Source of the DNA: Actinomycetota bacterium
GTDB taxonomy: Bacteria; Actinomycetota; Acidimicrobiia; Acidimicrobiales; Aldehydirespiratoraceae
Assembly: GCA_009937405.1 (NCBI GenBank)
Contig: JAACCU010000207.1
Coordinates: 1 to 41,433 of the forward strand
Direction: 5' to 3'
Length of the DNA stretch: 41,433 nucleotides
The position numbers and the translations under genes were made by a program. Positions 1 through 41,433 of the stretch are shown one piece after another. The notes under the pieces were generated by a model. The model was not told where the DNA came from and did no database searches. It saw nothing but the letters and a program-made list of their open reading frames with translations. The stretch's first letter is position 1. Each line of letters starts with the position of its first letter.

Positions 1-140
1 AAAAGGCACCAGCCAAAAAGGCCGCACCAAAGAAAGCCGCCAAAAAGGCACCAGCCAAAAAGGCCGCACCAAAGAAAGCCGCCAAGAAAGCACCAGCCAA
101 AAAGGCCGCACCAAAGAAGGCAGCCCGGAGGCGTCGCTAA
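1..140 (+). CDS. Basic Lys/Ala/Pro-rich tail of a DNA-binding protein (5' truncated)
   Basis: Only the C-terminal 45 codons are in the window; the reading frame starts at base 3 and ends with TAA at 138-140. The peptide is built only from Lys, Ala and Pro until a final run of four Arg. Such tails are typical of histone H1-like proteins and of actinobacterial HU (HupB-type) proteins, where they bind DNA electrostatically and compact the nucleoid. The tail consists of three tandem 14-residue units. The globular part is outside the window, so HU-type and H1-type cannot be told apart; a ribosomal or translation protein with a basic extension is also possible. A terminator hairpin overlaps the stop codon, so this is the last gene of its transcript. 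Confidence 0.75.
   Translation, partial: KAPAKKAAPKKAAKKAPAKKAAPKKAAKKAPAKKAAPKKAARRRR
3..128 (+). repeat. Three tandem 42-bp units encoding a 14-residue Lys/Ala/Pro repeat
   Basis: Units lie at 3-44, 45-86 and 87-128. They differ only at a few synonymous AAA/AAG or GCC/GCA positions, plus the final residue, which turns to Arg. The near identity points to recent slippage or unequal exchange, so tail length may vary among strains. Confidence 0.85.
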
Positions 141-156
141 TCCGACGCCTCGTTTG
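128..156 (+). terminator. Rho-independent terminator overlapping the stop codon
   Basis: A perfect 9-bp stem (128-136 with 143-151) has a 6-nt loop containing the TAA stop and is followed by a short GTTTGT tract. The T-run is weak, but the stem is GC-rich and sits exactly at the end of the gene. Confidence 0.7.
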
Positions 157-225
157 TAACGAACGATGACCGAACACCCCGACCATGCGTCGCGGTGTTC
201 GCCGTTTTCCGAGGGATAGACCCCC

Positions 226-231
226 TAGCCT
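226..231 (+). promoter_or_regulatory. -10 hexamer of ettA (TAGCCT), leaderless
   Basis: TAGCCT ends 8 nt before the ATG at 240, which puts the transcription start on or next to the start codon. There is no Shine-Dalgarno. This argues for the start at 240 over an in-frame upstream codon at 195. Confidence 0.5.
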
Positions 232-239
232 TCATCGCC

Positions 240-1940
240 ATGGCAGCGCAGTTCATCTTCACCATGCACAAGGTCGGCCGTTTCATCCCGCCCGACCGCG
301 ACGTACTCAAGGACATCACCCTCGCCTTCTACCCAGGGGCCAAAATCGGCGTGCTTGGCCCCAACGGCGCGGGCAAGTCAACATTGCTCAAGATCATGGC
401 GGGCATCGACCAGGAGTTCTCCGGCGAGGCCCGGCTCACTGATGGCTTCACCGTCGGCATGCTCGAACAGGAACCGCGCCTCGATCTCGAAAAGGACGTT
501 CTGGGCAACGTGATGGATGGCGCCGGCGAGGCCGCCGAATTGCTTGCCGAGTACGACAAGGTCATGGCGGGCTGGTCCGACCCGGATGCCGACTACGAGA
601 AACTTGGTGCCAAGCAGGCCAGCATCGAGTCAAAAATCGAGGCGCTCGATGCATGGGATCTTCAACGCAACGTCGAGATCGCCATGGACGCACTCCGCAC
701 GCCGCCTGGCAACACCCCCGTCGACAACCTCTCTGGTGGCGAAAGCCGCCGCGTAGCACTGGCCCGACTGCTGCTGTCGAAGCCCGACCTCTTGCTCCTC
801 GACGAGCCCACCAACCATCTCGATGCCGAGTCCGTTGCCTGGCTCGAGCGCACCCTGCAGGACTACGCCGGCACCGTCGTCGCGATCACCCACGATCGCT
901 ACTTCCTCGATAATGTCGCAGGCTGGATTCTCGAACTCGACCACGGTAGGGGCATGCCCTTCGAGGGCAATTACTCGGGCTTTCTCGAACAGAAGGAAGC
1001 CCGTTACGACCAGGAGCAAAAGGACGACGACAAGCGCGTGCGAACACTTCGGCGCGAGCTGGAGTGGGTTCGCATGGCGCCAAAGGCCCGCCAGGCTAAA
1101 GGCAAGGCTCGCCTCCAGCAGTACGACAAGCTGCTCGAAGAGCAGAAGAGCGCCGAGGGCCGCAATCAGGAACTGGAGATCCTGATCCCCTCAGACAAGC
1201 GTCTCGGCAATGTCGTCATCGAAGCCGAGCATCTCAGCAAGGGCTTTGGCGAGAAGCTCCTGATCGATGACCTGTCCTTTACCCTGCCGCCCGCCGGCAT
1301 TGTTGGCGTAATTGGAGCGAACGGCGCAGGCAAGTCGACGTTGTTCAAGATGATTATCGACGCGGCCGAAGGCACGAATAATGCTGAGGCTGGCCCTGAC
1401 TCTGGCGATCTTCGCATCGGTTCGACCGTCCAACTCGGCTACGTCGACCAGGACCGAACGCTCAACCCCGACAAGACCGTCTATGAAGAGATCACCGGCG
1501 GCGTCGACAACCTGACCGTCGGCGGCCGCGAGATCCATGGCCGCGCCTATGTGGCATCGTTCAACTTCCGCGGGTCCGATCAGCAGAAGAAGGTTGGGAA
1601 GCTCTCGGGTGGCGAACGCAACCGGGTGCACCTTGCCAAGGTCCTGAAAGAGGGCGCCAACGTCCTCCTCCTCGACGAGCCGACCAATGACCTCGATATC
1701 GATACCTTGCGTGCGCTCGAAGATGCAGTGGAGGCCTACGCCGGTTGCGCAGTGATCGTCAGCCATGATCGCTGGTTCCTTGACCGTGTGGCCACCCACA
1801 TCCTGGCCTTCGAAGGCGACTCACAGGTCCGCTGGTTCGAAGGAAACTTCACCGACTACGCCGACTATCGCAAGCGCGAACACGGCGTCGACGCCATGCG
1901 TCCCCATCGGATCAAGTACAAGCCGGTCTCTCGCGCCTAG
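240..1940 (+). CDS. ettA: Energy-dependent translational throttle protein EttA (ABC-F ATPase)
   Basis: EttA is an ABC-F protein that binds the ribosomal E site and gates entry into elongation according to the ATP/ADP ratio. The 566-residue product has two ATPase cassettes. Walker A sites are GPNGAGKST (about residues 40-48) and GANGAGKST (about 358-366). LSGGE signatures fall near 163 and 454, and Walker B/H-switch stretches LLLLDEPTNHLD near 184 and LLLDEPTNDLD near 476. The arm and the linker with the KGKARL stretch lie between the cassettes. The N-terminus (AQFIFTMHKVGR) and the C-terminal RIKYKP match E. coli EttA as I remember it, which supports the ATG at 240 and argues against other ABC-F branches. 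A short Asn/Ala/Gly-rich insertion (about residues 373-388) sits in the second cassette. It is cytoplasmic and monocistronic. Confidence 0.95.
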   Translation: MAAQFIFTMHKVGRFIPPDRDVLKDITLAFYPGAKIGVLGPNGAGKSTLLKIMAGIDQEFSGEARLTDGFTVGMLEQEPRLDLEKDVLGNVMDGAGEAAELLAEYDKVMAGWSDPDADYEKLGAKQASIESKIEALDAWDLQRNVEIAMDALRTPPGNTPVDNLSGGESRRVALARLLLSKPDLLLLDEPTNHLDAESVAWLERTLQDYAGTVVAITHDRYFLDNVAGWILELDHGRGMPFEGNYSGFLEQKEARYDQEQKDDDKRVRTLRRELEWVRMAPKARQAKGKARLQQYDKLLEEQKSAEGRNQELEILIPSDKRLGNVVIEAEHLSKGFGEKLLIDDLSFTLPPAGIVGVIGANGAGKSTLFKMIIDAAEGTNNAEAGPDSGDLRIGSTVQLGYVDQDRTLNPDKTVYEEITGGVDNLTVGGREIHGRAYVASFNFRGSDQQKKVGKLSGGERNRVHLAKVLKEGANVLLLDEPTNDLDIDTLRALEDAVEAYAGCAVIVSHDRWFLDRVATHILAFEGDSQVRWFEGNFTDYADYRKREHGVDAMRPHRIKYKPVSRA

Positions 1941-2063
1941 TGACTCGTTGTCACAGAGCCGTGTTTCGATAACCGCGCACGCCCTGGCTCATCGGGTACC
2001 AGCCCGCCCGCGGCCGCAGACTCGGGTTCGGCTCTGGCGAGTCAGGTAGGTCGCTCATTGGGT

Positions 2064-2069
2064 TACGGT
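2064..2069 (+). promoter_or_regulatory. -10 hexamer of cysQ (TACGGT), leaderless
   Basis: TACGGT ends 7 nt before the GTG start at 2077; no Shine-Dalgarno is present. Confidence 0.5.
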
Positions 2070-2076
2070 ATCGGCC

Positions 2077-2835
2077 GTGCACTCCACCGATGACCACCGA
2101 CTCGCAGCAGATCTGGCCGAACAGGCCGGTGCTTTACTGCTCAAGCTTCGGGCCCGTCTCACTGCCGACGATGCTCCGCCGGCTGTGCTCAAAGCCGAAG
2201 GTGATCGGCAGGCCCACGAGCTACTAATGCAGGAACTGACCGAGGCCCGACCCGGCGATGCAATCCTCAGCGAGGAAGGCAAGGACGACAAGGCTCGTCT
2301 CGACGCCGAGCGAACATGGATCGTCGATCCGCTTGACGGCACCCGCGAGTACTCGGAGGTACCTCGCACTGACTGGGCCGGGCACGTGGCCTTGGTCAGC
2401 GACAACCGACCGATCGCAGGCGCTGTCGCCTTGCCAGCATTGGGACTTGTGCTCTCAACCGCTGACGTGCCGACCCTCGTTCCCGCCGGAGCGACTCCAG
2501 CGCGCATGATCGTGTCCCGAAGCCGTCCGCCAGCAGCGGCGACCCACGTTGCCAACGTCATCGGTGCTGATCTCGTCCAGATGGGTTCAGCGGGGGCAAA
2601 GGCCATGGCCGTCGTGCGCGGCGAGTGTGAAATCTACGTTCACAGCGGCGGCCAGTACGAGTGGGACTCGTGCGCACCGGTCGCCGTCGCAGCGGCCGCC
2701 GGTTGCCATGCGAGTCGTCTCGATGGTTCAGAGCTCCTCTACAACCAGGACGATGTCTACTTGCCCGATCTGATCGTGTGCCGGCCTGAACTGGCCGAGT
2801 CAGTGTTGGCCGCTCTCAACACCTTTGAGGGCTGA
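2077..2835 (+). CDS. cysQ: 3'(2'),5'-bisphosphate nucleotidase CysQ (inositol monophosphatase superfamily)
   Basis: CysQ removes the 3'-phosphate from PAP, the by-product of sulfate reduction and sulfotransfer, and is Mg-dependent and cytoplasmic. The 252-residue product has the superfamily metal-site motifs: EE in LSEEGKDD, then DPLDGTREY, and the C-terminal WDSCAPVAV segment with the third metal-binding Asp. The DGTREY form and overall length match the actinobacterial CysQ branch (mycobacterial type) better than inositol monophosphatase, although such enzymes often also accept inositol phosphates and fructose bisphosphate. The GTG start is the first start codon placed correctly after the predicted -10. 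The stop lies 3 bp from the stop of the convergent acetyltransferase gene. Confidence 0.85.
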   Translation: MHSTDDHRLAADLAEQAGALLLKLRARLTADDAPPAVLKAEGDRQAHELLMQELTEARPGDAILSEEGKDDKARLDAERTWIVDPLDGTREYSEVPRTDWAGHVALVSDNRPIAGAVALPALGLVLSTADVPTLVPAGATPARMIVSRSRPPAAATHVANVIGADLVQMGSAGAKAMAVVRGECEIYVHSGGQYEWDSCAPVAVAAAAGCHASRLDGSELLYNQDDVYLPDLIVCRPELAESVLAALNTFEG

Positions 2836-2838
2836 GCG

Positions 2839-3288
2839 TCAGAGGTTCAAGGAGTAGGAGTAGAAGTCGGCGTTGACAATCTCGTAGCCGAGCTTCTCGT
2901 AGAGATGTTGGCCTGCCTGGTTGGAATGTTGCGTCAACAGATCAACCCGCTTCGCTCCATCGGCGACGGCATGGTCTTGGGCTTGATTCATAAGTCGAGT
3001 TCCGAGTCCGGTCTTGCGCTCATCGGCCTCGACGTAAAGGTCATAGAGGATGTGGATCTTCACCGCTTCCACCGAACAGAACGATGAATAGCACTGGACG
3101 AAACCCTTCGCTACGTCGCCGTCCATGGCCACCCAGATGATCGATTCCTCGTTGGCGATTCGGTCCGAGATGTATTCGGTAGCCAGCGAGCGGTCGGGTG
3201 CGCACTCGTAAAACTGTCGGTAGAGGTCGAACAGTCGACCAACCTCACCAATATGGAAACCGTCAGCGCGCACGATCTCGAGGGTCAT
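2839..3288 (-). CDS. GNAT family N-acetyltransferase
   Basis: A 149-residue single-domain GNAT protein, expected to transfer an acetyl group from acetyl-CoA to an amine; the substrate cannot be read from sequence. The acetyl-CoA pyrophosphate loop is seen as RKTGLGTRLM (about residues 90-99), followed by the helix and the QAGQHLYEKLGYE segment that ends the fold. The length is normal for the family. The ATG at 3288 is preceded by TAGCCT with 6 nt spacing and no ribosome-binding site. It is divergent from the ABC1 kinase, and the promoter regions of the two genes occupy the same roughly 60 bp. It converges with cysQ. Confidence 0.85.
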   Translation of the reverse strand: MTLEIVRADGFHIGEVGRLFDLYRQFYECAPDRSLATEYISDRIANEESIIWVAMDGDVAKGFVQCYSSFCSVEAVKIHILYDLYVEADERKTGLGTRLMNQAQDHAVADGAKRVDLLTQHSNQAGQHLYEKLGYEIVNADFYSYSLNL

Positions 3289-3294
3289 GGCGCC

Positions 3295-3300
3295 AGGCTA
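3295..3300 (-). promoter_or_regulatory. -10 hexamer of the GNAT gene (TAGCCT on the minus strand), leaderless
   Basis: TAGCCT ends 6 nt before the ATG at 3288, the same hexamer as upstream of ettA. Confidence 0.5.
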
Positions 3301-3313
3301 GTCGTCCCACTTG

Positions 3314-3342
3314 TTGGTCTCGCCCCTCCAACCAGCCAGACT
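3314..3342 (+). promoter_or_regulatory. Promoter of the ABC1 kinase gene: TTGGTC, 17 bp, CAGACT
   Basis: A -35-like TTGGTC (3314-3319) and a -10-like CAGACT (3337-3342) are 17 bp apart, and the -10 ends 6 nt before the GTG at 3349. This favours 3349 as start over the ATG at 3253, which would overlap the divergent acetyltransferase gene. Confidence 0.5.
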
Positions 3343-3348
3343 GGCCGA

Positions 3349-4941
3349 GTGAACGGTTCCCCCACCGAGCATCCTGACGACTACGAACTCGGCGTCTTCA
3401 CCGACGACGGGCCGTGGATCGTCGTGCCTGACGAGCTCACTTGGTACGCCGGTGTGGCGGCTCTTCGAGCGGCAACCCGACGCCGACTCCCGGCCTTGAT
3501 AGCGCCGTCTCGGCGGTTTCCTGGACGACGCACACTGAAGGTGGTCCGCCACTTCGGCGTCGGCATCGTTGCCTGGTTCCTGACAGGTCGGCGCAAAGGA
3601 GGCAGCAAATCCACCGCTGACCTCAGCCGACGGATGCGCAAGGCCGCTGAGGTTCTTGGTCCGACCTATATCAAGCTCGGCCAGATCATCTCAAGCGGCG
3701 AAGGCATCTTTCCGCCCGAACTCGTGGCCGAGTTCATCAAGTGCCGCGACCAGGTACCGGCCGAGACCTTCGACAAGATCCGAGCCGTCGTTGAAGCCGA
3801 ACTCGGACGTCCCATGGAGCACATTTTCGCCACCTTTGAGCGAACTCCGATCGCGGCCGCATCAATCGCACAGGTCCACGCGGCCACACTTCTCGACGGC
3901 ACCGAGATTGTGGTGAAGGTGCAACGGCCGTCGGTCGACGAGCTCGTTCATCAAGACCTGGCGGTAATGGCATGGCTGGCACCGATGCTGGTGGGCCGCA
4001 TTCCCGTGGCGTCTCTCGCCAACCCGCCCGCCCTCGTCGAAGTCTTCGCTCACACCATCAGTGAAGAGCTTGACTTCCGTGTCGAAGCCGCCAACATGCT
4101 CGATGTTGCGAAGGTCTTCGCAAAACTTGGTCAACGACAGTTCGTGGTGCCCCGCCCGCACGCCAATTTGGTGACCCGACGGGTGTTGGTGATGGAGCGG
4201 CTCGACGGATTCCGATTCGATGATCTCCAGTCCTATGAAGAGCATGACGTCGATCCACGTGCCGTCGTGCGCTCGGGGATGATCGGTTTCATGGAAGGGG
4301 CCCTTATCCATGGCGTGTTCCATGGCGACTTGCATGGCGGAAACCTCTACGTCCGCCCCGACGGTCGCACCGCATTGCTCGACTTCGGAATCACCGGTCG
4401 AATGAGCGAGAAGCGCCGTCTGGCCTTCGTGAAGCTGCTTATCGCCGCCACCATGAACGATGCCCTCGGACAACTTGGAGCGCTACGCGACCTCGGCGCT
4501 CTGCCCGACGACACCGACCTTGCTCAGGTTGCCCACGATCTCGGCCTGATGGATGAGGTCATCGACCCGACCACGATGCAACCCGAAGAGCTGGTGGCCG
4601 AGCTTCAACGAGTGGTAAACGCACTGCTTGGATACGGGGCTCGCATGCCAAAGGAACTAATGCTCTTCGTGAAAAACATGGTGTTCCTCGACGGCGCTAT
4701 TGCTCGACTCGCCCCAGACCTTGACCTCATGGCCGAGATCGCCCACGTGGCCACCTACTTCGCCACCACCCCCGGCATGGAACTGGCCGCGCAGGTCGGC
4801 ATGGCCCCCGACGAGTACGAGTTTGATGCCGGTGGTGTCAGAGCTGCGTTTGGCGTCGACGGCTCGATCGAATCGCTGACCTACCGCGAGCTCCAGGAGC
4901 GGCGGGAGACAATCCGGAAACGCCTGCGCTCACGCGCCTGA
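3349..4941 (+). CDS. ABC1/UbiB/AarF family atypical protein kinase-like protein
   Basis: The 530-residue product has the family-defining KxGQ motif (KLGQ, about residues 109-112), the Ala-rich nucleotide loop ([11 protein letters not shown]), the VKVQRP strand lysine, the catalytic HGDLHGGN (about 325-332) and DFG (345-347). In Proteobacteria UbiB supports ubiquinone synthesis; many actinobacteria carry UbiB-like proteins although they use menaquinone, so the substrate is open, with lipid or quinone handling the usual guess. A hydrophobic stretch ([16 protein letters not shown]) precedes the kinase-like core. A longer in-frame start at 3253 exists, but the GTG at 3349 fits the promoter and avoids overlap with the divergent gene. 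Confidence 0.85.
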
Positions 4942-4971
4942 TCCCTCCGCGCGGTCTTGCGATCGCTCGTC

Positions 4972-4977
4972 TATCGT
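4972..4977 (+). promoter_or_regulatory. -10 hexamer of nucS (TATCGT), leaderless
   Basis: TATCGT ends 7 nt before the ATG at 4985; no Shine-Dalgarno is present. Confidence 0.5.
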
Positions 4978-4984
4978 CGCCAGA

Positions 4985-5650
4985 ATGCGTCTCGTTGTCG
5001 CCGAGTGCACCGTTGACTATGACGGGCGCCTCCAAGCTCATCTCCCCGCCGCCACCCGCCTCGTCATGGTGAAAGCCGATGGTTGCGTGGCCATTCACGC
5101 CGATGGCGGGGCTTACAAGCCGCTCAACTGGATGAACGCCCCCAACCGGCTCAATGAAGATCCTGAAGCCGGCATATGGACTGTCACGAGCCCCAAAGGC
5201 GAGGTCCTCATCATCACGTTCCACAACATCGTGAGCGATACCGCTCACGACATGGGATCCGACCCCGGCTTACAGAAGGACGGCGTCGAAGCACACCTCC
5301 AGAAGCTTCTGGCCGACGACCCGACCTATATCGCCGAAGGATTGAGGCTTGTCCGCCGGGAGTACCCGACCGACATCGGTCCCGTCGATCTCATGTGCCG
5401 AGACGAGGACGGCAAAGCCGTAGCAGTGGAGATCAAACGACGCGGCGAAATCGACGGTGTCGAGCAACTGACCCGCTATCTCGATTTCCTGAACCGCGAC
5501 CCCCTGTTGCGGCCAGTCCGAGGCATCTATGTTGCTCAGGAGATCAAGCCGCAGGCCAAGGTGCTCGCCACCGATCGCGGCATCGATTGGATTGAAGTCG
5601 ACTATGACGAACTGCGAGGCATCGAGTCACCCAACCTGAAGCTTTTCTGA
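4985..5650 (+). CDS. nucS: Mismatch-specific endonuclease NucS/EndoMS
   Basis: NucS cuts both strands at G-T, G-G and T-T mismatches and carries out the mismatch repair that MutS/MutL perform elsewhere; it is characteristic of actinobacteria and some archaea. The 221-residue product has an N-terminal DNA-binding/dimerisation half and a C-terminal RecB-like nuclease half. The catalytic residues are D135 (GPVDLM), E149 and K151 (VAVEIKRRG), with Q161 and Y165 just after. The 14-residue spacing between D and E matches what I recall for Pyrococcus NucS. The protein ends in LKLF, which fits the C-terminal beta-clamp contact described for actinobacterial NucS. It is monocistronic. Confidence 0.95.
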
Positions 5651-5663
5651 GCCGAGTCAACGC

Positions 5664-5669
5664 TAGTTT
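5664..5669 (+). promoter_or_regulatory. -10 hexamer of the VanW-family gene (TAGTTT), leaderless
   Basis: TAGTTT ends 7 nt before the ATG at 5677. A TTG at 5668 lies inside the hexamer and is therefore an unlikely start. Confidence 0.5.
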
Positions 5670-5676
5670 GGCATCC

Positions 5677-7350
5677 ATGCGAAAGGCGCTCGTACTAGTC
5701 GCGGCGTTGATCGTGGTGTTTGCGGCGGGATGGATCATCGACGACAAGATTCTCGGTGGCGACATTTCGCGCAACGTCTCGATTGGCGGTGTTGAGGTTG
5801 GTCGATTCAGCGTCGACGAAGCCGGCCAGCGTCTCGACGAGGCCGGCTTCGACCAGCGAGAGCTACACCTCACATGGTCCGGGCTCTCGGTCACCCGAAC
5901 GGCCGAGGATTTCGGCGTTTCCGTCGACTACAGCGATGCCCTTGCTGATGCCGCAAATCGTGGGGGTTTCTTTAGACAGCCGTTTCGCTGGATCGGATCC
6001 CTTTTCTCATCCTCGTCATACGACGTCACCTATGATCTCGACGACACCGTGCTCGCATCCTTCTTCGGCATAGGCGACGACGCCGTCTTTCCCCTCGACT
6101 TCGGTCGACCCGCCATCGAGTTGGTCGATGGCGAATTCGTCGAGGTTGATGCCCGGTCGGTGGCGACCGTCGATGTAGCAGCGCTCAGAGGTGAGGTCCT
6201 CGCGGCCGCACGCGACGAAACCATCGGGGCTGAAATCGCTGTGCCGGTCGAGGGTGAGACGAGTATCGATCGCGGTGCAGACGAGATCATTGCTCAGGCC
6301 AGCGAGATGACGGCGGGCGGCATACAGGTCCGCTTGAAAGGCCAGTTCGAGATCATCAACATCCCTGAGGCTGCCGTTCGATCTTGGATCGTGTTTGGGG
6401 GCACCAGCACATCCCCGACAATTGAGCTGAATCCCAGTCTCGTGCAATCCACGATCGAGACGCTCTATCTCGGTATTGGAGAAAAGGGGGAGGACGCCAA
6501 ATTCCGCATCAGTATCACGGGCGACGTGCTCATTGTTGGTGGCGCGCTCGGAAGTGTCTGCTGTGATCCTGCCATCGTCGAAGCCATCCATGAGGCACTG
6601 CTCGACGGCGACAATCTCGTCGAGGTCTGGCCGATCGAGGACCCCGATGCTCACGGCATCGCCTGGGCTGAGTCACTCGGCGTAACCGAGCTCATTGGCG
6701 AGTTCACGACGTACTACAAGCCAGGCCAGACCCGAGTCACCAACATCCATCGCATCGTGGAGCTGACGCAGGGGGCGCTCATCCACCCTGAGGAGACCTT
6801 CTCCATCAATGAATACGTAGGCGTGCGCACGCGAGTCAACGGGTTCGTTGACGCTGGTGTGATCATGAACGGCACCTTCCAGACCTCGGTCGGTGGAGGT
6901 ATCAGTCAGTACGCCACCACACTCTTCAATGCAGCATTCTTCGCCGGACTCGACTTCGGCGAATACCAGAGCCACTCGATCTACATCAGTCGCTACCCGT
7001 ACGGGCGCGAGGCCACGGTGTCGCACCCGCACCCCGATCTACAGATCAAAACCACCACGCCCTACACGGTGCTGGTCTGGCCCACGGTCACCGCCGACTC
7101 GATCACAGTGTCGCTCTACTCGACGCCCTACGTGACCGGCGAACAGACCGGACAGACCGAGGCACGCGAGGCTGCGTCGTGCACACGGGTCGCGACCGAA
7201 CGCACCCGCACCTACGAAGACGGCCGGGTCGAAATCGACCATGTGACAGCCCGCTACCGCCCGGAGGGCGTGGCCTGCGACGGCACCTCGACAAGGCCCA
7301 CGACCTCCACATCGACAACAACAATCCCGACGTCAACCTCGTTACCGTAA
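5677..7350 (+). CDS. VanW family membrane-anchored cell-wall protein
   Basis: A 557-residue protein with an N-terminal signal anchor (RKALVLVAALIVVFAAGWII), then about 310 residues of repeated peptidoglycan-binding-like (YoaR-type) domains. The VanW domain begins at about residue 345 (GEFTTYY), with the conserved NIHR, FSINEYVG and VGGGISQYATTLFNAAFFAGL segments. A Thr/Ser-rich tail, low in complexity, ends the protein. VanW was named from a vancomycin-resistance cluster, but its function is unknown; the architecture indicates an extracytoplasmic, wall-associated role. There is no van gene context here, so resistance should not be inferred. Confidence 0.85.
   Translation: MRKALVLVAALIVVFAAGWIIDDKILGGDISRNVSIGGVEVGRFSVDEAGQRLDEAGFDQRELHLTWSGLSVTRTAEDFGVSVDYSDALADAANRGGFFRQPFRWIGSLFSSSSYDVTYDLDDTVLASFFGIGDDAVFPLDFGRPAIELVDGEFVEVDARSVATVDVAALRGEVLAAARDETIGAEIAVPVEGETSIDRGADEIIAQASEMTAGGIQVRLKGQFEIINIPEAAVRSWIVFGGTSTSPTIELNPSLVQSTIETLYLGIGEKGEDAKFRISITGDVLIVGGALGSVCCDPAIVEAIHEALLDGDNLVEVWPIEDPDAHGIAWAESLGVTELIGEFTTYYKPGQTRVTNIHRIVELTQGALIHPEETFSINEYVGVRTRVNGFVDAGVIMNGTFQTSVGGGISQYATTLFNAAFFAGLDFGEYQSHSIYISRYPYGREATVSHPHPDLQIKTTTPYTVLVWPTVTADSITVSLYSTPYVTGEQTGQTEAREAASCTRVATERTRTYEDGRVEIDHVTARYRPEGVACDGTSTRPTTSTSTTTIPTSTSLP
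7343..7348 (+). promoter_or_regulatory. -10 hexamer of the geranylgeranyl-reductase-family gene (TACCGT)
   Basis: TACCGT ends 9 nt before the GTG at 7358 and overlaps the last codons of the upstream gene. The longer spacing makes it weaker than the others. Confidence 0.35.
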
Positions 7351-7357
7351 CGACCCT

Positions 7358-8578
7358 GTGCCTCACGCTGATCTAGAGAAGACTGACGTGGATATTGCCA
7401 TCATCGGCGCCGGACCGGCCGGGACAGCCGCGGCCACTCTGCTGGCGCGGGCCGGCCGCGAAGTCGCAGTATTCGATCGAGCGAGCTTTCCTCGCGACAA
7501 GTGCTGCGGTGACGGCTTAACCGCGCTTGCGCTCCGAGAGCTCGAGACGCTGGGTCTCTCCCCGACCACCGTCGAAAGCTGGCAGCCCGTGGACGATGTC
7601 GTTATCCGGGGTCCGTCTGGACGCGAGATGCGGTACCCCCTGCCCGCGGGACCAGGCATCCATGCCGCTGTTGCGTGCCGAGAAGACCTCGACAACTCCC
7701 TTGTCGACCTTGCTCGTGCCGCCGGCGCCGACATTCGGGAGTCGACGCCCTTGCGCGACGCTACGGCATCCGCTGACGGCGTTGAACTCACCGTCGGCGA
7801 TGGCGAACACATTGTCGCCCGTCATGTGATCGCCGCCGACGGGATGTGGTCACCGACCCGCAAGGCACTGGGTCTCGCCATCGACGGCTATCGCGGTGAG
7901 TGGCATGCGTTTCGCCAGTACTACCGCAACGTCTCCCCCCGGGCATCAAGAGAACTCCTCATCTGGTTCGAGAAGGATCTCCTGCCTGGCTACGCCTGGT
8001 CGTTTCCTCTCGCCGACGGACGAGCGAACATTGGCTTCGGGATCCAGCGGGGCGGGGGCCGCGCCGTTGGCGCCATGAACGAACTGTGGCTCGATCTTCT
8101 CGAACGACCCCATATTCGCGACGTTCTCGGGCCCGAGGCGGAGCCTGAGGGTCGCCATTTGGCATGGCCTATTCCCGCTCGGGTGGGGCGGGTTCCGCTT
8201 GTTGGGCCATCGACCATGTTCGTGGGTGACGCAGCCGCAGTCACCGACCCGATGACCGGCGAGGGCATCGGTCAAGCGCTTCTTACCGGCCGACTGGCGG
8301 CTGAGGCAATCCTGCATACCATCAACCCAGAGGAGTCCTACGAGCGCGAAGTTCGTGGTGAACTGGTCGCTGACGATCGGATGGCCCGCGCCATGATTTC
8401 TCTCCTTGGCCGCCCAATGATCGCCCGCGGCGCGATCCAACTGACGGGGGCCACCGACTGGACACGGCGAAACTTCGCTCGTTGGATGTTCGAGGACTAT
8501 CCCCGAGCAATGATTGCCACCCCGCGCCGATGGCATCGCGGCATGTTCACCGGATCTGGGGCATTTGCTGCGGAGTAG
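7358..8578 (+). CDS. Geranylgeranyl reductase family FAD-dependent oxidoreductase
   Basis: The 406-residue flavoprotein opens with a Rossmann FAD motif (IIGAGPAGTAAATLLARAG) and then the CCGDG signature typical of the geranylgeranyl reductase family. A GDAAAVTDPMTGEGIGQAL segment gives the second FAD contact. Family members saturate isoprenoid chains of menaquinone, archaeal lipids or chlorophyll. In an actinobacterium a MenJ-like role on the menaquinone side chain is the natural guess, but the branch cannot be settled here. Two starts are possible: GTG at 7358 or GTG at 7388, which has AGAGAAG 6 nt upstream and begins right at the Rossmann strand. I kept 7358 because of the upstream hexamer, with limited confidence. 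Confidence 0.85.
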   Translation: MPHADLEKTDVDIAIIGAGPAGTAAATLLARAGREVAVFDRASFPRDKCCGDGLTALALRELETLGLSPTTVESWQPVDDVVIRGPSGREMRYPLPAGPGIHAAVACREDLDNSLVDLARAAGADIRESTPLRDATASADGVELTVGDGEHIVARHVIAADGMWSPTRKALGLAIDGYRGEWHAFRQYYRNVSPRASRELLIWFEKDLLPGYAWSFPLADGRANIGFGIQRGGGRAVGAMNELWLDLLERPHIRDVLGPEAEPEGRHLAWPIPARVGRVPLVGPSTMFVGDAAAVTDPMTGEGIGQALLTGRLAAEAILHTINPEESYEREVRGELVADDRMARAMISLLGRPMIARGAIQLTGATDWTRRNFARWMFEDYPRAMIATPRRWHRGMFTGSGAFAAE

Positions 8579-8601
8579 GCCAGTGGGAGCCGACACGCAA
8601 C

Positions 8602-8615
8602 CGCTCAGCTGAGCG
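8602..8615. promoter_or_regulatory. 14-bp perfect palindrome over the -35 region of the PAP2 gene
   Basis: CGCTCAGCTGAGCG is a perfect inverted repeat without spacer. It lies 9 bp before the TACGCT -10, where the -35 element would be, a typical operator position. It could also be a chance palindrome; no regulator is adjacent. Confidence 0.3.
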
Positions 8616-8624
8616 ACATCCCTC

Positions 8625-8630
8625 TACGCT
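8625..8630 (+). promoter_or_regulatory. -10 hexamer of the PAP2 gene (TACGCT), leaderless
   Basis: TACGCT ends 6 nt before the GTG at 8637; no Shine-Dalgarno is present. Confidence 0.5.
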
Positions 8631-8636
8631 GATCCT

Positions 8637-9155
8637 GTGACAGACGCGATCGATCGCATCGATGACCGTATCGATGAGCTATGGGATGTCTTTCGAGGCA
8701 ATCCTGTGCTCGATCGACTCTTTTACACTGCATCAGAAGCCGCCGACTTCTCTGTGCTCTGGCACACGCTGGGTGTGATCAAAGCGATCCTCGATGACGA
8801 TCCCAAGACCGCTATTGCCATCAGCGCCGCCCTAGGTGTTGAGGCCGGGCTGATCAACGGCCCTGTCAAGTCGATGTTTAAACGCTCCCGACCGGTTCAG
8901 GAACACGAACGTCCGTACAAGCTTCGTCAGCCAAAGACGTCGAGCTTCCCAAGTGGCCATGCGTCAGCCGCCATGGTTGCTGCTGCGATGCTCAGCCGTG
9001 GGGGGAAGGCGCCGCTCTGGTACGCGCTTGGCGCGATCGTCGCTGCTAGCCGGATCCATGTGCGCATCCACCACGCCAGCGACGTCGCCGGCGGAATCGT
9101 CGCCGGCGTTGTCATGGGCCGAGTAGCCCACGCCTTGACCGACCGGCTGCTCTGA
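8637..9155 (+). CDS. PAP2 superfamily phosphatase
   Basis: The 172-residue product has all three PAP2 catalytic motifs: K-x6-RP (K78 to R85-P86), PSGH (105-108) and SR-x5-H-x3-D (S138-R139, H145, D149). PAP2 enzymes dephosphorylate phosphatidate, undecaprenyl pyrophosphate or similar membrane lipids through a phospho-histidine. Hydrophobic segments surround the motifs (about residues 56-75, 109-118, 125-138 and 150-165), as expected for a small membrane enzyme. The N-terminus is acidic (DAIDRIDDRIDELWD). Substrate cannot be assigned; undecaprenyl pyrophosphate recycling is one possibility given the wall-related VanW gene nearby. Confidence 0.85.
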   Translation: MTDAIDRIDDRIDELWDVFRGNPVLDRLFYTASEAADFSVLWHTLGVIKAILDDDPKTAIAISAALGVEAGLINGPVKSMFKRSRPVQEHERPYKLRQPKTSSFPSGHASAAMVAAAMLSRGGKAPLWYALGAIVAASRIHVRIHHASDVAGGIVAGVVMGRVAHALTDRLL

Positions 9156-9187
9156 AAAACAGCGCAGAGGTGTGCCCCTGGTGTGAC

Positions 9188-9361
9188 TTAGTTGGCCGAA
9201 GCCGGCTCGGCGGGAACGAAGGTGAGGATCATCCGGAGGTCGAGCAGCATGTCAGAAACCTCGGCGCTGGCCACGAGCTTGCGCCGCTGCAGACTGCCAA
9301 GTTGGCGATCGATCAGCGAAAGCGCTTCGTCGAGCATGGCTCCATCGATGGTTTCGGTCAT
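9188..9361 (-). CDS. Small conserved-looking protein of unknown function (57 aa)
   Basis: This 58-codon frame runs on the minus strand from ATG at 9361 to TAA at 9188-9190 in a stretch otherwise empty of genes. The peptide begins TETIDGAMLDEALSLIDRQ and continues with alternating charged and hydrophobic residues, so one or two amphipathic helices are likely (residues 5-45); the tail is PAEPASAN. TAGGGT precedes the ATG by 6 nt, the same leaderless arrangement as the larger genes, and this is the main reason for accepting it. I do not recognise a family. It stands alone between PAP2 (convergent) and the SDR gene (divergent). Confidence 0.6.
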   Translation of the reverse strand: MTETIDGAMLDEALSLIDRQLGSLQRRKLVASAEVSDMLLDLRMILTFVPAEPASAN

Positions 9362-9367
9362 GACGAA

Positions 9368-9373
9368 ACCCTA
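9368..9373 (-). promoter_or_regulatory. -10 hexamer of the 57-aa gene (TAGGGT on the minus strand), leaderless
   Basis: TAGGGT ends 6 nt before the ATG at 9361; the same hexamer precedes the NUDIX gene at 30998-31003. Confidence 0.45.
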
Positions 9374-9437
9374 GTCGCGCGTTGAACGCCATCCCGTGGT
9401 GGGACTGCATCAGATTCGCTGATTGAGCCTTACGGCA

Positions 9438-9443
9438 TACCAT
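9438..9443 (+). promoter_or_regulatory. -10 hexamer of the SDR gene (TACCAT), leaderless
   Basis: TACCAT ends 7 nt before the ATG at 9451; no Shine-Dalgarno is present. Confidence 0.5.
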
Positions 9444-9450
9444 CCCCAGT

Positions 9451-10224
9451 ATGAACATCAAGGACTCAGTAGTCGTGGTGACCGGCGCGGCAAGCGGAAT
9501 CGGACGGGCGATGGCTCGACGATTCGCCGCTGACGGCGCCGGCACCGTCGTTGTAGCCGACCTCGATGGCGATGGCGCTGCCGCGGTAGCCCGCGAAATC
9601 GGCGGTCGAGCTGAGACCCTCGATGTCACTGATGAGGATGCCCAGCTCGCCATGATCAATCGCACCGAAGCGGAGTGGGGCCCGATCGAGCTCTGGTGCG
9701 GCAATGCAGGCGTCGCCAGCAACGGTGGCCTCGAGCTCGACAATAAGGCGTGGGAGTTCAACTGGCAGGTAAACGTGATGGCCCACGTCATCACGGGTCG
9801 TCACATGATCCCTCGTTGGGTCGAACGAGGCTCTGGCCATTTCCTCATCACCGCCTCGGCCGCAGGGCTACTCACCAACCTCGGCACTGCGCCCTACGCC
9901 GTGACCAAGCACGGGGCAGTGGCGCTCGCCGAATGGATTGCGATCACCCACGGCGATGACGGTGTTCGAGTTTCTTGTCTGTGTCCCCAGGGGGTTCGAA
10001 CACCGATGACCGAAGCCGACGGCGAGATGGCCATCGAGGTCGTCAAAGCGATGGGCATGATCGAACCCGAGGAAGTCGCCGACTGTGTTGCCGCAGGGAT
10101 CGCCAACGACGATTTCCTGATCCTTCCCCACCCCGAAGTCTCCCGGTATGAGCAACGGCGTACCGGCGATCGCCAACGATGGCTGTCCGGCATGCGCAAG
10201 CTGCAGGCAACCCTGTCGCGATGA
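9451..10224 (+). CDS. Short-chain dehydrogenase/reductase (SDR) family oxidoreductase
   Basis: A classical 257-residue SDR, expected to oxidise or reduce an alcohol/carbonyl with NAD(P). It shows the cofactor loop TGAASGIG (residues 11-18), the NAG motif (about 86-88), a Ser-rich catalytic strand (ITASAAG) and the catalytic YxxxK (Y149, K153). An acidic residue after the second strand (VADLDGDG) suggests NAD preference. The substrate cannot be read. The stop codon overlaps the start of the next gene by four bases (ATGA), so the two are translationally coupled. Confidence 0.9.
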   Translation: MNIKDSVVVVTGAASGIGRAMARRFAADGAGTVVVADLDGDGAAAVAREIGGRAETLDVTDEDAQLAMINRTEAEWGPIELWCGNAGVASNGGLELDNKAWEFNWQVNVMAHVITGRHMIPRWVERGSGHFLITASAAGLLTNLGTAPYAVTKHGAVALAEWIAITHGDDGVRVSCLCPQGVRTPMTEADGEMAIEVVKAMGMIEPEEVADCVAAGIANDDFLILPHPEVSRYEQRRTGDRQRWLSGMRKLQATLSR

Positions 10225-11294
10225 GCTTGGACCCCGCTACCGCGGCCGTCTACCAGGCCAATGCACGTGAGTGGACCAAGGCGCGCGTCGGCAAGGACGT
10301 TTCCGCTGCTGCTCGCTTGATGGCCCGTGATCCTGGGGAGGGTCCAATTCTCGACATTGGGTGTGGGCCCGGCTACTTCTTAGCTGAGTTGCCTCAGGGC
10401 TCTATCGGCCTTGACCCAACGGTGGGCTTCCTTGAGTTGCTTGGCGATCGAGTGCCCGGTGCGCTCGGTGTGCGAGGTGAAGCGGGGGCCTTACCCATCC
10501 GATCTGCATCGATCGGTGGAGTCCTGGCAAATGCCGTCTACCAACACTTGCACCGTCATGACCTGCCGATGGCATTCGCCGATCTCCACCGCGTTCTCCA
10601 ACTCGATGCACCAGCCGAGATCATCATCTTCAGTGGTGATAGCGACATGGTCTACACAGATGCCACCGACTCCTTCCCTGGACGGGGCTATTCGTTCTGG
10701 CCTGCCGATCGTTTCCGCGACGTCCTGGTCGGTGCCGGGTTCCTGATCGAGACCTTCGAGGATCGCGACGCCGACCAATGGCCACCGTTGCTTGCGGGCG
10801 TGCGTCGTTCTCGCACGCTCCCCGACATTGTTGGTCCCGACATGAAGTTGCTCGTCTGTGGCTTGAACCCATCGGTCTACTCAGCTGACGTCGCCGTGGG
10901 CTTCGGCCGACCCGGCAATCGCTTCTGGCCGGCTGCGCTCGCAGCAGGCCTCGTCACGCTGGATCGCGATCCACGTCATGCTCTTGTGAACCATGGGGTG
11001 GGGATGACCGACCTAGTAAAACGGGCCACACCGCGCGCCGATGATCTCTCTCGGGACGAATATGCCGATGGCGTCGCCCGCCTTGATCGCCTGTGCGAAT
11101 GGCTTGAGCCCGAGGTGATCTGCATGGTCGGCCTTGCTGGCTGGCGGGCCGCCGTGAACCGCAAAGCTGCCGCAGGGTGGCAGGAAGAAACCTTGGGCGG
11201 GCGTCCCGTTTATGTCATGCCGTCTACGAGCGGCCTGAACGCCCACTCCAGCCTTGATGACCTGACCGAGCACCTCCGCGTGGCCACGAACTAA
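10221..11294 (+). CDS. Fusion of a SAM methyltransferase and a Mug-type uracil/thymine DNA glycosylase
   Basis: The 357-residue product joins two domains. Residues 1 to about 195 form a class I SAM-dependent methyltransferase with motif I ILDIGCGPGYF (43-53) and a post-core FWPADRF segment. Residues about 208-357 form a family-2 uracil-DNA glycosylase of the Mug/TDG type, with the catalytic GLNPS motif (214-218, Asn as in E. coli Mug), the FGRPGNRFWPA segment, and the PSTSGLNAH motif near the C-terminus that matches the NPSGL-type minor-groove wedge loop. Mug enzymes excise uracil or ethenocytosine from mismatches. The partner domain is most like small-molecule or lipid methyltransferases, not DNA methylases, so the link is unclear. 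The start is the ATG overlapping the SDR stop; an upstream in-frame codon at 10179 is less likely. Confidence 0.85.
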   Translation: MSLDPATAAVYQANAREWTKARVGKDVSAAARLMARDPGEGPILDIGCGPGYFLAELPQGSIGLDPTVGFLELLGDRVPGALGVRGEAGALPIRSASIGGVLANAVYQHLHRHDLPMAFADLHRVLQLDAPAEIIIFSGDSDMVYTDATDSFPGRGYSFWPADRFRDVLVGAGFLIETFEDRDADQWPPLLAGVRRSRTLPDIVGPDMKLLVCGLNPSVYSADVAVGFGRPGNRFWPAALAAGLVTLDRDPRHALVNHGVGMTDLVKRATPRADDLSRDEYADGVARLDRLCEWLEPEVICMVGLAGWRAAVNRKAAAGWQEETLGGRPVYVMPSTSGLNAHSSLDDLTEHLRVATN

Positions 11295-11334
11295 TTCACG
11301 TTGGGGTGTGTCCCCGGTGGCACTGGTATCCGGG

Positions 11335-12315
11335 TCAGGCGCCGCTCGGAGCGAGATCTCGGATCGCCTCGTCGATGTTGGTGTCGCCAAATGGCATGAC
11401 TGACAGCACGGGACAGGTGATTCCCGCGTCGACGTAGCGTTGGAGGTGTGCTCGGCACTCGTCGGCGTTGCCGCTGATGATCAGATCGTCAACGACCGCA
11501 TCCGGAATCTTTTCGAGAGCCCCCTTGCGATCGCCGGCCGCCCACTGTTGCCAATGCTCACCAAGTTGATCAGTGCGCCCCATCCACTCGTGGAAGGCCT
11601 TGTAGACGGGAACATTGAGGTACGCGGCCATCGCGAACTTCCCGGAAGCAAGCACCGTCTCACGATCTTCGGACGGGGCGACGAAGAGCCGAGCTACAAC
11701 CTCAGCCTGGGCGTTCTCCTCACGAACGATGGCGGTGACCTTCTCGGTGTCCGCGACCGAAAGCCAGTTGACGATGGCGCCGTCACCTTCACGCCCTGCG
11801 AGACGCAACATGCCTTCGCGTAGGGCGGCAATCAGAATCGGGACCTGCTCGTCGAGCTTCACGCTGAGCCGGAACCCCTTGACGGTGAAGGTGTCGTATT
11901 CCTCGGTGACCTTCTCGCCTGCGAGCGCCGCTCGCAGGAACCGCACGGTGTCGCGCATGCGCTTGTAGGGCTCATCGAACGGGATGCCGTTCCACCGCTC
12001 GACGATCACGTTGGACGACGTGCCAAGACCGGCCACGAACCGGCCGGGAGCGGCGCTGGCCATCGCCGCTATCGATTGAGCCATAAGCGCTGGGCCCCGC
12101 GTGTAGACGGGGAGGATGGCCGTGCCAAGACGCATCGAGGGCGTCCATACCGATGCCAGGGCGAGGGGCGTAAGGCCATCCTCTCCCATTGCCTCCGCAG
12201 ACCAGAGATCTGTATAGCCGGCAGCCTCGAGTGCCTGAAATCGTTCACGCTGGGCGTGGAGCGGACCACCAAGCGGGACCGTCATTCCGTATCGGGACTG
12301 GGTCGTTGCTGTCAT
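11335..12315 (-). CDS. LLM class F420-dependent (luciferase-like) oxidoreductase
   Basis: A 326-residue TIM-barrel protein of the bacterial luciferase-like group. Recognisable segments are the N-terminal GMTVPLG strand, the AAGYTDLWSAEAM motif, the LGTAILPVYTRGP strand that packs near the cofactor, the GRFVAGLGTSS loop and the AIVNWLSVADTE segment. In actinobacteria most relatives use the deazaflavin F420, but FMN-dependent members exist, and the substrate is unknown. A longer frame upstream (to 12396) is rejected because TAAAGT sits 7 nt before the ATG at 12315. It is divergent from the 58-residue gene at 12364, with only 48 bp between the start codons. Confidence 0.85.
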   Translation of the reverse strand: MTATTQSRYGMTVPLGGPLHAQRERFQALEAAGYTDLWSAEAMGEDGLTPLALASVWTPSMRLGTAILPVYTRGPALMAQSIAAMASAAPGRFVAGLGTSSNVIVERWNGIPFDEPYKRMRDTVRFLRAALAGEKVTEEYDTFTVKGFRLSVKLDEQVPILIAALREGMLRLAGREGDGAIVNWLSVADTEKVTAIVREENAQAEVVARLFVAPSEDRETVLASGKFAMAAYLNVPVYKAFHEWMGRTDQLGEHWQQWAAGDRKGALEKIPDAVVDDLIISGNADECRAHLQRYVDAGITCPVLSVMPFGDTNIDEAIRDLAPSGA

Positions 12316-12322
12316 AGCCCCA

Positions 12323-12328
12323 ACTTTA
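12323..12328 (-). promoter_or_regulatory. -10 hexamer of the LLM oxidoreductase gene (TAAAGT on the minus strand), leaderless
   Basis: TAAAGT ends 7 nt before the ATG at 12315; it faces the divergent hexamer at 12352-12357. Confidence 0.5.
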
Positions 12329-12351
12329 GGCCCACTGTCACACCCCCTCGG

Positions 12352-12357
12352 CATAGT
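12352..12357 (+). promoter_or_regulatory. -10 hexamer of the 58-aa gene (CATAGT), leaderless
   Basis: CATAGT ends 6 nt before the ATG at 12364. The first base departs from TANNNT, as at three other genes in the window. Confidence 0.4.
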
Positions 12358-12363
12358 AGTGAC

Positions 12364-12540
12364 ATGACCTCCCAGCTTCTCCTCCTCGAAGACCACCCTC
12401 AGTGGAAGCTCAAGCCGGAAATCCGTGAGCAGGGCCTGCGTGGTATCGCCAATGCTCGTGCCGTGCTCCAGGAGGCTCAGACAAAGGCTCGTGCGGAGGC
12501 GCTCGAGCCCGAGCCCGAGCCGCTTCCCGACGCAGCCTGA
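12364..12540 (+). CDS. Small hypothetical protein (58 aa)
   Basis: A 58-residue frame from ATG at 12364 to TGA at 12538-12540. The N-terminal half (QLLLLEDHPQWKLKPEIREQG) is followed by a predicted helix rich in Ala, Glu, Gln and Arg and an acidic tail of alternating Glu-Pro. Third codon positions are strongly G/C, as in the neighbouring genes, and a -10-like hexamer sits 6 nt upstream, so I believe it is expressed. No family is recognised. The helix with an acidic Glu-Pro tail would suit a small adaptor or anti-factor, but that is speculation. Confidence 0.6.
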   Translation: MTSQLLLLEDHPQWKLKPEIREQGLRGIANARAVLQEAQTKARAEALEPEPEPLPDAA

Positions 12541-12563
12541 TCTGCTTTCGGTCCCGAATCCCC

Positions 12564-12569
12564 CAAACT
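12564..12569 (+). promoter_or_regulatory. -10-like hexamer of the lipoprotein nuclease gene (CAAACT)
   Basis: CAAACT ends 7 nt before the GTG at 12577, which favours that codon over the GTG at 12571. Confidence 0.35.
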
Positions 12570-12576
12570 GGTGCCC

Positions 12577-13149
12577 GTGAAACGTGTTCTACTTGCATCC
12601 CTCGCTCTGGGCCTGGCTCTCTCGTCGTGCACCGACATAGCCGAGTCGACGTCTACATCCTCCGTCAGAGCGCTCGGCTCCACTCCCGTGGCGACGATCT
12701 CCGATCAGGACTCTCTGGCTCCCAACGCCACAGTTGATCGAGTAGTCGACGGCGACACGATCGTGGCTGACATCAACGGCACCCGAGAACGAGTGCGACT
12801 CCTCGGCATCGACACGCCGGAGTCGGTGGCGGAGACCAGGCCTGATCAGTGCTACGGCGTCGAAGCCAGCGACTATCTGAAGGCTCTTCTTCCCAAGGGC
12901 ACCGAGATCACCCTGATTCGTGACAAGGAAGTTCGAGACCAATACGACCGTCTACTCGCATACGTCATCCGTAGCGATGACCAACTCTTCGTCAATCTCG
13001 ATCTTCTGCTGCAGGGCTACGCCGGGGTGCTGATCTACTCCCCAAACGATTATTACGAGGCCCTGTTCACAGAAGCAGAGAACACCGCTATCAGCGGTGA
13101 CGTGGGGCTCTGGGGCGTTTGTGGAGGCCCTGACGTTCCACTGGAGTAG
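12577..13149 (+). CDS. Lipoprotein thermonuclease (staphylococcal nuclease-like domain)
   Basis: A 190-residue secreted nuclease-like protein. It begins with a lipoprotein signal (KRVLLASLALGLALSSC; lipobox LSSC), so it should be lipid-anchored outside the membrane. After a Ser/Thr-rich linker comes an SNase fold: VVDGDTI, VRLLGIDTPES (with the conserved Asp and catalytic Glu/Arg region), DQYDRLLAYV and LLLQGYAGV. The family hydrolyses DNA and RNA with Ca. The GTG at 12577 begins exactly at the basic n-region and is preferred over 12571 by the leaderless spacing. The TAG stop also supplies the first bases of the -10 of the next gene. Confidence 0.88.
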   Translation: MKRVLLASLALGLALSSCTDIAESTSTSSVRALGSTPVATISDQDSLAPNATVDRVVDGDTIVADINGTRERVRLLGIDTPESVAETRPDQCYGVEASDYLKALLPKGTEITLIRDKEVRDQYDRLLAYVIRSDDQLFVNLDLLLQGYAGVLIYSPNDYYEALFTEAENTAISGDVGLWGVCGGPDVPLE

Positions 13150-13152
13150 CGT
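13147..13152 (+). promoter_or_regulatory. -10 hexamer of the YdjC-family gene (TAGCGT), made partly from the upstream stop codon
   Basis: TAGCGT ends 6 nt before the GTG at 13159. Its TAG is the stop codon of the nuclease gene. Confidence 0.5.
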
Positions 13153-13158
13153 CCCATC

Positions 13159-14004
13159 GTGGAGTCACTGGCTGAGGCACTCGGATTTACCGCCGACCAG
13201 CCGGTCTTGATCCTAAGCGCCGATCTCGCCGGTTCGACCCACGCCGCCACTGCCGCCACGCTCACGGCAATGCGTAACGGCTCGGCAACCACGGCCACAT
13301 TGATGATGCCGGGCCCGTGGTCGCGTCACGCCGTCGACCAGTTCAACCACAGTGCCCACGCGAATGACGATGTTGGCTTGCACCTCACGCTCAACGCCGA
13401 ACTCGATTGTTTCCGATGGGGTCCGCTGACGCATGCGCCGAGCCTGCTCGACGGTGACGGCGGGTTCCCTCGCACCATCGGCGACCTGTGGGACCACGCC
13501 GATCTCGAAGAGGTTCGACGCGAATGTCGTGCCCAGATCGAACGGGCTCAAGTGTGGGGGCTCGACATCACCCACCTCACCACTCACATGAGCGCCATGC
13601 AACAACGGCCCGAATTCTTCGATGTTCTCCTCGACATCGCCTGCGAAGCAGACCTGCCGGTGCGATTGGAAGGCTCGGGCGCCGAAACCGCAGCCGGATT
13701 CCCGTTTCGCCGTCTGGCATCTGAAGAAGGCATCTTTATGCCTGACCAATTCCACCTGATGCGCGGAGGGTCGCGTTCCGCCCTGGACGCCTACCTGGAT
13801 GCGCCGAGGGCCGGGGTCACCGAAATCTCGTTCGAGCCCGCCCTTGCGGCCGAGGAGCTTCGCGCCATCGACCCGACGGCCACCGGCCGCATCGATGATC
13901 TCGCTGTCTTAACCGATCGCAGACTCCCCGATCGTCTCGCTCGCGCCGGTGTTACCACCATTGGATACACGGCGATCCGAGAGCTTCAGCAGTCTCGGAG
14001 CTGA
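13159..14004 (+). CDS. ChbG/YdjC family carbohydrate deacetylase-like protein
   Basis: The 281-residue protein belongs to the YdjC/ChbG family, metal-dependent deacetylases of chitooligosaccharides and related sugars. Segments seen: the first-strand motif ILSADLAGSTHAATAAT, the family signature DVGLHLTLNAE (about residues 74-84), and ITHLTTHMSAMQQ. The canonical first motif NADDFG reads SADLAG here, so one metal-binding Asp differs, and the third segment has THLTTHMS where ChbG has a DSHQHxH-like sequence. The metal site is therefore altered and activity is uncertain. The GTG start is set by the overlapping -10. It is divergent from nothing and convergent with the SCP2 gene. Confidence 0.75.
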   Translation: MESLAEALGFTADQPVLILSADLAGSTHAATAATLTAMRNGSATTATLMMPGPWSRHAVDQFNHSAHANDDVGLHLTLNAELDCFRWGPLTHAPSLLDGDGGFPRTIGDLWDHADLEEVRRECRAQIERAQVWGLDITHLTTHMSAMQQRPEFFDVLLDIACEADLPVRLEGSGAETAAGFPFRRLASEEGIFMPDQFHLMRGGSRSALDAYLDAPRAGVTEISFEPALAAEELRAIDPTATGRIDDLAVLTDRRLPDRLARAGVTTIGYTAIRELQQSRS

Positions 14005-14014
14005 ACCAGCGTCG

Positions 14015-14389
14015 TCAGAGGCTGGTAATCGGTGCGAGCGCAGCGAACGCTGCTTCGCGTACATCACGCAACTCGAGGAGCCATACGACATGGTCACCCT
14101 CGATTTTCACCGCTCCGCGCATGAACGATGCGTCAGTGCTGTGTTCGCCGCTGAGCAGAGCACGCGCCTCGTCGAACGAGAGCGTTGCCACCACATCGGG
14201 AGAGTAGGCCTTGCCGGGTGCAATTCCTGTGACCACGCCCCCCTCAATGACAGCGTGGCAGGTGACCTTGCCATCTGGACCGCCACTTATCGCATACTGG
14301 AGAACCGCCGAGGCATCGCCGGCTGGAGGAAGCGCCGCCAACGTTGCAGTGGCTTCGGTGAACCAGTCCTCACTCAGGAACTGACTCAT
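14015..14389 (-). CDS. SCP2 sterol-carrier-like domain protein
   Basis: A 124-residue single SCP2 domain, a hydrophobic-pocket fold that binds lipids or acyl chains. Typical features are the N-terminal helix (LSEDWFTEATATLAAL), the strands around the VTCHAVIEGGVVTG segment, the SPDVVATLSFDEARALLSGE helix, and the MRGAVKIEGD segment that occurs in nearly every bacterial SCP2 domain. The start codon overlaps the stop of the upstream mca gene (ATGA, 14386-14389), so the two are co-translated. Its ligand is unknown; coupling with Mca hints at a role in handling lipophilic electrophiles or thiol conjugates, an inference only. Confidence 0.85.
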   Translation of the reverse strand: MSQFLSEDWFTEATATLAALPPAGDASAVLQYAISGGPDGKVTCHAVIEGGVVTGIAPGKAYSPDVVATLSFDEARALLSGEHSTDASFMRGAVKIEGDHVVWLLELRDVREAAFAALAPITSL

Positions 14390-15273
14390 CCTGAAGCACC
14401 AATCCGCTCGCGGATCCCGGCGAACAGGTCGTCCTCAGGGGCACCAGCCCACTCGGGGCCACGGGCCAGGCGATAGTCGTCCCAGGGATGCAGACGATCC
14501 TCGACGTGGTGGGGAAGGCCAAACCAGAAGGTCGATTCCGGATCTATTTGGGTGGCGTGGGCAAGCAAACCTTCACGGCGTACATGCATGAAGCCTTCGA
14601 TATTCACCCGCGACGTGATCTTGTGGTCGCTGTCGGGACGCTCAAACCAGCCCTCGTCGTAAGGCGATTCGATCCCGTGCTCGAGGAACGCGTCGTGGCG
14701 AGCCCGAATACGAGCTCGCGACCAACTCGAGTAGTAAATCTTGGTAACAGCCCAGGGCTCCCCGAGCTCCGGGCGGTATTCAGCGTTCGCGGCACGATCC
14801 ACGGCCGGATGGGTGATGTCGTACACCCGGAGATGATCGGGATGCTGGTACGAGCCCTGATCCTCGGGATAGGTGACAATGACCTGCGGACGCTCAAGTC
14901 GCAGCAGTCGCACCAAACGATCAACGGCCTCATCAAGCTCAGCCGCAGCGAAGCAGTCTTCGTGGAAATTGGCGTCGCTCTCCGGCATGCCGGAGTCGCG
15001 GTACCCCAGCATGTGGACCTGGTCGTAGCCGATCGCCTCGGCGGCGGCATCAAGCTCTGCTCGGCGCACGGCCTGGAGGTTCTCGATCACTTCAGGCCGA
15101 TCCATGGCCGGGTTGAGGATGTCGCCCTCTTCTCCGCCGGTGCAACACACCAGCACAGTGCGGATGCCTTCGGCGTTGTATCGCGCGATCGTGCCAGCGC
15201 CCTTGGAGGCTTCGTCATCGGGATGGGCATGCACCGTGAGAATGCACAACTGCTCGGTCGTGGCGTCGCTCAT
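14386..15273 (-). CDS. mca: Mycothiol S-conjugate amidase
   Basis: Mca cleaves mycothiol S-conjugates to a mercapturic acid, which is exported, and GlcN-Ins, which is recycled. It is a zinc-dependent LmbE/PIG-L family amidase and belongs to actinobacterial thiol detoxification. The 295-residue product has the zinc motif HAHPDDE (about residues 15-21) and the second histidine motif in SYQHPDHLRVYDIT. The long C-terminal part, with the EHGIESPYDEGW and TFWFGLPH segments, separates Mca from the paralogue MshB. The ATG at 15273 is preceded by TATCGT at 10 nt. It forms an operon with the SCP2 gene and is divergent from lemA. Confidence 0.9.
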   Translation of the reverse strand: MSDATTEQLCILTVHAHPDDEASKGAGTIARYNAEGIRTVLVCCTGGEEGDILNPAMDRPEVIENLQAVRRAELDAAAEAIGYDQVHMLGYRDSGMPESDANFHEDCFAAAELDEAVDRLVRLLRLERPQVIVTYPEDQGSYQHPDHLRVYDITHPAVDRAANAEYRPELGEPWAVTKIYYSSWSRARIRARHDAFLEHGIESPYDEGWFERPDSDHKITSRVNIEGFMHVRREGLLAHATQIDPESTFWFGLPHHVEDRLHPWDDYRLARGPEWAGAPEDDLFAGIRERIGASG

Positions 15274-15283
15274 ACTCTCAACG

Positions 15284-15289
15284 ACGATA
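15284..15289 (-). promoter_or_regulatory. -10 hexamer of mca (TATCGT on the minus strand)
   Basis: TATCGT ends 10 nt before the ATG at 15273, so the leader would be only a few bases. Confidence 0.4.
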
Positions 15290-15422
15290 TCTCGCCAACC
15301 GACTCATCCACGAAGGTCAACATCGGGGTATGCGGACACGACGGCAAACCACATCGCAGCTCGTGCTGCGGCACCAGCCTGGCATAGGCTGAATCCGCTG
15401 CTTCAGCTGTCGATTGGTGGAT

Positions 15423-15980
15423 ATGGCGACTTTCTTAATTGTGGGTGCACCGATCGCCCTCCTACTGCTCTGGGCCATCGTGTCGTTCAACCGATTCGTG
15501 TCGCAGCGACAGTTGATCGATAACTCATGGTCAAACGTGGAGACGGAACTGCGCCGCCGCCATGACCTGATCCCCAACCTGGTCGAGACGGTGCGGGGTT
15601 ACGCCGAACATGAACAGGCCACCTTCGTTGAGGTCACCGAAGCCCGGCGAGGCGCTGTCGCCGCCTCCGGCCCTGCCGACAAACACCAGGGTGTCGAGCA
15701 CGCGTTGACCGCTGGCCTTCGGCAGCTGATGGCAGTCAGCGAGGACTACCCCGACCTACTCGCCAGCCAGCGGTTCCTTGACCTGCAGCGCGAACTCGTG
15801 ACCACCGAGGACCGAATTCAGGCTTCCCGCCGGCTCTTCAACGGCAACGTGCGCGACTACAACCGGCGGGTCGAATCGATTCCCTCGATGCTTATCGCCA
15901 CGATCGGCCGCTTCTCCAAATCTGACTACTTCGAAGTCGAACCCGCAGTCGCCCTCGTGCCGAACGTCGGCACGACCTGA
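15423..15980 (+). CDS. LemA family membrane protein
   Basis: A 185-residue LemA protein: one N-terminal membrane segment (LIVGAPIALLLLWAIVSF), then an extended helical bundle. Conserved segments include NSWSNVETELRRRHDLIPNLVETVRGY, ending helix QELVTTEDRIQ-type sequence, and NGNVRDYNRRVESIPSMLIA. LemA proteins are common in bacteria, but no clear molecular function is established. In-frame TTG (15414) and GTG (15417) codons lie just upstream; I chose the ATG directly before the membrane segment. No convincing -10 near the start was found. Confidence 0.85.
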   Translation: MATFLIVGAPIALLLLWAIVSFNRFVSQRQLIDNSWSNVETELRRRHDLIPNLVETVRGYAEHEQATFVEVTEARRGAVAASGPADKHQGVEHALTAGLRQLMAVSEDYPDLLASQRFLDLQRELVTTEDRIQASRRLFNGNVRDYNRRVESIPSMLIATIGRFSKSDYFEVEPAVALVPNVGTT

Positions 15981-16000
15981 CCGCGTTCTCGGCCACGAAG

Positions 16001-17029
16001 CTAGGGGACGGTTCGGTCAGAGACCCACTGGGCAGTCGGTGCATCTATCAATGCAGCGAGCTGGAGTAGCACGACGTCATAGTTGACCCGCCAGCCGGCG
16101 AAGTCGTTCCACGCTTGCTCTCGGTCAGCTTTCACCGGCAATCCCTCATTGCGCAGCCGGTCATACACCTCGTCGTATTCGGCGCGGCTGACCGAGATGG
16201 AGTCACCCGGCTGGGGGCCGTCGGGATAGACGAATCCGAAGACGTCGGCGATCCGACGCAACGCGAGTGCACCAGTTCGAATCATCAACGCGGCACGGGG
16301 CTCTCGAGGCAGATCGAGCGTCGAGTGATACAACGACGCCGCATCAAGAGCGATGCCTGCACTGACAATCCAGCTGCGATCCGGGACCGGGGATCGGAAG
16401 AAGACAAGTATCGGGAACGACGTGTGAGTCTCTTCGACCTCGACAAACCAATTTTCCCACTCGCCCCACATCTCGCTGACCTGGCCGAGACCGGATATTT
16501 GCTGGGTTCGCACGAGGAGCGAGGCTGGGCTGGCCGTGCCGTCGCTCCATGTCGATCGGAGGTCAAGCTTGGCGACTGCGATCTCGCGTCGGGAGAACGC
16601 GCTGTACATGGTCGGTAGGAAGCTGATGAGTAAGGCGACGAGACCCAAGCCGACGAGTCCCTCGAAAATCGCGAGAAGAAGTGTCGGCAGATCGTCGGTT
16701 GTGCGAAATCCAAGTGTGGTCAACGACGACCCCGAAAGGACGAGCGCGTCGCGGTAAGGCTCAACGCCTAGGGCCCAAAACGTGGCGCTGCAGCCGAGGA
16801 GCACCCCAATGCTCCAGACAAGCGGCAAGACGAGAAGCGCAGTCGGGGCGAAGCGAGCCTTCATCGCTTCGCTGCCGCGGTAAAAGACCGATCGGAGCAG
16901 TCCGAACACGGCTCGCGAAATCCACACCTGCTTCGCGCGGGGCACGACAACTGTGCGACTCGCCAAGCCCATCGTGGCCAGCACCATCATGGCACCCGCC
17001 GTTCCTACCAGGATCCGCAAAATCGTCAC
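16001..17029 (-). CDS. Membrane protein with a potassium-channel-like pore loop
   Basis: The 342-residue protein has an N-terminal hydrophobic segment (about 2-25), a second helix (ALLVLPLVWSIGVLLGCSA), a re-entrant-looking loop SGSSLTTLGFRT (about residues 99-110), and a third helix (LLLAIFEGLVGLGLVALLISFLP) ending in SAFSRRE. The helix, pore loop, helix order and the TTLGF core recall two-TM potassium channels, whose filter is TVGYG or TLGFG; here the filter Gly-Asp is replaced by Arg-Thr. A soluble C-terminal half of about 190 residues follows. I do not know a characterised homologue. The GTG at 17029 is preceded by CAGACT at 6 nt. It converges with lemA. Confidence 0.65.
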   Translation of the reverse strand: MTILRILVGTAGAMMVLATMGLASRTVVVPRAKQVWISRAVFGLLRSVFYRGSEAMKARFAPTALLVLPLVWSIGVLLGCSATFWALGVEPYRDALVLSGSSLTTLGFRTTDDLPTLLLAIFEGLVGLGLVALLISFLPTMYSAFSRREIAVAKLDLRSTWSDGTASPASLLVRTQQISGLGQVSEMWGEWENWFVEVEETHTSFPILVFFRSPVPDRSWIVSAGIALDAASLYHSTLDLPREPRAALMIRTGALALRRIADVFGFVYPDGPQPGDSISVSRAEYDEVYDRLRNEGLPVKADREQAWNDFAGWRVNYDVVLLQLAALIDAPTAQWVSDRTVP

Positions 17030-17035
17030 GATGCC

Positions 17036-17041
17036 AGTCTG
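17036..17041 (-). promoter_or_regulatory. -10-like hexamer of the pore-loop protein gene (CAGACT on the minus strand), leaderless
   Basis: CAGACT ends 6 nt before the GTG at 17029, identical in hexamer, spacing and start codon to the ABC1 kinase promoter. Confidence 0.4.
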
Positions 17042-17128
17042 CCGGGGTCAGCAACGGATCAGGGACAGATAGCCGCTGGGTTGGAACTCAGGTGAACAAG
17101 TGGCGTGTTAGCCGAGCGAGAACGTCGT

Positions 17129-17271
17129 TCACTCCTTGACTTTCGGGTCGGGGAGGTCTTCGCTCAGCCAGTTGACGCCACCAAACGATGTGAACAGCCA
17201 AACCAGATGTGGAAACTGGGGTCCAACCCGAACGACGTCGGGACCAACCCAATGAACCCGTCGACTTTCAT
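17129..17271 (-). pseudogene. Possible small frameshifted gene after dnaE2
   Basis: An ATG overlaps the dnaE2 stop (ATGA at 17268-17271). Its first 23 codons have G/C-rich third positions (MKVDGFIGLVPTSFGLDPS and on), but the frame stops soon. The overlapping frame then reads as plausible protein (LFTSFGGVNWLSEDLPDPK) to TGA at 17129-17131. A single frameshift would join them into one peptide of about 46 residues. This may be a decayed co-translated gene or chance. The rest of 17030-17267 shows nothing else. Confidence 0.25.
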
Positions 17272-20200
17272 CGAAAGTCCCGAGACGGCAGCGTCTTGAT
17301 GACCGGTAGCGGCTCGATCTTGTCAGCCACCACATTGATCACCCCTTCCTCCTTCTCTAGACGGCCTCTAATAAGCAGCGCTGGCGCGCCCCGAGCCGCC
17401 TTCTTGTATCGCTGCCAGCAACCCTTCGAGATCACGACATTGATGAGCCCGGTCTCGTCCTCGAGGTTCAGGAACGTGGTGCCGCCCGCAGTGGCAGGCC
17501 GTTGACGATGGGTGACCACACCGCCAACGAAGACCCGTTCGCCATCTGGATGATCAACCAGCCCCGTGGCCATGACGACCCCGATCTTGGTGAGCTCGTC
17601 ACGAATGAAGATCGTGGGATGACCATCGGGGGCAATGCCCGTTGCCCACAAGTCGGCATGCGCGGTCTCCTCTGGCGACATTCCCGGCAGGGTCGGCGCA
17701 TCGATGCCGGTGATGATCCCGGGTAGACGATCCGCTGAGGTCTGCGCCATCGCCCCTGCAGTCCACAACGCAGACCGCCGGTCAATGCCAAAGCAGCCGA
17801 ACGCTCCCGCCGTGGCCAGCGCTTCCAAAATCGGCAGCGACAGCTTCGGCACACGACGTCGCAGATCCTCCACCGATGTATACGGGCGTCCCGCTGAAAT
17901 CTCCTCGGCCAAATCGGCCCCGATCCCCCGCACATAGCCAAGACCAAGGCGAACCTCGGCTTCCCCATCACCTTCGAGGCTGGCCGAGGCCGCAGACGCA
18001 TTGAGGTCCGGCGTATGCACCGCCACGCCATGGCGTCGAGCATCGCCCACCAGTGTGTGCGGCGACCAGAACCCCATTGGTTGGGCATTGAGCAGAGCTG
18101 CACAGAATGCGGCCGGGTAGTGATACTTGATCCACGACGAGGCGTAGACAAGATACGAAAACGACACGGAGTGGCTTTCGGGAAAGCAGTAGTTGGCAAA
18201 CGCGGCCAGCTTCAACCAGATCTGCTCGCCGAGCTCGTCGTCGATCCCGTTGTCTCGCATGCCGGCAAAGAAGCGTTCCTTCAGCTGCTCCATGCGTTCA
18301 CGACTGCGCTTCGATCCGATGGCTTGGCGCAGCTTGTCGGCCTCGGACGGCGTGAAGTTGCCGACATCGATAGCGATCTGCATCAGCTGTTCTTGAAACA
18401 GGGGCACACCAAGCGTCTTGGCCAATGCATTCTCCAGCAATGGATGGAGATAGGTGACCGGTTCGAGTCCGTTGCGGCGGCGGATGTAGGGGTGCACTGA
18501 TCCGCCCTGGATCGGGCCTGGGCGAATGAGTGCCACCTCCACTACCAGGTCGTAGAAGCAGCGGGGCTTGAGGCGAGGCAGGGTGGCCATCTGGGCCCGG
18601 GATTCGATCTGGAAGACGCCGATCGTGTCGGCCTTCTGGAGCATGTCGTAGACCTCTGACTCCTGGGGGAGCGCGGCCAGATCAATATCGACACCGTGAA
18701 AGTCACGGATGAAGTCGATGGCGTAGTGCAGGGCCGACAACATTCCGAGGCCGAGGAGATCGAACTTCACGAGCCCGGCGGCGGCACAGTCATCCTTGTC
18801 CCATTGCAGGACGCTGCGGTTCGGCATACGCCCCCATTCGACGGGACACACCTCGATCACCGGGCGATCACACATGACCATGCCGCCGGAATGAATGCCG
18901 AGGTGACGGGGGAAATGCTCGACCTCTGCCGCCAACTCCATCACTTGAAGCGGAATCGATGTGTCGGAATCGACAGCTCCGGCTTGCGCCATACGGTCGG
19001 AGACATTTCGCCACCCGTCGACCTGCTTGGAGAACGCGTCCTGCTGGCCCTGGGCGTACCCCAAGGCCTTGGCCATGTCTCGAATCGCCGATTTCGAGCG
19101 GTAGCTGATGACGTTCGCGACCTGGGCGGTGTGGTGGCGACCATGACGTTCATAGACGTATTGGATGACCTCCTCGCGACGGTCGCTTTCGATGTCGATA
19201 TCGATGTCGGGTGGTCCGTCACGTTCTGGCGACAGGAAGCGTTCGAACAACAGGCTGAGGGAGACGGCATCGGCGTTAGTGATGCCGAGGGCGAAACAGA
19301 CCGCAGAATTGGCAGCCGAGCCCCGGCCCTGGCAGAGGATGTCGGACTTGCCGCAAAAGTCGACAATGTCCCAGACAACAAGGAAGTAACCGGGAAACCC
19401 GAGCTGGTCAATCAGGGCGAGCTCTCGGTCGAGTTGGGCCCATGCTCCCTCGACCCGCTCGGCTTCACGCGAGCCATAGCGACGGGTGCCGCCTTCTTCC
19501 ACAAGTCGACGGAGAAATTTTATCTCGCTCAACCCGTCGGGGCACGGGTACGGCGGAAGGTTAGGTGCCACCAGTGAGAGGTCAAACGCACACTCGAGTC
19601 CGAGTGCAGCGGCTCGTTCGACAACCCCGGGGTAACGAGCGAAGCGGGCGGCCTGCTCCTCACCAGATCGCAAGGGCATACCGGCGGGTGGAAGCCAGCC
19701 GTCGATCTCATCAAGGCTGCGCCGGGCTCGAACTGCAGCCAAGGCCGAGGCCAAGCGGTTACGAGCGACTGAGTGGTGGTGGGCGTTGGCGGTGGCGAGG
19801 ATGTCGACGCCTGCGGCCACAGCCAGCTGTGCCATCCCGTCGTTGCGAACCGAGTCGGCGGGCATCCCGTGGTCCCACAGCTCGACGAACACGTTTGGTC
19901 GACCGAAGTCGCTGACGAGACGGTCAAGTTCGCGCCGGGCTGCTGCGGGTCCCTGGTTCACCAGTGCCGCTGGCACCGGCCCTTTCCGGCACGCGGTGAG
20001 CACAGCCCAGTGATCACCCGAGCCTGTGCCACCTAGCTCGACAAGCCGTTCATACGGGATGCGGGGTGCCCCCTTCTCCCCCGCCAACTGGCCTTCGCTG
20101 ATCGCTCGGGCGAGCAAGGCATAGCCCCGTGGGTCACGGGCAAGAATGACGAGGTGCTGACCGTGGGGATCAGGCGGGCCCGCACGATTCAGATCTGCTG

Positions 20201-20633
20201 AGGTCAGCGGTGATGCCGAACGATCCGCCCGGTCCCCGGGTGGCGCCAGCAACGTGAGCTCGGCGCCGAAGATCGTTGGCAGGCCAATCGCCTTGGCGGC
20301 TTCGGAGAATCGGACCACGCCGTAAAACCCGTTGTGGTCAGTGAGCGCCAGTGCTTCGAGCCCGAGCCGAGCTGCTTCCTCGGCTAACTCCTCAGGGCGT
20401 GAGGCACCATCGAGGAATGAGAAGTTGGAGTGGCAGTGCAGTTCCGCGTAGGGAACTCGCCCGCGCGTTCGAACTGGCTCGGCGGGTGGCGTGTAGTCGC
20501 CCCGCTTGCGGGTCCAGGCCGGGCTATCGCCGCCGTCTCCCTCCCACAACTCCCGGACACGGCCCGTCGTCGGACGATCAGACAGAGTCTGCTCGAGGTC
20601 CTTCCACGGCACGTTCGGACTGTTCCATCCCAC
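17268..20633 (-). CDS. dnaE2: Error-prone DNA polymerase DnaE2 (SOS-induced)
   Basis: DnaE2 is the catalytic subunit of the actinobacterial mutasome and performs damage-induced translesion synthesis with ImuB and ImuA'. The 1121-residue product starts with a short extension, then a PHP domain (ELHCHSNFSFLDGAS with the HxH metal motif; LALTDHNGFYG). The C-family polymerase core shows GRGSAANSAVCFALGIT and the catalytic acidic cluster PDIDIDIESDRREE (about residue 475), followed by the finger/helix-hairpin-helix part and a C-terminal OB-fold (NLEDETGLINVVI). Without tau-binding or editing parts beyond this, it fits DnaE2 and not replicative DnaE1. The GTG at 20633 has TACGGT 7 nt upstream and a LexA box two bases further on, so LexA control is expected. 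Confidence 0.95.
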   Translation of the reverse strand: MGWNSPNVPWKDLEQTLSDRPTTGRVRELWEGDGGDSPAWTRKRGDYTPPAEPVRTRGRVPYAELHCHSNFSFLDGASRPEELAEEAARLGLEALALTDHNGFYGVVRFSEAAKAIGLPTIFGAELTLLAPPGDRADRSASPLTSADLNRAGPPDPHGQHLVILARDPRGYALLARAISEGQLAGEKGAPRIPYERLVELGGTGSGDHWAVLTACRKGPVPAALVNQGPAAARRELDRLVSDFGRPNVFVELWDHGMPADSVRNDGMAQLAVAAGVDILATANAHHHSVARNRLASALAAVRARRSLDEIDGWLPPAGMPLRSGEEQAARFARYPGVVERAAALGLECAFDLSLVAPNLPPYPCPDGLSEIKFLRRLVEEGGTRRYGSREAERVEGAWAQLDRELALIDQLGFPGYFLVVWDIVDFCGKSDILCQGRGSAANSAVCFALGITNADAVSLSLLFERFLSPERDGPPDIDIDIESDRREEVIQYVYERHGRHHTAQVANVISYRSKSAIRDMAKALGYAQGQQDAFSKQVDGWRNVSDRMAQAGAVDSDTSIPLQVMELAAEVEHFPRHLGIHSGGMVMCDRPVIEVCPVEWGRMPNRSVLQWDKDDCAAAGLVKFDLLGLGMLSALHYAIDFIRDFHGVDIDLAALPQESEVYDMLQKADTIGVFQIESRAQMATLPRLKPRCFYDLVVEVALIRPGPIQGGSVHPYIRRRNGLEPVTYLHPLLENALAKTLGVPLFQEQLMQIAIDVGNFTPSEADKLRQAIGSKRSRERMEQLKERFFAGMRDNGIDDELGEQIWLKLAAFANYCFPESHSVSFSYLVYASSWIKYHYPAAFCAALLNAQPMGFWSPHTLVGDARRHGVAVHTPDLNASAASASLEGDGEAEVRLGLGYVRGIGADLAEEISAGRPYTSVEDLRRRVPKLSLPILEALATAGAFGCFGIDRRSALWTAGAMAQTSADRLPGIITGIDAPTLPGMSPEETAHADLWATGIAPDGHPTIFIRDELTKIGVVMATGLVDHPDGERVFVGGVVTHRQRPATAGGTTFLNLEDETGLINVVISKGCWQRYKKAARGAPALLIRGRLEKEEGVINVVADKIEPLPVIKTLPSRDFR

Positions 20634-20640
20634 ATCTTTG

Positions 20641-20646
20641 ACCGTA
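20641..20646 (-). promoter_or_regulatory. -10 hexamer of dnaE2 (TACGGT on the minus strand), leaderless
   Basis: TACGGT ends 7 nt before the GTG at 20633 and lies 2 bp from the LexA box; the same hexamer and spacing occur at cysQ. Confidence 0.55.
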
Positions 20647-20648
20647 GA

Positions 20649-20662
20649 CGAACATTTGTTCG
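20649..20662. promoter_or_regulatory. LexA operator (SOS box) of dnaE2
   Basis: CGAACATTTGTTCG matches the actinobacterial LexA consensus CGAAC-N4-GTTCG with both half-sites intact. It lies 2 bp upstream of the dnaE2 -10, so bound LexA would cover the promoter spacer. Confidence 0.9.
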
Positions 20663-20666
20663 TTTA

Positions 20667-21854
20667 CTACATGGAATCTGGTTCGTGTTCGAGGGTCAGA
20701 TAGACGGTTCGAACGGCGAGAGCTTCGCGAACTTCAGCAGTCATGTCCTCGGCAAACTCTGCTCGATAGGCCTCATCGGTCACCACCTGAACAGCAAACT
20801 GCAGACCCGACATCATGCCAATAAAGGCCGACACCAAAATCAGCTGCCGGGTAAAGACCAGCTCTCCGCCCAGCACGTTCCAGTAAAGCGCCCAGTCCGC
20901 AGACCGGGTCAGTTCGGTGGCCGTCGTCCACTGCACGAGGGTTCCCTCTCGCACCGTCAGCAAACCAAAGACGATATAGAACGCCGTAATCACGACCGCC
21001 ACAAGCGCAATCTGTATCGCCTGGGCGACGAACAGCAACATGCCGACATTGAACTCGGCACGATGTCCGAGCGCGGGAGCGCCCGGCGGCTTCTCATCAT
21101 CTCCCGGCACCAACCCCTCGACCGGAGTATCGACACATCGGCCCCGAACATCCGCCCAATCATCGAACCGAGCGAGATCGACGGTGATCCGCCGCACCGA
21201 AAACACGACAAATGCTGCACCGATCCCCGTGATCAGTACTGACACGAGCCCGAAGTACGCAAGGGTGAAGTCGTTGGCCACCTGCCACATCTCGGCGTTG
21301 AGAAAGATAAACGCGGAGAAGACGAGAAGGATCGGCAACGACTTCATGGCAAGCGTGGCAACATCGCCGATCTGACGGGTGACCTGCCCGAGCGACCACC
21401 GCATCATCGGGAACAGGCCCCATGAGGTGACGACATAGGCAAGACCAAGGATCACAAGATTCGAGACCAGGATCGTGACGAGGTTGTCGCCGACCGCACT
21501 CTCCGAGCCGATCGCCGTCGGCACAAGCGGAAGACCCAGATAGAGGATCAACTCAACGAGTCCGACGCTGTTGGGCAACTGCAGCGGCCGTCGGCCACGA
21601 AAGCGATTTACGAGGGCAAGCGCTGCCACCATCGCTCCAACGCCCGCAATAAAGGCGACGAGTTGGCTCCAGCCATTCCAGCGATCACCAAAGGCAAGGA
21701 ACAACTCAGCAAAGACCACGATTGTGAGGAAGGGCGCCGTGCGGGTGAGCACGTCCTCGGTGGCCGAATAGTCATCGATCAGGTGCGGCAACCCGCGGCG
21801 CACAAACCAGCGCTCACAGCGACCACGCTGGATGATCTTTGAAGGCTCGGTCAT
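20667..21854 (-). CDS. Multi-pass integral membrane protein of unknown function inside the SOS cluster
   Basis: A 395-residue protein with about eight hydrophobic segments (for example LTIVVFAELFLAFG, LVAFIAGVGAMVAALALV, LVELILYLGLPLVP, LVTILVSNLVILGLAYVV, LPILLVFSAFIFLN, LAYFGLVSVLITGIGAAFVVF, FVAQAIQIALVAVVITAFYIVFGLL and LILVSAFIGMMSGLQFAVQV). A soluble loop of about 45 residues after the sixth segment contains a Pro/Gly-rich GDDEKPPGAPALGHR stretch. I recognise no family. It begins 18 bp after the imuB stop and ends just before the dnaE2 LexA box, so it should be read through from the LexA-controlled imuA' promoter. A CATCAT hexamer 6 nt before its ATG could also give its own leaderless transcript. 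Confidence 0.75.
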   Translation of the reverse strand: MTEPSKIIQRGRCERWFVRRGLPHLIDDYSATEDVLTRTAPFLTIVVFAELFLAFGDRWNGWSQLVAFIAGVGAMVAALALVNRFRGRRPLQLPNSVGLVELILYLGLPLVPTAIGSESAVGDNLVTILVSNLVILGLAYVVTSWGLFPMMRWSLGQVTRQIGDVATLAMKSLPILLVFSAFIFLNAEMWQVANDFTLAYFGLVSVLITGIGAAFVVFSVRRITVDLARFDDWADVRGRCVDTPVEGLVPGDDEKPPGAPALGHRAEFNVGMLLFVAQAIQIALVAVVITAFYIVFGLLTVREGTLVQWTTATELTRSADWALYWNVLGGELVFTRQLILVSAFIGMMSGLQFAVQVVTDEAYRAEFAEDMTAEVREALAVRTVYLTLEHEPDSM

Positions 21855-21872
21855 TGCACCATGATGGTCGCC

Positions 21873-23429
21873 TCAGTCCCACACCGCGGTGACCCACCAC
21901 TGGCCTCCTTCAAGCGTGAGCATGCGGGCAACACCATCGCTGGTGACGATCTGAAAGCGGGCCTGGCGTCGATGTGTCTCAGCGTCCCACCAGCGTTCGT
22001 CGATCGGCCACGGACCGGCCCACGCCGCAACCTCAGCCCGGGTGTGATTGTTGCGGAGTTCGACAGGAGGCGCCGAAAGCAAACCTCGACCATCGACCTG
22101 CACGGGTTCACCCGCCTCATCCACCACCTCGACCACTCTTGGCGCAGCGACCACCCTCGTGGGTGATGGAGTTGGCAAGCCACCCGGCCAAGGAGGCTGC
22201 TCAGAGTCGTCGAACAAGGTGCGGCCTCGCAGCTCGACGGTGGCCGCCGGCACGAGCATGAGCCGCTCACCAAAATGACGCCCACCTCGTCGTTCCACAA
22301 CACGAACAGCATCGGCGCCGAGTTGGCCTTGAAGACGAGCAGCCACCCTCGCCGCTCGCTCATCGACCTCCGTCTCCCCTCCCCAGAATCCAAGCTGACG
22401 ACCCTTGGCGGCAATGAGTTCGTCAGGCATCAGCGACACCCGACTGATCCCCCCACTTGGACGGGTGGCGGCCGGCCCGTTGAGCCAGCCATCGAGTTGC
22501 CATCGCACCCGGTCAGCCACCGCCGCATCAGACAACGTGCCCTCGTGGCGCCAAAGCCGCACGAACTCCTCACCGAATTCGGTTTCAGCTTCAATCGCCA
22601 CTCGCACGCAGGTCACACCGGCACGCCCGAGACGCTGATGGAACTCATCGGCAAGGCTGCGGGCAACAAAGGCGACCCGGTCGACCTGGAGCGCTGGTGG
22701 ATCGATTTCGGCGCTCACCGACCAGTCAACGGGAGGGTGCCGCGCATCAGGGGGCCGTTCGTCGAGTCCTGACGCAAGCCGATGAGCGGCGAGACCCTCA
22801 GAGCCAAATCGGGCCAACACATCGGTGGCCGGTAGCGCGGCAAACGCGCCAAGCGTGCCGATACCGAGACGCACGAGCACATCGGCCAACTCTGGTCGCT
22901 CGAGCACGGCCACACGCATCGGCGCCAGGAACTCGGCGACCTCTCCTTGAGCGATCAGCCGGGTTGGCTGAGCCGCCCGGGCCGCAAGCTCTGCTGCGAA
23001 TGACCCATCGGCGATACCGATACGCACCTCTGTGCGGCCGTTTAACACCGTACCCATGGCCTCACGAATGAGGTCAGCGACCTTCTCGTCTCCACCGAAA
23101 TAGCGAGATGGACCCAGGGTGGTGACGGCACAGGTGCCAGGACGGATGATCTCGATACGAGGCGTGATGTTGTCGAGGGTGCCAATCACCGGTTCGAAGG
23201 TGCGAGCCTCTCGGGCTTCATCACGTTCGTGAAGCTGCAGGTCTGCACATCGGGCCTGGGCCACTCGACGCCGCAGCCCCCGCACAACGCCATGCTCACG
23301 GGCACTAGGCGACGACGCCACAATCCGGTTGGCGTGGACGACGGCCACTGGCTCATCGAGCGGTACACCTGTCGCCACAACTGGCCAATCGGGACACCAG
23401 GCAACAAGTGTCCGCACGGGGACGACCAT
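21873..23429 (-). CDS. imuB: ImuB, inactive Y-family polymerase-like mutasome hub
   Basis: ImuB links DnaE2 and ImuA' to the beta clamp during SOS mutagenesis and is not itself a polymerase. The 518-residue product has the DinB/UmuC-like fold (RTLVAWCPDWPVVA at the start) but lacks the catalytic acidic residues of Y-family polymerases: the position of the SxDE motif reads AVTTLGPSRYFGGD. A clamp-binding motif QLGFWG lies at residues 345-350, like the QLPLWG motif of mycobacterial ImuB. The C-terminal part (WPGGLPTPSPTRV; WAGPWPIDERWWD; ARFQIVTSDG) is the region expected to contact its partners. It starts 3 bp after the imuA' stop, so the two are co-translated. Confidence 0.93.
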   Translation of the reverse strand: MVVPVRTLVAWCPDWPVVATGVPLDEPVAVVHANRIVASSPSAREHGVVRGLRRRVAQARCADLQLHERDEAREARTFEPVIGTLDNITPRIEIIRPGTCAVTTLGPSRYFGGDEKVADLIREAMGTVLNGRTEVRIGIADGSFAAELAARAAQPTRLIAQGEVAEFLAPMRVAVLERPELADVLVRLGIGTLGAFAALPATDVLARFGSEGLAAHRLASGLDERPPDARHPPVDWSVSAEIDPPALQVDRVAFVARSLADEFHQRLGRAGVTCVRVAIEAETEFGEEFVRLWRHEGTLSDAAVADRVRWQLDGWLNGPAATRPSGGISRVSLMPDELIAAKGRQLGFWGGETEVDERAARVAARLQGQLGADAVRVVERRGGRHFGERLMLVPAATVELRGRTLFDDSEQPPWPGGLPTPSPTRVVAAPRVVEVVDEAGEPVQVDGRGLLSAPPVELRNNHTRAEVAAWAGPWPIDERWWDAETHRRQARFQIVTSDGVARMLTLEGGQWWVTAVWD

Positions 23430-23432
23430 GAG

Positions 23433-24152
23433 TCAGCCCTGCGTAGCGAGGGCCGGTGCTTCGACGGGGACGAGCTCAGGCCGGCCCAGCGGACCAGGCA
23501 GCAACATGTCGGCCGATCGCGGTCGAGCCGATGCTCCTCGCCCGCCGCCGTTCACCGTCACCCGACGGGACTGCAACACCCCATGACCACGCCCAAGCCC
23601 CGACCACTTACTTTCGACAACCTCAAGCTGCACGTCTGCCCCTCTGGGCCAGCGACCATTGGTGCACACCAGCACCGACCCTCGTGCCCGCAGCCGCGCC
23701 GAAAGGCGCCGGGCCTCAGCATCACGGACCCGGTGACGGGGTGCCACCAACACGATGTCGACGGCGCCGACGAGCGCGGCAACTGCAGCACTCCACGACG
23801 ATGGCTCCGGGTCAACGACCAGCACTCGCTGGAGGGCAACCCCCACTTCCTCGGCAGCCGCAAGCCCAAGGTCCGGATCGCCAACTACGGCAACCCACGA
23901 ACCAGTCGTTGAGGCAGCCGCTGCGATAGCCAATGCCAGTGCGGTCGATCCCGAACCAGCAACTGACACCGTCGAGCCGCGCCGCAAACCTTCAGGGAAA
24001 AGGTCGATCAACTCAGCGAGAAGTGGCAATGTTCGTTCCCGGGCCAGCGCCATCGGAGCGACCCGGTCACTAACTAGTTGCAGCCTGACGCGCCGATCTG
24101 CGATTGCCTCGTCGGGGTCGACGACAGAGAGCAGCGACACCGGAGAAGCCAT
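23433..24152 (-). CDS. imuA': ImuA' (RecA/SulA-like mutasome accessory protein)
   Basis: A 239-residue RecA-fold protein that works with ImuB and DnaE2 in induced mutagenesis; its role in mycobacteria is to support mutasome recruitment, with the detailed mechanism unsettled. The P-loop region reads VAGSGSTALALAIA (residues 64-77), where the GK[ST] lysine is absent, so ATP binding may be weak or lost. The VAVVGDPDLGLAAAEEVGV segment and the SVLVCTNGRWPRGADV strand follow the RecA-like order. It is first in the cluster, with TATAGT 8 nt before the ATG and a LexA box directly abutting that hexamer. Confidence 0.85.
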   Translation of the reverse strand: MASPVSLLSVVDPDEAIADRRVRLQLVSDRVAPMALARERTLPLLAELIDLFPEGLRRGSTVSVAGSGSTALALAIAAAASTTGSWVAVVGDPDLGLAAAEEVGVALQRVLVVDPEPSSWSAAVAALVGAVDIVLVAPRHRVRDAEARRLSARLRARGSVLVCTNGRWPRGADVQLEVVESKWSGLGRGHGVLQSRRVTVNGGGRGASARPRSADMLLPGPLGRPELVPVEAPALATQG

Positions 24153-24160
24153 ACTTTCTC

Positions 24161-24166
24161 ACTATA
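24161..24166 (-). promoter_or_regulatory. -10 hexamer of the imuA'-imuB transcript (TATAGT on the minus strand)
   Basis: TATAGT ends 8 nt before the ATG at 24152 and directly abuts the LexA box. Confidence 0.6.
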
Positions 24167-24180
24167 CGAACATCTGTTCG
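24167..24180. promoter_or_regulatory. LexA operator (SOS box) of imuA'-imuB
   Basis: CGAACATCTGTTCG matches CGAAC-N4-GTTCG; symmetry extends three more bases on each side (ATA and TAT). It touches the -10 of imuA', so LexA binding should block transcription. Confidence 0.92.
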
Positions 24181-24210
24181 TATTATGCAAGTTTGGGATC
24201 GGGTCGTGCC

Positions 24211-25704
24211 TCAACTGGATCTCGGTGTTACCCGTCCGTTGGTTTGTCGCACGAGAGCGGTTGCGAACACAAGACAGCCAATGGATATGGTCCCTGTTGC
24301 GACATGTATCCACGCCAACCCGTGTCGGATCGCGTCCTTTGTCTCAGTCCCAAGAGAAATGTTTTCGCCCGCAATGACGTCGCGTACCGCGTCAACGTCG
24401 CCCACCTCAAGGTCAACGACAAGAAGAACTATGGCGCCGGCCAGGGCGATGCCGTACATGATGGCTAGTTGCCGGATGAACTGATGAGCGGCCGTGACCC
24501 GGCCCATTTCGGATATGTCGCTGCTGGCCTGCAACAGGGTGAGACCAGCGGTGGTGACCATGCCGACTGATATGCCGATGAGTGCAGACGCAGCGAACAG
24601 CAATGACAGGGGCCAGTCAAGGGCGATGGTGATCCCGGCCGCGCCGATAGAGGGAACAATCAGCCAACAGCCAAGGAGAATCACATCACATTCGCGCCAC
24701 TTGTTGAGCACTCGGCTGTACACGAGCGAACCTAGCGTCCAACCCAGGCTGAGAAATACCAACGAGATTGCGGCGAATTCCACCGACCGGCCCCGAGCAG
24801 TCTGCACATAGAAGGGCAGGAAGTCGTCGACGGCCAATGCGTTGAACATCACCAGACCGGTAGTGACATGCACCCATCTCAGCGGGAACCGGGTGAAATG
24901 TTCGCGGGCCAGCACAGGTGCATCGACACGGCCGCTGTGATTCCAGTACAGAGCCATCAACACCACCGTCGCGGCGAGTGCTGCGCCGCTTGCCCACCAA
25001 TGCACGCCGATCTGGGCCACAGCCACCAGGGAGCACACGATCAGCAGGGCCATCAGACCCACACCTTTCCAGTCAGTCTGGATCTGTGACGGGTGCTGTC
25101 GCGTGGTCGGAAGTGTGGTCCACCCCGACGCAAGCGCGATCACAGCCAATGGGACTTGGATGATGAAGATGATCCTCCAGCCGCCGAAGGCCAGCAGAAC
25201 CCCGGCGAGGGCTGGGCCGCCGAGCCCCATGATTCCGAACATCACCGACTGGGCGGCGAATGCTTGCGGGCGGAGCTCATGGGGATAACCCACGCCAATG
25301 GCCGCAAGAGCCACCGCGAACAACAAGCCGCCACCGAAGCCCTGCACACCACGGGCGAGAATCAGCAACGGCATCGACGGCGCTGCTGCCGCCGCCAACG
25401 TGGACAGAAGAAACCAGATCCCGGTGATACGAAACGTACGGCGAACACCGATCGCGTCGATGACCGGCCCCGCCACCACCACAGCGATTGCCGACGTCGC
25501 CAAATAGGCGGTGAACACCCACGGCAAGAGGCCGATCTGCCCCAGATCCTCAGCGATGCTGGAAAGCGCCGCAATCAGTGCAAGCGTGCCGAAGCCAACC
25601 AAGGCGACAATCGTCAAGGTCGCGAGCGTCATCGGCAGATACGCCCCCGACCAGATGCCAGAGACCTTTTCTACGCCATCGTCACCGGTGCTCTGCTCAC
25701 TCAT
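24211..25704 (-). CDS. MFS transporter (multidrug-exporter-like)
   Basis: A 497-residue major facilitator with 12-14 predicted membrane segments. The DHA-type signature after segment 2 is GPVIDAIGVRRTFRITG, and segment 5 carries the GPALAGVLLAFGGWRIIFIIQVP motif typical of drug:H+ antiporters (motif C-like), closest in style to the 14-TM DHA2 branch. The substrate is unknown. Its stop lies 30 bp from the imuA' LexA box; the gene itself shows no LexA box upstream. The ATG at 25704 has no convincing ribosome-binding site or -10 within 10 nt. Confidence 0.85.
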   Translation of the reverse strand: MSEQSTGDDGVEKVSGIWSGAYLPMTLATLTIVALVGFGTLALIAALSSIAEDLGQIGLLPWVFTAYLATSAIAVVVAGPVIDAIGVRRTFRITGIWFLLSTLAAAAAPSMPLLILARGVQGFGGGLLFAVALAAIGVGYPHELRPQAFAAQSVMFGIMGLGGPALAGVLLAFGGWRIIFIIQVPLAVIALASGWTTLPTTRQHPSQIQTDWKGVGLMALLIVCSLVAVAQIGVHWWASGAALAATVVLMALYWNHSGRVDAPVLAREHFTRFPLRWVHVTTGLVMFNALAVDDFLPFYVQTARGRSVEFAAISLVFLSLGWTLGSLVYSRVLNKWRECDVILLGCWLIVPSIGAAGITIALDWPLSLLFAASALIGISVGMVTTAGLTLLQASSDISEMGRVTAAHQFIRQLAIMYGIALAGAIVLLVVDLEVGDVDAVRDVIAGENISLGTETKDAIRHGLAWIHVATGTISIGCLVFATALVRQTNGRVTPRSS

Positions 25705-26237
25705 GGACGCGCCATCCGCGTGCCTCTCAAATCAAGTCATGCGAGAAGCGCCACGTGAAGGCGGTCCCCGGCTCGTTGAGAAGGGCAGTTCGCCCAGAAG
25801 ACGAAGGCCAATCACCGTGCCATGCACGCAACGCTAGCTGGTAAGCGAGTCCATGGTGATTTGTGACCGCGCCGTATTGTTCGAGACGCCGAATATGCGG
25901 GATGCCTTGATGTCAAAGACCATTTCAGCGACGCGGCCCAGTATGAGTAGTTCTGACCGGGCCGCCCGTCGCTACCCCACGGTCTTGCGTGTTACGGATC
26001 GCATCTAGGACGCTGCCAGGCAACCGACCGAATCCGACCAATCCATCGCCAACCCGGCACAAAGCGAAGAGTACGCATGACGAACCGGTATACGTAACAG
26101 GCCAAATCCTGTGAGCAGCGCAGTTCCCGTGAGGCCGAAACTTCGAATACGCTCTACCTTCTCAACCCTTGACCGGCATGAGACCGAACGCAACCCGATA
26201 GCCACGTACCACCGGTCACTGCAGCCGAGGAGGCGCC
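25705..26237. other. Gene-poor 533-bp interval
   Basis: No frame here has convincing coding character on either strand. It is somewhat less GC-biased than its surroundings. It contains an imperfect inverted repeat (25928-25972) and the Shine-Dalgarno of the next gene (GAGGAGG at about 26226-26233). It marks the start of the accessory stretch to about 30.9 kb. Confidence 0.5.
25928..25972. repeat. Imperfect 12-bp inverted repeat with a 19-nt loop
   Basis: GCGACGCGGCCC (25928-25939) pairs with GGGCCG-CC-CGTCGC (25959-25972), leaving a two-base bulge. No T-run follows on either strand, so it is not a standard terminator. Confidence 0.4.
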
Positions 26238-27383
26238 ATGGGATGGTCAGTAAACCGCCCAACCGGATTGACCTGGAACCAGCCAGAGCTGTCGACCAAG
26301 GGGTACACCCTTGTCACCCCGAGCTCGGATCAAACGGCATATCTCCTCGACATGAACGGCCGCGTCGTCCATACATGGACCTTCGAGACGATCAAACCCG
26401 GGTACGGGCGTTTACTCGACAACGGCAATCTCCTCATGTCAGGTTCCGATGTCAACCTTCCGGAACCCCCTGAGGATGAGCCGACCAAAGCCCCGCCGCC
26501 GTTCGCTCGCCATGTCACCCGTCTGGGCGGATACAAGACGACCCTGCTCGAAGTCGACTGGGACGGCAGCGTCGTCTGGCGCTACGAAAGCAGATTTCAA
26601 CATCATGACTTCGTGAGACTTCCCAACGGCAACACGATGGTTCCCGAGTGGGTGGAGCTCTCCGCGGAACTCCACAAAAAAGTGCGCGGCGGGCACCGAC
26701 TGCCGCGTGAACGGCTGCCTCGGCTACTCGGCGACGACCTCGTCGAGATCGATCCGGCGGGGAATGAGGTCCGTCGCATCCATACGTGGAAGCTGCTCGA
26801 CCCGGTCCGCGATCCCATCCATTCGACGAAGCGCCGGTGGGAATGGACCCACGTCAACGCCATCGATGTAAACGACGCAGGCGACATTGTGTTCTCGGCA
26901 CGAACCAACGACCGCGTCTGCGTCATCGATGGAGCCACAGGAGAGTTGAAGCTCAAGTTCACCGACACTCACGGCCAACATCACGCCACCTGGGTGGGCG
27001 ATGATCTGATTCAAGTGTTCGACAACGGAGTGTCGGCCTCACGTGTATTGGAGATTTGTGTCAGCACCGGCGACATTGCCTGGAAGTACCAGAGCCGACC
27101 AATGCATCAATTCTTCTCGAACTACATCTCGGGCGCTGAACGGCTGTGGTCTGGATCCGTCCTCGTCTGCGAGGGGTCGAGCGGCCGCATTTTCGAGGTG
27201 ACGCGCGACCACCAGGTGGTATGGGAGTGGATCAACCCATTCGTCAACCACCGACCCAACGGAGATCCAGCTGTGGGCATCTACCGAGCGCACCGATACC
27301 AGGCCGACCATGCTGCTCTCCAGGGCCGAGACCTCGACCCGAAAGCTCACGCGAACCTCAACCGCCTCAACGGACTTACGTAG
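26238..27383 (+). CDS. Arylsulfotransferase (ASST)-like beta-propeller protein
   Basis: A 381-residue protein of the arylsulfotransferase/ASST-like group, PQQ-independent six-bladed propellers that in the best-studied members move sulfate between phenols. Repeating blade motifs are visible: YTLVTPSSDQTAYLLDMNGRVVHTW, TTLLEVDWDGSVVWRY, the signature HHDFVRLPNGNTM (about residues 122-134), EWTHVNAIDVNDAGDIVFSART and a final RIFEVTRDHQVVWEW blade. Classical ASST is periplasmic, but this protein has no signal peptide, so it may be cytoplasmic with another activity. A good Shine-Dalgarno (GAGGAGG, 5-6 nt before the ATG) is present, unlike the leaderless genes around it, which may reflect acquisition. 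Confidence 0.7.
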   Translation: MGWSVNRPTGLTWNQPELSTKGYTLVTPSSDQTAYLLDMNGRVVHTWTFETIKPGYGRLLDNGNLLMSGSDVNLPEPPEDEPTKAPPPFARHVTRLGGYKTTLLEVDWDGSVVWRYESRFQHHDFVRLPNGNTMVPEWVELSAELHKKVRGGHRLPRERLPRLLGDDLVEIDPAGNEVRRIHTWKLLDPVRDPIHSTKRRWEWTHVNAIDVNDAGDIVFSARTNDRVCVIDGATGELKLKFTDTHGQHHATWVGDDLIQVFDNGVSASRVLEICVSTGDIAWKYQSRPMHQFFSNYISGAERLWSGSVLVCEGSSGRIFEVTRDHQVVWEWINPFVNHRPNGDPAVGIYRAHRYQADHAALQGRDLDPKAHANLNRLNGLT

Positions 27384-27539
27384 CCGCACCTAGCGCCACG
27401 ACTCCGATGCTAGTCACGAAGGTGCGGCCAACCTTCTCTCAGATCGACGGACGGCCAATCGACACCATTGGACCATGAGATTGACCTGCCGCTGGGGCTT
27501 GCTCGGCGTGGTGGTCACGTAGCCCGGGAGCGATGCGTC

Positions 27540-27545
27540 TATCGT
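27540..27545 (+). promoter_or_regulatory. -10 hexamer of the glyoxalase-like gene (TATCGT), leaderless
   Basis: TATCGT ends 6 nt before the ATG at 27552; same hexamer as nucS. Confidence 0.5.
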
Positions 27546-27551
27546 CGTGCC

Positions 27552-27911
27552 ATGGGCCTTGAGTGGGAACAAGTCGTTGTCGCCACGCCTGACCCGGGTG
27601 CGCTGGGTCGGTGGTGGTGCGAAGCGCTCGGGTGGGTCGTCGTCGATGACGGCCCATCGGTCTTTGAGATTCGGCCACAGCCAGATCGTCTTCCAGGAAT
27701 CTTGTTCTTGGCCGTCGATGAGCCCAAGCAAGGCAAGAACCATCTACATATCGATCTTCGTCCTGACGACCAAGACGCGGAGGTTGACCGACTCATCGCG
27801 CTCGGAGCATCTCGTCGTGATGTTGGACAGGGCGACGTCTCGTGGGTGGTGTTGGCCGATCCGGAGGGCAACGAGTTCTGTGTTCTGCAGAGCCGTCGAG
27901 CTACGACATAA
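27552..27911 (+). CDS. VOC family (glyoxalase-like) protein
   Basis: A 119-residue single-module vicinal-oxygen-chelate protein. It shows the LEWEQVVVATPDPGALGRWWCEALGW opening, a central HLHIDLRP strand where metal ligands fall in the superfamily, and the closing VVLADPEGNEFCVL strand. These match the actinobacterial glyoxalase-like-domain group of unknown substrate. A longer frame begins at 27468, but the ATG at 27552 is placed by the leaderless hexamer and by the start of the beta-alpha module. It stands alone. Confidence 0.8.
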   Translation: MGLEWEQVVVATPDPGALGRWWCEALGWVVVDDGPSVFEIRPQPDRLPGILFLAVDEPKQGKNHLHIDLRPDDQDAEVDRLIALGASRRDVGQGDVSWVVLADPEGNEFCVLQSRRATT

Positions 27912-28004
27912 GCACGCGGGAACGCTTGGGGCAGCGATGCAAAGGTGCCGTAGCCGGTGTGCACGAACACCCACCCGAGATCTGGCAATGAGCTGTGAGG
28001 TCGG

Positions 28005-28215
28005 TCAGATGAGCTGGATCGGGCAAGCGGCGCCGTTCAAACCGTCGACGGCTGCGCCCAGTTTCCTGCCGAACACGCCGCCCCGAGTGATCGTGAGTTC
28101 GACCGCCAGCTTGAGGAGGTCCGGATCAAGCAACACCTCGTGCCCGTCGATGTGATGGACCGAGTAACCGTCGAGGCGCCGCCCCTTCGTCCTGGTATCA
28201 ACTGATACCTCGAAC
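28005..28215 (-). pseudogene. Broken copy 1 of the small HesB/CC-Se-like gene (C-terminal part)
   Basis: The minus strand encodes about 68 residues running from EVSVDTRTKGRRLDGY to GLNGAACPIQLI and then TGA (28007-28005). It is close to the C-terminal two thirds of the copy at 30581-30889. The frame is lost upstream: a TAA lies at 28223-28221 and the region shows insertions relative to copy 3, so the N-terminal half is missing. The RNA stem-loop corresponding to the candidate SECIS is retained at 28189-28215, with base changes that keep pairing. Nothing else is seen between 27912 and 28349. Confidence 0.7.
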
Positions 28216-28349
28216 TCGCGTTAACCCCTCATCCTGGACCGACGGCCCATATGTGCCGTTCGTGAGCGGGCTCGGACGGTTGGAAAGCGCGGTGTGGAGC
28301 GGGGACCGATGCCCGTGATTTCCGAGCCGGTGCTTGCGACGCGTCCGGG

Positions 28350-29105
28350 TCAGGGCTTTCGCCAGACGGATATGTGCGATGACGATTCGTCGGTGAAAGG
28401 GGATCGGTGCCAATCGGCCCAGCGTGCTTCGAGCGTCATTCCTGCGAGTTCGGCCATGAGGTCAAGTTCTGATGGCCAGACGTAGCGAAAGGCTGGAGAA
28501 CTGGTTCGCACTTTGTCGCCATTGATGTGGAAGTGGTGCGAGACCGAGATCTGATTCACGAGGTCCACGTACTCTTCGAAGCCGAGGTGATTCGCTGACA
28601 CATCGAACGGCACGATTGTTTCGCCCGGAGCGAGTCGGTGGAGCTGCGGCATCATGTTCTCGATCAAGAAACACCCGCCCGGCGCAAGGTGCGCTGCAGC
28701 ATTTCGGAAACAATCCACCTGCTGTCGCTGGGTTCGCAGGTTCATGATCGTGTTGTAGACGAGATAGACGAGGGCAGCATCGTCGCAGACTTGTGTCTCG
28801 GTCATGTCGCCAAGCGTCACAGAAACGGCGCCCGCCGGGTCCTTCTTCCGGAGTTCCGCCAGCATCGGTTCCGAGAATTCGATTCCATGCACTTGCACAC
28901 CCGCCGCAGCCAAAGGCAGCGCCACCCGTCCAGTGCCCACTGCGAACTCGACAGCCGAGCCATCTCCGACTAAGTCGTTGAGAACGGTGACGGTCGGGTC
29001 GAGAATCTCCGGGCTGTATAGCTCGTCATCTGGGTCGTCGTACTCGGCGGCGACCACAGGGTTGAGGTGCGGGTCAGGTAGGGCGAGATACTCCGATGCA
29101 GGCAT
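28350..29105 (-). CDS. Class I SAM-dependent methyltransferase
   Basis: A 251-residue methyltransferase. Motif I is VEFAVGTGRVALPLAAAGVQVHGIEFS (the Asp of the usual DxGxGxG is replaced by Phe-Ala-Val before the Gly run), and the post-I acidic residue is in GIEFS. The VTLGDMTE stretch and the APGGCFLIENMMP strand are as expected for the fold. The substrate cannot be inferred; the overall form resembles small-molecule methyltransferases. The ATG at 29105 is chosen because upstream sequence in the longer frame lacks coding character. It sits between two broken copies of the small HesB/CC-Se-like gene. Confidence 0.8.
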   Translation of the reverse strand: MPASEYLALPDPHLNPVVAAEYDDPDDELYSPEILDPTVTVLNDLVGDGSAVEFAVGTGRVALPLAAAGVQVHGIEFSEPMLAELRKKDPAGAVSVTLGDMTETQVCDDAALVYLVYNTIMNLRTQRQQVDCFRNAAAHLAPGGCFLIENMMPQLHRLAPGETIVPFDVSANHLGFEEYVDLVNQISVSHHFHINGDKVRTSSPAFRYVWPSELDLMAELAGMTLEARWADWHRSPFTDESSSHISVWRKP

Positions 29106-29212
29106 GGCGTGAGCTTTGCACGGATCAAGACCAGCGGGCTGGGAGTTACCGCCGGACCCCGGGTATCTGGACCCGCCCATATCCGGCAATATCGAGCTGC
29201 TCTGGGAACGCC

Positions 29213-29340
29213 TCAGATCGGCTGAATGGAGCAGGCCGCTCCGTTGAGGCCGTCGACTGCAGCCCCGAGTCAGCGGCCGCATACATCACCCGACACGATG
29301 GTCAACTCGACCGGAAGCTTCAGCAGGTCCGGATCGGGCA
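29213..29340 (-). pseudogene. Broken copy 2 of the small HesB/CC-Se-like gene (C-terminal fragment)
   Basis: The minus strand reads PDPDLLKLPVELTIVSGDV, an in-frame TGA, then LGAAVDGLNGAACSIQPI and the final TGA (29215-29213). Only about 42 codons remain, and the internal TGA replaces a Gly/Lys codon of the sister copies. The 3' flank (29180-29212) resembles that of copy 3, including CCGGCAATAT, so the whole end of the gene was duplicated. The rest of 29106-29461 shows nothing else. Confidence 0.7.
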
Positions 29341-29461
29341 CGCGCTATGTCCCCACGTGCGATCTGCAGGCCACGAGCGTAGGGATGCTCAGCGTCCCTG
29401 CGATTGACGAAGTTGTCGGGATGCGCGATCGTGCCATCCGCCCAACTGAGAGAGAATCGGT

Positions 29462-30313
29462 GTGTTGACGCCCGGGACGTACATGATTGATGTGGGCGAC
29501 GTCGTGCTCTCCGTTGCGATCAGCGGCTCGGGGCCGCCATTGCTTCTCACTACTCCCGGGTGGGGGGTGAGCATCCACGCATACCAGCACTTGCGCCCTT
29601 TGCAGGAGCGCTTCACCGTCGTCTGGGCCGAAACGCGGGGAACAGGGAAATCCAGCGCGCCGGACAATGGCGACTACAAACTCACGTCATTCACCGCCGA
29701 CGCGGAGGCACTCCGTGTGGCGCTCGGAGCCGAGCGGTGGTGGGTAGCAGGACACTCGACCGGCGGTGTTCTCGCTCAGCACTACCTGGCCCACCACACG
29801 GATCGGTGTCTCGGTGCAATCCTACTCTGCACCTATCTGCCACTCGAGCCGGGCCGCTTCGACGACGTCGTCGCCCGAGCCACAGCACGAGCAGGCGACC
29901 CAAGATGCGATCGCGCCATCGAGGCGTTCTCCACGCCAGTGGCAACCGACGACGAAGCAACGAAGAAGCTCGGCGAACTCCTACCCCTGTACTTTCACGA
30001 CGTGGAAGCTGCGGACCGGTTCATGGCCGAGTGCGATGGACTGTCGTGTCGCGTCGCGGCGATGGTCGCGGAGGACGAGACCAATCTCGATCGGACCGCA
30101 GTCGAGATCTTGCCGGGCATCGATCTCCCGGTCGTGATCGTCGCCGCTTCGAATGACTTCGTGTGTTCAGCGCCATGGAACCAGCAGATCCACCAGCTCA
30201 TCCCTGGTTCGAAGTTCGTGTTCATCGAGAATGCGGGGCACTTCCCGTGGTTCGAACAGCCCGGCCAGTTCTGGTCCGGGCTCGATGACGCCCTGCCGGC
30301 TCTTCAAGGGTGA
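29462..30313 (+). CDS. Alpha/beta hydrolase fold protein
   Basis: A 283-residue alpha/beta hydrolase with a full catalytic set: nucleophile S99 in GHSTGG, an acid in VAASNDF, and His in NAGHFPWFEQP near the C-terminus. The early TPGWGVSIHAYQHLRPL segment provides the oxyanion region, and TRGTGKSSAP follows strand 4. Epoxide hydrolases, esterases and haloperoxidase-like enzymes share this pattern, so the substrate is open. Start GTG at 29462 has GAGAGA about 6 nt upstream; an ATG at 29483 is the alternative. It lies between copies 2 and 3 of the small repeated gene. Confidence 0.85.
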   Translation: MLTPGTYMIDVGDVVLSVAISGSGPPLLLTTPGWGVSIHAYQHLRPLQERFTVVWAETRGTGKSSAPDNGDYKLTSFTADAEALRVALGAERWWVAGHSTGGVLAQHYLAHHTDRCLGAILLCTYLPLEPGRFDDVVARATARAGDPRCDRAIEAFSTPVATDDEATKKLGELLPLYFHDVEAADRFMAECDGLSCRVAAMVAEDETNLDRTAVEILPGIDLPVVIVAASNDFVCSAPWNQQIHQLIPGSKFVFIENAGHFPWFEQPGQFWSGLDDALPALQG

Positions 30314-30367
30314 CCTGCCGGTATTGGCAGCGATGGTCCTCGGAAGTTCGATGGGGCGACCAGAGTC

Positions 30368-30547
30368 ATGAACGAAGCTGGGCCGAACGAGATTCTCGTT
30401 ATGTCAACTGTGGTCCAGACAATGGGAGTCGGCGCACGTCGATTCAGCCCCGTTGGAGTCCGAGAGTTGAGGGGCAGCGATGAGCCAAGGGAACTGCATT
30501 CGCTGATCGACGACACAAGCATGTCTCAGTCCAAAGACCACCCATAA
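30368..30547 (+). CDS. Doubtful small ORF (59 aa)
   Basis: An open frame from ATG at 30368 to TAA at 30545-30547 gives a 59-residue peptide (NEAGPNEILVMSTVVQTMG and on, RFSPVGVRELRG in the middle). No ribosome-binding site or -10 at leaderless spacing is seen and no family is recognised. It may be a remnant or chance; nothing else was found in 30314-30580. Confidence 0.2.
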   Translation: MNEAGPNEILVMSTVVQTMGVGARRFSPVGVRELRGSDEPRELHSLIDDTSMSQSKDHP

Positions 30548-30580
30548 CCGGCAATATGAAGCGCCTGTTCCCAGTGAGTC

Positions 30581-30889
30581 TCAGATCAACTGGATGGGAC
30601 AGGCAGCACCGTTGAGGCCTTCGACAGCGGCACCGAGGCCGCGGCCGAACACACCGCCCGACACGATCGTCAACTCCACCGGAAGCTTCAACAGGTCCGG
30701 ATCGAGCAACACCTCGTGCTCACCGACGCGCTGACGGGTGTAGCCGTCGAGACGACGACCCTTCGTTCTGGCATCGACCGATACCTCGAACTTCTTACCT
30801 CAACCGAACGGCTCAAGCAGATCAATGATGGCTGTCCCGCCCTTTCGGCGAATGTTGGCCGCTGCCTTCTCGGTCACATGAAGTTTCAT
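30581..30889 (-). CDS. Candidate selenoprotein: small HesB/IscA-like or CC/Se-motif-like protein with in-frame TGA
   Basis: The minus-strand frame runs from ATG at 30889 (or 30904) to TGA at 30583-30581, 102 residues, broken only by TGA at 30802-30800 (codon 30). The N-terminal half KLHVTEKAAANIRRKGG resembles the start of IscA/HesB-like and CC/Se-motif small proteins, which have a Cys or Sec after the second strand; here LLEPFG-TGA-GKKFEVSVD has the TGA at that point. The C-terminal half ends GLNGAACPIQLI. Codon use on both sides of the TGA is normal. A stem-loop with GGUC apical loop begins 8 nt after the TGA. Alternatives are a nonsense mutation, as in its two broken sister copies, or a different stop-tolerant reading. 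No selenium genes are in the window. Confidence 0.5.
30765..30791 (-). promoter_or_regulatory. Candidate bacterial SECIS element downstream of the in-frame TGA
   Basis: On the minus-strand mRNA: GUUC, unpaired GA, GGUAUC, loop GGUC, GAUGCC, unpaired A, GAAC. This makes a 4-bp lower and a 6-bp upper helix (one U-G pair). The loop starts 20 nt after the UGA, within the range usual for bacterial SECIS elements, and GGUC is the apical loop of E. coli fdhF as I recall it. Copy 1 (28189-28215) keeps the fold with loop AGUU. Confidence 0.45.
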
Positions 30890-30997
30890 AACGGGTTCAA
30901 CCATCTCACGACACAGTCGATTCCCCAACCAGCAAGACTGACATGGTGCTGTGTCTGACTCCAGAAGCGCTGGTGCGACCAATGTGACACTGCCGAG

Positions 30998-31003
30998 TAG
31001 GGT
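30998..31003 (+). promoter_or_regulatory. -10 hexamer of the NUDIX operon (TAGGGT), leaderless
   Basis: TAGGGT ends 8 nt before the GTG at 31012; no Shine-Dalgarno is present. Confidence 0.5.
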
Positions 31004-31011
31004 CGGCGACC

Positions 31012-31752
31012 GTGAGCGCCCGCGAGAGAGCCGACAAAGACAGCGAGCGATTCGACGAGTGGATCCGTCATGCGAACGAAAGCGGCGAAGAACCAGCCAT
31101 CCCGGCTGCCACCGTCGTGGTGTTGCGCGACACCGATGACGGCATGCAGACCCTGATGCTGAAGAAGAACTCCAAGATCGCTTTCGGTGGCATGTGGGTC
31201 TTTCCCGGCGGCAAGATCGATGCCAACGACTATGACGAAACCGGCGACCTCGTTGCTGCGGCACGCCGCGCCGCCGTGCGCGAAACCCACGAGGAAGCCC
31301 AACTTGACGTCGACGCCGAGTCACTGGTGATGATCGCCCATTGGATCCCACCATCGATTGCGCCGAAACGGTTCGCTACCTGGTTCTTCGCAGCTCCGGT
31401 CGACACCGACCACGCCGTGATCGACGACGGCGAGATCGTCGAAATGGAGTGGACCACGCCCTCCGCCTGCCTCGCTCGCCATCATGAGGGAGAAATCGAG
31501 ATCGTTCCCCCCACATGGATCACGCTCCACACTCTTCGCAACTACACCACCGTGGCCGAAGCCCTCGAAGATCTTGCCTCCCGCCCCCCTCTTCACTATG
31601 CGACTCGGGTGACCAAGGGTGAACACGGCCGCGTGGTTATGTGGCAGGGCGACGCCGCCTACGAGTCCGGCGATGCAGCCGCCGAAGGCGGACGCCACCG
31701 ACTTGAGATTCGGGAGTCCGGCTACGTCTACGATGACTCAGGAGCCCTATAG
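31012..31752 (+). CDS. NUDIX hydrolase (NUDT19/NUDT7-like)
   Basis: A 246-residue NUDIX protein that should hydrolyse a nucleoside diphosphate linked to another group, with Mg. The NUDIX helix is seen as FPGGKIDANDYDETGD, a short insertion, then RAAVRETHEEAQLD; the insertion between the Gly and the RExxEE part is a feature of NUDT7/NUDT19-type enzymes, which act on CoA and CoA esters. That link is family knowledge only. The C-terminal half (from about residue 160) is additional to the core. Its stop codon directly abuts the start of the P-type ATPase gene (TAG|GTG), so they are co-translated. Confidence 0.85.
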   Translation: MSARERADKDSERFDEWIRHANESGEEPAIPAATVVVLRDTDDGMQTLMLKKNSKIAFGGMWVFPGGKIDANDYDETGDLVAAARRAAVRETHEEAQLDVDAESLVMIAHWIPPSIAPKRFATWFFAAPVDTDHAVIDDGEIVEMEWTTPSACLARHHEGEIEIVPPTWITLHTLRNYTTVAEALEDLASRPPLHYATRVTKGEHGRVVMWQGDAAYESGDAAAEGGRHRLEIRESGYVYDDSGAL

Positions 31753-34086
31753 GTGACTGCTGAACTCCCTGGACTCACGGCGGCGGAGGTCGACGAACGC
31801 ATCGCTGATGGGCGCATCAACAATGTGCCGGATGCTCCAGTTCGCACCCTTCCGCAGATCATGCGGGCCAATGTCTTCACACCGGTCAACGCGATCATCG
31901 GCACACTCTTCGTCTTGATCCTTGTGGCTGGCTTTCCAGCCGACGCACTCTTTGCCGGCGTGGTCGTCTCCAACAGCGTTATCGGGATCGCACAGGAAGT
32001 GAAGGCTCGACGCACGCTGAACACGCTGGCCGTGCTGTCTGCACCGAAGGCTCGCGTCCGCCGCAATGGCACCGCTGAAGAGATCGGCGTTAGCGGCGTC
32101 GTGGCCGACGATCTTCTTGAACTCGCCCCCGGTGACCAGGTCGTGGTTGACGGTGAGATCGTGGCTGGGTTCGGCCTTGAGATCGACGAGTCGCTGCTCA
32201 CCGGCGAAAGCGATCCCGTTGAAAAGAAACTCAGAGACGAGGTGATGTCGGGCTCGTTCGTGTCGGCTGGCTCCGGCCTCTATCGCGCCACCAAAGTCGG
32301 GGCTGATAGCTATGCGGCCAAGCTCGCCGAGGAAGCACGGCGCTTCGAACTCGCCGGCAGCGAACTCCGAGAGGGGGTCAACCTGGTCCTGCGTTGGCTG
32401 ACGTTCGTCATCCCGCCGGCGGCGGTCCTACTGCTTCTCCGCCAGCTCGACACTCAAGATCGGTGGCAGGATGCCCTTCAGGCCACGGTCGCCGCGGCCG
32501 TGGCGATGGTGCCCGATGGACTCGTGCTCCTCACCAGCCTGTCGTTCATCACCGGCGTGATCACACTTGCCCGCCGCCAGGTACTGGCCAAGGAGCTTGC
32601 CTCGGTAGAACTGCTCGCCCGTGTCGACACCCTCTGCCTCGACAAAACCGGGACAATCACTACCGGCGAGATCTCGCTCGGAGGTGTCGTCGCCCTCGGC
32701 ACAACCACCGAAGACGAAGCAGCCGCGGTGCTCGGCGCGCTCGGGGCATCTGATCCGTCTCCCAACGCCACCCTCCAAGCAATCGTGGCGCACTACGACT
32801 CGCCGGGTTGGGCCGTTGGCGAGTGCATGCCGTTCTCCTCGGCGCGCAAATGGGCGGCGACCGAATTCTCTGGCCGCGGCACGTTCTATCTCGGTGCACC
32901 CGACATCCTTTTCGGTTCCGATGACACTGACGAACGAGCGCTAGCCGAGCACGCTGCAACGCAAGGCACCCGGGTTCTTCTGGTGACCAGATCCGATGTG
33001 GGCTGGTTTGGGGGTGAACTCGGCCAAAGCCGTGCCCCCGTCGCCCTCGTCCTTCTCGAAGACACGGTTCGCCCCGATGCCGAAGAGATCTTCGGATACT
33101 TCCAACGCCAGGGAGTGCAGCTGAAGGTGATCTCCGGTGACAACCCCGCCACCGTCGCCGCGGTTGCGCGGCGGGCCGGCATAAGCGACACGGCCATCGG
33201 ATACGACGCTCGCGACCTTCCCGAGGAGCAAGAAGCCCTTGCCGACGTGCTCGATGTCACCACTGTCTTCGGACGGGTGACACCACACCAGAAACGGGCG
33301 ATGGTGCACGCCTTGCAGAGCCGCGGCCATACGGTGGCCATGACTGGCGACGGCGTCAACGACGTCCTCGCTCTCAAGGATGCCGATATGGGAATTGCCA
33401 TGGGCGCCGGCTCATCGTCGACCCGGGCCGTGGCCCAACTTGTGCTTCTCGATAACAAGTTCGCCACCCTCCCTCGAGTACTTGCCGAGGGCCGCAAGGT
33501 CATCAACAACATCGAACGAGTGGCCAACTTGTTCCTCACCAAGGCGGCCTACGCCGTCCTGCTCACCGCACTCGTCGCTATCGCCGGATCACCATTCCCG
33601 TTTCTTCCTCGCCAACTCACACTGATCGGCACGTTTTCCATCGGCCTTCCCGGCTTCTTCCTTGCCCTTGCTCCCAACGACTCGCTTGTACGCGGTGGCT
33701 TCCTGGAACGGGTGCTGCGCTTCTCGATCCCCGCCGGCGCCGTCGCCGGGACAGTGACCTTCGTGCTCTACGAGATCGTGCGGCGGATGAACGACGTGAC
33801 ACTTGCTGAGGCCCGTACCGCAGCCACGGTGACGCTCCTTTTGATCGGGCTAGCAATCCTCATCCTCATCAGTCGACCGCTGAAGCCATGGAAGCTCGGG
33901 CTCGCAGCGGCCATGGCCGGGTTGTACGCGTTCAACATGGCGCTACCGGCCGCTCGCGAGTACTTCGAACTCGACTTGCCTCCCTTGAGAGCATGGGTGG
34001 CGGTTGCCATCGCCGCAGCGATCGGCGCCGGCAGTGCAAGCCTCGCCACCCATCTCCTCGATGAGCAATCCAGTGAGGCCCGCTGA
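31753..34086 (+). CDS. P-type cation-transporting ATPase, CtpE-like
   Basis: A 777-residue P-type ATPase. Motifs: the actuator TGES in DESLLTGESDPVEKK (about residue 150), membrane helix-4 motif PDGLVLLTS (254-257 and on), phosphorylated Asp in DKTGT (D297), and the hinge GDGVNDVLALKDADMGIAMG (D533 region). The PxGLVLLTS form is shared with mycobacterial CtpE, reported as a calcium-uptake ATPase; here Asp replaces the usual Glu of PEGL. CtpE is therefore the best comparison, with Ca the likely but unproven ion. About ten membrane segments are present, with no N-terminal heavy-metal domain. It begins at the stop of the NUDIX gene and is followed after 4 bp by the lipid kinase. Confidence 0.85.
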   Translation: MTAELPGLTAAEVDERIADGRINNVPDAPVRTLPQIMRANVFTPVNAIIGTLFVLILVAGFPADALFAGVVVSNSVIGIAQEVKARRTLNTLAVLSAPKARVRRNGTAEEIGVSGVVADDLLELAPGDQVVVDGEIVAGFGLEIDESLLTGESDPVEKKLRDEVMSGSFVSAGSGLYRATKVGADSYAAKLAEEARRFELAGSELREGVNLVLRWLTFVIPPAAVLLLLRQLDTQDRWQDALQATVAAAVAMVPDGLVLLTSLSFITGVITLARRQVLAKELASVELLARVDTLCLDKTGTITTGEISLGGVVALGTTTEDEAAAVLGALGASDPSPNATLQAIVAHYDSPGWAVGECMPFSSARKWAATEFSGRGTFYLGAPDILFGSDDTDERALAEHAATQGTRVLLVTRSDVGWFGGELGQSRAPVALVLLEDTVRPDAEEIFGYFQRQGVQLKVISGDNPATVAAVARRAGISDTAIGYDARDLPEEQEALADVLDVTTVFGRVTPHQKRAMVHALQSRGHTVAMTGDGVNDVLALKDADMGIAMGAGSSSTRAVAQLVLLDNKFATLPRVLAEGRKVINNIERVANLFLTKAAYAVLLTALVAIAGSPFPFLPRQLTLIGTFSIGLPGFFLALAPNDSLVRGGFLERVLRFSIPAGAVAGTVTFVLYEIVRRMNDVTLAEARTAATVTLLLIGLAILILISRPLKPWKLGLAAAMAGLYAFNMALPAAREYFELDLPPLRAWVAVAIAAAIGAGSASLATHLLDEQSSEAR

Positions 34087-34090
34087 GCTC

Positions 34091-34969
34091 ATGACCGAAC
34101 GCACCGTGCACCTGCTGGTCAGCCCGGATGCGGGCCGCGGGAAGGCAGCGAACGCTCTCACAGCGATCCGGGCAACACTTGCTAGCGAAGGCGTTGACGT
34201 GGTCGACATCAGCGGTACGACTGCCGCAGATTCTTTAGAGGCTGCCTGCCAAATCGTTGACCAGGGGGCTGAACGCATCGTCACCGTGGGCGGTGACGGA
34301 CTCATACACCTTGCTCTCCAGGCAGTCGCTGAAACCCAAACCGTCCTCGGTGTGATCCCAGTCGGGACCGGCAACGACTTTGCTAGGGCTCTTGGTCTCC
34401 CCACTGATCCGGCAGAAGCCGTCCACTCTGCCCTTGGCTCAGCGCTCCCGACGGACGCGCTACAGATCGGCGAACACTGGGTGGCGTCTGTGGCCACCGC
34501 TGGCTTCTCCGGAGACGTGAACGAGCGAGCGAACGGCATGCGGTTGCCACGGGGCCATTCCCGGTACACCATCGCCACATTGCTTGAGTTGCCCCGTCTC
34601 AAGAACCGGCGGGTCCGCCTGACCATCGATGATGTGGTGCACGAGTACGACGCTGCGATGCTGGCATTTGCCAACACCCGAGACTTTGGTGGCGGAATGC
34701 AGATCTGCCCTGACGCTGACCCCGGAGACGGATTGGTCGATATCACCGTCGTCGCTGACATCGGGCGATTCGAGCTTCTGAGGTTCTTCCGCTTGGTGTT
34801 CGACGGTCGCCACCTTGCGCACCCAAAAGTCCACTCGCATCGCGGCTCAGAGGTCACGATCGAGTGCGAGAATCTTGCGTTTTGGGGCGACGGTGAACCA
34901 CTCGGCGCGGCCCCGCTCAAATGTCGTGCCGTATCCGGGGCGATCCGACTCGCCCGTCCTGCCTTCTAA
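34091..34969 (+). CDS. Diacylglycerol/lipid kinase family protein (DagK-like)
   Basis: A 292-residue protein with the DAGK catalytic domain that phosphorylates diacylglycerol, sphingoid bases or related lipids with ATP. Key motifs are the first-strand SPDAGRGKA, the nucleotide loop VGGDGLIHLALQ, the PVGTGNDFARALG segment that follows it, and the late LAFWGDGE. The canonical GGDGT is GGDGL here. The start ATG at 34091 is 4 bp after the ATPase stop; the longer frame from 34004 lies inside that gene. Third gene of the operon; convergent with whiB. Confidence 0.85.
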   Translation: MTERTVHLLVSPDAGRGKAANALTAIRATLASEGVDVVDISGTTAADSLEAACQIVDQGAERIVTVGGDGLIHLALQAVAETQTVLGVIPVGTGNDFARALGLPTDPAEAVHSALGSALPTDALQIGEHWVASVATAGFSGDVNERANGMRLPRGHSRYTIATLLELPRLKNRRVRLTIDDVVHEYDAAMLAFANTRDFGGGMQICPDADPGDGLVDITVVADIGRFELLRFFRLVFDGRHLAHPKVHSHRGSEVTIECENLAFWGDGEPLGAAPLKCRAVSGAIRLARPAF

Positions 34970-34981
34970 CGCGGCAGTTGT

Positions 34982-35323
34982 TCAGGCAGTGCGAGCCATC
35001 GCGTTGCGAGCACGATCTTCGGCGATTCGCTTGCGGCCGATGATCGGCGTGGTGGGAGGGAAGCCGGCGTCGGCTCGCTCGCTCTCCGATTCGCCACCCC
35101 AGTAACCGAGTTCACGGTTGGTGCGGGCGTAGTCACGGCATCTCGAAAGGGAGTCACACTCGCCGCAGATCACGCTGGCAGAAGCCTCGCGTCGCACTCG
35201 AGCCTCGGGGCGCTCGGCGAAAGGCGCAAAGAAGATGTCGCTGTGTCCGGCGCAGGATGCTGAATCCATCCATCCCGTCGGACCAACTGGTCCTAATATC
35301 TCCATGTCCAACATGTCGATCAT
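34982..35323 (-). CDS. WhiB family iron-sulfur transcriptional regulator
   Basis: WhiB proteins carry a [4Fe-4S] cluster, act with the sigma factor SigA, and are found only in actinobacteria and their phages. The 113-residue product has the four cluster cysteines (C24, C53, C56, C62, in the pattern C, CxxC, CxxxxxC) and the GYWGG motif (73-77) after the cluster, then a basic tail (RKRIAEDRARNA) for DNA contact. Which WhiB subgroup this is cannot be decided here. The start is uncertain: ATG codons at 35323, 35314 and 35305 all fit. The upstream 200 bp is AT-richer, consistent with a long leader typical of whiB genes. Convergent with the lipid kinase gene. Confidence 0.9.
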   Translation of the reverse strand: MIDMLDMEILGPVGPTGWMDSASCAGHSDIFFAPFAERPEARVRREASASVICGECDSLSRCRDYARTNRELGYWGGESESERADAGFPPTTPIIGRKRIAEDRARNAMARTA

Positions 35324-35537
35324 TCGCGTGCTCGCTTCCCTGGGGACTTTCTTCCACACCGCCCGATGTGTCGCCTGGTTCCCCGTTCTGCTATGTCCGA
35401 ATCTAGGAAACCACAGCGCAAATGTCCCGTGAATTCTGATACGTATTTCCGCTAGTCGATATCTGTTTGAAAGATAGGCACTGTTCAACCTACCTGCAGC
35501 ACGAATTCAGCGTAATCCCTCAACAATAGTCGGAGGC
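35324..35537. other. AT-richer intergenic stretch upstream of whiB
   Basis: No gene found. Relative to neighbours it is AT-rich, with a short palindrome ATACGTAT (35441-35448) and a TTGAAC (minus strand, about 35478) that could serve as a -35 for whiB. No single promoter can be fixed. Confidence 0.35.
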
Positions 35538-35705
35538 GTGGGGCCAACGCACAACGAACAGGGCATTGCCGTCTTCGCCGGGATCCTGACAGACCCAACG
35601 GTGGCCACCATCGTCACGTCGGCGTTACGACATCACGGCTACTCCCCGACCATCGCCCCGGCCTCGTTGTCCGACTCAAGGATCCGCCAGACGACGAGCG
35701 ACTGA
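35538..35705 (+). pseudogene. Truncated gene fragment, receiver-like N-terminus
   Basis: A 55-residue frame starts at GTG 35538, with AATAGT ending 7 nt upstream, as in the leaderless genes. Third codon positions are strongly G/C up to about 35640. The text NEQGIAVFAGILTDPTVATIVTSALRHHGYSP is shaped like the first strand and helix of a response-regulator receiver domain, though the acidic pocket is absent. The frame then overlaps the 3' end of the minus-strand methyltransferase gene, so it is probably the remaining 5' end of a gene cut by insertion or deletion. Confidence 0.35.
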
Positions 35706-36301
35706 AGCGACTCATCACGGGAGGGATGAAGTTGCTGGGGCGAAGAGCTCTCCACCAGGCACCATTCACCAGCCGCTTCAAGGGAGTCGGCGTGGACCAT
35801 GAGATCGTCGGTGATGTCTTGACGCACGGTGATCACAACCGCCGCCCCCTTCCGACCCACACGAACCAGTTCGGCGAACGCCTCGCCGCCAACGTGGCCG
35901 TGCGTGAATACTCCAGTAGAGACCACGGCATCAACCGATGCCTTCGCCAGCGGTAAATCGAGAACTGTCGCGTGGATCAGCTGGTCGTAGACGCCAAGGC
36001 GCTCCGCCGCAGCAAGCATTCCCAACGAGAAGTCCACACCGATCAGTTCGCCCTCAAATCCACATGACCGGAGCGACACACCCACGCGCCCTGTCCCGCA
36101 GCCCGCGTCAAGCACGACCGAACCCGGGCCGTAAGCCATCAACCGCTCCGCCGCAATGTGAGGCCCCCGCCAGCCCCACTCGTCATGATCGGTATCGTAC
36201 GTCGATGCCCAACGGTCATACCGTTCGGTCAAATCCGAAGCATCAGAATCGAATATCCAGTCGAGGAAGTCAGCCTCACCCCCTGACCGCTCCGAAGTCA
36301 T
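35639..36301 (-). CDS. Class I SAM-dependent methyltransferase
   Basis: A 220-residue methyltransferase with motif I VVLDAGCGTGRVG (about residues 63-75), the post-I acid in GVDFS, and the LDLPLAKASVDAVVSTGVFTHG strand and helix. An N-terminal stretch (DLTERYDRWASTYDTDHDEWGWRGP) is typical of small-molecule methyltransferases that close over the substrate, similar to the Williams-Beuren-type (WBSCR27) group. Its start overlaps the stop of the CoA-transferase gene (ATGA, 36298-36301), so both are co-translated, but no pathway linking them is known to me. Confidence 0.85.
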   Translation of the reverse strand: MTSERSGGEADFLDWIFDSDASDLTERYDRWASTYDTDHDEWGWRGPHIAAERLMAYGPGSVVLDAGCGTGRVGVSLRSCGFEGELIGVDFSLGMLAAAERLGVYDQLIHATVLDLPLAKASVDAVVSTGVFTHGHVGGEAFAELVRVGRKGAAVVITVRQDITDDLMVHADSLEAAGEWCLVESSSPQQLHPSRDESLQSLVVWRILESDNEAGAMVGE

Positions 36302-37500
36302 GCCGACGCGACCACACCATCGTCGTGAAGAGCGCCGATCTCAGCGGCAGACAGGCCGAGCGTCTCGCTGAGGATCTGCTCAGTGTGCTCACCCAGGCGA
36401 GGCGCGCACGTCGGCTCGACCGGCAGCATCCCCCCGAAGGCCACCGGCGACCCAGGTGTGAGATAGGTACCGATGCCCGGCTGCTCGACATCCCTGAAAA
36501 GTTCGCTCTCTGTCGAACAGCGAGGATCGTTCTCGACCAACTCGGTGAAACTCTGATAACGACCCCAACAAACGCCAAGGGCGTCGAATCGTTGGGCAAC
36601 CTCATCGATCGTGTGCCCAGCGATCCATGGAGCGATCTTGGCGGTGACGGCCTCACGGTGCAGGAACCGTTCGCCTTCATCACGGAAGTTGCTACCAAGG
36701 TCAGCCTCAAGCGAAGCAACAGCAGCTGTCGCGTCGGTGGCTTCAAGGAGGCCAGACCATTGCTTCGGACTGATGCCGACGGCATAGACGAGCGTGCCAT
36801 CGGCACATGTAAAGGTCGTCCCGTAGGCGCCGTAGAGGTCGTTACCGAAGCGCTGACGCTCGGTGCCGGTGATCTGTGCTTCGCCAACATGTCCTAGAGC
36901 GCTCACCGCGACAAGGGCGACGTCGGATAATGCGAGCGACATCTGCGCTCCCTCGCCGTGCAGGATCCTGCGGCGGTCTGCAGCAAGGATGGCGATCGCT
37001 GCAGTCTGACCACAAATCAGATCCCAGGCCGGGAGAACATGGTTTACCGGCTCGGGGGAACCGACCGGTCCAGTGACAAGCGGGTAGCCAATGGCGCAGT
37101 TGACGGTGTAGTCAAGGGCCGTCGAACCGTCCCGGTTGCCGGTGATGCTCAGCGAGATCAGGTCGTCACAGTGTTGCGACAATGCGTCGTGACTCATCCA
37201 GCCCTTCACAGGAAAGTTGGTGAGGAACGTCCCCGCATCAGCGATGAGCGCGGTAAGGATTTCTTTCGCCCGGTCCGACCGCATATCGACAGCGATGGAA
37301 CGTTTCCCCTTGTTGAGTCCGGCCCAGTAGATCGACTCGCCATCTTCGGTGAGCGGCCAACGGCCATAGTCGATCCCGCCCCCGATCTGATCGAATCGGA
37401 TGACATCGGCACCGAGTTGGCCGAGCGTCATACCTCCCGACGGCGCGGCGACGAATGCCGTTCCCTCGACCACACTCAGACCTTCGAGAGGGGGAATCAT
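36298..37500 (-). CDS. mct: Family III CoA transferase, 2-methylfumaryl-CoA isomerase (Mct)-like
   Basis: A 400-residue CaiB/BaiF protein. The N-terminal text (LSVVEGTAFVAAPSGGMTLG; ADVIRFDQIGGGIDY; WAGLNKGKRSIAVDM) closely follows the Chloroflexus mesaconyl-CoA C1-C4 transferase as I remember it, much more than formyl-CoA or carnitine transferases. The catalytic Asp is D160 in VLPAWDLICGQ, and the C-terminal EQPGIGTYLTPGSPVAF segment is also shared. That enzyme moves CoA within 2-methylfumaryl-CoA to give 3-methylfumaryl-CoA in the 3-hydroxypropionate bicycle. The ATG at 37500 has AGGA 5 nt upstream; a TTG at 37524 is less likely. Other genes of the pathway are not in the window, so the metabolic role is inferred. 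Confidence 0.75.
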   Translation of the reverse strand: MIPPLEGLSVVEGTAFVAAPSGGMTLGQLGADVIRFDQIGGGIDYGRWPLTEDGESIYWAGLNKGKRSIAVDMRSDRAKEILTALIADAGTFLTNFPVKGWMSHDALSQHCDDLISLSITGNRDGSTALDYTVNCAIGYPLVTGPVGSPEPVNHVLPAWDLICGQTAAIAILAADRRRILHGEGAQMSLALSDVALVAVSALGHVGEAQITGTERQRFGNDLYGAYGTTFTCADGTLVYAVGISPKQWSGLLEATDATAAVASLEADLGSNFRDEGERFLHREAVTAKIAPWIAGHTIDEVAQRFDALGVCWGRYQSFTELVENDPRCSTESELFRDVEQPGIGTYLTPGSPVAFGGMLPVEPTCAPRLGEHTEQILSETLGLSAAEIGALHDDGVVASA

Positions 37501-37604
37501 TTCTGTCCTATTCCATGTAGCCAACCGGGTGCAAACCCTACTGCCGTGACGCGGTCCTGCTCATGGCAAGCCATGCTGGCTGGGGATCGTTGAGGCGAAG
37601 GAGT

Positions 37605-37610
37605 TACAGT
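37605..37610 (+). promoter_or_regulatory. -10-like hexamer upstream of the thiolase gene (TACAGT)
   Basis: TACAGT fits TANNNT and gives a leader of about 45 nt, which carries a Shine-Dalgarno (GAGGAG, 37650-37655) before the ATG at 37662. This gene is leadered, unlike most in the window. No clear -35 was found. Confidence 0.4.
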
Positions 37611-37661
37611 CTTCACCAGCGCGTCCGCGCCTAACTAGTCCGCCCCCGAAGAGGAGCTCTC

Positions 37662-38861
37662 ATGCCTGAAGCTGTCATTGTCTCGACCTCGCGTACGGCC
37701 ATCGGCCGAGCCAACAAGGGATCGTTCGTTGATGTCCGTCCCGACGACATGTCGTCGTTCATCCTCACCGATGTCATGAGCAAGATCGATCTCGACCCGA
37801 CCGAAGTCGAAGATGTCATCTGGGGCATCGGTCAGCCCGGTGGCGAGGGCGGCTACAACATCGCCCGCGTGATCTCGTCCATGCGGGGCCTGGAACTCCC
37901 CGGCGTCACCGTCAACCGCTACTGCTCGTCATCGCTGCAGACCATCCGCATGGCGGCCCACGCCATCAAGGCCGGTGAGGGCGATTGCTTCGTCGCTGGT
38001 GGCGTCGAAACCGTCAGCCGCTACAGCCAAGGTGCTTCCGATACCGGATCTCACAACGAGAAGTTTGCTGATGCAGAAGGCCGCACCAAGTCCCGCGCCG
38101 GCGGAGACGCCGATAGCTGGCAGGCCCCCGCCGGGCTCCCCGACATCTACATCGCCATGGGTCAAACCGCTGAGAACGTGGTCCAGCAGACCGGCATCAG
38201 CCGCCAACGCCAGGACGAATGGGGTGTGCAGTCCCAGAACCGTGCCGAAGCCGCCCAGGCTCGCGGCCTGTTCGAGCAGGAGATCACGCCCTACACCCTC
38301 GCCAACGGCACGATTATCAGCCAAGACGACGGCATCCGCGCCGGAACGACCTACGAGAAGGTGTCGACCCTCAACCCGGTCTTCCGACCCGACGGCACCG
38401 TCACCGCTGGCAATGCTTGCCCGCTCAACGACGGCGCTGCTGCCGTTGTGGTGATGAGCGACACCAAGGCAAAGGCGCTCGGTCTCGACCCGATCGCTCG
38501 CATCGTGTCATCCGGCGTTTCTGCTCTCAACCCAGAGATCATGGGCCTTGGTCCGATCGATGCCAGCCGTCAGGCTCTTGCCCGCGCCGGCATGACCGTC
38601 GCTGATCTCGATCAGATTGAGATCAACGAAGCCTTCGCCGTCCAGGTCGTCGGCTCGGCCGACGTGCTTGGGCTCGACGAAAGCAAGCTCAACCCGAACG
38701 GCGGCGCCATTGCACTCGGTCACCCCTTCGGCATGACCGGTGCCCGCATCATGACCACCCTGCTCAACGGTCTGGGCGACTCCGGCGGCACCATCGGTCT
38801 CGAAACCATGTGCGTCGGCGGCGGCCAGGGCATGGCGATGATCGTCGAGCGCCTGAACTAG
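37662..38861 (+). CDS. Acetyl-CoA acyltransferase (thiolase, FadA-type)
   Basis: A 399-residue thiolase. Catalytic residues: nucleophilic C88 (NRYCSSSLQTI), H354 in GGAIALGHPFGMTGAR and C384 (MCVGGGQG), with NEAFA (about residue 325) contributing the oxyanion loop. Thiolases either cleave 3-ketoacyl-CoA (beta-oxidation) or condense acetyl-CoA; the length and sequence style suit a degradative FadA-like enzyme. It has a good Shine-Dalgarno and ends in a strong terminator, so it is a well-expressed single-gene unit. Divergent from the CoA transferase gene. Confidence 0.92.
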   Translation: MPEAVIVSTSRTAIGRANKGSFVDVRPDDMSSFILTDVMSKIDLDPTEVEDVIWGIGQPGGEGGYNIARVISSMRGLELPGVTVNRYCSSSLQTIRMAAHAIKAGEGDCFVAGGVETVSRYSQGASDTGSHNEKFADAEGRTKSRAGGDADSWQAPAGLPDIYIAMGQTAENVVQQTGISRQRQDEWGVQSQNRAEAAQARGLFEQEITPYTLANGTIISQDDGIRAGTTYEKVSTLNPVFRPDGTVTAGNACPLNDGAAAVVVMSDTKAKALGLDPIARIVSSGVSALNPEIMGLGPIDASRQALARAGMTVADLDQIEINEAFAVQVVGSADVLGLDESKLNPNGGAIALGHPFGMTGARIMTTLLNGLGDSGGTIGLETMCVGGGQGMAMIVERLN

Positions 38862-38880
38862 TCCTCACACAAAGAACTGA

Positions 38881-38921
38881 CAAAGCACGCCTGGGGTCTG
38901 TCCCAGGCGTGCTTTGGTTTT
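38881..38921 (+). terminator. Strong rho-independent terminator of the thiolase gene
   Basis: A perfect 15-bp stem (38881-38895 with 38902-38916) around the 6-nt loop GTCTGT is followed by GTTTT. It is the clearest terminator in the window. Confidence 0.95.
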
Positions 38922-38940
38922 CGTGGCGGACGGTCAATCC

Positions 38941-38968
38941 TTTGCGTTTGGACCTAGAGCGGTACCAT
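38941..38968 (+). promoter_or_regulatory. Promoter of the HerA-like ATPase gene: TTTGCG, 16 bp, TACCAT
   Basis: TTTGCG (38941-38946) and TACCAT (38963-38968) are 16 bp apart, and a short leader of about 20 nt with a GAGGGA element precedes the ATG at 38996. Confidence 0.4.
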
Positions 38969-38995
38969 CATCGACGCCGGCTACCGAGGGAATCT

Positions 38996-41433
38996 ATGGA
39001 TACCACCACCGCTGATGTCGACGCTGGTCACTTCTTTCTTGGACCTGTTGTTGACCCCAAATCTGGCGACCCCATCACCGACGAACGGATCATCTACGAA
39101 GCCGCCGATCTGACTACGCACGGCGTGATCGTCGGTATGACCGGTTCGGGCAAAACTGGTCTCGGCATGTGCCTGCTCGAGGAGGCGCTCCTGCAGGGCA
39201 TCCCCACACTGGTCATTGACCCAAAGGGCGACATGGGAAACCTGTTACTCACGTTCCCTGATCTGGCACCGAGCGACTTTCGTCCTTGGATCAATGAGGG
39301 CGAAGCCAAGCGCGACGGCGTGAGTCCCGACGAGTTGGCCGCATCGACTGCGGAGTGCTGGGAAGACGGCCTCGCTGGGTCAGGCATCGGCAAGGACCGC
39401 ATTGCTCGGCTCCGGGCCGAGACGGACATGACGATCTATACGCCGGGCTCCAACTCCGGCGTTGCCCTAAATGTCATTGGCGACCTACGGGCGCCGAGTG
39501 ACGCCAACGATGCTGAATCGTTGCGAGAAGAAATCGACAGCCTCGTCCAAGGTCTCCTTGGCCTGGTCGGCGTTGAATCCGACCCGCTCTCGGGCCGAGA
39601 GCATGGCTTGCTCGCCAACCTCATTGACCACAGCTGGTCAGCGGGCAAGGACCTCGATCTCGCTCGGCTCCTCGCCCAAATCCAGCAGCCGCCAATGCGA
39701 AAGCTCGGCGTCATCGAGATCGACACGTTCTTCCCGCCCTCTGATCGCACCGCACTTGCCATGAAACTCAACGGCCTGCTCGCCTCGCCAGCGTTCGCGG
39801 CCTGGGGCGAAGGCATTCCACTCGACATCGCTTCGATGCTGGAGACACCGCAGGGCAAGCCTCGAGCTGCCATCATCTCCATCGCCCACCTTTCCGATGA
39901 AGAGCGGCAATTCGTTGTCACCCTCGTGTTATCAAAGCTGGTCACCTGGATGCGGTCCCAGCCCGGAAGCCCGGATCTTCGCGCCCTCGTCTATATGGAT
40001 GAGGTGTTCGGGTTCGTACCTCCCACCGCAGCACCTCCGGCCAAGCGGCCGATCCTCACGATCCTCAAGCAAGCCCGCGCCTTCGGCGTCGGAATGGTGC
40101 TGTCCACCCAGAACCCGGTCGATCTCGATTACAAGGCCATCTCCAATGCCGGGACGTGGATGATTGGGCGTCTGCAAACCGAACGAGATAAGGCTCGCCT
40201 CCTCGAGGGCATGCGATCGGCGGGTGGCGACGCCGACATCGATGCCATTGGCGACACGATCGGCGGGCTTGGTAAGCGAAAATTTCTACTGCATACCACT
40301 CGTGGCGGAGCACCAACGACCTTCGGGACTCGCTGGGCGATGTCGTACCTCCCGGGCCCGTTGACCCGCGACCAGATCTCTGTGCTGATGAAAGACCAGC
40401 GCCGCGCCACGCCTACAGCAACCGCACCATCAACTACTCAAAGCAGCGCGGCGTCCACCCCGGCAACGACTCAGGCTCCCCCCGAGCCTGAGCTCGCCGA
40501 CGACGAGACAGCCATCGCACCCGAGGTCGCCGAAGGCGTGCAGGTCAGATTCCTCGACCCGGCCGCGGCCTGGGCTGATACGGCCGGCGCCGAAGCCGGG
40601 GGCCGCCGACTCCAGCCGGCACTCGCAGCCCGGGTTCGGCTCCTGTTCGATGACACGAAGGGCAACCTTCGCCACGAAGCCGAGTGGGAAGCCGTCGTGC
40701 CGACACTGGGCGCAGACGTCAACGGCATCGATTTTGTGCCGGTCGATTATGACGACCGGGACCTACGTTCGGTGGCGCCGCAAGACGCCGTCTACGTGCT
40801 TCCCGACGCAAAGATCCATACAAAAACATTCTTCCGCGATGCCGAACGGGCGCTCAAAGATCACCTCTACCGCAGCGAGTCACTGACCCTTCTCCGCAAC
40901 GACGAACTGAAGCTCTACAGCCGGGTAGATGAGACCCAGGAACAGTTCGTCGCCCGCTGTGAGAAGGCAGCCGACGATCTCCTCGACGATGAAGCCGCAA
41001 AGCTGCGCACCGCTATGGCCAAGAAGGAAGATCGAATTCGTGTTGCCATCTCCAAGGCCGAAGATCGGGTAGCCGAGCTACAAAGCGACTCTTCGGATCG
41101 CAAGCGAAACGAAGTTCTCAGTGGAGCGATCGATGTGATCGGTGGCCTGTTCGGCGGCAAGAAGAGCGCTCGAAGCGTCCTTGGCGGAGTACGACGGGCC
41201 TCCTCAAAGCGCCGTACCAGCGCCAACGCGTCGAATCGGCTCGAGACGGCCAAGAACCGACTCGAAGAAAAGGTGGACGAACTCGACGAACTCGCCGACT
41301 TGCTCACCGACACGCTCGAAGATGCTGCTGACGAGTGGGACACCAAGGCCGCCACGATCGAAGAATTCCCCGTTGGTCTCGAAAAGACCGACATCACAGT
41401 CGAGGACCTCGTGTTGGTCTGGGTTCCGACCTT
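38996..41433 (+). CDS. HerA/DUF87-type P-loop ATPase with coiled-coil C-terminus (3' truncated)
   Basis: The frame from ATG 38996 stays open to the window end (812 codons). It begins with a Walker A site GMTGSGKTG (residues 47-55) after the DLTTHGVIVG strand, then VIDPKGDMGNLLL, and a Walker B strand LVYMDEVFG near residue 334. A sensor-like STQNPVDLDYK and a TER..RLLEGMRS segment follow, as in the HerA/FtsK-type DUF87 ATPases annotated as helicase HerA-like. After about residue 480 a Thr/Ser/Pro linker leads to a long charged coiled coil (from about residue 640), broken by a Gly-rich IGGLFGGKKSARSVLGG hinge. Its function in actinobacteria is unknown. It has the window's most convincing -35/-10 pair at 16 bp spacing. 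Confidence 0.85.
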   Translation, partial: MDTTTADVDAGHFFLGPVVDPKSGDPITDERIIYEAADLTTHGVIVGMTGSGKTGLGMCLLEEALLQGIPTLVIDPKGDMGNLLLTFPDLAPSDFRPWINEGEAKRDGVSPDELAASTAECWEDGLAGSGIGKDRIARLRAETDMTIYTPGSNSGVALNVIGDLRAPSDANDAESLREEIDSLVQGLLGLVGVESDPLSGREHGLLANLIDHSWSAGKDLDLARLLAQIQQPPMRKLGVIEIDTFFPPSDRTALAMKLNGLLASPAFAAWGEGIPLDIASMLETPQGKPRAAIISIAHLSDEERQFVVTLVLSKLVTWMRSQPGSPDLRALVYMDEVFGFVPPTAAPPAKRPILTILKQARAFGVGMVLSTQNPVDLDYKAISNAGTWMIGRLQTERDKARLLEGMRSAGGDADIDAIGDTIGGLGKRKFLLHTTRGGAPTTFGTRWAMSYLPGPLTRDQISVLMKDQRRATPTATAPSTTQSSAASTPATTQAPPEPELADDETAIAPEVAEGVQVRFLDPAAAWADTAGAEAGGRRLQPALAARVRLLFDDTKGNLRHEAEWEAVVPTLGADVNGIDFVPVDYDDRDLRSVAPQDAVYVLPDAKIHTKTFFRDAERALKDHLYRSESLTLLRNDELKLYSRVDETQEQFVARCEKAADDLLDDEAAKLRTAMAKKEDRIRVAISKAEDRVAELQSDSSDRKRNEVLSGAIDVIGGLFGGKKSARSVLGGVRRASSKRRTSANASNRLETAKNRLEEKVDELDELADLLTDTLEDAADEWDTKAATIEEFPVGLEKTDITVEDLVLVWVPT

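Follow-up and report, generated by a model that had tools for sequence, protein, structure and literature searches.

A polytopic membrane protein gene between imuB and dnaE2 in the SOS mutasome locus of Acidimicrobiales

Introduction

Damage-induced mutagenesis is driven by the ImuA'-ImuB-DnaE2 cassette, and whether further proteins belong to it is of interest. In the stretch of DNA investigated here (the window, 41,433 nucleotides), a gene for a polytopic membrane protein, referred to below as MEM, stands between imuB and dnaE2, which raises the question of whether it takes part in the damage response, and in what capacity, or is simply carried along.

Results

Organization of the locus

The following features make up the locus.

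24167 to 24180, no strand given: LexA box CGAACATCTGTTCG, a perfect palindrome before imuA', which would control imuA'-imuB-MEM; found at the same place in relatives
23433 to 24152, minus strand: imuA', 239 aa; NCBIfam NF058630 (ImuA'/Rv3395c-type), 148.6 bits, cut-off 65
21873 to 23429, minus strand: imuB, Y-family-like, 518 aa; recognized from weak Pol IV models only and from context
20667 to 21854, minus strand: MEM, 395-aa polytopic membrane protein, putatively of an Rv2113-like family; ATG start, eight predicted transmembrane (TM) segments
21282 to 21305, minus strand: codons of the FLNAEMWQ loop of MEM (residues 184-191), predicted extracytoplasmic
20688 to 20777, minus strand: codons of the conserved C-terminal helix of MEM, DEAYRAEF...EVREALAVR (residues 360-389), predicted cytoplasmic
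20649 to 20662, no strand given: LexA box CGAACATTTGTTCG, a perfect palindrome between MEM and dnaE2; found at the same place in relatives
17268 to 20633, minus strand: dnaE2, error-prone polymerase, 1121 aa; NCBIfam NF004225, 1408 bits

Along the minus strand, the genes are ordered imuA', imuB, MEM and dnaE2, with intergenic gaps of 3, 18 and 33 bp; imuB ends at 21873, 18 bp upstream of MEM, and dnaE2 starts at 20633, 33 bp downstream, so that the reading frame lies exactly where the earlier note had placed it, after imuB and ahead of the dnaE2 LexA box. That ImuB matches only weak Pol IV models is expected for a divergent, catalytically dead member of the Y family. A gene for an MFS efflux-like transporter (24211-25704, minus strand) lies immediately 5' of the LexA box that precedes imuA', in the same orientation, and is also present in the nearest relative (L031). 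A 342-aa reading frame without NCBIfam match (16001-17029, minus strand) is situated 3' of dnaE2, as it is in L031 and L075, and its homologue was also noticed 3' of MEM in L041/L064, where MEM is unlinked. Close relatives harbor an AbiEi-like/MTES_1575-type gene between MEM and dnaE2 (L032:7185-8246, L060:7305-8240). An Rfam scan of 16000-26000 gave no match.

We observed only two perfect LexA-type palindromes in the whole window, one before imuA' and the other between MEM and dnaE2. Sites with one mismatch numbered six against 2.9 expected, which is not significant, and it is the two exact sites that match the positions seen in relatives; nearly all imu-linked MEM loci carry LexA boxes before both imuA' and dnaE2. 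As in members of the SOS regulon, a LexA box heads the transcription unit, of which MEM is the third gene on the same strand. A search for sigma-70-like promoters in 20500-24400 found none, which is weak evidence as this group may use other promoters, and the RecA-NDp (PafBC) promoter motif was not found upstream of MEM. A LexA-like GAAC....GTTC within the start of MEM (about +10 to +75, in several relatives) was rejected, as it consists of codons of the conserved ERWF motif. The 18-bp gap, the lack of a sigma-70-like promoter between the genes, and the conserved strand and order suggest that MEM is co-transcribed with its upstream neighbours. Judging from this layout, which is conserved in relatives, MEM would be co-induced with imuA'-imuB, in support of the earlier proposal that it is regulated together with the rest of the SOS mutasome locus.

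Distribution and linkage in Acidimicrobiales

MEM was detected in 76 of the 298 sampled genomes of the order Acidimicrobiales, compared with 255 that gave an imuB match (1e-10), a count which includes weaker Y-family matches. The majority of the imuB-bearing genomes are without MEM; by a rough count, about one in ten of those matching imuB has an imu locus that carries it. Since the loci were gathered by way of MEM, the linkage counts that follow do not give the frequency of MEM among imu loci generally: among 88 distinct MEM loci, 39 had imuB or dnaE2 no more than 6.5 kb away, 40 did not, and 9 were unscorable.

Adjacency to imuB in relatives was the point on which the earlier idea could have failed, and it held. 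In all 37 imuB-linked loci (37/37), imuB lies upstream on the same strand, with a gap below 300 bp in 22 of them, and wherever dnaE2 was linked it lies downstream on the same strand (28/28). The imuB-linked loci come from at least nine families (f1, f3, f6, f13, f17, f18, f28, f52 and f57) and a further one (f27) is linked through dnaE2, making at least ten in all, across which order and strand were kept fixed despite turnover of the other intervening genes. When mapped on the MEM tree, imu linkage requires at least 14 changes, with gains and losses not separable, and is clearly clustered on several deep branches. None of the 40 unlinked homologues in the order is preceded by its own LexA box (0/40). 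The imu linkage of MEM is no local accident, yet it is not obligatory, as about half of the homologues are elsewhere.

Retention of MEM in family f35

A 106-aa gene with an Nfu_N-type domain occurs near imuA/imuB in families f17, f52, f3, f6, f57, f28, f40 and f7, and in eight loci of family f35 it stands directly 5' of MEM, at 3-36 bp. This Nfu_N-like gene is a marker of the imu locus across the order (L078, L085, L086, L088, L089, L092, L093 and L099; L106 and L115), although a search of the assembly to which the window belongs did not find it. A genuine imuB is missing from the f35 genomes (best match 1e-13), as is DnaE2, their DnaE proteins being 30-37% identical as against 63-70% for true DnaE2. 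Most simply, f35 lost imuA'-imuB and dnaE2 by deletion and retained MEM, implying that MEM has some role without the mutasome. MEM is not consistently co-retained with ImuB and DnaE2, either in f35 or in the many imuB genomes devoid of it, and we rejected a core mutasome subunit on account of f35.

The protein and its conservation

The AlphaFold model of MEM, built from an alignment of 70 homologues, consists of eight helices with a mean pLDDT of 89.8. Together with charge distribution and hydropathy, these helices predict eight membrane segments with both termini cytoplasmic, in agreement with the approximately eight segments claimed earlier. Eleven residues are invariant in the 70 aligned homologues (W16, G21, P23, R38, P174, E188, W190, P244, N269, W309 and D360). 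The FLNAEMWQ loop is the most conserved part, displaying the highest mean information among the regions compared, and a conserved N-terminal stretch, ERWFVRRGLPHLI, is predicted to be cytoplasmic. Pairwise dN/dS values of MEM among five close relatives are 0.05-0.17, indicating purifying selection, and imuA and imuB fall in the same range. With homologues throughout the family, invariant residues and purifying selection, MEM is a real protein.

No family in Pfam, NCBIfam or PADLOC covers MEM, and no catalytic motif was found in it. Sequence and fold searches against PDB and a viral fold search returned nothing significant; known transporter folds (MFS, EAAT, MATE and others) were unmatched, the best Foldseek hit having an E of 0.31 and a TM of about 0.13, and plasmid records held no homologue. 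MEM belongs to an actinobacterial family of membrane proteins with eight predicted TM segments, which has no name and may be termed Rv2113-like.

Other gene contexts

Away from the imu loci, the one MEM homologue with its own LexA box comes from another part of the phylum, outside Acidimicrobiales: in L172 (5720-8153) a perfect box separates it from a DUF222 gene that is divergently oriented. An HNH gene with a LexA-like site precedes MEM on the same strand by 41 bp in L129 (4671-7195). These would represent a second SOS context beyond the imu loci, which is only suggestive because the cases are few and actinobacteria often carry several copies of DUF222/HNH genes. Within family f1, in genus g2 and its relatives, MEM is followed on the same strand by a pair of ABC-exporter genes (L035/L066, L041, L042, L050 and L061), and in L096 a single type-I ABC exporter gene lies 29 bp after it. 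The genes of the exporter pairs 3' of MEM mostly adjoin or overlap.

Distant homologues in the Pup-proteasome locus

A scan of 397 genomes from across the phylum with the MEM profile recovered homologues in 34 of them. Against proteins of family f89, profile A1 aligned over positions 7-387 with E values of 1e-40 to 1e-54, so that the homology extends over the full length of a membrane protein encoded between dop and mpa. These f89 loci contain one or two tandem MEM homologues in the vicinity of prcA, prcB and a gene for a tRNA methyltransferase, and the neighbouring products were identified as Dop, PrcA, PrcB and Mpa. None of the Pup-proteasome genes clustered with any neighbour of MEM in Acidimicrobiales. 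Tandem duplicates were seen in L161, L162 and L163, near a gene of about 210 aa, of which the L164 copy matched nothing in Pfam or NCBIfam.

The dop and mpa genes of M. tuberculosis are Rv2112c and Rv2115c, and the Pup-proteasome locus has been tied to the mycobacterial damage response (PMC8223512). This numbering leaves Rv2113 and Rv2114 in between, and L164, compared by position, has exactly two genes there. The dop-mpa interval being Rv2113/Rv2114 by numbering, the f89 protein is very probably the Rv2113 orthologue. Rv2113 carries an integral membrane protein annotation and appears, with few spectra, in the co-immunoprecipitation list of the division-complex protein Rv0954 (PMC8093794). A review states that callyaerins bind Rv2113, dysregulating lipid biosynthesis and DNA repair (PMC13192320). 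The homology between MEM and the protein at the Rv2113 position is new here and formed no part of the earlier note.

Discussion

The reading we prefer, to which we would give an even chance, is that MEM is an SOS-co-induced accessory envelope protein and not a core subunit of the mutasome, the latter since genomes without ImuB and DnaE2 retain it; its activity we infer. Within Acidimicrobiales, MEM would have been built into a LexA-controlled imuA'-imuB-MEM-dnaE2 locus, where DNA damage would lead to cleavage of LexA and de-repression of the imuA' promoter, and MEM would then be transcribed along with imuA'-imuB. At the cytoplasmic membrane it may serve the damage response as an accessory arm in the envelope, and its most likely task there would be to adjust the state of the envelope or of division during lesion bypass. 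Order and strand in the linked loci, the linkage on several deep branches of the MEM tree, the LexA boxes, the dN/dS values, the second SOS context (L172, L129), the dop-mpa homology, the reported effects of Rv2113 ligands (PMC13192320) and the listing of Rv2113 with Rv0954 (PMC8093794) speak for this reading. Against it stand the more than half of scorable homologues in the order (40 of 79) that are away from imuB/dnaE2 and lack a LexA box of their own, the much narrower occurrence of MEM than of imuB, the missing PafBC motif, and the fact that neither a catalytic motif nor a PDB fold match nor the name of a family indicates an activity. The earlier interpretation is borne out in part: conserved order and strand next to imuB favour co-regulation, whereas a damage-response membrane protein, in view of the half of the homologues located elsewhere, almost all without a LexA box, and of f35 without imuB/dnaE2, keeps the standing of a suggestion.

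The strongest competitor, which the earlier note had also named, is that MEM is a general membrane protein with no role in damage, which joined the imu locus at an early stage of Acidimicrobiales evolution and was kept by inheritance. Its location elsewhere in about half of the genomes, its occurrence in other orders without imu linkage, its retention in f35 without imuB/dnaE2, and the absence of a LexA box at unlinked copies in the order are all in keeping with such a passenger, whereas the fixed order and strand across ten families despite gene turnover in between, the occasional second SOS context in L172 and L129, a homologue in a locus linked to the damage response (PMC8223512), and the effect of Rv2113 ligands on DNA repair reported in the review (PMC13192320) are not. 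Because of the conserved linkage, we regard a simple passenger as the less likely case, though a plausible one.

It is improbable that MEM acts as an anchor or partner of the mutasome, its cytoplasmic N- and C-terminal helices binding ImuA' or ImuB and tethering the complex at the membrane. The position directly after imuB in the operon and the predicted cytoplasmic location of both conserved ends would suit such an anchor, but MEM is retained in f35 without ImuB and DnaE2, most imuB genomes do without it, and mycobacterial ImuB and DnaE2 foci form with the beta clamp; no membrane partner of the mycobacterial mutasome was found described in the literature searched (PMC10421592). An envelope lipid or export factor that partners a type-I ABC exporter and is only secondarily linked to SOS has equally slim prospects, for although MEM precedes exporter genes in g2 of f1, its relatives and L096, and the review reports that Rv2113 ligands affect lipid biosynthesis (PMC13192320), few genes are as common as those of ABC exporters, most cases of the pairing belong to one lineage, and no transporter fold matched.

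Returning to an accessory envelope protein, a broader version can tentatively be put forward, which we think rather doubtful as a whole: the Rv2113-like family may be a conserved actinobacterial membrane arm of the damage response, wired to LexA at the imu locus in Acidimicrobiales, located with the Pup-proteasome in mycobacteria, having a fold new to PDB, and serving an envelope function that is hit by a natural antitubercular peptide. Having stayed with its locus in ten families, MEM is a concrete candidate protein through which damage tolerance could be connected to the envelope, which suggests that the damage response of these actinobacteria may include a membrane component. As the same family very probably includes the drug target Rv2113, the context in Acidimicrobiales offers a testable clue to the role of that protein.

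Comparison with known systems

The SOS-induced division inhibitors SidA, DivS, ChiZ and YneA are membrane proteins, as MEM is, and MEM would be expected to share their LexA control. They are, however, small and have a single TM segment, whereas MEM has 395 aa and eight predicted TM segments, and no link between them and MEM was found in the family libraries searched. In comparison with the ImuA'-ImuB-DnaE2 mutasome cassette, the same three genes are found here, with LexA boxes before imuA' and dnaE2, but an extra membrane gene, not known in the mycobacterial cassette, lies between imuB and dnaE2. This is a real variant of the imu locus, of which no description was found in the literature searched. 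The f89 protein at the Rv2113 position differs from MEM in residing in the Pup-proteasome locus and not the imu locus, in sharing 22-30% identity with it over the aligned parts, and in being sometimes tandemly duplicated. It nevertheless resembles MEM in its size of about 395 aa, in its full-length profile homology, and in the common motifs WF..RGLP, LP..L..F..F.N..VW and D..YR..F.
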